Shown piece after piece: positions 1 to 64,000 of a stretch of 64,000 bases of DNA (position 1 is its first letter; the number at the start of each line of letters is the position of its first letter). The translations under genes and the position numbers were made by a program. Below the pieces are notes generated by a model. The model searched no databases, was not told the DNA's origin, and worked only from the letters and a program-made list of their open reading frames with translations. This stretch comes from Labia minor (taxonomy: Eukaryota > Arthropoda > Insecta > Dermaptera > Spongiphoridae), in assembly GCA_963082975.1 (NCBI GenBank), contig OY720349.1, positions 44,807,962-44,871,961 on the forward strand, read 5' to 3'.

Positions 1-116
1 TCATTATATTAGTAAGTCCCCTAATGATATTTTTGTATGACTTTTTGAGGGTTTTTCTCCCACTCTTCCAATTTAATCATTTACTATGCTAAAAAAACTT
101 TAGTATGTAAAAAATA

Positions 117-157
<41 letters not shown>

Positions 158-1865
158 CTTTAAAATTCACAATTTATAAACAATATTGAATTCTGAAATT
201 CAACAATTATAATTAATAAGATTAAATTTGAGTAGGTAGTCGAACAGGACGTCTATATATTAGGGGTACACAAATGCCATTACGTATTGTAGAATTATGA
301 TAATTAATTATTGATGTTATTTTATAAAATAACAATGTTTCCTTAAAAAAAAAATTAGATAAGAAAAGGCAATAATTTATTTTACTACCTGGGAAAATGG
401 CCGCCTCTTTGACCTTTTTTGGAAGTATTTTAATTACAGTAATTGAAATTAATAATTAATAATTATTTTTCTCAGTTCATTATAAACTTTTTGTTTCTCT
501 GGTAGAAATAATCTTTTAAATTAACGGAAAAATGAACAAATGGTAATTTAAGAATTTAAATATTTCTTCTACTAATTGACAAAGTTAAAAGTTTGTATTG
601 ATTTAGTTAAATAAAAATATTTGATTTAAAGAAAAACTATTTTAAAATTATGTGAAATCAAAGCGCATTAAATAATTAGTGTTAATAAATAATTAATTAA
701 AATAAATATTAGTTATAAAATTTAATAAATAAAAATATTTATTAATCAATTTATTATGATCGAATTAAAAAAATAACTAATGCAAAAAAGTTCTTATGTG
801 AAATATTTAAATTTAAATATATTTTATAGAAAAAATATTTATTTCTATATACTGATTGATGAAATTAAAATAAACAAGTTTTCATACAAATGTAGGTAAT
901 TTTTTTTAAAAAAATAAATGATGCTATTTTTAAAAAAATTAGTAAATTTCATCATAAAGGTAATATTTACAGATTTGAAACCGGTATTCTTCCTGAATAG
1001 AAGTATTAAATTTTTCATTAAACTAATCAAATAATAAAAAAAAATCCCAAGGAAAATATAATCATTTATTTAATATAATTAATCTTAGTTTTATTTTAAT
1101 TTGATTAATCATTTTTAATGATTATATTTTTTTTAAATAACATTGTCGTCAGGAAATTTAATTCCAAAAAAAATATCATTCATATTTTTTTATTAAATAT
1201 TTCAATAATTAAAATTTATTAAATCGTGACTCGTTTATTCATAATACACTGCCTGATATCTGTATATATATATAGTTATTTTATTTTTAATTTATATGTT
1301 TGAATTATATTTATTTATTTAAATGTTTATTTTATAGTCAATCAATTAATTAATTTTACTTGTATATATATTTTATATGTATAAATTACTACATTTTATT
1401 AATACAATTGTGATATTTTGTAATTTTGCCTTTTTTTTGCCTTGGCTTTGAGGAATGATCTGAATTATTATTCACATTTAATTTCTATTTTATTTTTACT
1501 TTTATATTATTAATTCGCTCAACCATCATATTATTCCAAATTTTATAAATTATTATTATTTAATTATTAATATATTCAAATTAAAATTTTAAAAAATTAA
1601 ATGAAAATAAAGATGTCTTTTAAAAAAAAATTACTGACTAAATGTTAATCTATAAAAAAATATATTAAAAAAAATATTATTATTTTTATTATTTTTACGT
1701 TTTTGAGAATTCCTGGAAAAGCTAACTAGTTAACCCATTAATACATTAAATTATTAAAGCTTTGGTGGGGTTGTTTTTATTTATAACGGAATTTTTTGCA
1801 AATTAAACCACATATTGATATTTGTTATTGTAAATTTATTCAAAAATTACAAACATATACACAAC
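1..1865. other. AT-rich region without genes
   Basis: I see no coding exon, RNA gene or recognisable transposon end. A pure (TA)n microsatellite occupies about 121-155. The only longer reading frames are poly-Lys/Phe/Ile frames expected by chance in such AT-rich DNA. Confidence 0.6.
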
Positions 1866-1885
1866 GTTTCGATTGCTACTTCTGC

Positions 1886-2090
1886 AATCGTTATCAAGCG
1901 ATTGCACTGTTCGAGTGTCCAGTGACAAGTGACTGGACGTTTCGATTGCTACTTCTTCAGTCGCTTGTCACAAGTGACTGGACGTTTCGATTGCTACTTC
2001 TTCAGTCGCTTGTCACTGGGCAAGTAGCAATCGAAACGTCCAGTCACTTGTCACTGGGCACTCGAACAGTGCAGTCGCTTGATAACGATT
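1886..2090. repeat. 205-bp complex palindrome with nested 45-bp tandem duplication
   Basis: The left arm (1886-1954) and right arm (2022-2090) are near-perfect reverse complements over 69 bp, both containing the motif ACTGTTCGAGTG. The centre holds a second copy of a 45-bp unit: CAAGTGACTGGACGTTTCG starts at 1926 and again at 1971. A further GTTTCGATTGCTACTTC lies at 1866. The block is far more GC-rich than its surroundings. A 104-codon frame crosses it but is repetitive and unlikely to be a gene. It could be a foldback transposon, a MITE core or a duplicated regulatory module. Confidence 0.85.
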
Positions 2091-2506
2091 CCATTTATAC
2101 ATTAAAATAGTTTATAAAATAAAAAACTAAAAAAATATCTTTAGTATCTCAGATTGTTTCATTATTACCCCTATTCCCCCAACGTTCCTTAGTATTCCAT
2201 TAAATTTTAAAATAAGTAAAATTGTTTTGCCATATTGAAATTTAAAGTGTTTGTACTCTAAAATTCTTTCTTAAATAATATGTAATAAAAACTGCATAAA
2301 AAATTTATTTATGTAGTTTTAAGAAGTAGCATTTCATCACTTCTGATTAGCCGGTATTAAACCGGTATGAATTATCAAGTCCGGATTAGGAAGACTACTG
2401 TACCTGCATCTGATGTTTTTTATTTTAATATAAAAAACATCACATACCACCTTATCATAGAAGGTTTGTTAAAAAAATGAATATGATATAAATCTCATGC
2501 CTAGAT

Positions 2507-2790
2507 TTGGCTCAATGTTCATTAATTTTGCACTTTTCGTGGTCGCTTTTGTTTTGGTGTGGCAAATGCACAATCACGTTTGCTCTTCTGGCTTTGCACA
2601 CGCACTCGGGGCATGAGTCACGTTTACAGCCCGGGCAAATCGAATCACGTTTCGGATTTGTCAATTTGTCCTAATTGGGTTTCGCTTCTCCCTCTCCTTT
2701 CCTTGGCAATAAATGACGTGCGCACCATCCCTTTGTAGGACTCCTCTTGTAGATGCAATAAACCACCCGGCTGGTCAACGACCATTTTTT
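2507..2790. other. GC-richer island, possible conserved non-coding element
   Basis: This block is clearly richer in G+C than its flanks, has no long reading frame and resembles no repeat elsewhere in the window. It contains ATGAGTCACG (AP-1-like TGAGTCA) near 2614, repeated TCACGTTT motifs and AATAAATGACG. The composition and absence of an ORF suggest a regulatory or conserved non-coding element. That is inference only. Confidence 0.35.
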
Positions 2791-2942
2791 ATAATTCAAT
2801 TTAATATTTATATTTTGAATTTATCCAAACGATGGAAACAATTATAATCGAGATTGAAGCCATAATAATCATTGTATCAATTTTTCAATAAAATATGAAT
2901 TTATGCTAAATTTAATTCTTTATTTAGAAATTATAAAATAAA

Positions 2943-3225
2943 CTAGCAGACCCGGCAAAGCTTCGCTTTTGCATGTGTGTCTGTATACATATATACGTAT
3001 GTGATAACTGAACACTTAATAATAATGTATTAAATGAATATAATTGAAATTTTAGTTTAAATTGCACTTTTTTGGTTTTTATTTTTATTTATTTTTATTG
3101 GAATTATTACAAATATAATAATAATAATAATAATATTATATCGTTTAATACGTGATAATAATAATAATAATAATTTATTAAATGAATATAATTGAAATTT
3201 TATATTATTACATTTTTATTTTTAT
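2943..3225 (-). mobile_element. Helitron 3' end, truncated (minus strand)
   Basis: Read on the minus strand, the sequence ends ...GCCGGGTCTGCTAG followed by T. This is the CTRR+T terminus expected of Helitrons. About 10 nt before the end is a hairpin in GCAAAAGCGAAGCTTTGC (7-bp stem with one bulged A, GAA loop). No matching 5' TC end is evident before family A copy A1, so the element appears truncated. The stretch behind the end holds ATA/TAA trinucleotide repeats and a short direct repeat (ATTAAATGAATATAATTG at about 3029 and 3178). Confidence 0.55.
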
Positions 3226-3672
3226 TTTTTACCGACCGACAATAGTAAGGGAGGTATTGTTTTCACACCAAATTTCACATGTGGAGATTTTTACATATCT
3301 CCACGAATCATGCATTTTATTAACAGAATAAGATTTTTTACATATCACCACGAATCATGCACTTTGTATTGGTTTTATCCTCGGGAAAAATCATCTTTAT
3401 TAGTTTTGTCTTAATTTAAAATTATATGACGTCATCCAGCCATTCATGACGTCACAGCCAGTTCCTACTTATATGTTCCTAATTATTATTATATATTATA
3501 AAAAATTATTTATGTTATATCCATATCTGTTTTTTATTACATTAATAGATATAATTAAAATTATGTATACATTAATAGATATATGAAAATTATTTGAAAT
3601 TGTTTCTGTAGATGGAAATTAATTTACTTCAAACCGTCGGTCGGTTCGGACCTGGCCACAGGTCAACTTATT
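3226..3672 (+). mobile_element. Family A (Helentron/DINE-1-like) copy A1
   Basis: It starts TTTTTACCGACCGACGATAG (one base differs here) and ends with the inverted CGTCGGTCGGT followed by hairpin GACCTGGCCACAGGTC. The central (TCCG)n part is missing, making this copy shorter than A2. Two TGACGTCA octamers lie at 3427-3434 and 3447-3454. It is non-coding and would depend on an autonomous Helentron for mobility, judged from structure only. Confidence 0.7.
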
Positions 3673-4070
3673 TTGTTATTAAAGGTATTTTCATTAAATT
3701 TATGTTATATCACACTCGTTAATCAATTGATAATTTAAAATTGAACAAGTTCTATCTCACCCTCCACCTGCATGTTTTTTTAAAAATATATTCATTTCCA
3801 TAATGAGCTTAAAAAAAAAATATTTTATTAAAAATTACATTTTATAAAATGCATTTTATATAACTTTTTACTGATATATTAATTATATTTATAAATTTTA
3901 TAAATTTTTCATTAAAATCTTAAAAGAATTAAATTTAAATATTGTTTCTATCGGTTCGATTTAAAATCTATATAAAAACAACATTAATTATAAAAAAAAT
4001 TAATATATATGTTTTTCTTTAATTAATATAATATTTATTTGTAATAAATTGCAAGAAAAGCTTTCAAATT

Positions 4071-4230
4071 TCACCTCCGCTCGACCCCGCCCGCCCCTCT
4101 CCTGTCTTCTCCGCCTGCCCCACCTGCATGCCTGCCTGCCGATGCGCTGCTGCCTCGAACGCATTCATTCTCATTCCCCTTGCAGTGCAAGACGCTCGCC
4201 GTCCTATTCACCGAAATCATCCCTTGAATC
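4071..4230. promoter_or_regulatory. Pyrimidine/GC-rich island with GC-box-like motifs
   Basis: A sharply bounded C-rich block in very AT-rich DNA contains CCCGCCCGCCCC and several CpGs, GC-box (Sp1/KLF) type motifs. An open 111-codon frame from 4049 covers it, but the codons downstream are AT noise, so I do not call a gene. It may be a promoter or 5' UTR fragment, a conserved element, or an unusual repeat. Confidence 0.3.
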
Positions 4231-6300
4231 ATTCACTAATCAAGAATTAATTGAAGATTTACTTATTTTATTAATTAAAACCAAGATTTTATTGGTAAAC
4301 TTTGAAAAAAAAAAAAAAAATATTTCAATATTTTTCATTGAAAAATTATATATGTATATCATATATATAATTATAAATTTTTAATCAAATTATTTGAAAA
4401 GATTTAAAATCAATTATAAGATATAATTTTCTTTAAATATATTTATTAAATATTTTTTTAAATTAAAATCATCTTTACAATGTTAGAATTATTTTTAAAT
4501 TTTTTTTGTAATAATTATTAAATCTTTTGCTATTTATTTTTAAAATTAATATAAAAAAATAAATTTAAAATATTTTATTCATTATTTCTAATCTCATTAA
4601 TACTTTGCTCTTCAGTGTGGAAATCAATTTCTTCGTGTTGAATCCATGAATATAACACTGCAACATCAATCAATCAATCAGTTTGGTAAATTACCATTCA
4701 ATTTTAATCAAGTTAATATTTTCACTTACCAACATCTCATCCTCTTTAATAATAATTTGGTTCTACGATTCTCGTATTATTATTTTATTGGAGTTTCTAT
4801 TAAAAAAAAAACAAAACAAATTTTGGATAAATTGAATGAAAAATTTCTCAAATCAGTTTTATTTAATCTCAATTTATTCCAGTGGCTTTATCACAGTCTT
4901 TGTTCGATGAAAATGCTTCGAATAATTAAAATATTTTTTTTTTAATTTGAAAATAAAACATTTTAAATCTATTATAGATATTTAAATCGATTTATTTATT
5001 TTAACATTTGAAATATCATTGCAATTTTCAAAATTTAAATTTTATGAATATATTAAAGAACAACATTGCTTTCAATGTTTCAATATAAAATGATATTCAA
5101 TCTGTAATCAATATAATAATAAAATTAATATCATTTAAAAATAAAGTTCGTGGAAAATAGTATAAATAAGCCTTTATCATTGATTGTCATTGATTGACAC
5201 AGGTGATTAGAATAAAATTATCAAAAAAAAAATATACAATACTACTTTAAAGGGCATTTATATACCTATTCATACTTAATAACATCAATAAAAAAAACAA
5301 TTCTCATAAAATTTCTTAAAATAAATAAATTAAAGCAATTTAATAAATTAGAATAGAAATGAAAAATGAATATTATTTTGTCAATTTATTATTATTATAA
5401 TATAACACTTTTGGAAAGTAAATTAAGGGTATTCCTATTATATGTCAATTACACAGAAGAGAATATATTCATGAAATTAATAAGATAAATGTAATTTATT
5501 TCCATTGTGGCATCCCATAATCGTTTTAATATTTAAGAAAGAAGAGATTTTAGTTTTGTGGTGTTTTTTAGGAAATTTTTTAATAACTATTAATTGAGTA
5601 TAATAACTTGTAAGTATTTCTATTAAAATCCACACAAACACTTATGAATTTATTCATCCATTCATAAAATGGAGTGGCTCTAGGATAATTCTAGAATTTT
5701 AGTGTTTGAATGTAATATTACTGAAAAAATAAAATAATATTTTTTTAAAACTTACACCTCTTCAATCATTATAATGTTATTTATTTTATTTTTATATCTA
5801 TTATATTTTTCTTTTCTTAAATGACATAACTAATCTTATTGAATTTCTTTTTTATCCAGTCGAGTGAGATGGAATATCAATACAAGTCTTCGAGTTTAAT
5901 CTGCGAGTTATATCAAATTTTATTAACTTCGAGGTCAGTATTTATTATTAATTTGATTTTTATTCAATTTATAATTATCTATTTTAAAATTTTATAATCT
6001 AATATGTAATTTTTTTTCTTCCATTTCATGATTCCATCTTCGTTCCTTCTACTGGATGTTGATTCAAATTCTTGATTATCTTCTCCATCTCTGATGATGA
6101 TGAAATGACCTTCATACAGCTCACCAAATGTAAGTAATCCTCGTTATTTATTTATTTAGCATGGCACAAATTCAAATAGGAATAAATTTTATTAATTTCA
6201 ATTTCTAATTAATATATTTCAAGTAAAATTTAACATACATAACAGTAATTATATTTGATTTAGGATTGAATGATTTTCTTTATTTTGATAATATTAATTA
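4231..6300. other. AT-rich region without genes
   Basis: Long A and T tracts with no gene or clear transposon end. About 5860-6130 has slightly higher complexity, but nothing in it can be assigned. Confidence 0.55.
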
Positions 6301-6309
6301 GAAAATTAT

Positions 6310-7050
6310 AGGGAAATATATTCTAGAACTTAGTGAGATTAGGGGATTTCAGATTACATCTCTCAAGAATGAGTATCATTGATAAAGGAAGCAGAAGAGA
6401 GAAAGGTAATTAGAATTGCGTTACACTGGGGGGAGGGGGACTAATCATTGGAATATACTTATATTTTGTTTTTAGAGATTTTCAGGAGGTTGCTTCCTAC
6501 TTCCATCGAAGGATGCTGGTTCTCATCCTACTAATCCATCGATTAGTTTAGAATTATTAAATAGAAAAGTGTGGGTGGATAAAGCAAGTGCCATGCCAAT
6601 ATTATAAGAGAAGGGTTGTATTAATTGCATGCCATGTCTGAATTGTGCCTTTTTGTATTGCTGAGAATGTATTTGAGGTGGATCGAATGAACGAGCATTC
6701 GGGAAGGTAATTCAACACAGTTCCGAAATGGGAATAGCCTGAATAGGAACAAATTGTTGGATACCTTTTGAGCGTAGGATAGATTCGATTAGCATGGGCG
6801 ATCCACTCCTAATAGTGGAGACCATGCATCTTCTTAGGTAGGCAGGTTTTATTTCAGGTTGCCCCGAATGTGGCGGTTTCATTTCGAAATCCAAAAAATC
6901 AAAGGCATTCTCAGCTGATTCAAAAAGGCGTACAGACCAAACGCCTTATTTTTTTAATATTTTTTTTTTAAGGCGAACTTTCTTTTTCATTACTTTTTCC
7001 AAATTCCGTAAGGAGAGGCTTGGAAGGGCTAATTTATGGGGATAGGAGGA
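6310..7050. other. GC-richer island, possible conserved non-coding element
   Basis: About 700 bp of mixed, non-repetitive composition. It includes GGGGGGAGGGGGACTAATC near 6427 and AACGAGCATTCGGGAAGG near 6691. The only frame, 60 codons on the minus strand at 6712-6894, shows no recognisable domain. It does not match any repeat seen here. A conserved regulatory block or non-coding exon are both possible. Confidence 0.3.
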
Positions 7051-7426
7051 GGCCCTATTAAATATTCAATTGTTTTTTTATTTTATTATGAATTAAAAAA
7101 AAAAACTAATTGAATATCGTGATTATTTTCTTTAATTTTTTCTTTTCTTTTTGAAATATTCAATATATAATTTAATCATTTTTACATTTTAAAGATTTTA
7201 CTATTTAGGTAGAATCATTTAATAATTAGAATTAAAATTGTAAAATTATTGAATTTAAAATGAAAATTCAAACACATAATATATTATATATATATAAATA
7301 TTGTATTGTAATTTTATGTATATACCTACTTATAAGTAACCAATGTAACCATTGTAACCATGAATAGACTTTTACCAAAATATTACTAATTAAATTAATT
7401 TTGGATTTAGCTACAATAAAACTTTT

Positions 7427-7695
7427 GTGTATTTTTATATTTAAAATATTTTAAAATTTTTTATTTAATTTCGAAATAAAATTAATTATATTTATTTTAA
7501 TAATATTTTAGAATCAAATTACGAAATATATTCATTAATCTCTTACCAAAATAATCTAAAAGTTATCTTATTTCTCTTGCAAACATTGTAAGTTTATTTA
7601 TGATATTTTAAAAACAATTTTTTAAGAATTGTATTTCAATATTTTTTAAAGGGTTGAGCCATCGCTCGACGTTTCAGGTACTGTAATTGAAAAAT
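7427..7695 (+). repeat. Family E repeat copy E1
   Basis: A stretch shared with 59644-59850, including the motif ATCTAAAAGTTATCTTATTT, ends in a GCTCG-containing tail (CCATCGCTCGACGTTTCAGG). The same tail type follows E3 and E4. It is non-coding, AT-rich, and of unknown transposon class. Confidence 0.6.
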
Positions 7696-7772
7696 CAAAA
7701 AACAAAGACACTTTTTTATTCATAGTAATAAGTTTTCATTTTGGTCAGTTAGCCTCCAATAACATTTAATTA

Positions 7773-8433
7773 TTTTTACCGACCGACGATAGTAAGGGAG
7801 GTATTGTTTTCACACCAAATTTCACATGTGGAGATTTTTACATATCTCCACGAATCATGCATTTTCTAAACAGAAAAAAGTATTTTTAGCATGATGTCTG
7901 TCCGTCTGTCCGTCCGTCCGTCCGTCTGTCCGTCCGTCTGTCCGTCCGTATAGATGTGTACAGCCTGAACGGCTCAACCGATTTTGATGAAATTTGGTAT
8001 ATTTACTTAATGCATCAGTGGGATGAATTGATCAACTTTTGGTGCAATTCCGGAAACCGGAAGTGGTAGTATTAGCGATCGACGATAGGAAGGAAAGGGT
8101 TATTTTCACACCAAAGGAGATTTTTTTATATATCACCACGAATCATGGATTTTCTATTGGTTTTATCCTCGAAAAAAATCATATTTATTAGTTTTTTCTT
8201 GATTTAAAATTATATGACGTCATCCAGCCATGCATGACGTCACAGCCTGGTCTTGCATATATATTATAAATAAAATAAAATTAAAAATGTTTATATTTAT
8301 TATTTATGTATCCATATCTGTTTTTTATTACATTAATAGATATATGAAAATTATTTGAAATTGTTTCTGTAGCTGGAAATTAATTTATTTCAAACCGTCG
8401 GTCGGTTCGGACCTGGCCACAGGTCAACTTATT
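7773..8433 (+). mobile_element. Family A copy A2 (longest, reference copy)
   Basis: It has the full plan: TTTTTACCGACCGACGATAG start, hairpin closing with GGTATTG, (TCCG)n/(TCTG)n array at about 7901-7950, CTCAACCGATTTTGATGAAA core, then a second diverged half starting CGATCGACGATAGGAAGG near 8078. Paired TGACGTCA sites lie near 8216-8245. It ends with sub-terminal inverted CGTCGGTCGGT and hairpin GACCTGGCCACAGGTC. The internal half is a diverged copy of the start, so the family arose by partial duplication. The layout matches Helentron-associated (DINE-1-like) elements; class assignment is inference. Confidence 0.75.
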
Positions 8434-8559
8434 TTATTAGAGCTCATGAAGAAAGAACTTATCCATTAGGTGATGATTTTTTTTGGAAATTTGAAATGCA
8501 TGAGTTTCTTCATTTTCTTGATTTCCTCCATTTGTATTTCAAATGGGCTTTGATTGATC

Positions 8560-8890
8560 CATGGTTCTGTGTTTAGACGAGGGCTGGTTTTTATTAGGCC
8601 CCTTCCCCTTGGATAAAGCACTTGCACTAATGAATAGTGCGGGCCATTTGTTTTCCTTGGAGCGGGGTTGCCTATCTAACCTGATTAGTTGCCAACGACA
8701 TTGGCCCTAATGAATTGGTCGCCTTGTAGTGCAACTCTGTAATCCAATATCTTTTCCCCGGCGTGGCGTCTGTCCCGCAGATGCCATATGTACACTCTAA
8801 ATACATGTGCAATGTACACGTGAAGGGATGAAGAGGGTTGCACGGAAGGGGTGCTAACACGGAAAAGGATGTACCAGTTTTTTTAACCAT
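8560..8890. other. GC-richer island with E-box and homeodomain-like sites
   Basis: Non-repetitive, well-mixed sequence with CACTAATGAATAGTG (near 8624), CCTAATGAATTGG (near 8706) and a CACGTG E-box at 8817-8822. The 72-codon minus-strand frame (8672-8890) has no recognisable domain. It is a candidate enhancer or conserved non-coding element. Confidence 0.35.
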
Positions 8891-9000
8891 GCAAAATTGA
8901 AAGAGTTCATGAAATTAAATAGCTTTTGCCATTTAGTATAAGAGACTAGACAAAAAAAAATAGAAAATTTAATTTTTAAATTTGATTGAATCATAACATA

Positions 9001-9445
9001 AAAAACGTAGAATTTGAAAATGTAGAAAAATTTAAATACTTACACAATTACGGAGGATAATAAAATTCGAGAAGAATTTAAATCGAGGTTGCAATCGGTT
9101 AACGCCTGTTATCATACAGTAAAGGGGCTTATCTCGTCCAAATTATTATCAAATGGGATCAAAATTAAAATATATAAAACAATTATTTTGCCGGTTGAAT
9201 TATATTGGTGTGAGATATGGTCTATGACCTTAGGAAACGAGAGTAGATTTAGATTTATTCTTCGCAGGATTTAAGAAGGAAGAAAATATAACTGTGGGGA
9301 GACCGATTGGGAAACGTCTGATTGGAAGACCAATACTCGGTGGGTGGATAATTTTGGGACGTAAGAGAAATGGGAGAAAATAGGAGTTGAATAGGGGTAG
9401 TTCAGGATAGGGGTACTTGGAGGGAAATATTCCAACATGATACAT
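9001..9445 (+). pseudogene. LINE reverse-transcriptase C-terminal fragment D1
   Basis: The conceptual translation (VEFENVEKFKYL..., then LPVELYWCEIWSMTLG) matches the region after the RT catalytic core of insect non-LTR retrotransposons. At about 9262 an internal deletion skips the part containing the GPKKDEVTGE motif of copy D3, then resumes at the GRP.GKR region. Stops and frameshifts show it is dead. The exact clade (RTE- or Jockey/CR1-like) cannot be fixed without an intact RT. Confidence 0.75.
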
Positions 9446-9629
9446 TATTTATTTACTTACTGGGAGGTTATTATAAAAAAAAAGTTTTAATATATAACTT
9501 TAAATTGTTGAAATAGTTTTCTTAAAATATTTTTTTTTTTACTTTTGGAGAATAAATAGAAAACTACAACTGTTCTCGTTTTATCTTAAATAAAAAAAAA
9601 CTTTTAATTAACTAATGTTTATCTAATCC

Positions 9630-9845
9630 ATGCGTTGATGTTTTCTTTAAGTTTGGAAAATCCGTTTTAGGTGTCGTTTCTTTAACTTTGGTCACATGCA
9701 GATTTGAAAACACAGAGCCAATAATACTTTCCCCACGCGTTGGTATCGACAGGGGATGCTCCCCCAAAAGCTACCGGCCTCCACTACAATAGATATTTCT
9801 AGGTGACATTAAACAAACCTTTATAGGAGGCTATTGTTTTTAGAT
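9630..9845. other. GC-richer island, possible conserved non-coding element
   Basis: Unique sequence of mixed composition containing CCCCACGCGTTGGTATCGAC (near 9732) and AAGCTACCGGCCTCC, just upstream of the Helitron. There is no ORF and no match to repeats in the window. Confidence 0.3.
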
Positions 9846-9994
9846 CTCGAACAAAAATAGAACATTCTCTTTCTTGTTTCAATAATTTTGTTTATTTTAT
9901 GATTTTAATATAGTATTTATTTCTTTATAAAAAAAAATGCTTTTTTTATATATTTAATTATATTTTCTTATTTCTATTATTTTATCTTCTTCTA

Positions 9995-11046
9995 TCTATA
10001 TATATAAAGGAGAGTGTTTGTATGTATGTAATTTGTTTACTTTTTTGCTGTCATAGAAACAAAAAAAAAGAAATTTCTTACTTTACCGACACTTATGTAT
10101 ACACGTAATGTATGATGGAATTGAGGCAGGAAATATGATGGGGATTGAAATTAATAGGGATTAAACAAAATATTTAGTAAGAGAGAAAAACATTATTAAA
10201 ACACAAAGTCTTAACATACAAAATGTAGAATTTGAAAATGTAGAAAAATTTAAATACTTAGATTCTATAATTACAAAGGATAATAATATTGGATAAGAAT
10301 TTAAATCGAGGTCGCAATCGGGAAACGTCTGTTATCATACAGTAAAGAGGCTTAACTCATCAAAACTTTTATCAAAATGGATGAAAATTGAAATATTTAA
10401 AACAATTATTTTGCCTGTTGTATTATATGAGTGGTCGATGTTCTTGGGAGACGAAAGTAGATTTAGAGAATTTGATATTAGGATTGTTTGCAGCATTTAA
10501 GGACCAAAGAAAGATGAGATCACCGGTCTATGGCGGAGATGGCATAACGAGGAATTGCATGACCTCTATGCATCTCCAGAAATAGTTAAGGTTATTAAGG
10601 TTATAAAATAGAGAAGGCTGGGATGGGAAGGGGTCATGGCTAGAATGGTAGATTAAAGATCGGCGAAATATATTTGGAAAAACCGATTGGGAAACGTCCT
10701 GTGTGATTGGGAAGACCAAGAACGTGGTGAGTGGACAATGTAGGAAGGGACGTGGGACAGATGGGACAGGGTAGGAGTTAGATGGTTATAGCTCAGGCTT
10801 GAGGATTATTTTCGAGATACGTAGAGCTACAGGGATAGATAGATTGATATAACAAATACAATAGTAATATATAATTAATTTATTGATTAAATTAAAATAT
10901 CTTTTAAATAAGAACACAAAAATATATGATAATATAATGAAATATACTGATTGCAACAAAATGGATGAAACCTTTTACATACAGACTTTCAACGAAATAC
11001 TATGTATTACTTCGGGGGTACAGGGGGCGGCGCTCTGATCAGCTAG
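9995..11046 (+). mobile_element. Non-autonomous Helitron carrying a LINE fragment
   Basis: The 5' end is TCTATATATATAAAGGAGAG preceded by A (9994). The 3' end is ...GATCAGCTAG (CTAG at 11043-11046) followed by T, the expected A|TC...CTAG|T Helitron insertion signature. A GC-rich stretch (GGGGGCGGCGCTCT) just before the end can fold into a short wobble-containing stem. No Rep/helicase is encoded. Most of the interior is LINE fragment D2. Either the Helitron captured it or the LINE inserted into the Helitron. Confidence 0.6.
10135..10857 (+). pseudogene. LINE reverse-transcriptase 3' fragment D2
   Basis: Same family as D1, D3 and D4. It starts with the GIEINRD-like region (GATGGGGATTGAAATTAATA), continues through VEFENVEKFKYL, IFKTIILPVVLYE and a KVIK/RLGW region, and ends in a GATAGATAGATTGATA-type tail. 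Frameshifts and stops are numerous. It lies wholly inside the Helitron at 9995-11046. Confidence 0.75.
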
Positions 11047-11914
11047 TATAACAATATTTATACAAAATATATATATATATATATATATATATCTTGATTA
11101 AAGAAAGAATTATAGGATGTCAAATTTTTTCAAAAGCATATAACTTGGCTTAAAATTGTTACCAAATGCTACTTTTTTTAAAAGGGAGAAAAATTCTCTT
11201 GTATACTGAGCTAGAAGGTGATGTTTAAAAGATTAGAGAAGGACTAGCTAGTTCTTCTTAGGTCTGGGTAAAATGTAGAATTATAGAACCGCCGTAAGCA
11301 AATTCTTCTTTTGATTAATAGAAATGTGAATTTTTTTTATTAATAGACTAGTATATATATTTGTTAGAAATATTATACTCTATTTAAATGAATTCAATTT
11401 AGTTATCTCTCTTATATAATGAAAGTTCTAATCAATGAAAGAAATATTTGAAAAAATTAGAAATGAAAAATTATTTTTTCCTTTAAAAAAAAAAGGTAAT
11501 ATTTTGTTGTTCTCATGGCTTATTGCGCAACGGTAATTATAAAAAAAAAAAGAAAAAGTTAAAATTTCGATTAAGCATAGTGTTAAGACTGTCGGCAATT
11601 GTTCTTTGTATTATTCTCAAGTGAAGTCGGTGAATGAACAACGAAACTTTCGCAGACCCCATTGTTTGTTTCGATTCTTTCCTGTTGCTCCCATGAATGA
11701 TTTCCGTGCCAAATGCATGATGTGCATGAATCCGTGAGACTTTCCAATTTTATAATTTTAAAATATTTATTTTTTAAAATATTTTCAATAAAAACAAAAT
11801 AAATATGCTTTTCAATATACATATATCATAAAATGTTGGATTTCTAAATATAATTCTTAGTTTTATTTATACTAAATAATTTTTTTTAATTCAATGAATT
11901 TAATTTTAAAAAAG
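11047..11914. other. AT-rich region; (TA)n microsatellite and a small mixed patch
   Basis: A (TA)n tract lies at about 11066-11092. A patch of higher complexity at 11580-11735 lacks an identifiable gene. Nothing else can be assigned. Confidence 0.5.
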
Positions 11915-12509
11915 CTGGAGTGTCTCCACTCGACTATCTCGCAAATTTGAATTGGATTAAATGACATATATTAATTTAAATTAAATTAAATTAATTAAAT
12001 TATAAATTAAAATTATTAAATAATATTTATTAAATCAGCGCATGTTTGGCTCTTTGTTGATGGCACCACGTCACGTGTTGGCGCGTGAGATTGCAGCGTT
12101 AAAAAATTAATTCTGGTAATTTCAGCGAATCAATCAAGCTGAAAATCTATATATAGCAGTTTTATACAATTATTAATCATGCGAAAAATTATCAAACGTA
12201 TATCTTTATTTTTACGGTCACTTTAGAGGAAAAAAAATCAAAACGTTGGGCTACATTTCTCAAAAGTTGATAGAAAACTATGAATTTTGAATAATGCCCA
12301 TGTACCAAATTTCATCATTCTAACTCAAACCGTTTTTGCGTAATCTTGGTTACATACATACACACACATACACATACACACACACACAGACATTTTTCTC
12401 AACCTTGGTGAAAATGATTCAGGAACCTTCAAAACCTATAAAAACATCAAAATCTCAACATCGAAAATTTTCGTGATCGCAATACTATCACTTACGAGAT
12501 AGTAAAAAT
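11915..12509 (-). mobile_element. Family B (Helentron/DINE-1-like) copy B1
   Basis: On the minus strand it begins TTTTTACTATCTCG and ends GCGAGATAGTCGAGTGGAG plus CACTCCAG. The terminal hairpin is GAGTG-TCTC-CACTC. It has a central CACACA-type microsatellite (about 12358-12390) and the AAACGGTTTGAGTTAGAATG core. A CACGTG lies at 12072-12077. It is non-coding. Confidence 0.75.
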
Positions 12510-13240
12510 ACAACAAAATAATTTGAACCTATTCGGGCTTTGAGAAGGCTTGAAAATAATTACAAATTAAAGAACTCATAAATCCATTTTTCATATATAT
12601 ACGATTATGTCTCTCTTTTTATATGTGTGTGTGGGTGAACAGTTTGTCTAATGAGCACAAATTTTGTGTAGGAATGTTATAAATTCCAAAAGAACCCGTG
12701 TTAGTATTTATGGGTATGTGCAAAACAATTTTAAATTTCTTAGACAATAATGACAAAGAATCAAAAATGATAAACAACGATGAAAATATGAATGAGGATA
12801 TTATTTAAAGAAATAAAAAATATTTATTTTAACATAAACTATAAACGAAATTGAAAATTAATATCAGGAATTATAAAAATGTATTAAAAGAAGTTTGGTA
12901 AGTAAAAGTTGTGTGATATTCGGATCAGATTTTCTTATATAGGATAGAGAAATCACCAAAAAATGGAATTTTAATTTTTAAATTTCTTTTGCATTCTTTA
13001 TTCTTGATGCAAGTTTTATTTCTATATATTATTATTATCTGATCCAGTTAATAGTTTATGCGTTAAATTAGAAAAGGATGATAATTCTAACCACTTTGGC
13101 ACAATCCACAGTAAACTACAATATATTTATTAATATGTAGGATTTGTTGTAGAATAGTTTGAATGAAAAGAAATCACAAAGTTAAAACGATGTTCCAATG
13201 TATACATAGTTGGTTAAAATTTTCGAATGAGTGATCGATT
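12510..13240. other. AT-rich region without genes
   Basis: No gene or transposon terminus could be identified. A mixed patch at about 12590-12730 with a TGTG run is unassigned. Confidence 0.5.
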
Positions 13241-13720
13241 TAAGTAGAGGGGACTGCTGAGATTTCTAACGTCATTTCATATAATGATAATGAGCCGGGT
13301 GGCCAGTGCTTGTGATATCCGTTTTTCCGCCAGTAGCAATGTGATTATGTGAATCCTAGGCAAATGAGCGGCCGAGATTTCCGATTCCCAGGGAAGCGAC
13401 CAGGACGCATCCTGTTTCGCGTGAGACAATTCCCAAACTCTTCAACGTCTCTCGCTAGCATTGGCTTTTCGAATGAGTGGAGTGCAATACGTTGCACGTG
13501 CATGACAAGCGTCATATGAGCTACAAATCTGTACAAAACCACGGAGGAGGAACAGCACACCTGCTGGCTGCAGTTCACTGCTTGGAAAGATCTCCCCTGC
13601 AGATTGCTCAGGTGTAAATGGAGATGATCAATGACGGAGATAAGCTGATACCGCTCTCAGGGTTGAAGGTTGCCAACATCTTACGAAACATGTTCTATTC
13701 ATTGACATCTAAATGGAAAA
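13240..13720. other. Large GC-rich island, possible enhancer or conserved non-coding element
   Basis: About 480 bp with near-balanced base composition. It contains CAATACGTTGCACGTGCATG (CACGTG at 13495-13500), CAGCACACCTGCTGGCTGC (paired E-box-like CACCTG/CAGGTG) and GATAATGAGCCGGG. The 77-codon minus-strand frame (13345-13578) has no recognisable domain. It matches no other repeat here. Confidence 0.4.
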
Positions 13721-14111
13721 CAATGATGTTTCGTTGCGGTTTTTCATTTTCTCTTTTTTACATGATATTCAATATCCTAGTTTAATTTTTTATTTAAAAA
13801 AAAAAAATATAATTTTTTTAAAAGAATCCCTATAAGAAATATTGTCCTATATTAGTGGTCCCTTTTTATCGCCGGTTATCTAACAAGTATTTGTATGAAC
13901 AGCTAATATAAAAAATAAATTAGTATTTTGTAAAATTCAACAAGGCAATACTAACTAAATTTAAAAAAATAAATAAATAAATAAAAATATAATTCAATTT
14001 TTACAAAATATATATAAGTTTTATTTTACGCTTGCTCTCTGTGACTGTCAAAAATCTCTTGGGTTTTTTATTTTAAAAAAAACATCAATCATATTATGTA
14101 TTAAATAAATA

Positions 14112-14230
14112 CCCTGTAGAAGGGGTTTTCAAACTGTGGTAGATGCACCACTACTGGTATTTTATTACTTGACGGTAGTACCTACAGTACAATTACTTTT
14201 TGGTGGTAATCTTTTTGGTACCAATTTCAA
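14112..14230 (+). mobile_element. hAT-like terminal fragment
   Basis: GGGGTTTTCAAACTGTGGTA followed by paired CACCACTAC/GGTAGTACC motifs resembles the end of hAT (Charlie-type) transposons, usually CAGNGGTTYTCAAACTGTGG. The first bases are altered, and family A copy A3 begins directly after. The other end is not seen. Confidence 0.4.
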
Positions 14231-14856
14231 TAAGTTGACCTGTGGCCAGGTCCGAACCGACCGACGGTTTGAAAAATTAATTTCCAGCTACAGAAACAAT
14301 TTCAAATAATTTTAATATATCTATTAATGTAATAAAAAACATATAGGCATATAACATAAATATTTTTAATTTTATTTTATTTATAATATATATGTAAGAC
14401 CAGGCTGTGACGTCATGAATGGCTGGATGACGTCATATAATTTTAAATCAAGAAAAAACTAATAATTATGATTTTTCTCGAGGATAAAACCAATACAAAG
14501 TGCATGATTCGTGGTGATATATAAAAAAATCTCCTCATGTGAAATTTGGTGTGAAAATAACCCTTCCCTTCCTATCGTCGATCGCTAATACTACCACTTC
14601 CGGTTTCCGGAATTGCACCAAAAGTTGATCAATTCATCCCACTGATGCATTAAGTAAATATACCAAATTTCATCGAAATCGGTTGAGCCGTTCAGGCTGT
14701 ACACATCTTTACGGACGGACGGAAGGACAGACATGATGCTAAAAATACTTTTTTCTGTTAAGAAAATGCATGATTCGTGGAGATATGTAAAAATCTCCAC
14801 ATGTGAAATTTGGTGTGAAAACAATACCTCCCTTACTATCGTCGGTCGGTAAAAAT
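14231..14856 (-). mobile_element. Family A copy A3
   Basis: A full-length copy on the minus strand. Hairpin GACCTGTGGCCAGGTC lies at 14237-14252, inverted ACCGACCGACGG follows, and the far end is CGTCGGTCGGTAAAAAT. The paired TGACGTCA sites near 14407-14435 are retained. The (TCCG)n array is reduced to about 14712-14732. The 94-codon minus-strand frame over it is repeat sequence, not a gene. Confidence 0.75.
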
Positions 14857-15100
14857 AAAACAATAATAAGAACACAATAAAATTACCCTTATATATGACT
14901 ATATTGAAATTCTAATTTTTCTTACTGCAATATTATTTTAAAATTTATTAGCAAAATTTTCTCACACTCACTTTTTAAGAAATGTCAAGCACCTTTTTTT
15001 GAATCCACCTCCCTAAAGATATTAACCCTCAAACAATCAAAATCTATCATAAATATGAGAAGTAAATTATTTGATTTTATATTATTATTTTAAAAGATAA

Positions 15101-15312
15101 TTTTTACCGACCGACGATAGTTTTTATTTTTATCTTCCGCATTTGATCAACTTCCATTTTTCATATTTAATTTAGAAGGGATTTTTGGAAAACAACTTCT
15201 GAAAAATTGATCCAATTTTATTGTAAATCTACTTATAGGAAATTGTTTCTGTAGCTGGAAATTAATTTACTTCAAACCGTCGGTCGGTTCGGAACTGGCC
15301 ACAGGTCAACTT
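15101..15312 (+). mobile_element. Family A copy A4, internally replaced
   Basis: Only the outer ends of family A remain: ACCGACCGACGATAG at 15106 and CGTCGGTCGGTTCGG near 15280. The interior (about 15121-15215) is an unrelated AT-rich segment. It reappears in reverse orientation next to copy A6 at about 42785-42875. Confidence 0.7.
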
Positions 15313-15799
15313 ATTTATTTTAAATTAATATTGTCCTTTTTAAAAGATAAAATTTATGAGAAGTTAGGTAATATAAATAAATAAAATAATAACTTTTACT
15401 AAATAATATTTAAAAATAATTAATGGTGTTTATTTGAATTTTAACAAATTTAAAGAACATATAGAAATTTATATTTATTTTTATTATATTTTTAGAATAT
15501 TAAATTTTAATTGTGGTAATAAAGAAAGACGGTATCGTCCTTATTGGGAAGTGATTGCAAAAAATTTTTTGAAAAATTTTCAAAATAATTTTTTCAAGAA
15601 TACTGTCATCATTTATAATAATAAAAGAAAAATTGACTTAAAATAATAAATAAAATACAGACGGTATAAATAGGTTTCCCTGAAAATTTATTCCAAACAA
15701 ATTATTGTGACAGGAAACTTACCTTGATTTTTAGAGGAAAAAAAGGAAGAAATTAATGACCGTGATTTAATGGAAAGGATATATATATAATATTCAGTT

Positions 15800-16050
15800 G
15801 AATAGTTTAAAGTGTGTCTTGGTAGACATCCTGTATCAATCATGGGATGATCATTTTACAAATGTCGCATTTCATTAAATGTTTTACTGCATTGCGGTTG
15901 TCCCTTCCATTTTTAACAGGTAAACTCCACCCATTGGGATGCAACCTGTGTCTGGCCATTTGATAGAGACCTCCGGTCTCGAAGACAACCTATCAATGGG
16001 GGAACTTTTCCCTTTTCCATTTGACATCACTCGTTTTCAAGGATTTATTA
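15800..16050. other. GC-richer island, possible conserved non-coding element
   Basis: Unique mixed sequence containing TGCATTGCGGTTGTCCC, CAATGGG repeats and GAGACCTCCGGTCTCG, a GAGACC/GGTCTC dyad near 15967. No ORF is present. Confidence 0.3.
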
Positions 16051-16304
16051 AATAAACGATACCTGTCTCATGAAAGTTAACGGAAATCAATTTATTATTT
16101 ACTTTCAGAGAATATATAAGATGCCTTTATATGAGATAAACTATTTAGAATAAAAGAGCTACATTTCATAGAAAACTGACCATCAGCCCTCATTTAAACT
16201 TGTAAATATTATATTAGGGTGTTTAAATCCAAATTATAACAAAAATAGTATATTTATTATCTCTGAGCAACTCATTCAAATGAATGATCTTTCAGTAGGC
16301 AATA

Positions 16305-16340
16305 ATTTTTACCGACCGACGATAGTAAGGGAGGTATTGG
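16305..16340 (+). mobile_element. Family A 5'-terminal stub A5
   Basis: Only the first 35 bp of family A, TTTTTACCGACCGACGATAG through GGGAGGTATTGG, is present. The rest is absent. It is the hairpin unit alone. Confidence 0.6.
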
Positions 16341-16607
16341 TATATTTATGAAGACTAAGAGGCAGTTAAGTTGAAAAATAAATAAATCAAAAGTCACTAA
16401 ATTTTTGCAACATTATTTCATTTTCAATATGAATTTATAATTAATCTATAAAAATAAAACAAAATACTTATATTGTAAAATAGTAAAAGACTTCCATTAT
16501 ATTAAGATGAAATTCTCTAAGAATTGTTCTTTTTTTGAAATTCTCTAAATGGGAAATTATTTATTGTACTTATATATTTTTATAAGCCAGGGATATATAT
16601 ATATATA

Positions 16608-17106
16608 CCAGCGATGTCTGAAAAGTTTCCGACCTGGGCAAGAAAAACGATGTTTTTCAATTTTTTTTTTGTTTTATTTTTCAAAATTCAAGATAGCTGA
16701 GACCTGTACGATGTCAGCTGAACGTGTGCGAAATATTTTGCAAAACCATATGAATATGGAAAGCTGTGTGCAAATGGGTGCCGCATTTCCTAACGTTAGA
16801 CCAAAAATTGCTTCAAAAAACCATTTCTAACGACAATTTGGCGTTGTAGGCGTAATCTAAACGAATTTTTGCGTCGATTCATAAGTGTTGATGAGACTTA
16901 AATTAAATTAAATCAAATTTAATTAATTAATTAAATAATTTATTAATTAATTAAATTAATTAATTAAATAATTTATTAATTAATTAAATTAATTAATTAA
17001 ATAATTTATTAATTAATTAAATTAATTAGAATGATGATGGAGATTATGTTAAAAAAAAATTGAAAAACATCGTTTTTCTTGGTCGGAAACTTTTCAGACC
17101 ACCCTC
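16608..17106 (+). mobile_element. Deleted mariner element, copy 1
   Basis: TGTCTGAAAAGTTTCCGACC at the left and GGTCGGAAACTTTTCAGACC at the right are terminal inverted repeats next to TA. The interior keeps a piece of mariner transposase (RVRNILQNHMNMESC, then a frameshifted equivalent of the copy 2 LTLDQKLL segment). It then has an AT-only tandem array and the transposase C-terminal codons. It is an internal deletion derivative and cannot encode transposase. Confidence 0.8.
16916..17028 (+). repeat. AT-only tandem array (about 34-bp period)
   Basis: The unit built from TTAATTAATTAAATAATTTA is repeated about three times inside mariner copy 1. Copy 2 has about one unit at 46790-46842. The array therefore expanded after the deletion that joined the two ends of the transposase. 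Confidence 0.75.
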
Positions 17107-18274
17107 AAATATATTAATTTTTCTAAAAAATAATAGATAATTTCCCAATCTCCAAATATTTTTTAAATAAAAATAAATGTTAAACATAATTTATTAATTA
17201 AATTAGAAAATAAAATTCGGAATACAATAATTTATTTTATATGAATTTTGTTAATAAAAAAATGTTTATTAGTTTTTACTGACTACAACATACACGAGTA
17301 TGTCCGTCACACTCGATGAGTATCATGATTATAAGGATTGAATCACTTCGACCTAGACTACATAACTTTATTTAATTTGACATATTTGTATTTCATATCA
17401 TATATATAACAATTTAACAATTTAAAAATATTAAAAATGTATAATAAAAATTTTATTTCATAATGGATTAATTAAAATATTATCTCATTAAAAGTACTTG
17501 ATCAATGAAATAATTAATTTATTATTTTTTAAATTATTAAATATTCAGATTACTCTATTCCTTATTGTTAATTAATATAGTAAAGTTTATATGGGTGAAA
17601 TAAACCTGTATCTGAATTTTCATTTTCAGAAAATCTCAAAAAACTGTACACTAAAACGAATTCTAAACGATATTCTAAAATCATTTATAGACCAATTTTT
17701 AGAAATGTTTTTGGACTTCCGAAAGCATCAAAACGTGTATTTTCAAAATCGTCACTCAGTTTAGAATAGATTTTAAAAAATCAATTCAAAATCAATTTAA
17801 ATATTAAATAACAGAAATTAAGAATTTTTCTTGATTTTTAAGTTCAATTAAATTAAAATTATTTAAAAATTTATTATATTATATATAAATTCTTTTTATA
17901 AAGTTTCAAAATTGTAATTTTTCAATAATTTAAGAAATTAGAGATTTAATAATACTAAGTCAGATACAGTAACCAGTAATTTTCTTTATATATCTTAATA
18001 TAAATTAATTTTAATTGATTTATTTTTTTGTTTAATTCATTTTATTTATTTCTTTAGTATTTCACTGATCAATTAATTTTAAATGAATAATTCAGATTAT
18101 ACTCACTCCATGAACTTTTTTTTTCAATTCTTATAAATCTTACAATTTCTAATTAACTTGAATATAATTTAATGGTCTTCATTCAAGATACGTGTTTATC
18201 ATTATAAATTTGAATTGTTTTTTTTTTATTTTTCTTATTATATAGGTATATATCTTTATAAAATGCACACACAT
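17107..18274. other. AT-rich region without genes
   Basis: No gene or transposon end was identified. Composition is uniformly AT-rich apart from a small mixed patch near 17290-17370. Confidence 0.5.
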
Positions 18275-18560
18275 TTGTTAATTACAAGAAGAGGAGTAGT
18301 AGAAGCGGTAAAAGAGATATATGCTTTTTGCTTGGCCGCTTTCTGCAGAGGTCGTCACTTCATTTCGCCTGGAACGGAGCATTTAGCCGTAGAAAAAAAC
18401 AACAGAGAGAAAGCAAGGTGGTTGTTAATATGCGAGACGTCCGATGCGCACGCGTGGCGCCAGTCGTGCCACGTGAGTGGCATCTGCGCAAGGCGCAAGA
18501 CGTGCGCAGCAGCTCATCGGACAAGTTTCCTGCCTCCCTGATCGATCAACCAACAATCCA
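18275..18560. other. GC-rich island with overlapping short frames
   Basis: A sharply GC-enriched, CpG-containing block with GACGTCCGATGCGCACGCG and GTGCCACGTGAGTGGCA (a perfect inverted repeat around CACGTG at 18470-18475). Two frames (108 and 101 codons) overlap it in different phases. Neither resembles a known protein and both run into AT-rich sequence. It could be an exon or a regulatory element; I favour regulatory. Confidence 0.35.
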
Positions 18561-18653
18561 CCCTCATTCCACCTCCCACCAACCATTTCGTGTTGTCATC
18601 CAGCACTTTTTCAAATCTTATCAAATAATTTGAAAAATATTTTTAAATAAAAA

Positions 18654-19271
18654 TCGGGAGTGTCCTCCCCTAGACTTTCCCGCATATAAATAGGTAATTA
18701 GGTTATTATTATTATGTTTTAACAACAATAAAAATAAACAAACTAATTAATTTAAATTATAAAGTAAAGTGGTTTAACACTATTATATATATTTATAATT
18801 TACACCTAACGCTACTTGTATAGGTAAAATGTCACTTCCGGTAGTCAGATCATGATGAAATTTGGTATCTGAATTTTTTTCATATTTGTAAATCTATATA
18901 CAAAATAGGAAGCAAATATCTCTAAGCAAACTGGTACTTTGCTTGAAAGGTAAACGCAACCAGTGTAGGTAAAGTACCACTTCCGGTTAATCGATTTTGA
19001 CTAAATTTTGTTAGAAATCTACAAACTGTGAATAATATCCGTGTACCAAATTTCGAAGTCCTAGCTTCATTAGTTTCTGAGTAAATTTGCTCACAGACAA
19101 ACATTACATACATCCATCCATACATACATACACACACACAGACATAATTCGAAAAATGGTATTTTCCGACTCAGGGAGGTCTAAAACGTCAAGATCTATC
19201 GAAATCTCGAAGTCGAAATATTTGACGATATTCCAATACTTCCCTTATACGAAGTATGCGGGAAAGTAAAA
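18654..19271 (-). mobile_element. Family C (Helentron/DINE-1-like) copy C1
   Basis: On the minus strand it starts TTTTTACTTTCCCGCATAC, folds TACTTTCCC with GGGAAGTA, and carries a (TGTA/TGGA)n microsatellite at about 19104-19142. It ends TATGCGGGAAAGTCTAGGGG with terminal hairpin GGGAG-GACA-CTCCC. It is non-coding. The 5' half aligns with family B (AATTTTCGA...CGAGATTT...ACGTTTT). Confidence 0.75.
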
Positions 19272-21040
19272 AAGCTTAGAAAATTATAAAATTTCATAAA
19301 AATAGATAATATAATTTTTTTTTACTAATTTAGTCTTACAATGATATTATAATAAATAATACTTATTTACAATTAAACTTATTAAAATATACATTAATTA
19401 TAACATACTTAATTTTAAATATTTTTTTATAAATTTATAATTTATTTAGTAGATTATGATAAATTATTAAATTATTAATTTCCTAATTGCAGACAGATTT
19501 AATTCATTCAAAACAATTTTTTTACATTTTTTTTTTAAATTTTAAATAAATATTTAGATATTTAAATAAGGGGGTGAAAAAATTTTTCTAAACAAACTAA
19601 AATATATTTTTTTTCTATTTTAACCGGCTTGATAGGCGTTGTCCTTGCGTAGGACGTACAAAGTCAGTAGTTTTTTTTCCATTTTAACCTAAAGATCCAA
19701 TCCAAATGGTTGCTATTCAAAAAATTATATAATCGAAAAAATATTTTATGGTAAACATCACATAAAGAAAATCTAAAAATGATAACATATGAACACTGTT
19801 TCTATTTATGAGTTGACTTATTTACAATTAATATTAGTTTTGCTAGTGGTATGTCAATGTATAGTGAGTCAGCGGCATAATTGAGGAAATGTTCATGTAT
19901 CTTAAAAAAAAAAAAAAAAAAAATCCTTCAAACTACATAAATGAAATGTATATTTGAATAAATTGCGATTACCGACACACCTTCTAATTGATTCAGCTGA
20001 GTCATTTTCGTGCAATCGCTCATAATTTTTTCAAACCTTCTGCCTACGTTTTAACCGTGCCATATCAATATTTACTAAAATGAAAAAAAAAAAAAAATGA
20101 ATACTAACTAAAAGCCTGGGAAAAATGCTTGTCAACAAACAAACATCTTAAGCGAGATAAGTTAGTTTGCTGAACAAGTGTTTATAGTCAGAGCATCACA
20201 TGAGATAACATTCCGAAAACTCCATGAGAAAAACTTTTAAAAAAATTTATGGATCTTTACAATTTGATAAGTTCTTTAATTTATCAAAGAAATCAAATAA
20301 AGTTAAATGGTGATAATATCATGAGAAATAAATATTAAAGCCAAAAAGGTAAAAATTTGATATGTTTTTTTTTCTTTTTCTTAGAAGAATGCAATATTAT
20401 GGAAGATACAATTTATTATTTTATTCAATCAAGATTAGAAAATAAAATATTTGATTTTTAGTGGATTTTAATTTAGGAAAAATCATAAAATATAAATAGA
20501 TTTACACATATCCTAGTAATAACTCAAACTGATTATATAATATTTCAAGACTTATTTATTTAATAAATTTTTGCAATTGTTAGCATTAAATAAATCAACA
20601 AAGTAAAGATTACTTTGATCTAAATGATATTTTTCTACGAGTACTTTTGAAAGTTGCTTATTGGAAAATTTGAAGGCCAAAATAGAATTTACAATTCGTC
20701 TTTGTTATTCAATCATCTCTAATTATAGGATTAATTTTGTTCCATTTATTTAATATTTATGATTTTAATTGAACTAACATATATTCATATCTATATAAAA
20801 CAAATTTATTTTATTATGATCTTGGAGGTAATGATACATATTTTCATACACCGCGAGTTTTCTTTTTATAATATATTAATAATACTTTAAAAATTCAAAT
20901 GTATGTATAAAGTAAAAGGAATTTATATATTAATATTATTTTATATATTATATATTATATATAATATATTATAATAAATAGATTTACACAATATCATAGT
21001 AATAACTCAAACTGATTATATATATTTCAATATATTCGAG
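19272..21040. other. AT-rich region without genes; short direct repeat
   Basis: It contains a poly-A run at about 19903-19923. A roughly 55-bp segment (AGTAATAACTCAAACTGATT) occurs at about 20490-20550 and again at about 20977-21032, just before LINE D3. No gene is apparent. Confidence 0.5.
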
Positions 21041-21044
21041 ATGA

Positions 21045-21775
21045 GTTTAAAGCGATGGGGGTTTGAAATTAATAGTGATAAGAAAAAATATTTAGTAACA
21101 AAATCTTAATATACAAAATGTAGAATTTGAATATGTAGAAAAATTGAATGTAATCACGAAGGATAATAATATTTGAGAAGAATTTAAATCGAGGTTGAAA
21201 TAGGGAAACGCCTGTTATCATGCAATAAAGGGGCTTATCGCTTCAAAATTATTATCAAAGAGGATAAAAATTAAAATATATAAAACAATTATATTACCCG
21301 TTGTATTATATGGGTGTGAGGCATGGTCTATGACCTTAGGAGACGAGAGTAGATTTAGAGTATTTGAGAATAGGATTCTGCGAAGCATTTATGGGCCAAA
21401 GAAAGATGAGGTCACCGGGGAATGCCGGAGACTGCATACCGAGGATTTGCATGATCTCCATGCATCTCCAAACATATTTAGGATTATAAAATCGGGAAGG
21501 CTGCGATGGGCAGGGCTCGTGACTAGAATGGGAGAGGAAAGAATGGCGAATAACATATTGGTGGGGAGACCGAGTGGAAAACGACCGCTTGAAAGACCAA
21601 TGTCGCGGTGGGTGGACAATGTAGGAAGGAATGTGAGAGAGATGGGAGAGGGTAGGGGTTGGATGGATATGTGTGGCTAAGGATAGGGACACTTGGAGAA
21701 CTGTGGTTGCTGCGGCCAAGAACTTTCGAGTTCCTGAGAGCCACAGAGATAGACAACATTTGAATTCTCAGTGCA
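21045..21775 (+). pseudogene. LINE reverse-transcriptase 3' fragment D3 (best preserved)
   Basis: The frame from about 21330 to 21680 reads LGDESRFRVFENRILRSIYG, PKKDEVTGECRRLHTEDLHD and GRPSGKRPLERPMSRWVDN. This is the widespread C-terminal part of insect non-LTR retrotransposon ORF2, after the RT palm and thumb. Upstream, GFEINSD and VEFEYVEK continue the RT with frameshifts. The end reads DRDTWRTVVAAAKNF-like and then AGAGCCACAGAGATAGACAA. No endonuclease or catalytic YADD/FADD box is present, so it is a 5'-truncated dead copy. Confidence 0.85.
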
Positions 21776-21942
21776 TAATAAGCATTTTATGAGTAATTTA
21801 ATTGATAGTTATTTAATTTATTTATAAATTTTGTAAGACCAATTTTAAAATCTGAATAATATAGAGATTTTTCAGATATTTTAATTTTAAAAACTAATTT
21901 ACATGTGATATCTTGTCTATACATAAAAGATATTATTAGCTG

Positions 21943-21982
21943 GATTATTTCGAGTTCCGTAGAGCCACAGAGATAGATAGAT
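21943..21982 (+). mobile_element. LINE 3'-tip fragment
   Basis: TTTCGAGTTCCGTAGAGCCA followed by CAGAGATAGATAGATA repeats the last bases of D3 and D2. It probably marks the true LINE 3' end with its GATA-type tail. It lies about 170 bp beyond D3. Confidence 0.6.
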
Positions 21983-22609
21983 ATTATTTTAAACCAGTAA
22001 TATTATTTCAATGTCGATAAATACAATTCTCGTTATATAAATATATAAAATTAAATGAATTAATAATAATTATTATCTAATAATAAATCTATATAGAAAT
22101 AACTTTTTCTTTCTATATATTTTAATTTTCCAAGTTCCATTTTAATTATTAAAATTAACTGAATTGATATTTAGTCTTTCCATTATTATTATTATTATTT
22201 TTCAAAAATTCTTAAGTGTAACCCTTGTGCCAGTTATGCTTGTCATTGACCCCAGATACCTATTTATTAATTTTTTTACTGGTTTGGTTAATCATATATT
22301 GAATAATACATTCATCTTTTTAAAAAACAGATGATCGAAATGAGAAAGGGGTATCCATATTGAATTTTTGTCTTTTCAAATATTGTTTAATAAAATAATT
22401 ATGTGAAAATTAAATTCATGGAGATATGTATTTTTCTGGGATTTTCTTTCTTAAATCATAACTATTTTCATAAATTGACTATTTTAGAAGAATTTTAAAG
22501 AAAATGTTAAAATAGATTATCCATTAAAATTATTTAAGAATATAAATACTTATTTATTTATATAATAATTTTTTATATAATAAAAATATAATAATATATA
22601 TATATATGG

Positions 22610-22810
22610 TTGATGATTTTTAAATTGCAATTAATAAAAATGAGCAAGGCCAGATGCAATGCAAGTGGTGCATCTGTACTGATGGTTGGAAGATAGATAA
22701 ATGGATGGATGGGTCGTGTCTGTGTAGTATGTAGAATCGGGAGACTCTTTCTGTGTGTGCTACAAGGGCCGAGACAGTTAGCCGTCACACAGATACAGGG
22801 ACAAGCTGAT
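22610..22810. other. GC-richer island, possible conserved non-coding element
   Basis: Mixed unique sequence with GCAATGCAAGTGGTGCATC, GATGGATGGGTCGTG and GTTAGCCGTCACACAG. The 71-codon minus-strand frame has no recognisable domain. Confidence 0.3.
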
Positions 22811-23624
22811 TAAAATTTACCAGGAACATGTATATACGCGACATCCATATGAAGAAGTATTTTTTCTAAATATTATAAAATGAAAATACGCGAATACTTT
22901 AATCTCAAATTAAATAGATATTTTAAAAGGCAAAGCAGCTGAATAGTCTAATGAGAGGATGTAATGAGGCAAAGCTAAGTCTGAACAGGGTATTAAGCAG
23001 ACTTCTATAAATGGCTAGTCAGAGAAAATTAAATGATATTTCTTTAATAGCACAACAACAACAATAACTACAACATAAACTTCATTTAAAAAAATTCTAC
23101 GGATTGAAATGAAATATGTCTCTACTTTGCTTTTTCATTATCTTATTTTCCATAAAAGGACATTCGCATTATCATTAAAATTTGAATTAAAAGGAAATAT
23201 TTAAATTTATTAAACTTAATTTTGGAAAAATTCATTAAATAAATGATGATGATGATGATTATGATTATTATCTATTATTTTAATAATTCTTTATGAAATA
23301 AAAAAATTAATAGAATTTTATAAATGTTGTTAATATATTGTGCATTTTGGGTTGCTGAAAACTATAATAGTTAGAAGACTTGTAAGATAATTGAAAAGAA
23401 GTAAATAATATATGCTATTTAAGAAATCATATATAATAATTTATCCATTTAAAAGGATAACATGAATTTAATTTAAATTTTTAATTGAAAATTATTATTA
23501 TTTATTAAAAATTTATCTATAAAATAAGATTTAGAGTTTAATTTTAAAAATACCATTTTTTTATGTTTACAAACACACTTTCAACTATGATTTTTATTAA
23601 TTTTTTTTTTCTTTTATTAAATTA
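22811..23624. other. AT-rich region without genes
   Basis: A short GAT trinucleotide run lies near 23244-23262. No gene or transposon end was recognised. Confidence 0.5.
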
Positions 23625-24254
23625 GCTGGAGTGTCTTCACTCGACTATCTCGCAATTTGAATTGGATTAAATAACATAATATATTATATTTAAATTAAAT
23701 TTAATTAATTATAAATTATAAATAATAAATATTAAACCAGCGCATGTTTGGTTTTTTATTGATGGCACCATGGCACGTGTTGGCGCGTGAGATTTGCAGT
23801 GTTAAAAAATTAATTCTGGTACTTTCAGCGATTCAACCAAGCTGAAATTCTATATATAGCAGTTTTATACAATTATTAATCATGTGAAAAATTATCAAAC
23901 ATATATCTTTATTTTTACGGTCACTTTAGAGGAAAAAAAATCAAAACGTTGTAAGTAATGACCCTCTTCCGGTTGAGCTACATTTCTCAAAAGTTGATAG
24001 AAAACTATGAATTTTGAATAATGTCCATGTACCAAATTGCATCATTCTAGCTCAAACCGTTTTTGCGTAATCTTGTCTACATACATACACACATACACAC
24101 ACACATACACACACCCACACCCACACACAGACATTTTTCTCAACCTTAGTGAAAATGATTCAGGAACCTTCAAAACGTATAAAAACATCAAAATCTCAAC
24201 ATCGAAAATTTTCGTGATCGCAATACTACATATCTCTGGCGAGATAGTAAAAAT
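23625..24254 (-). mobile_element. Family B copy B2
   Basis: Structure is as in B1, with terminal CTGGAGTGTCTTCACTCG at the left and GGCGAGATAGTAAAAAT at the right. A long CATACACAC/CACCCACACC microsatellite lies at 24080-24130. The CACGTG at 23774-23779 is retained. Overlapping 71- and 74-codon frames are repeat sequence. Confidence 0.75.
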
Positions 24255-27239
24255 CACATAGAATACTTATTTTTACACTAAACACTATCACAGCTTGAAA
24301 AATACTTAAAAAGCTTATATTTGACAAGATAACAGAACATTTGTCTAAATTTAAAGTGATATTCAATGGGTTCTTTGACCTGAATCAATAAATCTTTTGA
24401 CATAATTTTGAAAAAAAAAGTTTCAGTTTTAACTCAAATTAACCTAAATATTAAAATTGTTATTTATTTTTTTTTTTTTTTAAACTAAAAAATAACGAAA
24501 ATATTGATTACACTTAGTTTTATTGTCATGATTTATAAAGTTTTTAATTAGACATCGTAGATATTTTTTTTTCGTTTCCATTTATTTATTATTATTATAG
24601 AAGTATTTATATTTGTATTTTTGTTTTTGGGTTGATTTGGCCAGTCTAAACCTATTAACATTTCAGCAATAACTATATTTCAGGTTGAAATACTAAAACA
24701 TATCAACCTTACCAAAACTTTTGGCTAACTCATCGTATAATTTACATAAAATTCACTCTTGTTTGTTTTTCTTTCTCTTACTTTACTTTATTTTATATTT
24801 TTTATAACTTAATTGATTAATATTGGTATACAAACTTTATAATATTATAAAAAATATCACCGTCTTTTCCTATGTCATTTCTTCTTATTGTTTAAATAAT
24901 TAATTGATTCTTTAAATAATTAATTAATTAATTATTAAATAAAAAAAAAAGATTTTATAATTTATAAACCACTCTATTAACATCATTTTATTGGATTTCC
25001 TAAATATAAATTTTATAAATTTACAATTTCATTGACAACCAAAATTGTAAGCATAATTTTGGTTAACATCTTTATAAATTTTGGAAATTGTAGTTGATGT
25101 GTAGTTGAGAATCATAATAATTGCATAAATAAAATAAATTTTAAATGACATTACTACAAGAATATAATAAAATATTTATATCAATCAGTTGATTAATTGA
25201 AATTGAATTTGAATTTGATAAAACAAATAAAAATTTCAATATTAATTATACTTAATATTTGTAGTTCTTTATTTTTACCCTAATAAATACTTCAAATTGA
25301 ATTAAAACATTTATTCAAAATTAACCGTTAAAAATAAACATTACATTTCATATATATTCTTTAATAACAATTAAAAGTATACAAATTTAATTATATACTT
25401 CAATTTACTGATTGGCAAATATCTTACTAATTTCTTTCTTCTTATTATTATTATTGCAAAAAATACAAAAATACAAAGGAATTTATAATATAATAGATAT
25501 TTAATTTTAGATTTTGATAAGTCTAATAAAACAATATTTGAACAATTTTAATTACTATTTGAGTTTAATTAAAGTAAATAATTATTTTTTATTATGTCAA
25601 AGGATCCGACAAATAAAAACCTCTGCCATTTAATTGAGAATCATAGCAAATTTACAAAATTCCTTTGCAGATGTATATAAAAAAGAATTTTATTTTAAAA
25701 ACAATTTTCCATGAAATGGCACCCAGTATGGCATGACATTCACATTTATTTATTTGGTTTTGAATCAGTCGTCTCAAATTCCAAAAACAGGTAAAAAAAT
25801 TAAAAATAAAAAAATAAAAATACGATGATTGCTGTCGATTTTAATTATTCAACCAATCAGTGTAGTTCATTTTGTACTTTACAAGATTATAGGATTAACT
25901 CTGAAAAATCTTTTTTTTTTAACTAAACACCACCTGAGTAAATTTACTTTCATGGATTGGAGAGTCAACTCGGATTAGATCCCGGAACCAATACCCATTG
26001 ATATTTACGACAGAGAACAAACAAAGGAAATGACAAAAAAATTTAAAATTTTAAGATAATTATTTTTGATTCTATCTTTTTGTTTTAAATAATTATATAT
26101 TCATATATATATATATATATATATATATTGAATTTGAAAAAAATTTTAATATTTAGATTTGTCTTTCATATGCAAATAGGTTGTCAATGTCCTATTTATA
26201 TCATTCATAAGTCAATTAAAAATGAAAGTCAGCGAGTAAGTGAAATTCCTTATATATTTCAAAATATTAAAAAAACTAAACAGTAAATTAATTGATTAAG
26301 AAAAACTAATTAATATCAAAAATCATTAAAAATCAACAAAATATATAATAATTTTTAATTTATATTTTAAATTAATATAAAATCAAGTGATATAAAGAAA
26401 CTCTTTAAAAAAATTAAAAAATTTATAGATTTCAGTGATATCATTATAATCAGAGGGATGTTGATCACAGCATTCATATTTGTCAATTTATCCCCCTATC
26501 TACCATTTTCCATCTCTTAAATTTTTAGTCTACTCATTAGTCAATTAGTTTCACCAGAAAGGTCAGATTGCACGTTCTATTTTTTCCACGCCCATCATTC
26601 CCTTATCGTTTGTGAAATTGCCCTATTTTTTCTCAGGTAACTTGAAAGAGGCTAATCAGTGCAAAAACGAAAAGAACAAAAAATCCCAAAAAAAAAAAAT
26701 TATCCCTATTAATTAAACTTTATAATTTTTTAATGTTAACTATTTTCAAAGAAAATGTAATCGCTCAGTTTCTAAATATCATTTCGGTTCTTTCTCTTAT
26801 TTTAAGTCGAAAAATATTAAACTATTCTTAAATATCTTGTAAAATTAATAACAACAACGTAATTAGTTAATTCGATTCGATTGAAAAATAATGGAAATTT
26901 TCAATAAATTAAATAGTAAAACTATAAACATTCTATAAATTTAGATTCATATAATTTAGGTTAAGAGTATGTTAATTATATTCGACATTAATAATATATA
27001 AAATAAAATTAATTTGTTTTTGGTAATAAATAATTTTAATTACATATAAATTATTAAGAAATTATTCTTTGCTTAAAATTATTTTCGACTCAAAGAAATA
27101 AAATTTAATTTATATGATTTTATATAAATTAGATAAATTTATGTTTTTTTTTATTTGAAATGAATAACAAAAAATTATATTCAAATTATTAATTAATTTA
27201 ATTTTTTTTTTAAAGAATTATTTAATTTTCGATGTTAAT
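24255..27239. other. AT-rich region without genes
   Basis: (TA)n lies at about 26104-26128. Slightly richer patches at 25930-26035 and 26440-26665 (with a pyrimidine-rich TTTTTTCTCAGGTAA) hold no recognisable gene. Everything else is low-complexity AT sequence. Confidence 0.5.
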
Positions 27240-27560
27240 ATAATCGTCTTCATGTTTTTTGAGCATTCGGCTTGTCTCATTTGCAATTCTGAAATCTGTT
27301 TTCATTTCAAGGCCGGATAATTAATGAGCCCTTAAAAACTTACTCGAGCAGGTTGGTCATTAGTTATAGTTTTTTTTTTATTTTTTTTTTTGGTGAAATA
27401 GCGTATCGTCGACCCTATGTTCACGTGTGCTTTATGGGTGCTTGCGTGAGACGAGCAGTCAAGCAGATGGCTTCACGTTGTCAACGTTTCGGTTGCGCCT
27501 CATGACCTCCGCAGGTGCAATGAGCGAAATATGCGTGTCAGCACATCTCTTTGAAACAAA
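27240..27560. other. GC-richer island with E-box
   Basis: The block holds CACGTG at 27422-27427, TCATGACCTCCGCAGGTG and TGCGTGAGACGAGCAG. It is unique and has no ORF. It is a candidate regulatory or conserved non-coding element. Confidence 0.35.
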
Positions 27561-27956
27561 GTCATAATAATTTGAATCAAATCTCGTTTGAACTCATAAA
27601 ATCCATGATTTATTGAGACCTTCAAAATTCAAGGCCTATCCCTTGAATCGAATTTATTTTATAAACAAAAAAATAACATCGTTATGATAATAATATTTAT
27701 TATTATAGACTTGTAAACTTTTAACCTGTTAAAAAATGAGATCTAATCGACTGGCCGAACAAGATTCCTTTTATAGCTCAAACAATTGATTTCATTACTC
27801 ACAATAGAATTAATTCGTGTTTTAATTATTTTTCTTCACGTAGCATTAATCTTCAATTATATATATCTATAAAAAAATAAATAAATAAATAAGAAAATTA
27901 ATCCAATTAATTTAATTAATCTTATCTTATTATGCTAGCTAAAATTGTTTATATAT

Positions 27957-28410
27957 ATGTTTGTATAGCCAAGGGTTCTCAAAAACCGCTCTAACGATTT
28001 TTTTGAAATTCACACTAGATATAGTATTTATAAAGAAAAATTTGACGACTCGAGTTCGAAGGATCGAAGCTCGCCGAGTGCATCGACATTTAAAAATAAA
28101 AATAATAAATTTGTTATTTTTTTTTTATCTATTTTCGTGTTTATTTTTTAATAAATTACTATTTTATATTTATTTATTCATTGTTCTTTTATTAATTAAG
28201 TTTTAGATAGTTTTATAATTTTTAATTTTTTTTCACTAAAATATTATTTAATATTTATTAATATTATTTATTATTATTGAGTACCCCAAGTTCCATTCAT
28301 TTTAATCAGATTAATGCAATGATGCAACATTTAATAATTGTAATAAATTTCTATCTTGAAAATTGTTACATATTATTTAGGATATTTTAAAAACAATTTC
28401 TTTCTTTAAT
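27957..28410 (+). repeat. Family E repeat copy E2
   Basis: It aligns with 59478-60160. Shared landmarks are ATTTTTTTGAAATT near the start, TATTTATTTATTCATTGTTC and CATTCATTTTAATCAGATT. It also carries GACTCGAGTTCGAAGGATCG and GCTCGCCGAG, absent from E4. The 81-codon frame starting at 27961 is part of the repeat. Confidence 0.6.
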
Positions 28411-28659
28411 TAATATTCATTTAAAATGATAATTAAAGAATATCTTATTCAAAATAAATTATTGAATAAAAATATGATATAATATTATTAAATAGAAATA
28501 TTTTTCTATTTCTAAGTCAGATATATTTCCAAATATTAAATAATTTTTTAATTCCGAAAAGCTCCAAAGCATGTTTTTTTGCCTTTAGTTTGTTTTATAA
28601 CCACTTGGGGCGCTAAACAGTTTTTCAAAAAGACACTATAGAAAAAAAATATATGTACC

Positions 28660-28915
28660 TATATATTATATATTTATGTATTATTGAGGAGCACAAGTTC
28701 ATTCATTTTAATCATATTGATGCAAATGTGTAACATTTAATAATTGTAATAAATAATTAAAGAATTGTATATCAATATTTTTTAAAGGGTAGAGCGAGAG
28801 CTCGGTGTCCCAGATATTAATATTACCAGCCAAATCCAATAATAATGAATCATTTTTTTTAACTCAAGTACCGAGCCGAGGCTCGCGGTCCCGGTATATT
28901 TTTTAAACTTCAATA
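28660..28915 (+). repeat. Family E repeat copy E3 and detached GC tail
   Basis: It carries CATTCATTTTAATCATATTG and AGAGCGAGAGCTCGGTGTCC. An inverted GC tail, ACCGAGCCGAGGCTCGCGGT, follows at about 28868. The GCTCGG/CCGAGC pair may be the family's terminal inverted repeat. Confidence 0.5.
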
Positions 28916-28999
28916 TACCTAAGTACCTATATTTCGAGTTTAGTACAATTTTATGAATGTATGTAATAAATTCCTATTTGTCTACATTTCATACTCTTT

Positions 29000-29245
29000 T
29001 AGTTGGCAAAAAATCATCGAGTTAGTAGTGCTTGATCTTATCGACATCAGCCGTTCAGCAAACACAGACTTCAGCATTTGGCATCCTCGCTAAAGAGATT
29101 AATTATAAAATGCTCCCACCAACCAATCTGCTTACACATACACACACGTGTTCGATATGTGTACCAAGTACTTTTATGTACTCTTGCTAGCCAGATGCGA
29201 TGAAGGGGGACCGGCAAATTTAATTAAGGACTTTTAGTCAGGATG
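29000..29245. other. GC-richer island with E-box
   Basis: Unique sequence with ACATCAGCCGTTCAGC, CACGTG at 29145-29150 and CTTGCTAGCCAGATGCG. No ORF is present. It is a candidate conserved non-coding element. Confidence 0.3.
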
Positions 29246-29559
29246 ATATAAAATTTATTATTTAATAAACGATGTGATTCATCTGCCATACTACTAGCAA
29301 TCTGGTAGATAATGTCAGTATACCAATGAATATTTTCTTTCAATCCTATGTAAGCAATCTCATTATTTTAAATTTTTCATTTCTATAGATAAAAATATTT
29401 TTTTAGCTTTTATATTATTATTTGAACTCGAAAGTTTTTGGCTTAGCAACTACAATCATTCAAACATCTATTCTGAGGTATTTCCAAGAAATATGGATGA
29501 AAATTCTAGTGAAAATATAAAAATAATATTTACCTTTTACTTACATTTACAAATGTTAT

Positions 29560-29725
29560 ATTTGTGTACCTGTCGGTTTTAGGTACAAACAGAATAAGAT
29601 AACGACCAGGCTAATAACGATAATCAATTACGGGATCGCCAATGATGAGAGATCGAGGTGAATGAAAGATTACGATTTACCAAATCGAGACAGTGACATA
29701 CTAGGAAGTCAAAGATTATCTCATT
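29560..29725. other. Mixed-composition patch
   Basis: Unique sequence with AACGATAATCAATTACGGG and CGGGATCGCC. Homeodomain-like ATTA motifs are present. Function is unknown. Confidence 0.25.
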
Positions 29726-30511
29726 AATCATAGATTGTTTGAGTATATAATTAAAGCTTTATTTTTATGTCTTAAGAAATTTTAACTTAAAAAAATATTT
29801 AAAGTTTTTGAAAGTTGAAATGATTCTATCAAATTTTAGAAATTAATAGAAGAAAATAAAATAATAAAAATTTATCAATAATTAATTAATGATTCCATGA
29901 GAATATTGTTATAAACTATATTTATAATTTTTAATAAATTATTCATTTTCCATAAAAAAAAAAATAATTTCAAAATTTATTATTGAAATTGTTAAATTGA
30001 ATTCCAAACACGGGAAGATTTGTTTGCTATTAAAAAAAGCAATTTCAAATAATATTTGAAATGTATTACCATTCATGGTATATTACATCATTTGCTTCTT
30101 TACGAAATATAAATATAAATATAAGGAAAACAATGACATATTTAACATAAATATTAAAATATTTAAATTTATTTGAAGACTTACAAAATTAGTTTCATAA
30201 ATTAAGAAAACAACACTTCATAAATTTGAATAGAAATTATTTAAGAAATTTAGTTTGACAATTTAAGTTTTGCTGATATTCTTTTATTTTTAATGATATT
30301 TTATTTAAGAAAACCTAAAATCACTTTTTTTAAAAATCTCGGGGGGGGGGGGGGAGAGTTAAAATTTCATTTAAAATCTTAATAATTCTATGTATAAAAC
30401 ATAGCTCGTTTGTTTATTTATTGGTAATGAATTTGAAAATTAATTATATTTTAGAAAAATTTATTTTTCGATTAAATCCAATTCAATGACTTGTTTTATG
30501 AAATGTGAGAA
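29726..30511. other. AT-rich region; G14 homopolymer
   Basis: No gene. A run of 14 G lies at 30341-30354, striking in this AT-rich context. Confidence 0.5.
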
Positions 30512-30690
30512 TAGGTCAATAAGTCCGTGACTTTTTGAATTTCCTGTCTCTTACATGAAATGGCAACACTGCTCCTATCAGCAGGCAACTATCAGCTGAC
30601 AACTGTAAAAATTTGAACCACCTGGGTCTTTTAGTTTGTGTTTGACATCCATTAAAATAAGACCACCTCGTGTTTGTGAAGAAAATGATA
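30512..30690 (+). mobile_element. Mariner-like 5' untranslated fragment
   Basis: The sequence GAAATGGCAACACTGCTCC, CAGCAGGCAACTATCAGCTG and TTTGTGTTTGACATCCATT resembles the leader between the TIR and the transposase start of insect mariner elements. This is recognised from memory, not a search. No transposase reading frame follows. Confidence 0.4.
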
Positions 30691-31559
30691 TATGAAATAT
30701 ATAATGCTATAAAAATTTTTTAAATACGTTCGAAATGAAAATCTATACTGAAATCACTATTTATGCTTCAGAATCCGTTGAAAAAAATTAATCGAAGCAA
30801 TACAAAAGGAGTTAGTTACTAAAAGTAATTAATCGCTCATTAATTACAATTAATTAATTATAATTCAATTATATTTCTTCTATACCTTCTAGTGATCCAT
30901 TGAAATATCTATAAAAATTTTCAAAAGTCTATCTCAATAAAAAGTAAATGAAAAATCGATTTCAATTTGTCAAATGAGCGAACAGTCGGAGAGACATAGC
31001 GACAGAGACAGACGCTAAGTGAAGTTAAGAAAAACGTTATAAAAACAACTAAATTGTATTAAATGACTATTTTGGAGGTTCTGTAATAAACCTCTAGGTT
31101 TTTTTTCAAAGTTCTAATTATGATAAAATAATGAATATAATATTAATTCTATTTCCACATTATTTATTTTTCATGGTAGTATAATAATAATTATACATTT
31201 TTTTGAAATTATTGATATATTTATATAATTATTTTTCTTCTTTTTTTAAGATATTTAAAAATTTTCAAATTATTTTCTCGAGAAAAAAAGTATATTATAT
31301 TCTTCTAACAATGTTCAACTTTTAATGAAGATATAGTATTGAAGTTGAAGGTAAGTCACGAATCCGATTATATCAATTGAGCTTTAGGTAAGTGTTTCTT
31401 AACCGAGCAATGCAATTACGCGAATATCTAAACTGGGACAAACAGATCATGTTTCATTTGTGTCTGTTCAATAAACAAATTATATTTTTATATTTCCCCA
31501 CTTTCAAAATATTCAATTTACTAATCCGGGATATTAAAGGATCAAATAGATAATATATC
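30691..31559. other. AT-rich region without genes
   Basis: No recognisable gene. A small mixed patch at about 30960-31030 contains GGAGAGACATAGCGACAGAG. Confidence 0.5.
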
Positions 31560-31810
31560 TAAAGAGTGATAACATCTCTCATATGTATATTTCCCACTAA
31601 ACTCTTCCTCTCTCTTTTTCTCTTTCTCCACCTGTTCCTCTTAAGATTGAGCATCGTTTCTTCATTCTTTAAACAAATGTTTTATCGCCTTTCTTCTGTA
31701 GACATGGCGCTTGGTCTCAGGTGTGCAAATACATGACACCAACTAGTCATAAATCCACTCAGAGACCACTAATCTCTCTGGTGGGGGAATGTCGAGATTT
31801 TAATTCCAAA
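31560..31810. other. Pyrimidine-rich and GC-richer island
   Basis: A CT-rich tract (31600-31650) is followed by TTTCTTCTGTAG|ACATGG and CTCAG|GTGTGC. These look like a 3' splice acceptor and a 5' donor 19 nt apart. A perfect ATCCACTCAGAGACCACTAA block follows. It may be a regulatory element or a microexon context; evidence is weak. Confidence 0.25.
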
Positions 31811-32630
31811 ATCATAATTCACTTGGTTTCTTTTTTTTTATCTTAATTCCCGAAAAGATAACCTTCGTTTGTCCTTTGTTATGACTGGTTAGGAGATTTC
31901 AACTGCATTCTTCAAGGGCTTAACAGCCATCGAACAGCTGACGCGCTTTTTATTCCATTTAACACTAAGAATCCTTTAAGCAACTGCGAATATTAGCACG
32001 AACTATAATAAAACAATAATCTTTTCCAACGAGAGAAAGAAAAAAAAAAAAATTGGAGAATTGTAAAATTTCGTTAAACTTTTCTTTTAGGGCAAGAATT
32101 TAATTTAAATCCAATTTTATTATCTTTTGTCATGCAAAATGAATAAAGTGGTTATTTGAAAATTAGGTAAAATTTATTATCTGAAATTATTATTAAACAC
32201 TTATTTCATTTTTTTTTTTTTTATTAAGTATATTATAATTTAATTAAATAATAAAATTTGAATTCATTTGAAATGTTGAAAGCTGTTTGAATAAAATGAT
32301 TGATTGCTTTATAAATAATTTAATTTATTATTGTAAAATTTATTTTTTTTTCTAATTTACTCGCCACTAGTTAAGCTTGTCAAGATGATTCTTTGTAGAA
32401 TATAAATATGATCAATCATGAAAGTGACTTTTTTTATATAAAAATAATTGAAAATTGTACAAATTGAAATGTCTCTTCTCACTTGTTTGAAAATAATGAA
32501 CTTCATTTGAAGAAATAAGTTTACACTTCAATAATATAATATCAAATTAATAATTTTGATTGTTTCCGTGAATGTTATTGTTATTATTACTATCAGATTT
32601 ATCAGGGATATAATCACGTATTTTTGTGAG
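31811..32630. other. AT-rich region without genes
   Basis: A mixed patch at 31860-31990 has GAACAGCTGACGCGC. No gene was recognised. Confidence 0.45.
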
Positions 32631-32682
32631 ATTTCTTGACGTTTCGGCACCCAATTTGGCGCCATTTTCAAGAGATTATTTA
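32631..32682 (-). other. Penelope-like / hammerhead-ribozyme-like relic
   Basis: On the minus strand GGCGCCAAATTGGGTGCCGA has a GGCGCC/GGTGCC stem (one G:T pair) followed by GAAAC and GTC. These match the stem II, GAAA and GUC elements of hammerhead motifs found in Penelope-like retroelement terminal repeats. The other core box is degenerate (TTGAAAA instead of CTGATGA), so it is probably inactive. The assignment rests on motif memory. Confidence 0.3.
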
Positions 32683-32777
32683 GATGGGAATATTTTTGAG
32701 ATTCTGGTTCTTCTCTTAGTCTGTGTGACCAAGGGTTAATATCGGGATTTTGGGTTGATAGGTTGGGTGGTTTTGTA

Positions 32778-32804
32778 CAATATATATATATATATATATA
32801 TATA
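32778..32804. repeat. (TA)n microsatellite
   Basis: An uninterrupted TA dinucleotide tract about 200 bp upstream of the LTR element. Confidence 0.8.
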
Positions 32805-32997
32805 AATTAGAAAAATATTTGAAATAAAAATATGAAATTTTACCATTTATTTAAATACTCTTTTAATATAAAATAAAATAATATCTAATGAGAACTCATA
32901 ATTTCTATCTTGATATCGCTTGCTACTTTAAAATATTTTAAATCTAAAAAAGAATTATTTAAATATATAATTTTTTCTTTTTATTTATAATAATATA

Positions 32998-33001
32998 ATA
33001 T
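32998..33001. repeat. Target site duplication, left (ATAT)
   Basis: ATAT directly precedes the TG of the 5' LTR. The same four bases directly follow the CA of the 3' LTR at 37118-37121. The target is AT-rich, so a chance match of four bases is possible. Confidence 0.7.
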
Positions 33002-33543
33002 TGTGGGAATGGAGCCTTTTGGCTCATCACCGTCCGAATCATCAAAAGCCTGGCACATCTTACTGCCTCAGGGTCGGCCATTCTCAACCACAATATCATC
33101 GGAGTTGGTGCTTCCTCTCAACGCCGCTCCAAGCAGCGAGCGCCCCAGACGCCGTCGCCGCCTCCCCACCATGCGCTACCATCACCGTCGCCGCCATTCT
33201 CCCACTCCACGCCACCGACCAATAGCAACCGAGTTCCAGCTGTTTGGACTTCCTTTTAAAAAGGACACGGACACGATTCGAGTTTAGTTGTACAGTTTCA
33301 GTTTAAGTTCAAGTATATAGTCAGATTTCAGTTTAGTTTTTATAGACAGTTTTACAGTCGACACTTTACAGTCCTTTGTACATCGCCAGAAGTATTCAAG
33401 AAACGAAGAAGTTACATTTTCATTTATTTTTACACTGTTTTTTATCTTGTTCATCTTTATTCAATAAAACGATATTTTTGCAACCATTTAAACAAAACAG
33501 ATATTTTTTGCTAAACAACCCCTAGACAACGAAATTCCCTACA
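33002..33543 (+). repeat. 5' LTR
   Basis: It begins TGTGGGAATGG and ends CCCTACA (TG...CA). The first 250 bp are GC-rich and contain an open frame of 93 codons from the ATG at 33009, the same frame that ends the main ORF in the 3' LTR. TTTTAAAAAGGACACGG near 33254 could be a TATA-like promoter element. AATAAA at 33463-33468 is a likely polyadenylation signal, which would put the R/U5 boundary shortly after. Confidence 0.93.
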
Positions 33544-33546
33544 AAT

Positions 33547-33564
33547 TGGAGGCTCAGTCCGTGA
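33547..33564 (+). other. Putative tRNA primer-binding site
   Basis: TGGAGGCTCAGTCCGTGA starts three bases after the LTR, the usual place for an 18-nt site complementary to a tRNA 3' end. It resembles, with mismatches, the tRNA-Pro-type site TGGGGGCTCGTCCGGGAT. The primer tRNA is not established. Confidence 0.5.
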
Positions 33565-33604
33565 TTGAAAACAACTCGTTTATCGTTCGGGCGAAAGAAG
33601 ATTC

Positions 33605-33850
33605 CTAGACTTATTCACTCTCAAGATTTTATGTGAATAATCTTCAAGAAAAGATACAAGATTCAAGATTCAAGTCTTATTCACTTTCAAGATTTTTGTG
33701 AATAATTCTTACGAAAAAGATACAAGATTCAAGATTGAAGATTTATTTACTGTCAAGATATTTGTGAATAATTGTCAAGGAAAAGATTCAAGATTTAAGA
33801 TTGAAAACTTATTCACTTTCAAGATTTTTTTTTTGTGAATAATCATCAAG
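33605..33850 (+). repeat. Four imperfect tandem repeats in the leader (about 65 bp each)
   Basis: The unit has CTTATTCACTTTCAAGATTT, TGTGAATAAT and a CAAGATTCAAGATT link. It occurs about four times between the primer site and the ATG at 33907. Repetition in this position could serve RNA dimerisation or packaging, or be neutral. No ORF is involved. Confidence 0.75.
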
Positions 33851-33906
33851 AAAGAAAATACAAGATATAATACAGTGAAGATTAAAGAAATAAAAATATA
33901 TTAAAG

Positions 33907-36861
33907 ATGTCGAAATTGGCTCGTTTTCCAAAAATCGCAAAAAACATAATGCAGGCCCAACCAAATGAATTGAAAGGACTAAAAACAATAATAACCGGTG
34001 ACGCAACATGCCGCCTCAATAGAAAAACCCTACTCAACTTTGAAGGGTTCAACTTTGTTGAAGGTTCTGAAGAATATGAGAAAAAATATGAAGAATTAAC
34101 GGAAAAACTATCCAGTAAGCAACTACATCAAACATCTAATATACTCAATCTTCCTGAGCAAGACAGCGACGAACTAATTAGAGGTAAAATTCTATCTTGG
34201 TTATGTACACTGGACGAAGATGATGATGATGATGAAGAAGAAGATGATGATGAAGAAGAAGAAGAAGAAGAAGAACTGGAAATAGTTCATTCTCCGGCTC
34301 GAAGCACACGAACCGAACAACCTATACCGAGTCATAACAACTACAGAAGACACGTCCAAATACAAGACATCGAATCAACAATTAAGAAATACGATGGATC
34401 AACCAAGTATCCAATCAATAAATGGGTCACTGAAATCGACGAAGCCGCTTCACTCTACGATTTGGACGACAGACACGTGCTGATACTTGCCAAACGATCA
34501 ATTCAAGGCTTAGCAAAAACTTTGGTGGACAGTGAACAAAATATAAACTCCTGGAAGAAGCTCAAAAGTATTCTGCTAAAAGAATTTTCTGAAAAAGTTA
34601 ACGCAGCGGACATTTTCAGACAACTCGGAAACTCCATGATAGAGAAAAATGAAGACGCCTTTGCTTATTATCTACGAATGAAAGAATTGGCAAATCAAGT
34701 AAATGCAAGCGATCAGGTCTTGATGGATTACGTCATAAATGGAATACCTGATCCAAACCAGAAAATGTTCTTGCATGATGCATCTAGTTTAGAGGTTTTC
34801 AAGCGCAAAATTAAAATATGCGCTCGAATGAGAAAAACAAAACCTCAAGAATTGGTTACACCCGCCAGAAGACAGGAAGAACAAAAACCCAACCAGATCA
34901 GATCAACAAAGCCAGTCATAAAAACACGATGTTTCAATTGTGGGGACCCACAACACTCGACAAATACATGTCCATTCAAAGACAAAGGGACTAAGTGCTT
35001 CAGTTGCAACGAATTTGGGCACAAGTCACCTCAATGCCCGAAAAAGTCCATAAACAGAAATATCAACATTGTGTCATATCATGGTGAAACAAATTACCAT
35101 AAAAACATCCAGCTTAACGGGTACCATATGAAAGCATTAATCGACACCGGAGCCTGTGCAACATTAGTCAGCGAATCGGCATGGCATGAAATAAACCATC
35201 CCGACCTCACAGAGTCCAAAAAAGTGTTCACCGGACTAGGAAAAGTTAAAATTCAACCATTAGGATACTTCCAGACACCAATCATAATTGACTCATCCAG
35301 CTATGATGTTCCAATTCATGTTGTCCCGTCAGAAGTAATAAATGAACCAGTCATCATCGGTAGTGATCTCCTAGTACAAGCTGAAACAACATTAAGTCCC
35401 CAAGGAATAACTTTAAAGAAGATAACCGAAGAAACAGAGATAATGAACACCGAGATAAAAAGTTCAACAGAGACGAATCTTTCTCTATACATAAACAAGA
35501 TACAGGAAGAGGATAGTGAAAAACTCACTTTAAACAATATAACAGAATCCCAAACTAAAAAGAAAACAGAGAAAATTGATACGAAAGAAGCTAAAGTAAA
35601 TGAATCCATAGAAAAAAAAGATGAAACACCAAAAGAAAAAGAAACAACTAAAGAGGAAAAAGATGTGAAAAAGGCAGAAGAAACCAAACCAGAAGTTAAA
35701 GAAGAAAAAGAGCCCTCTTCTGAAGAGAAGAAGAAAGAAGAGAGTGAAAATGAAAAGATGGAGGTAGGAAAAGAAGAAGAACCAGAAAAGAAAGAAGTAA
35801 TTGAAAAAGAAGAAGAAACTGAAAAGAAAGAATCGGAGAAAATAGAAGAGACTGATAAGAAACAATCTGATAAAAAAGAAGAGACTGAAAAGAAAGAATC
35901 TAATAAAAAAGGAGAGACTGATAAAGAGCAAGTCAAAGAAGAAGAGAATGAAGATAAAGAATCTCTAACGACTGATAATGAAAAAAAGACCGAAAGTGAA
36001 GTTAATGAAGAGGATAAAGTTAATGACGATGAATCAATGGAAGTTGATAAGGATGAAAGCACTTCAGAAGATCGAAATAAAACAATTCGTGAAGAAGAGA
36101 TTGATCCCAATGATAAAATTTTTTATCTTGATGAAACAATGCCTGAAAGTGAAGATGGTGAGAAAGACAGTGAAGAAGATGACGTTCCTAATTTAAATTT
36201 GGCGTGGGAAGTTTTAAAATTGGCAAAAGTGATTTATGAAAAACAAGCAAATGAAGGAAATAAAGAAGCAAAATTAAATTTAGCAAATGTCCTTTTAAAA
36301 TTAGACGAAATTAAAGAAGAAAGTTTTAAAGATAATGATAAAACACAAACTGCAAGTAAAGTTGAAACTGAAGATAGTGTTTTAAATAAAGAAAATGAAG
36401 ATTTTAATGTGGATTTAAATTTAGAAACAGGCATAAATGATTTATCCAAATCACAAGATATACTATTTTACGTGAAGAAAAAAATCGATAAATATCGAAA
36501 AACGAAGGCGAAGTGGAGAGATAAGGAAAAGAAGATTAACGTATTCGAGGCCGAATACATCGCAGGACGGCCGAATGTGGGAATGGAGCCTTTTGGCTCA
36601 TCACCGTCCGAATCATCAAAAGCCTGGCACATCTTACTGCCTCAGGGTCGGCCATTCTCAACCACAATATCATCGGAGTTGGTGCTTCCTCTCAACGCCG
36701 CTCCAAGCAGCGAGCGCCCCAGACGCCGTCGCCGCCTCCCCACCATGCGCTACCATCACCGTCGCCGCCATTCTCCCACTCCACGCCACCGACCAATAGC
36801 AACCGAGTTCCAGCTGTTTGGACTTCCTTTTAAAAAGGACACGGACACGATTCGAGTTTAG
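33907..36861 (+). CDS. Gag-protease fused to a captured NASP-like segment
   Basis: An uninterrupted 984-codon frame. Residues about 103-125 are an Asp/Glu tract. About 150-275 is a Gag core of retrotransposon type (KYDGSTKYPINKWVTEI...). Two zinc knuckles follow: C342-x2-C345-x4-H350-x4-C355 and C364-x2-C367-x4-H372-x4-C377. A retropepsin has ALIDTGACATLVSE (active Asp413) and a later IIGSDLL. About 545-757 is Lys/Glu-rich. About 759-810 reads DVPNLNLAWEVLKLAKVIYE and KEAKLNLANVLLKLDEIKEE, resembling the SHNi-TPR repeat of the histone chaperone NASP. The last 95 residues are encoded by the 3' LTR and are Arg/Pro-rich. RT and integrase are absent. The start is the first ATG after the leader. 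A Gag particle role is family knowledge; NASP origin is inference from motif resemblance. Confidence 0.9.
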   Translation: MSKLARFPKIAKNIMQAQPNELKGLKTIITGDATCRLNRKTLLNFEGFNFVEGSEEYEKKYEELTEKLSSKQLHQTSNILNLPEQDSDELIRGKILSWLCTLDEDDDDDEEEDDDEEEEEEEELEIVHSPARSTRTEQPIPSHNNYRRHVQIQDIESTIKKYDGSTKYPINKWVTEIDEAASLYDLDDRHVLILAKRSIQGLAKTLVDSEQNINSWKKLKSILLKEFSEKVNAADIFRQLGNSMIEKNEDAFAYYLRMKELANQVNASDQVLMDYVINGIPDPNQKMFLHDASSLEVFKRKIKICARMRKTKPQELVTPARRQEEQKPNQIRSTKPVIKTRCFNCGDPQHSTNTCPFKDKGTKCFSCNEFGHKSPQCPKKSINRNINIVSYHGETNYHKNIQLNGYHMKALIDTGACATLVSESAWHEINHPDLTESKKVFTGLGKVKIQPLGYFQTPIIIDSSSYDVPIHVVPSEVINEPVIIGSDLLVQAETTLSPQGITLKKITEETEIMNTEIKSSTETNLSLYINKIQEEDSEKLTLNNITESQTKKKTEKIDTKEAKVNESIEKKDETPKEKETTKEEKDVKKAEETKPEVKEEKEPSSEEKKKEESENEKMEVGKEEEPEKKEVIEKEEETEKKESEKIEETDKKQSDKKEETEKKESNKKGETDKEQVKEEENEDKESLTTDNEKKTESEVNEEDKVNDDESMEVDKDESTSEDRNKTIREEEIDPNDKIFYLDETMPESEDGEKDSEEDDVPNLNLAWEVLKLAKVIYEKQANEGNKEAKLNLANVLLKLDEIKEESFKDNDKTQTASKVETEDSVLNKENEDFNVDLNLETGINDLSKSQDILFYVKKKIDKYRKTKAKWRDKEKKINVFEAEYIAGRPNVGMEPFGSSPSESSKAWHILLPQGRPFSTTISSELVLPLNAAPSSERPRRRRRLPTMRYHHRRRHSPTPRHRPIATEFQLFGLPFKKDTDTIRV
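35554..36420 (+). other. Candidate captured host segment: NASP acidic tract and SHNi-TPR
   Basis: NASP proteins have an acidic, Lys/Glu-rich insertion directly before the repeat NLQLAWDMLDLAK...KEAQL..A..HLKLGEV. The order and spacing here are the same: K/E tract, then EDDVPNLNLAWEVLKLAKVI, KEAKLNLANVLLKLDEI. From about 36190 leucine is coded almost only by TTA (about 9 of 12), whereas the Gag part mixes CTA, CTC, CTT and TTG. A different origin for this part is therefore likely. The match stops after one repeat unit, so the chaperone fold would be incomplete. A chance K/E-rich alpha-helix is the alternative. Confidence 0.6.
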
Positions 36862-37117
36862 TTGTACAGTTTCAGTTTAAGTTCAAGTATATAGTCAGAT
36901 TTCAGTTTAGTTTTTATAGACAGTTTTACAGTCGACACTTTACAGTCCTTTGTACATCGCCAGAAGTATTCAAGAAACGAAGAAGTTACATTTTCATTTA
37001 TTTTTACACTGTTTTTTATCTTGTTCATCTTTATTCAATAAAACGATATTTTTGCAACCATTTAAACAAAACAGATATTTTTTGCTAAACAACCCCTAGA
37101 CAACGAAATTCCCTACA
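36576..37117 (+). repeat. 3' LTR
   Basis: No difference from the 5' LTR was found by eye over 542 bp (offset 3574). The main ORF continues 286 bp into it and stops at TAG 36859-36861. The sequence just before it (CGCAGGACGGCCGAA) is not a typical polypurine tract. The nearest purine run is AAGGAAAAGAAG at about 36524, 40 bp upstream. AATAAA lies at 37037-37042. Confidence 0.93.
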
Positions 37118-37121
37118 ATAT

Positions 37122-37630
37122 CATTTAAATTATTTAATATAATTTATTGTAAATGTTCTTATATATTTTAATTAATATAATATAATTTAATATTATTAGA
37201 TAAGATTTATTCAACAATTTATTTGAGTTAAGATATTTTTTAATCATCATTTTTTAAATAAATATCAATTAAAAAGAGAAAAATTGTTTTTAAAATATAA
37301 TATAAATAATACCTTGTGACAAATTTTAAGATCAAAAAGACAGAAAGATATTATATATAATTACAATGTTTGCCAGACTAATATTTTAGATAAATATAAA
37401 TATTCTAAGCTTCCGAGCCATGTTTGCACAAATAAAATACTCATTTTGTTACTTCAAACCCCCGAAAATCTTTTACTATAAAACATTTACCTATATTATT
37501 TTATTTATTTATAAGAATTTATTAAAAGCTCCCGTTAGAGCTGTTTAAATAAAAGAAATTTTATTTAAAGTTACTTTATTTATTATTGTTCATATGTGTT
37601 AATATGTTACAAGTTTTTATGATTGTTCCA
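37122..37630. other. AT-rich region without genes
   Basis: Nothing was recognised between the LTR element and family B copy B3, apart from a small patch at about 37405-37480. Confidence 0.5.
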
Positions 37631-38248
37631 TTTTTACTATCTCACCTCTAGTCAGAGATAGTATTGCGATCACGAAAATTTTCGATGTCGAGATTTTGAT
37701 GTTTTTATACGTTTTGAAGTTTGATAAAAATCTCTTTCTCTCTCTCTCTCTCTCTTCTATCAACTTTTGAGAAATGTAGCTCATTCGGAAGAGGGTAATT
37801 ACCTACTGCATTTTCATTTTTTTTCCTCTAAACTGACCGTAAAAATAAAAGATATATGTTTGATAGTTTTTCACATGATCAAAAATTGTATAAAACTGCT
37901 ATATATAGAATTTCAGGTTGATTGAATCGCTGAAAGTTCCGGAATTAATTTTTTAACACGTTGACTGCCAAACACGCGCTATCAAAAGAGCCAAACACGC
38001 GAATTTTTTAAATTTCGATTTAAAAATGAAGGTAAAGGTTTTAAAGTTAAATTTAATATAATATGTTAATTATTAATTTAATCTAATAACGATAATATAT
38101 TGTAAATTTAAATTTTTAACTTAATTAATTAATCAAATTCAATTAATATACTTAATTTATAATTTAATTAATTAAATTTAATCCAAATATAATATATGTT
38201 AATTACTCCTATTCAAATTTGCGAGATAATCGAGTGGAGACACTCCAG
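37631..38248 (+). mobile_element. Family B copy B3
   Basis: It starts TTTTTACTATCTCACCTC and shows the full 5' hairpin (ACTATCTC with GAGATAGT, then ATTGCGATCACG). It ends CGAGTGGAGACACTCCAG. The usual CACACA microsatellite and half of the core are replaced by a (CT)n tract at about 37735-37756. The GCGCGTG region is also altered. Confidence 0.75.
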
Positions 38249-38559
38249 ATATATATATTTAAGGGAAATAGGAATTCGAGTATTATTAGAAGGTAAATTA
38301 TTCAAACTCTAGTCTAAAAATCAAAAATATTCTGTGTGTCTGTATATATGAACAGCGTAAATTAAAAACTCAAATTCGTTTTTAAAATTTATATTTAATA
38401 TATGCCTCAGATGTCACAGAAAAAGTATATAATAAAAATATTTATTTATGATAATATTTATATTATATAAAATTATATAATAATTTTTATAATTATCTTT
38501 TAAGTACTTTTATTTTAAATAAGAGCATTTTATTTATTATACCATAATTCTAATCAATG

Positions 38560-38800
38560 AAAAGATATGATAAAAAGAAAACTAGAACAAAAAAAATCAA
38601 CTCGTGGTAGAAATTCCCCGGGGAAATCTGTTTTGACATCACTGGGAAAAGTCAAAAGCCTCTTTCGCTTTAAGAGCCAATATGGCGGTATTTGCGAAAG
38701 GGTCGTCAGTTCCTGATTACATGCCGTCTGTTTCATCCATATGCCAGAGAATATTAGCCAACTCCCTCTCTTGCTCTCCCTAACCATCAGCCCCCTCTTC
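38560..38800. other. GC-richer island, possible conserved non-coding element
   Basis: Unique mixed sequence with CCCCGGGGAAATC (near 38617), CAATATGGCGGTATTTGCG and AGTTCCTGATTACATGCC. The 77-codon minus-strand frame shows no known domain. Confidence 0.3.
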
Positions 38801-40160
38801 TATCTTTTACTTCTCCTAATTTAGTCAAACTTTTTTGATTGAACTATCTCTATTTCACCATGCAAATGTGCTATTGTTATATAAGATATTTGATTGACAC
38901 AATGCGATGTATAGAATGTTTAATAAATAATGCCATTTTTAATAGGCAATTTGTAAAATTAGTTTTTAAATAAGAATCTATTTCAAAATATGTTTTTTAT
39001 TTAAATTAAAGATTTAAAATAAATGAAAAAAAATAAATTTTACACTTTCAATATAATTAAAATATGTATGTATTGCAAAAGTATATTACCTGAAAATATT
39101 TAATATTTAAAATTTAAATACTTAAAATTTGAATCATTAATTAATATCATTCCTAATTCCCCTTTTACTTTAATTTCATAACCCCTGAAATTTGTAGAAA
39201 ATGCAACCCGCACTACCATTTAGGACTTTCTTATATTTGTCCAAATAGTGATTTATTATAAAATAATTTATATTTAATCTTTTATTCATAGATAAATTCC
39301 TATAGATAATTCATTAATATGTTTATTTATTTTATCATAATTAATTAAAAAAAAATTTAAAATTAGCCAGGTAGATATATAGAAAAATATGATTATATTG
39401 TTTTTATTAATTTAATTTAGTTTATTTACTAAAGCTAAAACTTTTAGTTCAGAAATCTAACATCATCTAAAAATATTTTAAAATAATTTTAAAATTTTAG
39501 ATAATTAATAAAAAAATAATTAATTATTGACATGTAAATGATTTCTAAATGTTTGTAAAGAAAAAAAAAATGTATATTGTATAAATATATTAATGAAGTG
39601 ATTTAAAAAAATGGAAAAAAAAAAAATTCAATTAAAATATTTTTATATTTGAATTGATTAACTTCAGAAGGAAACATAAATTAAAGGTTGTAATTTATTT
39701 TAATCCATCTTTTCCATTAAGAAACCTTGAGAAACTTTTTTTTTATTTAAAAAATTGATGAAATTTTTAATTTAAAAAATATATCTCTATTTGTCATTTT
39801 CCATTTTAAGTAAAAGAAAAAATATGATGTGACTATATTTTAGAAGATGAACATTTTTGCAATATAACATAATATTTATAACTGCTAATTTTATTATTGT
39901 AATATATATATAATAAAAATCTGAAATATATTAGAAAGTATCATTGGAAACCATGATTCAATAATTTTAATGTATGCCTTTAGAAAAAAAAAGAAACAAA
40001 TATAATGAATAAATTATGTTTCTTAAAATTTTGATCTTATAGAAGTAGAAATATATATTACATTAATTAAATCTGAAATCTAAATGAATACTTTTTAATA
40101 CAATTAACAATTAAAATTGATTATTTTCATTGACGAAACAGCTGTTTTTTTTCTCATTAA
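38801..40160. other. AT-rich region without genes
   Basis: Long A/T tracts only. No gene, RNA or transposon end was identified. Confidence 0.55.
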
Positions 40161-40440
40161 AATATCTGTGACTAATGTATTTTTTCAATAAGGACTGTGT
40201 TCGTTTAATGGGGACCCTCCTCCAGCTATGCCCTTACATGTATACTGGCTTTTTCCCACTACAACGCCTTCTAAATTTTTTTTTTTATATTTCTTTTTTT
40301 ATTTTTTTATTTATAAATCTCAATCAACATAGATCATTTGAAGCAATCGATTTGTTTTTTTATTTCTGCCGTTTTGACTATGATTTACAAGAGACATTTA
40401 TTTTTTATATCAAGGCGAAAGATTACTCTTTATGGTAAAG
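40161..40440. other. Mixed patch with an 87-codon frame
   Basis: GGACTGTGTTCGTTTAATGG, GACCCTCCTCCAGC and a GCCGTTTTGAC motif lie among poly-T runs. The frame at 40175-40438 is Phe/Leu-rich owing to T tracts and is not credible as a protein. Confidence 0.25.
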
Positions 40441-41330
40441 ACAATATAACAAGTCATGCAAATTAAAAGCTATATTATCCATCCCTAATGCCATATATAT
40501 ATTTGTTTGAGTGTCATTTGGTGCTTTTTAATTTTTTTTTTTTTTTTTTTTGTATTTAATTATTTAATTTATATGTGTAAGGAGTATATAAATACGATAT
40601 AAGAACAAACTCACATTAATATTATTAATTATTATTATACTATATAGTATATATTAAAATATTTAGTTATTTATTTATGTAGTTAATATTATTTCTTTCG
40701 CTATCTTTGTTATAGAAGAAGAGGGTTTAGAAGGAAATAAATAACTATAATAAATAATCATATATAATTAATTATTCTCTTGAATGCCTTGACATTTAGT
40801 ATAATCTTCTTAATATTAATCATGAAAACGTGTCATTGTTCATCCGACTCTTTAAATCTCATTAACAAGGTTCCCTACCTTTTAAAAGTAATATTTAGAA
40901 TTCATTAGTAATTTTTAACAAAATTCATAATATTTTAAATTAAAATAGAAAAACTATTTTTTCGGAAAATTTTAAATATTACTTTTATCTAATTTAAGTA
41001 ATTTTATAAATTTTTTAAAATTTATGTTAAGTTGATTTCTATACTCTTAAAAAGACAATTAAATCTACCCAAATTTATATACTATTTGTATTTGATTAAA
41101 AGAATTAGATAATCTGAAACTTTTTTAAATTAAATGAATTAATATATATTTAATGATTTTATTCTAATTATGATATTATTAATCTAAAATGATATTATCT
41201 ATTACTATAATTTATGTATTTTTATAAATAAAAATAATTAAAGGAAGATTTTTTTATTTTCCATAGAATTAAATAAAATTGTTTATAGTTTATATTGTAA
41301 GAAGTTAATGATTAATTATTTAGAAATGCT
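40441..41330. other. AT-rich region without genes
   Basis: No assignable feature. Confidence 0.55.
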
Positions 41331-41334
41331 TTTT

Positions 41335-41570
41335 TGTTTTCCAATTGGCTCCATGTATGTATTTGCAATGAATAAAAAGTATCAGTATAATCAAAGCATA
41401 TGAAGCTGTCTCATTAGGACCCTTTTGTCCCTTTTGAGTGGGGAAAAATAACTAGGAACAGGATATTTAGGAGGGTTTAGAAGCTTCAATGCTTGTTTCA
41501 ATTGCCATTCGAAATCCAAAGTCCAAATTAAAATTTGTTTGTCCATTCAGAGATCCGATTCCCATGATAA
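41335..41570. other. GC-richer island, possible conserved non-coding element
   Basis: Unique sequence including TGTCTCATTAGGACCC, GGAGGGTTTAGAAGCTTC and CCCATGATAATTGATC. No ORF. Confidence 0.3.
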
Positions 41571-42140
41571 TTGATCATCTACGATAATCTTTTAGAAAAT
41601 TTTTTAGCTCTTGATATATATATATATATAACATCCATCAATGATTGCAATTTTGTAAGGATAATATTTTTGATTTTTTTTATCAGAAGTAGAAAAACCA
41701 TTATAATTTATTATTATCATTCCACAGAAACACATAATCATATTATTATATATTTTAAACATTATTTAAATACAAATAATACCCCTGTATTTACAAAAAT
41801 GATTATTTTATTATTTTATTATAGTAGCTATTTATTTAAACCGCTTGGTATAATAAAAAATATTCATTAAAACTCATAATGAATTCTAATCGATTTGTTT
41901 ATAATTTTTTAATGAATACTAAACACAAATAGCGTGTAAAAAGTACAAACAATTTTAATATTTAATCGCTTGAATTTAAGACCTCTAGAAAAATTAAATA
42001 TTTTATAATAAAAAAAACAAACTCAACACATGTATTTTCATGAGACATTTTAAATGAAATTAAGCAGAAACGATTATCAACTCAAGTGTTTTAAATAGTT
42101 TATTAGAACAAAAATTAAAAAAAAGTTAATTTATAAAAAA

Positions 42141-42756
42141 ATAAGTTGACTTGTGGCCAGGCGCAGAACCGACCGACGGTTTGAAAAAAATTAATTTCCA
42201 GTTACAGAAACAATTTCAAATAATTTTAATATATCTATTAATGTAATAAGAAACAGATATAGATAAAACATAAATATTTTTAATTTTATTTTATTTATAA
42301 TATATAAGTAGGAGCTGCCTGTGACGTTACGAAGGACGTCCTATCATTTTAAATTAAGAAAAAAACTAATGAAGATGATTTTTCCAGAGGATAAAACCAA
42401 TACAAAATGCATGATTCGTGGAGATAAGTAAAAAATCTCCTCATGTGAAACTCAGTGTGAAAATAACCCTTCCCTTCCTATCGTCGATCGGTAATAATTC
42501 TACTTCCGGTTTCCAGATATACACCAAAAGTTGATTACTTCATCATACTGATGCATTAAGTAAATATACCAAATTTCATCAAAATCCGTTTAGCCGTTCA
42601 GGCTGTACACATCTATACGGACGGACAGATAGACATCATGTTAAAAATACAATTTTCTGTTAATAAAATGCATGATTCGTGAAGATATGTAAAAATCTCC
42701 ACATGTGAAATTTGGTGTGAAAACAATACCTCCTTTACTATGGTAGGTCAGTAAGA
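42141..42756 (-). mobile_element. Family A copy A6, diverged
   Basis: Left end AAGTTGACTTGTGGCCAG with inverted ACCGACCGACGG; right end degenerate (CTATGGTAGGTCAGTAAG). The CRE-like sites are broken (GTGACGTTACG, GGACGTCC), and the TCCG array is very short (about 42617-42632). Confidence 0.7.
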
Positions 42757-42779
42757 AGAATTACATTTTACTTTTTCGT

Positions 42780-43076
42780 AACAATTTTTCCAGAAGTTGT
42801 TTTCCAAAAATCCCTTCTAAATTAAATATGAAAAATGGAAGTTAATCAAATGCGGAAGATAAAAATAAAAAGAATTTTATAAAAATAACATTTTTAGTCA
42901 TAAGACCTAAATTTTTTATTAATGAGTCTAACTCTCTATCTGCTAACCACTAAAACACTGAAGAGTCTTTATTTCTTTTGAATTATTGAATGTATATGTG
43001 AGATATGTAAAAATCTCCACATGTGAAATTTGGTGTGAAAACCATACCTCCCTTACTATCGTCTTACGGTAAAAAT
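42780..43076 (-). repeat. Composite of A4-type filler and family A end (A7)
   Basis: About 42785-42875 is the reverse complement of the filler inside A4 (TCCATTTTTCATATTTAATT on the minus strand). About 42998-43076 is a second family A terminus: TCCACATGTGAAATTTGGTG on the plus strand, ending CTTACGGTAAAAAT. With A6 this forms a nested or tandem arrangement. Confidence 0.6.
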
Positions 43077-43330
43077 GAAATGTGAACTCTTCTTATATAT
43101 GAAATTTTATTAAAATAAAAAGATTAATTTCAAACAAAATTAATTTTGAAGAATGAACTTATATCAAGAAGTAAGATTTAAATATTAATTTGGAGTTTCT
43201 ATATAATAAAAAAGAAGAAAGTAATTAAAAATGTTTTAGAAAGAATCAATTTTTCAGCTTACGAAACTTTAAGATTTTTTAAAAAAATTAACTTAATAGA
43301 TAGCAAAATATAATAAATGTGTATTTTTAA

Positions 43331-43683
43331 CCTTTTACACTCCGGCCTTTTATTATGACCTTATAGATATCCTTGTGGATTTTCTTACATCCTGGTATGT
43401 TTGTTTTCCCACATGACCTACCAGTTACAAGTCAGCTTCCTAAAACTCTTTGAATCTGACACTCAGAGACACGATCAGTAATTTTAACTTAATCTATAAA
43501 TTTGTTCAATAACTATTTGCTAAATTAAAAAAATAATAAAATTAATATATTTTCACAATTAATTATACAAAGAGGATATTTAAATATAATTTATAAAATA
43601 TCTAAATTAAAAAAAAAAAAATCTGTAGCGTCAACTTTATAGTAGGTTTGATAATCTATCTTTTTGTAGCCTGAGTGTAAAGG
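43331..43683. mobile_element. piggyBac-like MITE
   Basis: Termini CCTTTTACACTCCGGCC and, inverted, CCTTTACACTCAGGCT are 353 bp apart. The left end abuts TTAA (43327-43330), the piggyBac target. The right side reads AATA, so one duplication would have decayed. It is non-coding. The ends start CCTTT rather than the usual CCCTTT or CCYT, so this is tentative. Confidence 0.45.
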
Positions 43684-43964
43684 AATAAGTTTTTCTCATT
43701 ACTAAATTATTATAACTCGACTGAAATAACAATTTACTTAATTCTTATTATATTTTGAACTATTATTATTTTGAGAATTCAAATATAATTATAAAAATGA
43801 AATAAAATAGATTATTGAATTATAATAAGATCTCTTTAAATCTTTTATTCATATATTTACTATATTATAGACTGATTATTGAGCTAATATATTGTGCAAT
43901 TATTTCACCCTATTTTATTTTTATATCAATCAATAAAATTGAGTAGAATACGCAATCTACTTGT
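43684..43964. other. AT-rich region without genes
   Basis: No assignable feature. Confidence 0.5.
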
Positions 43965-44105
43965 CTACTCACTCCCCACTCTTTCCCTCCCACCAAGTAA
44001 ACCCTTGCTGTCAGGCGCCCGCTCTTCTCCCACCTTTCTCATTCTGTAGTGAAAGTCTGCTCAGTGCACATCGACAAGAGGCTCTCTCAAACATCCACTT
44101 CAATC
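43965..44105. other. Pyrimidine/GC-rich island
   Basis: It contains CTCACTCCCCACTCTTTCCC, GCTGTCAGGCGCCCGCTC and TCAGTGCACATCGACAAG. The composition resembles that of the 4071-4230 island (C-rich). A promoter, 5' UTR or conserved element is possible; no ORF. Confidence 0.3.
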
Positions 44106-44689
44106 AATAATAAATAAATCCATTAATTTATTAATTAACCTATTTAACATTAATTAATCATTATTCCAATCTTAGCCATAAATTTTCTATAAATAGTAAC
44201 TGAATGAATGAATGACCTTTCGGAGGTAAATAATACTAAATTTATTGAAAAATATTATTAAATAGCAATTAAATTTTATTCATACATCTTTCAAGAAAGA
44301 TTTAAGTTAAATTAATTAAATTAATTTAAATAATACTAAAATTTTGATTGTACTGATAATAAAAATTTTGTTAAATTCTCTATAGCTAAAATATTAACTT
44401 TAATATCTACTACAGGATTTTATCCATGATTGAGGGAAAAGAGAATTTCAGATATTTGAATCTCCTGCTCCGTTACGAAAGAGATATATTTCGAATGAAA
44501 AGAAAAAATGTGAGTTATTCAATATTTTTCCTTAAGATGTCAAGATATCCATCATGGCTATACGTATACAAAATGAAAATATATTACTAAACTAATTTAT
44601 AAATATTTCATTAAGACTGTTCTTATCCTATCTTTTTATATGAACTTCATAGATTATAAATTTAATCTTGCATTATTTAAAAAATAAAT
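44106..44689. other. AT-rich region without genes
   Basis: A small mixed patch at about 44405-44545 has GATTTGAATCTCC-type sequence but no assignable feature. Confidence 0.45.
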
Positions 44690-45284
44690 CTGGAGTGTCT
44701 CCACTCGATTATCTTGCAAATTTGAATTGTATTAAATAACATATATTATATTTAAATTAAATTTAATAAATTATAAATTAAAATTAATAAATAATATTTA
44801 TTAAATCAGTGCGTGTTTGTCTTTTTGTTGATGGCACCACGTCACATGCTGGCGCGTGATTTGCAGTGTTAAAAAATTAATTCCGGTACTTACAGAGATT
44901 CAATCAAGCTGAAATTCTATATATAGCAGTTTTATACAATTTTTAATCATGTGATAAACTATCAAACATATCTTTATTTTTACGATAAGTTTAGAGAAAA
45001 AAAAATCAAAACGTGGTAGGTAATGACCCTCTTCCGGATGAGTTACATTTCTCAAAAGTTGAAAGAAAACTACAAATTTTGAATAATGCCGGTATACAAA
45101 AATTTCATTATTCTAACTCAAACCGTTTTTGCGTAATCTTGTCTACATACACACATACACACACACTCACATTAATACACAGACATTTTTCTCAACCTTA
45201 GTAAAAATGACTCATGGATCTTCAAAACGTACAAAAACATCAAAATCTCGACATCGAAAATTTTCGTGGCGAGATAGTAAAAAT
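44690..45284 (-). mobile_element. Family B copy B4
   Basis: Ends are CTGGAGTGTCTCCACTCG and GGCGAGATAGTAAAAAT. It shares with B6 a deletion of the second half of the 5' hairpin, so that TCTCGCC joins ACGAAAATTTTCG directly. It also shares about 50 bp of sequence outside the 5' end, so the two belong to one sublineage. Confidence 0.75.
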
Positions 45285-45525
45285 GTTCTTTGATAGAGAA
45301 CTTGACTAAGCTTCATAAATAAAGACTTTCACAGTTTAGTTGAAAGAAAACTACAAATTATGAATAATGCTTGTGTACCAAATTTCATTATTCTAGCTCA
45401 AATCGTTTTTGCATAATCTTGACTACAGACACACACACACAGACATTCTTCTCAACTTTAGTGAAAATGATTCAGGAACCTTCAAAACGTATAAAAACAT
45501 CAAAATCTCGACATCAAAAATTTTA
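45285..45525 (-). mobile_element. Family B partial copy B5 and shared linker
   Basis: About 45285-45335 (TTCTTTGATAGAGAACTTG, AATAAAGACTTTCACAG) is the reverse complement of 61058-61108 next to B6. From about 45339 the family B core resumes (AATAATGCTTGTGTACCAAA, CACACACACACAGACATTC) and stops before the hairpin end. B4 and B5 therefore form a tandem pair. Confidence 0.7.
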
Positions 45526-46475
45526 ATACATAATATTTCTATTATAGTTGTGTTTTACAAGTTAATATTTCGTATTTGGTATGAATTTTAAGCATAGCTG
45601 CTGAATTCACCTAGAGTTATACTTCTATATAGATTGCGAATAGAAATAAAAGGGGAGGAAATTGGCAATAAGATCGAAAATCTTGTAGAATAACATTAAA
45701 TTCAACATAAAAATGGTCCATGTAGGTCGTGAGTGGGTCGAAATGACATAGAATAGACACTCTTGATTAATGATCCAGTTATAAACTTGCAAATTCATGA
45801 GTGTTGTATTTGAAGCGATAGAGATAGATAATATAGATAAATATTATATTATAAAATAAAAAGTAGATAACATTTTTTTAAAATAATTATTTTAGAGAGT
45901 CATATAATAATTTAATTAAATTTATTCATAAATAAGAGGAGCAACATTCGAAAAAATAATTTAAGAAATTACAACTAATATATAAAATAAATGAAATCGT
46001 TTTTTTTTAAAAGACTCATCAAATAAATGATGACAGAGAAATAAGAGTGAAAGGTTAAATAAACTTTGTATATTCATTTAAAATATATGCAAATGGTTTA
46101 TGCTTGTATGATAATATAATTGCTTGATTACTTATTACATGTAACTAGAAAATAATTTTTTATATCTCATTCACACCTTTAGCGTAGGCATATTATGTCC
46201 ATTATAAAACAAATATTGTGTAAAAAATTCTCTACAATACACATGCATACTTTAAAGTACTTTTTAATGATACATACATATTTGTTATCTATTTATTATC
46301 AAATTTAAGTTTACCAACCGTCTTTGCTGTGAACAATTTTAATTCAATAATTTTATTGATTTATACTTTTATTTAATTTAATTTATATATACTTAATAAA
46401 TTTCTAATTTACACCTCTTTTCGAAATATATCGTGGTTTCTTTATATTTTAATTCGATATATATATATATATATA
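45526..46475. other. AT-rich region without genes
   Basis: A mixed patch at 45590-45840 contains GTAGGTCGTGAGTGGGTCG and GCGATAGAGATAGATAATAT. The latter recalls the LINE 3' tip but is too short to call. Confidence 0.4.
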
Positions 46476-46962
46476 CGAGGGTGGTCTGAAAAGTTTGCGA
46501 CCAGATCAAGAAAAACAATGTTTTTCAATTTTTTTTTTTGTTTTATTTTTCAAAATACAAGATAATTGAGACCTGTACGATGTCAGCTGAACGTGTGCAA
46601 AATATTTTGCAAAACCATTTGAATATGGAAAGCTGTGTGCAAGCGTGGGTGCCGCATTTCCTAACGTTAGACCAAAAATTGCTTCAAAAAACCATTTCTA
46701 ACGACAATTTGGCGCTGTAGGCGTAACCAAACGAATTTTTGAGTTGATTCATAACTGTTGATGAGACTTAAATTAAATTAAATCAAATTTAATTAATTAA
46801 TTAAATAATTTATTTATTAATTAAATTAATTAAATTAATTAGAACACCGTTATGAGAAATGTATCAGTGTTGATGGAGATTATGTTGAAAAATATAGCAA
46901 AAAAAAAAATTTAAAACCATCGTTTTTCTTGGTCAGGTCGGAAACTTTTCATCCCACCCTCG
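46476..46962 (+). mobile_element. Deleted mariner element, copy 2
   Basis: Termini CGAGGGTGGTCTGAAAAGTT and, at the right, AAACTTTTCATCCCACCCTCG, flanked by TA on both sides. Transposase remnants: RVQNILQNHLNMESC, VPHFLTLDQKLLQKTISNDN, then stop. After an AT filler comes the C-terminus (about 46843-46920), with codons for a V-DGDYVEKY-like end. The catalytic Asp triad region is deleted. Confidence 0.85.
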
Positions 46963-47489
46963 TATATATATATATATATATTAATCTCGTTTATACAATA
47001 GAGAGTAATCCCTACTTTTTATAATAAAGAGATTGATAAATTTACAAAAAATTTTCAAAGATAACACCTTATTGGGACTACTTCAATAATTAATAAAATT
47101 TCAGACGTTTATTTATCATTACGTACTACATATTCTTACAAATGTATAGAATGTGTATTAAGGAAATGAATACATTTATTAAATATTTTTATTTTTTCAT
47201 ACACATATAAAATTCAAAATACATTCCAATATATAGTTTTAGATTCTTTTTTATAATTGATTAATTTATTCAGGCAATTAAAATAGGAAAGTGGACTGTT
47301 GGATTCATTAATTTAATGAAGATATCATATATTATATATAATTTAATGTCTCTGATTATTACTATGAGACACGCGACTTTATTGGTCGGTGTCAAAACTT
47401 ACTTTCAAAAAAAAAAAAAAAATAGCAAAGCACTCTGCTTTTAAAAATAAATCTCTTTCTGAATTCTAATTGACTCTAATTTATCTCTA
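46963..47489. other. AT-rich region without genes
   Basis: (TA)n flank of mariner copy 2, then AT-rich sequence. No gene. Confidence 0.5.
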
Positions 47490-47935
47490 GACATGTTTTA
47501 CATCTTGTTTATTGACTCAAGCTCGTTAATAACGACACTCCATAATATTGTTGAAATTACTAACAGTCAAGGTGTAAGATTCAGGGGGGTAACAACCCCA
47601 AACAGCGAGCTGCCCAATTCAGCTGCATTTCCTTCAGTCCATTGTTTAATTGGTGCAGTTGTTGGGCCAAGCTGTTTTTGGCTACCCCTATGCATGTGTG
47701 AATGTGCAGCAGCCAAATGGGCCTCCCTTCCTTATCCAACACCCGCCCTTTTCCCTTTTGGGCTGATATCGCGCCATACGCGCCAACACCTGTCACTGAT
47801 GCCGATGTCGATGTCGATTGAAACGACCATTTGTCCTCGACGGAGCCATCTTCGAATTGCCAGTTGTCGAGCAGTTGCCTATTTAATTGAATAATTATCG
47901 TCCAACATTCTCCCCACCACCCCCTCTACTTTACT
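47490..47935. other. Large GC-rich island, possible enhancer or conserved non-coding element
   Basis: Well-mixed unique sequence including GGGGGGTAACAACCCC, CATTGTTTAATTGGTGCAG, GGGCTGATATCGCGCCATAC and GATGTCGATGTCGATTG. A 133-codon plus-strand frame and a 71-codon minus frame overlap here. Neither shows a recognisable domain, and the plus frame starts in AT noise. An unrecognised exon cannot be excluded. Confidence 0.4.
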
Positions 47936-48372
47936 TAACTTATCGCCAATGATGAGGCCTTCTGTTCACTTTAATAACAATATACATTTCTTTCAGAGAG
48001 ATATTTTTACAATAATAAATAAAAAAAAAAAGAAATAATTAATAAATATTTAATTTTGATGAATTCATCTTTTATAAATTGTATTTAACGTTTCCATAGT
48101 ACAGAACAAAAATTGTTTCTAATTTATCAATAAATAATAACTTCAATATATTTATAATATCTATTGTGTATCTAAAGTTTTTTTAACGCACCATTGATCA
48201 ACCAAAATTCTTCTGCAAATTCAATATCAATAGAGATGTCTTTTCCCAATCGGTTTTTTATGTGAATCGCTTTCTCACTAATATCTCGTTACCCACTCAG
48301 AGGTTATAATTCTCAATACCTCTTTTGATGCTAAGTATTTCCTTATTTTGCGATCTCCAAAATTATCATCTG
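47936..48372. other. AT-rich region; small mixed patch
   Basis: A patch at 48230-48350 has CCCAATCGG and TCTCGTTACCCACTCAG. No gene. Confidence 0.45.
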
Positions 48373-48752
48373 CAGTGGCGGATTAAGTTGATTGGGGGCC
48401 CCGGGTGGTAAAATTGAAATGGGCCCTCTGTTATTTATAATTATAATTGAAAGACACATTTTGTTTATATTATAATTTAGGCTGTTTTATACTTAAATAT
48501 ATAGTACTTATGTAAAAAATACATAATTTTTACTGTGGTCCCTGAGACCCAAAATTGATTATTTTTTCTTAAGTTAGTCGGGGTTCAAACACGACCGAAT
48601 AAAGATTTGTTGTTCAACTCCGATTATCCATAAACTCAACAGTTTTTTTAAATTTTTTTTAAAGAATTATTTTTATTTAGGTTTCGGTGGGCCCCTCGGG
48701 CTGGTGGGCCCCGGGCGGCCGCCCGGTCCGCCCGGCGTTTAATCCGCCTCTG
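48373..48752. mobile_element. hAT-type MITE (380 bp)
   Basis: Termini CAGTGGCGGATTAAG and, inverted, CAGAGGCGGATTAAA, with GGGGCCCCGGG sub-terminal motifs on both sides. Flanking octamers ATCATCTG (48365-48372) and CTCATCTG (48753-48760) match at 7 of 8, as expected for a hAT 8-bp duplication. It is non-coding. The CAGTGGCGGATTAA end is familiar from animal hAT elements. Confidence 0.8.
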
Positions 48753-49319
48753 CTCATCTGCATCGATTTTTGATGCATAAATTCTAAGAAGTATTCTCAT
48801 TATCGTCAGCTGATTGTATTTGAAAAAAAACAAAATCTGAAATTTCAATATATTAAAAACAAATGAAGTAGTTTGAATATGACTCAAATTTATAGTGTTC
48901 AATGCACCAATCTACAAATATTCATCATTTAACATACTTATTAAAAAATAACTAAATTAAAATTAAAAGATTAGTTTAGGGTGGATGTAATGAAAATATT
49001 ATTAAAAAAAAAACAAAAAACAATCAAATGGAAAAAGAAGTTTAAAATTTTGAGCTTCTGAACTTAAGAACGACGGATTGAACATTACTAAATTAGAAGT
49101 ATATTAATATAACGTATTTTTATAATTTATTTTAGATGCACAAGGAAAATTTATGGCTGATAACATTTTTTTTATTATTGGTTTTCCGATACGTATATCT
49201 GAAATGCCTTATGCATTGTCCTAAAACATTTGTCCCCTTGATTTGATAAGGTTAGATAGAGCCCCTATGGAGAAAAGGATTATATTAATATTGCATAGAG
49301 AAATGGAAAATTTGAAAAA
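48753..49319. other. AT-rich region without genes
   Basis: Nothing assignable. A mixed patch at 49200-49280 leads into the next island. Confidence 0.45.
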
Positions 49320-49605
49320 TGTTTATTTTGTAAATGGTTAGTCTGATTCGAGCCAATGCTAATGAATGCAAAGGCCGTTTGAGAGGCCGAAGGGGCGGTG
49401 GATGGGCCACGTGTCTATTGAGGCCTTTGGGGGTTTCAGCCACCTGGCCTGGATTAAGAGACTGTTTTAAGGGGGTGCATGTTTCCTCATTAGAACTTCG
49501 AATAGATTTCCCACAGGAATCAACCCTAGATCTGTTTGGCCATTTGCCTTCACGTGTCCCTAACAAACACTCACTCACCCCATTCACTATGCTTAAAAAA
49601 TAAAG
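49320..49605. other. GC-rich island with two CACGTG E-boxes
   Basis: Unique sequence with GCCAATGCTAATGAATGC, GGCCGAAGGGGCGGTGG, CACGTG at 49408-49413 and 49551-49556, and CCACAGGAATCAACCC. Open frames of 89 (plus) and 100 (minus) codons span it, but neither shows a known domain. It is a candidate enhancer or conserved non-coding element. Confidence 0.4.
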
Positions 49606-50019
49606 ATGGAGACACGATCAATATTATTTCTAATTTGCATCAAATAAAATAAATGACCAGGTGTGTATTATAAAAACACCAAGTAAACGATTTTTTTTTT
49701 AATAATTTAAATGTTTGAATTAGTGAAAATAAAATTAATAAATAAACTTTGTCTATCATTCAACGCAATGAAAAAGCTATATTTCTATAGTATTCACATT
49801 TAATAGATTGATATTCAATTCTCTTTTGAAATATTAGACCACAAATGTTTTATGACTATAATTTGAAAAAATGAATTTCAAATTTATTTTCTATTTTTTT
49901 TTTTTTTTGATGTAAAGAACAAATATATATTTATCCATAAAACACAATTTTATTTGGTATAAAAAGTCCATAAATCCATCCTATAAAATTGAAATTTTTC
50001 ATTTTATTAAAAGTGTATA
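49606..50019. other. AT-rich region without genes
   Basis: No assignable feature. Confidence 0.5.
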
Positions 50020-50360
50020 TCAGAAACTTTCCCTCTCTCATTCTCTCTCTCTTCTCTCTCTCTTTCTTTCTCAATCGTCTTTATGAATTTCCATTTAAAT
50101 CAGCAATTAATGAACTAATCAGAACGGACTTAAGGGTTGTCACTTACAGACGATATTTGACTCCTGTCGCCGATAATCTTTATAGATGGCCATTTCGCAG
50201 CCTCCCTTTTTTATTGCTACCCCTCTTATCAGTCCCTGACTCCCTGAAATGTCATTGAAATTTAAATCGGATGATTTTACACCCGGTGTGACATCTGGTG
50301 TCTCGGGAGAGACAAAAACCCTATCAACATCGATTGAGATTCTACTTTTGCCAATCAGAA
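50020..50360. other. GC-richer island, possible conserved non-coding element
   Basis: A CT-rich microsatellite (50030-50072) is followed by unique sequence with AGAACGGACTTAAGGGTTG, CCTGTCGCCGATAATC and GACATCTGGTGTCTCGGGAG. The 89-codon frame is not credible. Confidence 0.3.
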
Positions 50361-50696
50361 ACCCTTACATTTAAAATCACCATTTTGCTAATTTAAGTAA
50401 TTCTATGAAACAACTCAATTTTTGTTAAATATAATCTTAATAAAATATAAAATTAAGATAACTAAATCAAATTTCACATATATTTAACTAATTTATAGTA
50501 ATAATCACCTAAGTAAAGTTTTGTAATAATAATAATAATAATTCATTTTTATTTTGAAAAAATATTTTATCTGAATAAAAATACTGTTATTTTTTTAATA
50601 TAAAAATTAGAATAAGTTCATTGTAATACTTTCTTTAATTTTATAATCGATTTTTTTTAATTAGACGATAAAGTAGTATTTATCTTTATTGGATAT
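50361..50696. other. AT-rich region without genes
   Basis: A short (TAA)n run lies near 50526-50540. Nothing else. Confidence 0.5.
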
Positions 50697-51292
50697 AATT
50701 TTTACCGACCGACGATAGTAAGGGAGGTATTGTATTCACACCAAATTTCACATGTGGAGATTTTTACATATCTCCACGAATCATGCATTTTCTTAACAGA
50801 AAAAAGTATTTTTAGCATGATGTCTGTCCGTCCGTCCGTTTGTCCGTATAGATGTGTACAGCCTGAATGGCTCAACGGATGATGAAATTTGGTATATTTA
50901 CTTAATGCATCAGTATGATGAATTGATCAACTTTTGGTGCAAATCTGGAAACCGGAAGTGGTAGTATTACCGATCGACGATAGGAAGAGAAGGGTTATTT
51001 TCACACCAAATTTCACATGAGAAGATTGTATTGGTTTTATCCTCGGGAAAAATCATCTTTATTAGTTTTTTCTTAATTTAAAATTATATGACGTCATCCA
51101 GCCATTCATGACGTCACAGTCTTACATATATATTATAAATAAAATAAAATTAAAAATATTTATGTTATATCCATATGTGTTTTATATTACATTAATAGAT
51201 ATATTAAAATTATTTGAAATTGTTTCTGTAACTGGAAATTAATTTATTTCAAACCGTCGGTCGGTTCGGACCTGGCCACAGGTCAACTTATT
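50697..51292 (+). mobile_element. Family A copy A8
   Basis: Both ends are intact (TTTTTACCGACCGACGATAG; GTCGGTCGGTTCGGACCTGG with hairpin and GGTCAACTTATTT). The TCCG array is short (50823-50845), the second half begins CGATCGACGATAGGAAGAG, and paired TGACGTCA sites lie near 51090-51117. It is a near-complete copy. Confidence 0.75.
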
Positions 51293-51540
51293 TGTATTGT
51301 GATGGAAATGAAATGTGAGTAATTATAAGAAATAATTAAACATATTATTTAACTCAATTTAATTGTATATATTAATCAAATCAATGATGAAATATATATA
51401 GATTATTTGTATAGAAAGGATTATCCAAGTTCTCTCAAAGTTGATTTTTGTTAATAATAATATTTTTTTTACTTGTTTCTAGAATACTTAGACATACTCT
51501 TTATATTTATTGAAATTTTGTTAAAGAACAACAATTTCGT

Positions 51541-51583
51541 TTATATTTTGGGGTGTCTAACCAAAATATTTTGAAAATCACTG
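51541..51583 (-). mobile_element. hAT-like terminal fragment
   Basis: On the minus strand CAGTGATTTTCAAAATATTT resembles a hAT (Charlie-type) terminus. Only this end is visible. Confidence 0.3.
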
Positions 51584-51879
51584 ATCTACTATATTCTATA
51601 TATTTATTAAGGGTTTCAAATATTTAACAGAAGCGCTAAAACGTTTTATTCGAAATCGTTTTATAATCTTGTTAAAATTCATGAATCAGAATCAGCTATT
51701 AACACAAAACAAGATATATTCACAAACTATTATTATTGAAATTTTCGGAATTTGGTAAACTTTTAAATTTTTTTTTTTTTATATATATTGTAAATTAGAT
51801 ATCATAAAAGTTTTAAATAAATAAATTAAGCTAAATTATATGTAAATGTTGCTCATTTAAAATTGGATAAATTTAGCTT

Positions 51880-52035
51880 TGATAGTTTCTGTTGCGCTTC
51901 AATCAGGCAGTCCAGGTAGCCGAGAGGAGACTAAGACAGGTGTCGATTAATGCAATTCACTGATCAGTTAAACGTTTATTTGTTATGATTCAGGATTTTT
52001 TTATCGTTCGACCTCGTCAACATATGACGCTCGAT
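51880..52035. other. Small GC-richer island
   Basis: GGCAGTCCAGGTAGCCGAGAG and TCGTTCGACCTCGTC are embedded in AT-rich DNA. Unique here; no ORF. Confidence 0.25.
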
Positions 52036-52778
52036 GATTCAAATTTTATAAATATACATATATTCCTATAGAATATTTATAAATAAATAAAAAAAAATAC
52101 TTTTAATGAATAATAAATTCTAAAAGTATTGTTCTGCCACAGCGGTCTTTGTATCACAAGTCAAGAAAATTTTTACTCATGAATTTACCTTTCTGGTAAT
52201 TAAAAGAACTTTTCTATTTAAATTTTAAAATATGGAATTTATAAAAATAATAATTTAGAATTTTAAAATTATTCATTCTATTAGATATATTTTCTTTATT
52301 ATCAGATGTCTTTTAGGAAAGTTTATTTTTAAATAATATTAATTAACGAATAAATTGAAAGGTATTTATTATTGATAGAGTAATCCCTTTCTATATAATA
52401 ATCATTTAAGAAAAAGATAACCCATTCACCAAAAATAAATTTTCTTGGAAATTGATAAATATTATTTATATTGAATTTTAAACAAATATATTAATATATT
52501 TTATTTTATATTTTAGTGGTTAAGTTATTTTTCAAGAAGACGAATGTCTTTTCTCTTGGAGGGCAATGAAAACTTCTATTTATTCTTTAGTACGTATGTA
52601 AATATGTTTTCTTATTAATTAATAGTCATCTTTTATACTAACATTAAGTAATATGAATATTATTAAGTGTTATATTTTTTATATATCGTTGAGAATTATC
52701 TATAATCTCGCCCAGTTCTATAATTGTTTAAGATTTTGAGCTATATTGGTTAACACTTAGGAATTTAAAATAATAAAA
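52036..52778. other. AT-rich region without genes
   Basis: No assignable feature. Confidence 0.5.
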
Positions 52779-53396
52779 ATCGGGACAACGGGGGTGTCCT
52801 CCCCTAGACTTTCCCGCATATAAATAGGTAATTAGGTTATTCTTATTATGTTTTAACAACAATAAAAATAAACAAACTAATTAATTGAAATTATAAAGTA
52901 AAATGGTTTAACACTATTATATATATTTATAATTTACACCTAACGCTACTTGTATAGGTAAAATGTCACTTCCGGTAATCAGATCATGATGAAATTTGGT
53001 ACCTGAATTTTTTTCATATTTTTAAATCTATATACAAAATATGAAGCAAATATCTCGAAGCAAACTGGTACTTTACTTGAAAGGTAAACGCAACCAGTGT
53101 AGGTAAAGTACCACTTCCGGTTAACCGATTTTGACGAAATTTTGAGAGAAATCTACAAACTGTGAATAATATCGGTGTACCAAATTTCGAAGTCCTAGCT
53201 TGATTAGTTTCTGAGTAAATTCGCTCACTGACAAACATTACATACATCCATACATACACACACACAGACATAATTCGAAAAATGGTATTTTCCGACTCAG
53301 GGAGGTCTAAAACGTCAAGATCTATCGAAATCTCGAAGTCGAAATTTTTGACGATTCCAATACTTCCCTTATACGAAGTATGCGGGAAAGTAAAAA
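52779..53396 (-). mobile_element. Family C copy C2
   Basis: Nearly the same as C1 throughout. The terminal hairpin is disturbed by a small insertion (CGGGACAACGGGGGTGTCC in place of CGGGAGTGTCC). The right end ATGCGGGAAAGTAAAAA is intact. The 85-codon minus frame is repeat sequence. Confidence 0.75.
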
Positions 53397-54602
53397 TTAG
53401 TTAATGATTTTTAAATCTTATTTAAAAATGAAAATTTTTACTTTTATTTAAAAATATTTATTAAATTATTAAAAATTGTGTATAAAATATCTTAAAATAT
53501 TCAAATTTTAAACTATTTTAAGTAATTAATTTTTTTTAAATTCTTGTTCTATCAGGAGGGACTAGTGTATCAAATTCTCCAATCTTAAGATGGCTTTTTT
53601 TATTGAATTTATAAGTAAATTATTTATTTATTTTATTTTTGTTTTAAGTGTCAAAAGACATTTTTTTTCCTAATGAAAATGTTTTTTATTCTTTTAAAAA
53701 CATCTATGAGAAAACATGAATCAAATTTATGTATTTAAGTAAAACAGATGAATGAAATGCATTTTTTAACATTCGAAATTCGAGAAAGGTCCGAATATAT
53801 AATTATTTATTTTTTTAAGATGAATTCTTTCATTCTTAGATTTTATGCCCCAGGCTGAAAGGGGTAGAGAAACAATTTTAATCATTTAATTATATAAATT
53901 TCTTAAGATATATAGAAAACAACCGCGTGAATCTAAATTTTTTGAATGAAATAGAATAAAAATTAAATTAAAAAAAAAATAATCTTAAATTTTTTTTTAT
54001 TGTTTTTCTGTTTTGTAGAATTTTAAACATTTTAGTAAATGATAAGCAATTATTATTATAAAAAAATTTAGAGCAATCATGAAAAACTTTGACATGGAAT
54101 CTAAATAAAAAAATATGGTAGAATTCAAAAAATTGGTAAATTAATTGGAGTAACCGACACCTGCCTCTTGTCTTTTGCTCTATTCATACCAACAAAAGGA
54201 TTTAAAAATAGATGATTTAAGTAATTTTATCTTTTTAAATATAATTTTATAAATTTTAATAAACTAAAAAGGTTCTTTATAACTTTTTCTTTTAATTTTT
54301 TATGATGATAGTTGTTTCTATTTAATTATATATTCATTTTTTTTAATAATCAAAAAATAAAAATCAGTTAAAAAAACTACATTTTTCAGAAAAAATATAT
54401 TTTTTTAAGATTATATACTCCGATCTATTTTCATTATTTATTTAGTTAAATGATTATTTATAAAATGATTATGTATACAAAATCTTAGTAATATATATTT
54501 TAATTATAGTTTACTATTCTATATAATATTTTGAATTCTGCATAGTATACATTTTTCTTTACAAATATAAATTAAAACAAATGACGAAGTGAGGGATCTA
54601 TG
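53397..54602. other. AT-rich region without genes
   Basis: Small mixed patches (53545-53590, 53840-53870) have no assignable feature. Confidence 0.5.
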
Positions 54603-54785
54603 TATGAAGGTCATTCAATAATAAAGAGACAAATGGCTAAAGGTCAAAAATGGTTTATTTGATTCTTACAAAATTCAGACTATTTTTCAACATAATAACT
54701 CCCCACAGTTATACACTTGTTCCATGCGGCTTCATAATTCTTTCGATTTACTCCGAAACCATTGGAGTGGTACTTAGTATTTGAT
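54603..54785 (-). mobile_element. Mariner 3' end fragment
   Basis: On the minus strand the sequence reads NYEAAWNKCITVGSYYVEK-like, the transposase C-terminus, then a stop. It ends at an inverted-repeat-type terminus GAATGACCTTCA next to TA (54603-54604). It belongs to a different mariner lineage from copies 1 and 2. The 5' part is missing. Confidence 0.65.
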
Positions 54786-54901
54786 TGAATGTAGTAAAAG
54801 GTTTTCATCAATTTTGTTTCATTTTTATGTGATTATTTAAAATATATTTTAATTTAATCAGTAAATTAATTATATATATTATTATTGTATATGATATATT
54901 T

Positions 54902-55135
54902 ATCTATCTATGTGGCTCAACGGTACTCGTAAGTTCTTGGCCGCAACAATCACATTTCTCCAAGTGTCCCTATCCTGAGCCACAACCTTCCAGTCCCTAT
55001 CCTCTCCCATTTCTCTCACGTCCCTTCCTACATTATCCACCCACCGCGTCCTTGATCTTCCAAGCGGGCGTTTCCCACTCGGTCTCCCCCCAATATATTT
55101 TTTGCCATTCTATCTTCTCCCATTCTAGCCACGTG
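54902..55135 (-). pseudogene. LINE reverse-transcriptase 3' fragment D4
   Basis: On the minus strand it reads from ATTCTAGCCAGAATGG-like through GRPSGKRPLGRSRTRWVDN and VREMG to DRDTW, ending GTTGAGCCACATAGATAGAT. It is homologous to D3 and heavily 5'-truncated, a typical dead-on-arrival insertion. Confidence 0.75.
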
Positions 55136-57851
55136 TAGACAAAATGCAAAGTTAGACTTGAGACAATTTATAGAAATTAACGGTATAAAACTATAGATAA
55201 ATTAACAATATATACATTCATTAATAATATTAATTTAAATTAATTGATTTATTTGTTTTTTTTTATTAAGTTCATTTATTATTTTTTTTAGATCATAGTT
55301 AATTTCCTCCCTTAAAAGAAACTTATCTAATTCTGTGGTGCTAGGAGATTTGAAAATTATTAGCCGCAACATTAAGATTTCGCTTACAGTTTCTGTTATG
55401 TCCGACCTCCATCCGACACTTATTTTCTCCCAAGTTTCTTGCTTCTCTGTCGCCCTCTTTTAATCACTTGATCTATATATTTAATTTTTTTGATTCGTTA
55501 TAATAAAATTTAAACAAATAAAAATTTTCACTTTGTTAATTTATATAAATTTCAATTAAAACTAATTGTGAGTCATACGCTTTGCCAAGACTGAATAATG
55601 TGTGTACAGAAATATTAAATGTTCTTAGCGAGATTTGATATAATGTTGTCCGATTTGTCCTTAATCTTAGAAAAAAAAATTATAAATTGCCTTCTCTTCC
55701 AGTCCAACTCATTTACCCATTCATGTTGCATAGGGCATCTTAATTTCTTAACACTCTGTTTTTTTTAATTTAAAATAGGAGAGAAAGATGTTTTAAATTA
55801 TATTCGAATAGTCTATATATTCTATAAATCAGTATTTTTTTCTGAATTTAATATCAAGTTGATTTTCAAAATTTTCTATTCTTATTCATATGATTGATTA
55901 CAGTTGTTAAAATTTAAACAGATTCAAATATTCTAATTTTTAAATTTATATACAATTTAATATTATTTTTTATTAATATCATATCAAAAAAAAAGAGAAT
56001 TTATTAAAAATTAAAAATAAAAAAAAGAAACCTATTAATAAACAATTAGAATAGAATACAATAATTTTGATTTAAAACAAATTAAAAAAAATACTCAATT
56101 TAAAAAAGACAAAAATTTAAAACATCTCGTTTATATCATTTGTCTAAAAAAATCATATTTTAATTTTAGATAACCAAGAAATCATTTTTGCACTTGAAAT
56201 ATAGTTGTAATTAATAATTGAAACAAAAACAAAAATAATATAATTTAGTCATTTTAATTGACGTTTTGAAAATATTTTTGTATTGATAAAACATTAAAAA
56301 CAATATATTATATGTTAGACATTTTTAGACATTAGACAAATTTATACCCTTCACTTTCAAATAGAAAAGAATAAATATTCAAATATATAGAAAGATTAAA
56401 TAAAAATTAAGTTAAATATGATGTAAATATTTTATTAAATTAATTAAAATGAGAACTTTTCAAATAAATTATTTATTTGAAATGATATATTTAAATATAA
56501 GAATTTAAAATAAAATATATTAATTCTTTGTTTGGGAATTGTTATAATTATTTAATTATGTGTAACATGAATCGACTTGCACAGACCATCCGTTATTTTT
56601 TGTACTATCACATCATAAAAAAGAATTTTTTTAACAAAATAAATAAAGAAAACATTTTAATAAATTATAATAGAATATAATCATCTAGATTTAAAACAAA
56701 TTTAAAAAATATACCCAATTTAAAAAAGTCAAAAATTTAAAAGAACTCCTTTATATTCTTTAAATTCTGAACAATGTACAGACAAAAACCTTTTTTTAAT
56801 ATATACAGATTATATATCCATACCTATTATAATCATTCAAATTTAATGAAGCACTGTCTATGACTTTAATAACTAAATAATTAATGAAAAAAGTAAACCT
56901 AAAATTATCAATATATTATTAAAATTCTTTGAGATGGTGTTTTAAATATATAAATAAACAAATAAAAGTTGAGTTTATTATTTATTATACATAAATTACT
57001 ATAATTATATAAATCAATAAAAAATCACAACAAAATTGATTAACATTTCTACAGCCATTTATATTTAATTTTTCAGAAAACATCTTTAGAATTTTCGTTT
57101 AAAAAAAAGTCATAAACTTGATTAGTATTTAAGTTTTATTTGAACGATTACTAAATCTTGATCCTATTATTTTTTTTTGCGTGAGTGAAAATGTTAAATA
57201 TCTCTGAAGAATTGAAAGAAAAAGGAATATGCAAATGAACAAATTAGCTAAACATATATTTTTAACATTTTATAGTTGGGGGTGAAATTTATATTTATAT
57301 TAACAAAAAAAAAAACCTTTAACATATGCGAAGTCAGATTTTATTAATTTATAAATTTAAAAGTAATATTCCTATATGTTTGAATAAAACATTTAAAAAT
57401 AATTTATTAAAATATTCAATTTTCATATTAAAAAAGAAAAAAATATTCATAATGAGGCCCATAAAAAGTTGTCGGTTATTGTTTTTAACTTAACTTTGTC
57501 TTCATGAGTATTATTTTTTTGTTTTTATTAAATAATATTATAACAAGTTTTAACACTCAAGCAATTTTTATTATAATTAATCTACGATATTAGTAGATTA
57601 ATTGAATACTAGATTTTCAATGAATAAAGATAATAATAATTATTTAGAACCAAAAATCAATTATTTACTGCATTTCTACCTTTAATCTTACATTAATAAA
57701 TCACAAATAGATAACAAATATCCGAAATATTTAAAATCCATTTATATTAACATAAGACATGTTAATATTATTGGATTTTACAAATTACCAATTTTTCAAA
57801 ATTATTTATTTAAATTTAATTTTATATTATTTATATTATATTTATTATTAT
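55136..57851. other. AT-rich region with a 130-bp dispersed direct repeat
   Basis: About 56011-56140 and 56635-56765 are clearly related (shared CCAATTTAAAAAAGTCAAAAA-type core with TTTAAAACAAATT). A mixed patch at 55325-55460 has TCTGTTATGTCCGACCTCC. No gene is recognised. Confidence 0.45.
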
Positions 57852-58037
57852 TGAGCGGAGCGGGTATTTATACCCATTTCCACTTATATAAGGGATATAT
57901 ATTAGTTATAGTTTAAAATAAGTAATTTTAAGTGACCCAAGGGAAAATATATATTATATAAGTGGCAACGGGTATAAATACCCGCCCCGCTTATAAGTGG
58001 CAGTCCCCGCAACGGGTACAAATACCCGCCCCGCTCA
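57852..58037. repeat. GC-tipped inverted repeat with duplicated right arm
   Basis: Left arm AGCGGAGCGGGTATTTATAC at 57854. The inverted right arm appears twice in tandem: ACGGGTATAAATACCCGCCC near 57968 and ACGGGTACAAATACCCGCCC near 58012. Each arm itself contains a GGGTATTTATACCC hairpin. It is about 185 bp long and non-coding. It may be a foldback/MITE-type element of unknown class. Confidence 0.7.
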
Positions 58038-58261
58038 TAGTGTGTTAATTATAATAATATAAATAATAATTCTTAATATAATTTTAATTAATTTAAAGAC
58101 TCTAAAATATGATTTTATTTTTTTGATGATAATACTTTTATTTTTCTATTTTTCTTGATGTTTTTGAATCCATCGATCGGTTGTCGTCGAATTTGGCTCT
58201 TTTATGAAAAAATAAATGATGATTTATTAAAGAAAATCTTTTGGAAATCTTAGCCATTTTC

Positions 58262-58905
58262 TAAATTGCGTTGAATCACCCTCAAAAGGGGCACTCCATC
58301 AATGGGGTTTCGTGACTCAGACCGGAATTCCGTTTCTTCGCGAGGGCATTTTTACCCTTATTGCAATGATTGTAGCCCCTACATTACAAGTATCCCACCC
58401 CATCACCGATCATATCGCGTGGGAAATGAATGCACAACGACACCCCCGACGAAATCTCCGTTGCTATCAAGGAGGCCGAAGTAACCCAACTGAGAAAGCC
58501 TTCCCGTGCATTCAATGAATCATGAAGTCATGCATTCAATGTCAATATTTTTGTTTTGGTCACGTTTCGTGGGAGCAAGGCAACTGCCTTTCTATTTTGT
58601 CTGATCTGGTCCCAAATTTGAAGTGTTGTGCAAACCTATTGCAATATGTCTCCTAATTGGAACAAGATGGATCGCTCCGGTGGCATAATTTTACCTGAAG
58701 GGGTCCTTTGAAGGAGTCGACCCCTTTGCAGTCACTCTCGTCACAAACGAATGCCTCTTTCTCGTACTCTTCTTTTACGCCCATTGATCCATCGACTTTG
58801 ACATTTTCTTCTAAAACATCAATAGAAGGATACAAACGATGCCTAATTTCCGGACAAATTGATGTCTTGTTATTCTTCTTTACTCAGCAGAATGTTCTCT
58901 AAGTT
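58262..58905. other. Large GC-rich island, possible enhancer or conserved non-coding element
   Basis: About 640 bp of balanced composition: AAAGGGGCACTCCATCAATGG, GAATTCCGTTTCTTCGCGAG, GATCATATCGCGTGGG, ATGAATCATGAAGTCATGCA. Several 60-68 codon frames overlap in conflicting phases and none looks like a protein domain. The longest such island in the window. Confidence 0.4.
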
Positions 58906-58988
58906 GACATTAATTCACTTTGCTAAATTTAACTTTTACTTTCTTCAACACTTTTGAAAAAAGAAATCACGACACGAACTGAGCGTTT

Positions 58989-59031
58989 ACGGATTAAGCT
59001 ACTGGATTTCTACTAGCTCAACTTAATCCGT
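58989..59031. promoter_or_regulatory. Inverted pair of K50-homeodomain-like sites
   Basis: ACGGATTAAG (58989-58998) and CTTAATCCGT (59022-59031) form a perfect 10-bp inverted repeat with inner AGCT/AGCT steps. GGATTA/TAATCC is the core bound by Bicoid/Otx/Pitx-class homeodomains. Hairpin or regulatory dyad; function inferred only. Confidence 0.4.
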
Positions 59032-59477
59032 GATTCGATTCACTAATGATAGGGTAATCAACTGATTTCTCTTGTAGATATTTTCCGCCTGAGTAAAAAC
59101 TTACCTATTGTATTATATGTATCATTTATATAGGAATATTTCTAAGAAAGACATTTTGGAAGAAAAGATTTTTATATTTTGTATTTCATTCACTACATTA
59201 TGAGATTTAAAAATTCATTTAAAAAACATTCCAGGTGACGGAATTAGCTTTTAGGGCTTTTTTAAACTTGTACGATGCGTGGTCCTGGGATTTGGCGTTG
59301 GGGAAGGGGGACTAGAAATGAATTCAATAAATGTATACCTGAATATCTATACTTTCTTAATATTTTAAAGGAATACCATTCTTTTTTAGTTGGAAATGTA
59401 TTAATGTATTAATATTTTTTTTATATATATTTTTTCGTATATATATTTGATCTTTTTGAATTAATTTATTAATTAAC
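59032..59477. other. AT-rich region; small mixed patch
   Basis: A patch at 59230-59320 with GATGCGTGGTCCTGGGATTT and GGGGAAGGGGG is unassigned. Confidence 0.4.
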
Positions 59478-60205
59478 CTCTCGAAGGATTTTTTTGAAAT
59501 TGACACCATAGATAATATTTATAAAGACAAATCGATCAGTATTGGTTTCAGTCTGGAGAAAAATCATCTTCAATAGTTTTTCTTAATTTAAATTTATATG
59601 ACGTCACTAACTAAGTCATCCATATTTGCCTTTCTTTTTTAATTGAAAATGGTTTTATATTTAAAATATTTTAAAATTTTTTATTTAATTTCGAAATAAA
59701 ATTAAAAATATTTATTTTACTAATATTTTAAAGTTAAATTACGAAATGTATTTATTAATCTTTCACCAAAAAAAAAAATCTAAAAGTTATCTTATTTCTT
59801 TTGCAAACATTTTAAGTTAATTTATGATATTTTAAAAACAATTTTTGAATCTGTTTTTGTCGTTTAGTTTTTTTGTTAATTCTTATAAATTTTGATTAGT
59901 TAATTTACTTATCTTTTTTATCTATTATTGCATTTCTATTTTATTAAATTATTAATTTATATTTATTTATTCATTGTTCTTTCATTAATTAATTTTTAGA
60001 TAGTTTTTTAATTTTTAATATTTTTTTACTAAAATATTACTTAAATTTTATTAACATTATTTATTATTATTGAGGGCCCCAAGATGCATTCATTTTAATC
60101 AGATTGATGCAATGATGTAACATTTAATAATTGTAATAAGTAATTAAAAAATTGTATATCAATATTTATATGGCGATAGCTCGGTGTTCCAGGTACTGTA
60201 ATAAT
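59478..60205 (+). repeat. Family E repeat copy E4 (longest)
   Basis: It aligns piecewise with E2 (59478-59550 and 59900-60160), E1 (59644-59850) and E3 (60060-60205). It also contains a segment (AAAAATCATCTTCAATAGTT, TTATATGACGTCACTAA) related to family A. E is therefore a composite repeat sharing a module with A. It ends with GATAGCTCGGTGTTCCAGG. Confidence 0.6.
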
Positions 60206-60394
60206 TGAATAGAGCAAGAGTTTAATATTATCATGTACATCTTATTACATGTTCATATTTAAATAATGGATTAGAAATCGGATCGGTTTTATTGAAGAAG
60301 ATATTGAAGAAGATAAAATTGTAATGATATATAATCTTGTCTTTTTATTTATGATGCTTAATTTAATTTCGAACAATATAAGTGAGTAGCATTC

Positions 60395-60790
60395 AAAGAG
60401 CGCTAATTGAAGTGGATGAATTCCCACCCCGTGACACCCTGACACTCAACTTGGCCTGTGAACGAATCCTATCCACGGTCTCTTCTATCTAAAAGAAATT
60501 CATTTAATAAAGCGTCCATCTGCTTGGCATTTTGCAATTAGAGCACTGTTTTGGAGCCCACGTGCTTTCCCACGAACAGCCCCTCTTGCTGGACACGTGG
60601 CTCTTAGAGGGTTGTGTCGGGTCGCGTGGCTTGCCAATGTCGCCCTTATGGCCCGAAATCCCAGGGTACAATGCCTTAATGCATGCATCGAACTAATGGA
60701 GAGCGAGACACACGCCTTTCTAATGAACTGATCGCGCAACGCTCTTTTTACTATACAATACCGCCATTTCATTAAAAGCAATCACGAGGA
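60395..60790. other. Large GC-rich island with two CACGTG E-boxes
   Basis: Balanced unique sequence with CACGTG at 60559-60564 and 60594-60599 (35 bp apart), GAGCGCTAATTGAAG, CTAATGGAGAGCGAG, CTAATGAACTGATCGCGCAA and GGAGCCCACGTGC. The 93-codon minus-strand frame (60500-60781) is the longest but has no recognisable domain. A strong enhancer or conserved non-coding candidate. Confidence 0.4.
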
Positions 60791-61108
60791 ACGTTTTAAT
60801 GATTCAACATTTGAAAAATAAACAAAAAAAAAAAAATAAAATTTGCTTTCGTTATTAATATAGTATTTATTTTTCTCACCAATATTTCAAAATTGAATTA
60901 AATTATAAATTTATGATTTAAAAAGTTTCAGTTTATAAAGAATAATTAATATAAATAAAATATTTTAATATTTTTTTTTTGATAAACAACTTATTTAAAA
61001 ATTATATGAAAAAATATTGACTAATCACTCCGGGATCTCTAAAATTTCTACATTTAAACTGTGAAAGTCTTTATTTATGAAAACAGTAAAGTTCTCTATC
61101 AAAGAACA
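60791..61108. other. AT-rich spacer; last 50 bp shared with B4 flank
   Basis: 61058-61108 is the reverse complement of 45285-45335. The rest is unremarkable. Confidence 0.5.
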
Positions 61109-61708
61109 TTTTTACTATCTCGCCACGAAAATTTTCGATGTCGAGATTTTGATGTTTTTGTACGTTTTGAAGATCCATGAGTCATTTTTACTAAGGTTGA
61201 GAAAAATGTCTGTGGATTAATGTGAGTGTGTGTGTATGTGTGTATGTAGACAAGATTACGCAAAAAAACGGTTTGAGTTAGAATAATGAAATTTGGTATA
61301 CGGGCATTATTCAAAATTCGTAGATTTCTATCAACTTTTGAGAAATGTAGCTCAACTTTAAGAGGGTCATTACCTGCAACGTTTTGATTTTGTTTGCTCT
61401 AAAGTGACTCTAAAAATAAAGATATATGTTTGATAATTTTTCACATGATTAATAATTGTATAAAACTGCTATATCTAGAATTTCAGCTTAGCTGAAAGTA
61501 CCAGAATTAATTTTTTAACAATGCAAATCTCACGCGCCAACACGTGACGTGGTGCCATCAACAAAGAGCCAAACATGCACTGGTTTAATAAATATTATTT
61601 ATTAATTTTAATTTATAATTTATAATTAATTAAATTTAATTCAAATATAATATATTATGTTATTTAATCCAATTCAAATTGCGAGTTAGTCGAGTGGAGA
61701 CACTCCAG
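61109..61708 (+). mobile_element. Family B copy B6
   Basis: It starts TTTTTACTATCTCGCCACG (hairpin half deleted, as in B4) and has a TGTGTGTGTATG microsatellite at about 61206-61246. CACGTG lies at 61541-61546. It ends GAGTTAGTCGAGTGGAGAC plus ACTCCAG. Confidence 0.75.
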
Positions 61709-62089
61709 ATTTTTATCTTCTAGTACCGTGAATAGAAACCCCCCTCTTCTCGATCAAATTAAAATAACAAAATAAAGGTCTTTTGTTTTATGTTGTTAAA
61801 ATATATAAAATATTTTCCAAATTGATTTCATTCCAATTAATTTATTTCAAACAAAATCTTTTGGAGTGATTTTTCTTTCAATTTTCATTTACTTGTCTTT
61901 TAGTTATCATACCATATTCTAATTTTTTTAATTTTAATTATTTATCTTACATTATGAAACTTCAACTTAGAATTTATTTTGTATGTTAAAATTAAAATTA
62001 AAAGACGGAATGTTTATTCGTTTTCGGTATGTCTTCTAAATATTTTTTTTTATAAAAAAAAGATATTTTTTCTTTCAAAGTCCTTAATC
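61709..62089. other. AT-rich region without genes
   Basis: No assignable feature. Confidence 0.5.
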
Positions 62090-62345
62090 CGAAGTAAACA
62101 CAAGTCCTAAGCCAGAAACGTCATTAACTCTGCACGTGTTGGGGATAATCTCGCCCCTCTCCCTCTCTTTTTTCGTTGATGCTCTCCCTGGTTAAGGGTG
62201 AAAATCGCAAACGTAAGAAACTCTCTTCTCATTTCTACAAACAAGCGCATAACGCTTCCATGTTTGTCCCTTCCTTTGTTTAATTTCAGTATCTTGATTG
62301 CCTTTTTGGATGAACCACACCAAAAATGGTATTTCATTAAATTAA
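62090..62345. other. GC-richer island with E-box
   Basis: It contains CACGTG at 62133-62138, GATAATCTCGCCCCTC, CCCTGGTTAAGGGTG (a GGTTAA/TTAACC-type dyad) and CAAGCGCATAACGCTTCC. The 87-codon minus-strand frame has no known domain. Confidence 0.35.
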
Positions 62346-62851
62346 TTGAACGAATCGTATAAAAAAACACATCAACGTAATTACTAAATTTATTATTTTA
62401 GACTTTTGAAACAATATAACATTCAATAAGCCTCATTATAAGTTTTTTCAATAGATTAATTACACCTGAACATGCAATTAAAAATCAGCAACAAGTAATT
62501 TTATTGTATCAATAAATATTTCACTCTTAGATTTACACATTCATTTATACAATCAAATTTAATAATTTTACATAATTCTATTTTTTATTAATTATATTTT
62601 TATTCTTTTTTTTTAGTGTAATAATTACACTAACTTTAAAAGAATAAAGTAAAATATTTTATTTTTTTTACTTGATAAAAAATTATAATTAAATTATAGA
62701 GATTATTGGTTAATTTATCCCTTAAATAACAAATTTAAGGTTTCCAATGCTTTGTAAGAATTCAATATTTTCTCTGAAATTTGCTGAATTTTTTGAAATT
62801 GAATAGTATAATAACAAAAGTTTGATTTCCAGCAACTGAATTTCTACATTC
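62346..62851. other. AT-rich region without genes
   Basis: A TGTAATAATTACA dyad lies near 62617. Nothing else is assignable. Confidence 0.45.
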
Positions 62852-63470
62852 TTTTTACTTTCCCGAAAACTTCGTATAAGGGAAGTATTGGAATCGTTCA
62901 AAAATTTCGACTTCGAGATTTCGATAGATCTTGACGTTTTAGACCTCCCTGAGTCGGAAAATACCATTTTTCGAATTATGTCTGTGTGTGTGTATGTATG
63001 GATGTATGGATGTATGGAATGTTTGTCAGTGAGCGAATTTACTCAGAAACTAATCAAGCTAGGATTTCGAAATTTGGTACACCGATATTATTCACAGTTT
63101 GTAGATTTCTTTCAAAATTTCGTCAAAATCGGTTAACCGGAAGTGGTACTTTACCTACACTGGTTGCGTTTACCTTTCAAGTAAAGTACCAGTTTGCTTC
63201 GAGATATTTGCTTCATATTTTTTATATAGATTTAAAAATATGGAACAAATTCAGATACCAAATTTCATCATGATCTGACTACCGGAAGTGCCATTTTACC
63301 TATACAAGTAGCGTTAGGTGTAAATTATAAATATATATAAGTGTTAAACCATTTTACTTTATAATTTCAATTAATTATTTTTTTTTTATTTTTATTGTTG
63401 TTAAAACAAAATAATAATAACCTTATTACCTATTTATATGCGGGAAAGTCTAGGGGAGGACACTCCCGAT
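62852..63470 (+). mobile_element. Family C copy C3
   Basis: It begins TTTTTACTTTCCCGAAAAC with hairpin partner GGGAAGTATTGG, and has a TGTGTATGGATG microsatellite at 62980-63018. It ends TATGCGGGAAAGTCTAGGGG and GAGGACACTCCCG. Overlapping 81-95 codon frames on both strands are repeat sequence. Confidence 0.75.
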
Positions 63471-63471
63471 T

Positions 63472-63751
63472 TTTATAGATAAAACTTTCTCATCTTCTAA
63501 GATTTAAGATTAAGTCCTCTATTTCTACTGGAAGTTTTAATAATAGACAAATCAGTGGTTTTCAATCTTTTTTTGTTTGGATTACTACTTGACAAGTTTT
63601 TTTCTTTTAGCTTAACTTATTTTGAATTTCTGCAAATTTTTAAACTTTTAATGGTCATTAGCTATCAAAACATTTTTCCAAATTATGGTTGATGTATTTA
63701 TTTCCTAAATATTTATAGATAAAACTTTCTCATCTTCTAAGATTTAAGATT
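63472..63751 (+). repeat. 40-bp direct repeat, 240 bp apart
   Basis: TTTATAGATAAAACTTTCTC and the following 20 bases to TTAAGATT occur identically at 63472-63511 and 63712-63751. The first copy directly follows family C copy C3. The interval contains a hAT-like end at 63552 (CAGTGGTTTTCAATC). The remaining sequence to 64000 is AT-rich with no gene. Confidence 0.65.
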
Positions 63752-64000
63752 TAGAAGATTTGTTAGACTAAAAGTTAAAAGAACTTAAAACAATATGAGG
63801 TCATATGGTTATTAAAAAACCTCGTAGATAATTGGTGGATGTCCTTAGTATTTCATTATTCTAAATATTTTTAAATAATTAATTTAATTTGTACTTATGA
63901 ATACCATTATAAAGAATTGAAAATCTAATGTAGTAAAAATTCCAAAATTAAAAATAATAATTAAATATAATCGTTGAAAGATGAATCCGAATTAATGTAT

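Follow-up and report, generated by a model that had tools for sequence, protein, structure and literature searches.

A stretch of host NASP carried in frame with Gag by a young, multiplying LTR retrotransposon family of Labia minor

The window analyzed here, a stretch of 64,000 nucleotides from Labia minor, contains an LTR retrotransposon of 4.1 kb whose two LTRs are identical (0 mismatches over 542 bp) and whose one ORF encodes Gag, zinc knuckles, a protease and then host-derived sequence. Its features are listed below by window position; family A is the family of this element, family B a second gag family represented by the NASP-bearing copies L053 and L056, and L052 the autonomous partner.

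32998..33001, no strand: target-site duplication, left copy, ATAT, 4 bp identical to 37118-37121
33002..33543, + strand: 5' LTR, 542 bp, TG...CA, 0 mismatches to the 3' LTR
33598..33829, + strand: leader with a 66-bp tandem repeat, 3.5 copies (Tandem Repeats Finder)
33907..36861, + strand: ORF Gag-PR-NASP-X, 984 aa, the final ~94 codons inside the 3' LTR
33907..34900, + strand: Gag, end approximate (PF03732 at aa 205-280, E 1.4e-4, 22.5 bits, cut-off 24.1)
34927..35043, + strand: two CCHC zinc knuckles (profile matches and motif visible by eye)
35104..35394, + strand: retropepsin (DTGA), PF13975 and PF00077 both above the curated Pfam cut-off
35541..36312, + strand: captured host NASP segment (blastn to the host gene, C1:91119191-91121296)
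36302..36460, + strand: gene X piece, matching a second single-copy locus at C2:84.13 Mb
36461..36523, right edge approximate, + strand: family B element 3' end (VKKKIDKYRKTKAKWRDK), aligned with L053 and L056
36524..36575, + strand: the family's own 3' end, 96% identical to L052 5272-5323
36576..37117, + strand: 3' LTR, 542 bp, identical to the 5' LTR
37118..37121, no strand: target-site duplication, right copy, pairing with ATAT at 32998-33001

The matches to gag and to CCHC knuckles (zf-CCHC at aa 363-379 with 16.1 bits against a cut-off of 20.8, and a weak zf-CCHC_4 at aa 341-357) are below the Pfam cut-offs, yet collinear with L052, and the Gag part includes an acidic tract near 34213-34280. 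A Pfam search of the ORF found no reverse transcriptase (RT), RNaseH or integrase, and the element is therefore non-autonomous; with its paired TG...CA LTRs, target-site duplication and retropepsin, it is a non-autonomous Ty3/gypsy-type LTR retrotransposon. The sequence TTGGAGGCTCAGTCCG comes right after the 5' LTR, at the candidate tRNA primer-binding position, and an Rfam scan and a tRNA scan of the window were both empty. The stretch at 36461-36523 is absent from L052. The initial annotation, made from the letters alone, had described an ORF in which a retropepsin is followed by a Lys/Glu-rich tract and then by DVPNLNLAWEVLKLAKVI and KEAKLNLANVLLKLDEI, and these are present as claimed.

The host NASP gene was located in the same genome with PF10516, which gave one match above the cut-off and another, at 18.1 bits, below it. 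The gene (C1:91119191-91121296) encodes 701 aa in one uninterrupted CDS, its identity was confirmed by Pfam and by phmmer against PDB, and its C-terminal 198 aa (504-701) match the genome at this gene alone. Window positions 35541-36312 are about 90% identical in DNA to host NASP, with 211 of 258 columns identical (42 gap columns) over 35541-35756 and 544 of 606 (15 gap columns) over 35722-36312; the match scored 819 bits, and the maximum in 100 codon-order shuffles was 68.9. When the element tail was searched against PDB by phmmer, human NASP constructs came top (E 1.9e-6 and 2.3e-6), followed by 7w5m, a 'TPR-like superfamily protein' (E 4.6e-4), which we take to be plant NASP. The PDB search, the alignment with the host gene and the shuffle control all agree on the likeness to NASP that had been proposed.

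The captured NASP corresponds to host aa about 193-503, namely the Lys/Glu acidic domain, which includes a 33-nt repeat (Tandem Repeats Finder), followed by the second half of TPR2, the repeat that this domain interrupts. The element is without TPR1 and the first half of TPR2, the match beginning near host aa 193, and without TPR3-4, the capping helix and the H3-alpha3 site, which lie in host aa 504-701. The Pfam SHNi-TPR unit spans host aa 494-530 and the capture stops near 503, which leaves about 10 of its 37 residues; PF10516 did not match the whole ORF or the tail alone, and Pfam on the tail alone gave just TPR_19 and DUF4748, both under the cut-off. Thus, of the proposed order, an acidic tract followed by SHNi-TPR, the acidic domain and the TPR2 half were borne out and the SHNi-TPR unit was not. 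The reported leucine shift is real, with TTA rising from 10 of 46 leucine codons in gag-PR to 10 of 16 in NASP and tail, but milder than the 'almost pure TTA' described, and it occurs because host NASP is itself TTA-rich (22 of 36).

The interval once read as NASP-like, 35554..36420, holds for 35541-36312, but 36313-36420 matches gene X, at the L055 locus, instead. Over 36302-36460, 139 of 170 columns are identical to gene X (E 8e-44), no match at E<=1e-6 arose in 100 codon shuffles, and the X piece overlaps the NASP segment by an 11-nt joint. The C-terminal 130 aa of L055 have one match in the genome (17 candidates); its interior matches itself at 100%, and other loci only partially, in NASP-bearing elements (113 match rows). 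By these alignments, the second captured piece derives from the single-copy locus of gene X, a putative host gene. The gene X frame is 1022 aa at L055, of which 489 aa, in the downstream half, were read, and those 489 aa had no Pfam match at E<=1 and no PDB match better than E 0.35. L055 was also considered as a NASP-free element, that is, an empty site, and this was dropped on the copy-number tests and on its absence from the 148 CCHC matches listed (150 of 555 candidates scored).

Further copies, envisaged in the initial annotation, are numerous. NASP is present at 115 element loci, 76 of them placed in family A because their match spans virtually the entire query (17 of the 76 confirmed by gag-PR) and 39 in family B, whose gag is about 40% identical to that of family A. 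All 20 regions fetched for family A carry the same LTR. Among the 17 full-length family A frames, 14 are open from Gag through the tail and 3 are broken. The LTR pairs are identical in 10 of the 10 full-length NASP copies paired, a count that excludes L034, L038, L043, L047 and L050, and the flanking repeats of these ten are 4 or 8 bp, the 8-bp repeats being TATATATA, which may reflect chance in AT repeats. The chimera has itself spread, as dispersed copies with identical LTRs, and the retrotransposon family of the window is young and multiplying.

The partner L052 shares its LTRs, leader, gag-PR and 3' end with the window element and has RT-RNaseH-integrase at the position of NASP and X. Its LTRs are identical to each other, and one frame contains RVT_1, RNaseH and rve above the cut-off, in the order RT-RH-IN. 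Six gag-PR matches have frames of 1398-1399 aa and none has a NASP match alongside; the number of autonomous partners rests on these six long frames, one of which (L052) was read. A Lys/Glu tail as the normal Gag tail of autonomous relatives, the case that would have spoken against capture, is not what L052 shows; this sole partner read has pol there. The family B copies L053 and L056 have no RT in frame. At 36 of the 39 family B loci the TPR2-half block is outside the match, its absence being read directly in L053 alone, and 3 of the 39 have the block, which looks dispensable in this family. The host alignment, the breakpoints and the many copies uphold the proposal that a non-autonomous LTR element has picked up part of host NASP by transduction.

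Where both parents are readable, the joints carry short shared sequences, GAAGAA at the 5' joint of X and NASP and CGAAATT at the 3' joint of NASP and X, and an internal deletion in family B has the shared joint sequence GATAAAACA. At the two joints of the family A chimera, AACAGAATCC is shared with NASP and AGAAGATT with L052, which is no proof of switching because the second parent is unreadable there. Deletions of 24 nt and 108 nt relative to host NASP are common to families A and B; later gains in host NASP are an alternative origin for them. Substitutions in which A equals B and not the host occur at 14 of 540 sites with L053 and at 20 of 538 with L056, and those in which the host equals A and not B at 19 sites with each copy, so that these patterns, being near even, do not demonstrate that A descends from the L053 or L056 copies themselves. 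The microidentity at the joints, together with the common deletions and the common X tail, suggests one capture by template switching in family B and then transfer; most likely, NASP was captured first in family B and passed on together with the gene X piece.

The series of events that we infer is as follows. Reverse transcription of family B would have switched template onto X and NASP transcripts at 6-7 nt of shared sequence, resulting in Gag-NASP-X fusions in family B. Template exchange between A and B would then have put NASP, X and the family B end into a family A element, replacing its RT-RNaseH-integrase, and the chimera would have spread while still sharing LTRs, leader, gag-PR and 3' end with the autonomous partner, presumably the source of RT and integrase in trans. 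Loss of gag between the two acidic-codon tracts would finally have produced the 2.1-kb derivatives. Observed directly are the homologies, the joints, one partner, the copy numbers and the open frames; template switching, the direction from B to A and mobilisation in trans are deduced from them. We assign a probability of about 0.88 to this history of capture, exchange and spread as a whole, in which host sequence took the place of pol and stayed in frame with Gag-PR.

Regarding the 'host NASP cDNA' named in the initial annotation, the host NASP origin stands, and the cDNA step is unreadable because the captured stretch has no intron in the host gene, so that the RNA route cannot be read from NASP itself. 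A third gag family (L057) carries sequence of another locus but precisely lacks the 82-bp GT-AG intron of that locus (23 of 23 nt, 7+16, match across the joint), indicating that capture there occurred via spliced mRNA. The L057 tail had a best PDB match at E 4.6e-4, which looks compositional; its source, gene Y, is a putative host gene at C1:79.17-79.19 Mb. L054 had no NASP match.

As to the role of the captured pieces, we put at slightly under an even chance the possibility that they are passengers without any role, in which case any sequence could stand for pol as long as RT and integrase came from a partner, and the frames would still be open only through the youth of the copies. Identical LTR pairs indeed imply little time for decay, the TPR2 half is not seen in those 36 family B loci, and non-synonymous changes within family A are not clearly depleted in NASP (6 synonymous versus 16 non-synonymous over both blocks, few in all) or in the X tail (0 versus 6), the gag-PR ratios being 0.31-0.49; these thin counts give no sign of protein-level constraint on NASP in family A. 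What passengers would not lead us to expect is that 14 of 17 full-length frames stay open from Gag to tail, that indels between the diverged A and B copies preserve the frame, and that each of the 5 non-autonomous elements read has an acidic tail, NASP, X and one further locus being among the sources; as three of the five share a single NASP capture, independent cases are few. The D+E fraction in these tails is 0.31-0.38, measured in L054 and L057 just for the stretch ahead of the integrase-like end, compared with 0.16 over the 100 aa that follow the protease of L052. Slippage of the 33-nt repeat would by itself produce some of the indels that preserve the frame.

The sequences weakly suggest that the captured stretch extends Gag as a long, disordered acidic tail and does not work as an H3-H4 chaperone; chaperoning is unlikely because the capture includes neither TPR3-4 nor the H3-alpha3 site and no more than about ten residues of the SHNi-TPR unit. 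It is conceivable, though in our view rather doubtful, that related animal retrotransposons repeatedly swap pol for acidic host stretches, trade them between families and keep them as a working Gag tail. If so, this would be domestication in reverse, in which elements recruit parts of chromatin proteins of the host (NASP, X and the third, spliced gene).

It is improbable that the NASP piece binds histones (H3, or H1 via the acidic domain) and in this way influences how the element enters the nucleus, where it integrates or whether it is silenced. The captured helix spans the human H3-alphaN site E177/W180/D181 (PMC9122598), whose Trp is kept, and the same paper mentions that the acidic region has been reported as necessary for H1. 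However, the alignment gives Asn-Trp-Glu at this site in the window and TNLKFAWKV in the family A copies L033 and L049, so that the supposed 'H3-binding motif' touches one of two published H3 sites with just the Trp of three named residues unchanged. Moreover, the H3-alpha3 site (R242, E246, Y249, L253) is beyond the captured stretch, the helix is missing from most family B loci, and H3 binding did not require the acidic region in either PMC9122598 or PMC4838342. About equally improbable is a small-RNA effect, in which the transcripts of NASP-bearing copies would give rise to piRNA or siRNA directed at host NASP, or the host sequence would shield the element from silencing, as might be imagined from the close match to the host gene at 115 loci and from a moth precedent, in which gag-flanked partial Masculinizer retrocopies make silencing RNAs (PMC9674220). 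That the NASP acidic domain came from the element, or that low-complexity convergence produced the match, is very improbable, for although both sequences are Lys/Glu-rich with a 33-nt repeat in the tract, the match continues into the non-repetitive TPR2 half, shuffled codons reach just 68.9 of the 819 bits, and an acidic insert within TPR2 is general to NASP (PMC4082323).

When an LTR element has captured a gene, what is seen is usually a finished event. Here, one genome holds the progenitor gene, the partner, chimeras in two families, short derivatives and a spliced-intron case, so that the path from the capture of an mRNA to a chimera that spreads can be followed in a single genome. It can now be tested why acidic pieces of host origin turn up repeatedly at one position on Gag, and whether a histone-chaperone gene is affected by more than 100 loci that closely resemble part of it. 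No NASP capture by a retrotransposon was listed by targeted searches of open-licence PMC papers, nor in the titles and abstract starts listed by broader ones.

Compared with the NASP/Sim3/Hif1 chaperones, the tail descends from a NASP gene but is no NASP protein. Oncogene-transducing retroviruses carry a host coding piece in frame with Gag in place of pol and need a helper. The window element likewise has a Gag-fused host piece in place of pol, although neither env nor infection is seen here. Maize Bs1 is an LTR element with transduced sequences of different host genes (PMC7264820), and the window element similarly carries pieces of more than one locus (NASP and X); unlike in Bs1, the NASP module is present in two gag families, with an autonomous partner in the genome and at least 115 NASP-bearing loci. 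In animals, LTR-mediated retroposition involves a template switch between an LTR element and an mRNA where the two share microsimilarities (Tan et al. 2016, as presented in PMC5408686 and PMC9674220); the products described there are partial gene copies, whereas the chimera here is a spreading element family. The Pxyfem partial retrocopies of Plutella xylostella also place an insect host-gene piece beside gag fragments, in W-linked tandem clusters with a small-RNA function (PMC9674220), whereas in Labia minor the pieces sit in dispersed elements that have LTRs and target duplications and carry the Gag fusion in an open frame.

The element in the window is bounded by two LTRs of the same sequence, with ATAT on both sides of the pair. 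Its single ORF, the last ~94 codons of which lie inside the 3' LTR, gave no Pfam match to reverse transcriptase, RNaseH or integrase. The features are as follows.

33002-33543, plus strand: 5' LTR, same sequence as the 3' LTR
33907-36861, plus strand: single ORF, 984 aa, encoding Gag, two CCHC knuckles, retropepsin, a Lys/Glu tract and a NASP-like stretch
36576-37117, plus strand: 3' LTR, same sequence as the 5' LTR

The part of the frame in the 3' LTR (36576-36861) contributes an Arg/His-rich stretch (RPRRRRRLPTMRYHHRRRH), whereas the frame of L052, the autonomous partner, ends ahead of its LTR. Long open frames on the minus strand (35316-36110 and 35530-35931), opposite the Lys/Glu codons, are probably a by-product of codon composition. 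Elsewhere in the window, an ORF at 21330-21680 presumably resembles the C-terminus of RT proteins from non-LTR retrotransposons.

The NASP-like character of the tail, proposed in the initial annotation, was borne out: the top match of a phmmer search of the PDB was human NASP (E 1.9e-6), alignment with the host gene DNA agreed, and the real match scored 819 bits, compared with at most 68.9 bits in 100 codon shuffles. A PF10516 profile search of the genome (604 Mb, 71 contigs) gave one match above the cut-off, at C1:91.12 Mb, and another below it, at 18.1 bits. The former is the host NASP gene, one frame of 701 aa with an SHNi-TPR score of 56 bits (cut-off 21) and an E-value of 1.5e-47 against human NASP. 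The captured part, host aa ~193-503, comprises the acidic domain followed by the second half of TPR2; host aa 504-701 had a single match genome-wide. The NASP segment, initially placed as far as 36420, holds for 35541-36312, which aligns with host NASP DNA (544/606 columns in the larger block), but not for the stretch beyond, which matches another locus, L055. Nor does the element carry the proposed SHNi-TPR unit: PF10516 had no match in it, because the Pfam unit starts at host aa 494 and only its first ten residues were captured. According to the available portions of two papers on human sNASP (PMC9122598, PMC4838342), the H3-alphaN site is E177/W180/D181, the H3-alpha3 site maps downstream of the captured stretch, and the acidic region is dispensable for H3-H4 binding and reported necessary for H1. 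In our own alignment, the window residues at E177/W180/D181 are Asn-Trp-Glu.

The match of window 36302-36460 to L055 (C2:84.13 Mb) covered 139/170 columns (E 8e-44), and 100 codon shuffles of 36313-36523 gave none at E<=1e-6. L055 is an open frame of 1022 aa encoding a single-copy Glu/Lys/Asn-repeat protein, without a Pfam match across the 489 aa read. Its C-terminal 130 aa matched only L055 itself among 17 candidates. An interior query (132 aa) found L055 at 100%, along with 112 partial rows within NASP-bearing elements; the best of these start at query 40-49, inside the shared tail, and some weaker ones (46-61% identity) reach back to query 5-35, where acidic NASP/X sequence aligns loosely. 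From the 489 of 1022 aa read, in the downstream half of the frame, L055 is probably a host gene (gene X), with some residual probability for an isolated old element; the locus was not found among the CCHC matches listed.

In L052 (C4:67.10 Mb), the 479-bp LTRs are identical, and one single frame scores above cut-off for protease, RVT_1, two RNaseH models, integrase zinc domain and rve. Its identity to the window is 93.9% over 33348-35485, and the match resumes in the final 52 bases ahead of the 3' LTR; between these stretches lie pol in L052 and NASP plus X in the window. Among 114 scored of 592 candidates, at least 23 matched gag-PR at >=89% identity; six of these 23, L052 included, have frames of 1398-1399 aa and no adjoining NASP match, and the other 17 are NASP carriers, each with a match in the NASP protein search described next.

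With host NASP aa 394-503 as protein query, 116 candidates yielded 117 rows, 115 of them free of stops within the match: the host gene, 76 near-whole-query matches assigned on that basis to the window element's family (A; gag-PR confirms 17, and all 20 regions fetched have the same LTR), and 40 shorter ones at 39 loci of a second gag family (B). Family B showed an adjoining gag match at 38-41% identity for 36/39 loci (114 scored of 592 candidates) and, among the matches listed, an adjoining CCHC match for 38/39; a query of host aa 125-214 reached up to 98% identity in this family. At 36 of the 39 loci, the match ends between query positions 49 and 90 (of 110), and the block 76-110, present in the other three, is absent; we read this as probable loss of the TPR2 half, seen directly in L053 only. 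In family A copies with gag-PR, one frame of 887-1123 aa includes the tail in 14/17, and three are interrupted (704, 704 and 722).

Among the same 114 scored candidates, 59 of the 76 A-type rows were without a gag-PR match. Shortened copies (L044-L051) have lost the gag sequence lying between its acidic tract and the Lys/Glu tract of NASP, which suggests deletion between acidic-codon repeats; several retain 510-581-aa frames. L045 1087-9901 (C5:65.61 Mb) and L038 (C2:88.33 Mb) are LTR-sharing head-to-tail arrays of NASP-bearing units, 2.1-kb gag-deleted (four internal copies) and 3.6-kb.

At the 5' NASP/X joint, GAAGAA is common to L055, L056 (family B) and the host; at the 3' joint, CGAAATT is common to the host and L055, retained in the window and changed once in L056. 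In L056, NASP is flanked by two gene X pieces ~120 nt apart in L055; hence, NASP joined an X-bearing copy, or NASP and X came together. L053 lacks the sequence between two GATAAAACA copies. One parent is legible at each outer joint of the window element: AACAGAATCC marks the start of the NASP match, and AGAAGATT that of the L052-like end. The B end, which continues to a stop of its own in B copies, is truncated in the window and fused to the A end; this shortened end speaks for transfer from B to A. Both families have 24-nt and 108-nt deletions relative to the host. A and B agree against the host at 14/540 sites (L053) and 20/538 (L056), host and A against B at 19 each, and host and B against A at 22 (L053) and 19 (L056). 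Since these patterns are near-even, the shared deletions and X tail are the stronger argument for a single origin, although the two stretches may instead be later gains in the host.

LTRs were identical in 10/10 full-length NASP copies with paired LTRs, and 99.2-100% in shorter copies. Family A change ratios were 0.31-0.49 for gag-PR and 0.43 and 0.77, from few changes, for the NASP blocks; the X tail had six non-synonymous and no synonymous changes. Constraint on the tail was not established by these counts. Asp+Glu made up 31-38% of five element tails (window, L053, L054, L056 and L057; in L054 and L057 only ahead of the integrase-like end), 30% of gene X and 16% of the 100 aa following the L052 protease. 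This recurrence, with three of the five tails sharing the NASP capture, would speak for a role; a useful acidic Gag tail and a passenger are about equally probable. L054 (C2:7.274 Mb) and L057 (C6:23.499 Mb), of other non-autonomous gag families, retain an integrase C-terminal SH3-like end (SH3_Tf2-1, below cut-off).

The captured stretch is intron-free in host NASP. For L057, of a third gag family (~48% gag identity), a 69-aa tail query, outside which the Asp-rich run lies, gave 11 rows, of which six fall in gag-identified elements and a seventh, at C10:37.08 Mb, adjoins a gag match; C1:26.5 Mb accounts for one more and C1:79.17-79.18 Mb for the remaining three. The match at C1:79,176 kb is in two parts, aa 1-38 (87%) and 35-69 (97%), with an 82-bp GT-AG intron (105 bases fetched) missing from L057, in which 23/23 bases agree across the intron position (7 left, 16 right). 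Our reading is that this tail was probably captured from a third gene (Y) by way of its spliced mRNA; an intron-like sequence inserted into an old element copy is less likely.

By titles and abstract starts, no NASP capture was found in the open-licence PMC literature. The nearest precedents, as far as the available portions of three papers describe them (PMC7264820, PMC5408686, PMC9674220), are Bs1, LTR-mediated retroposition and Pxyfem.
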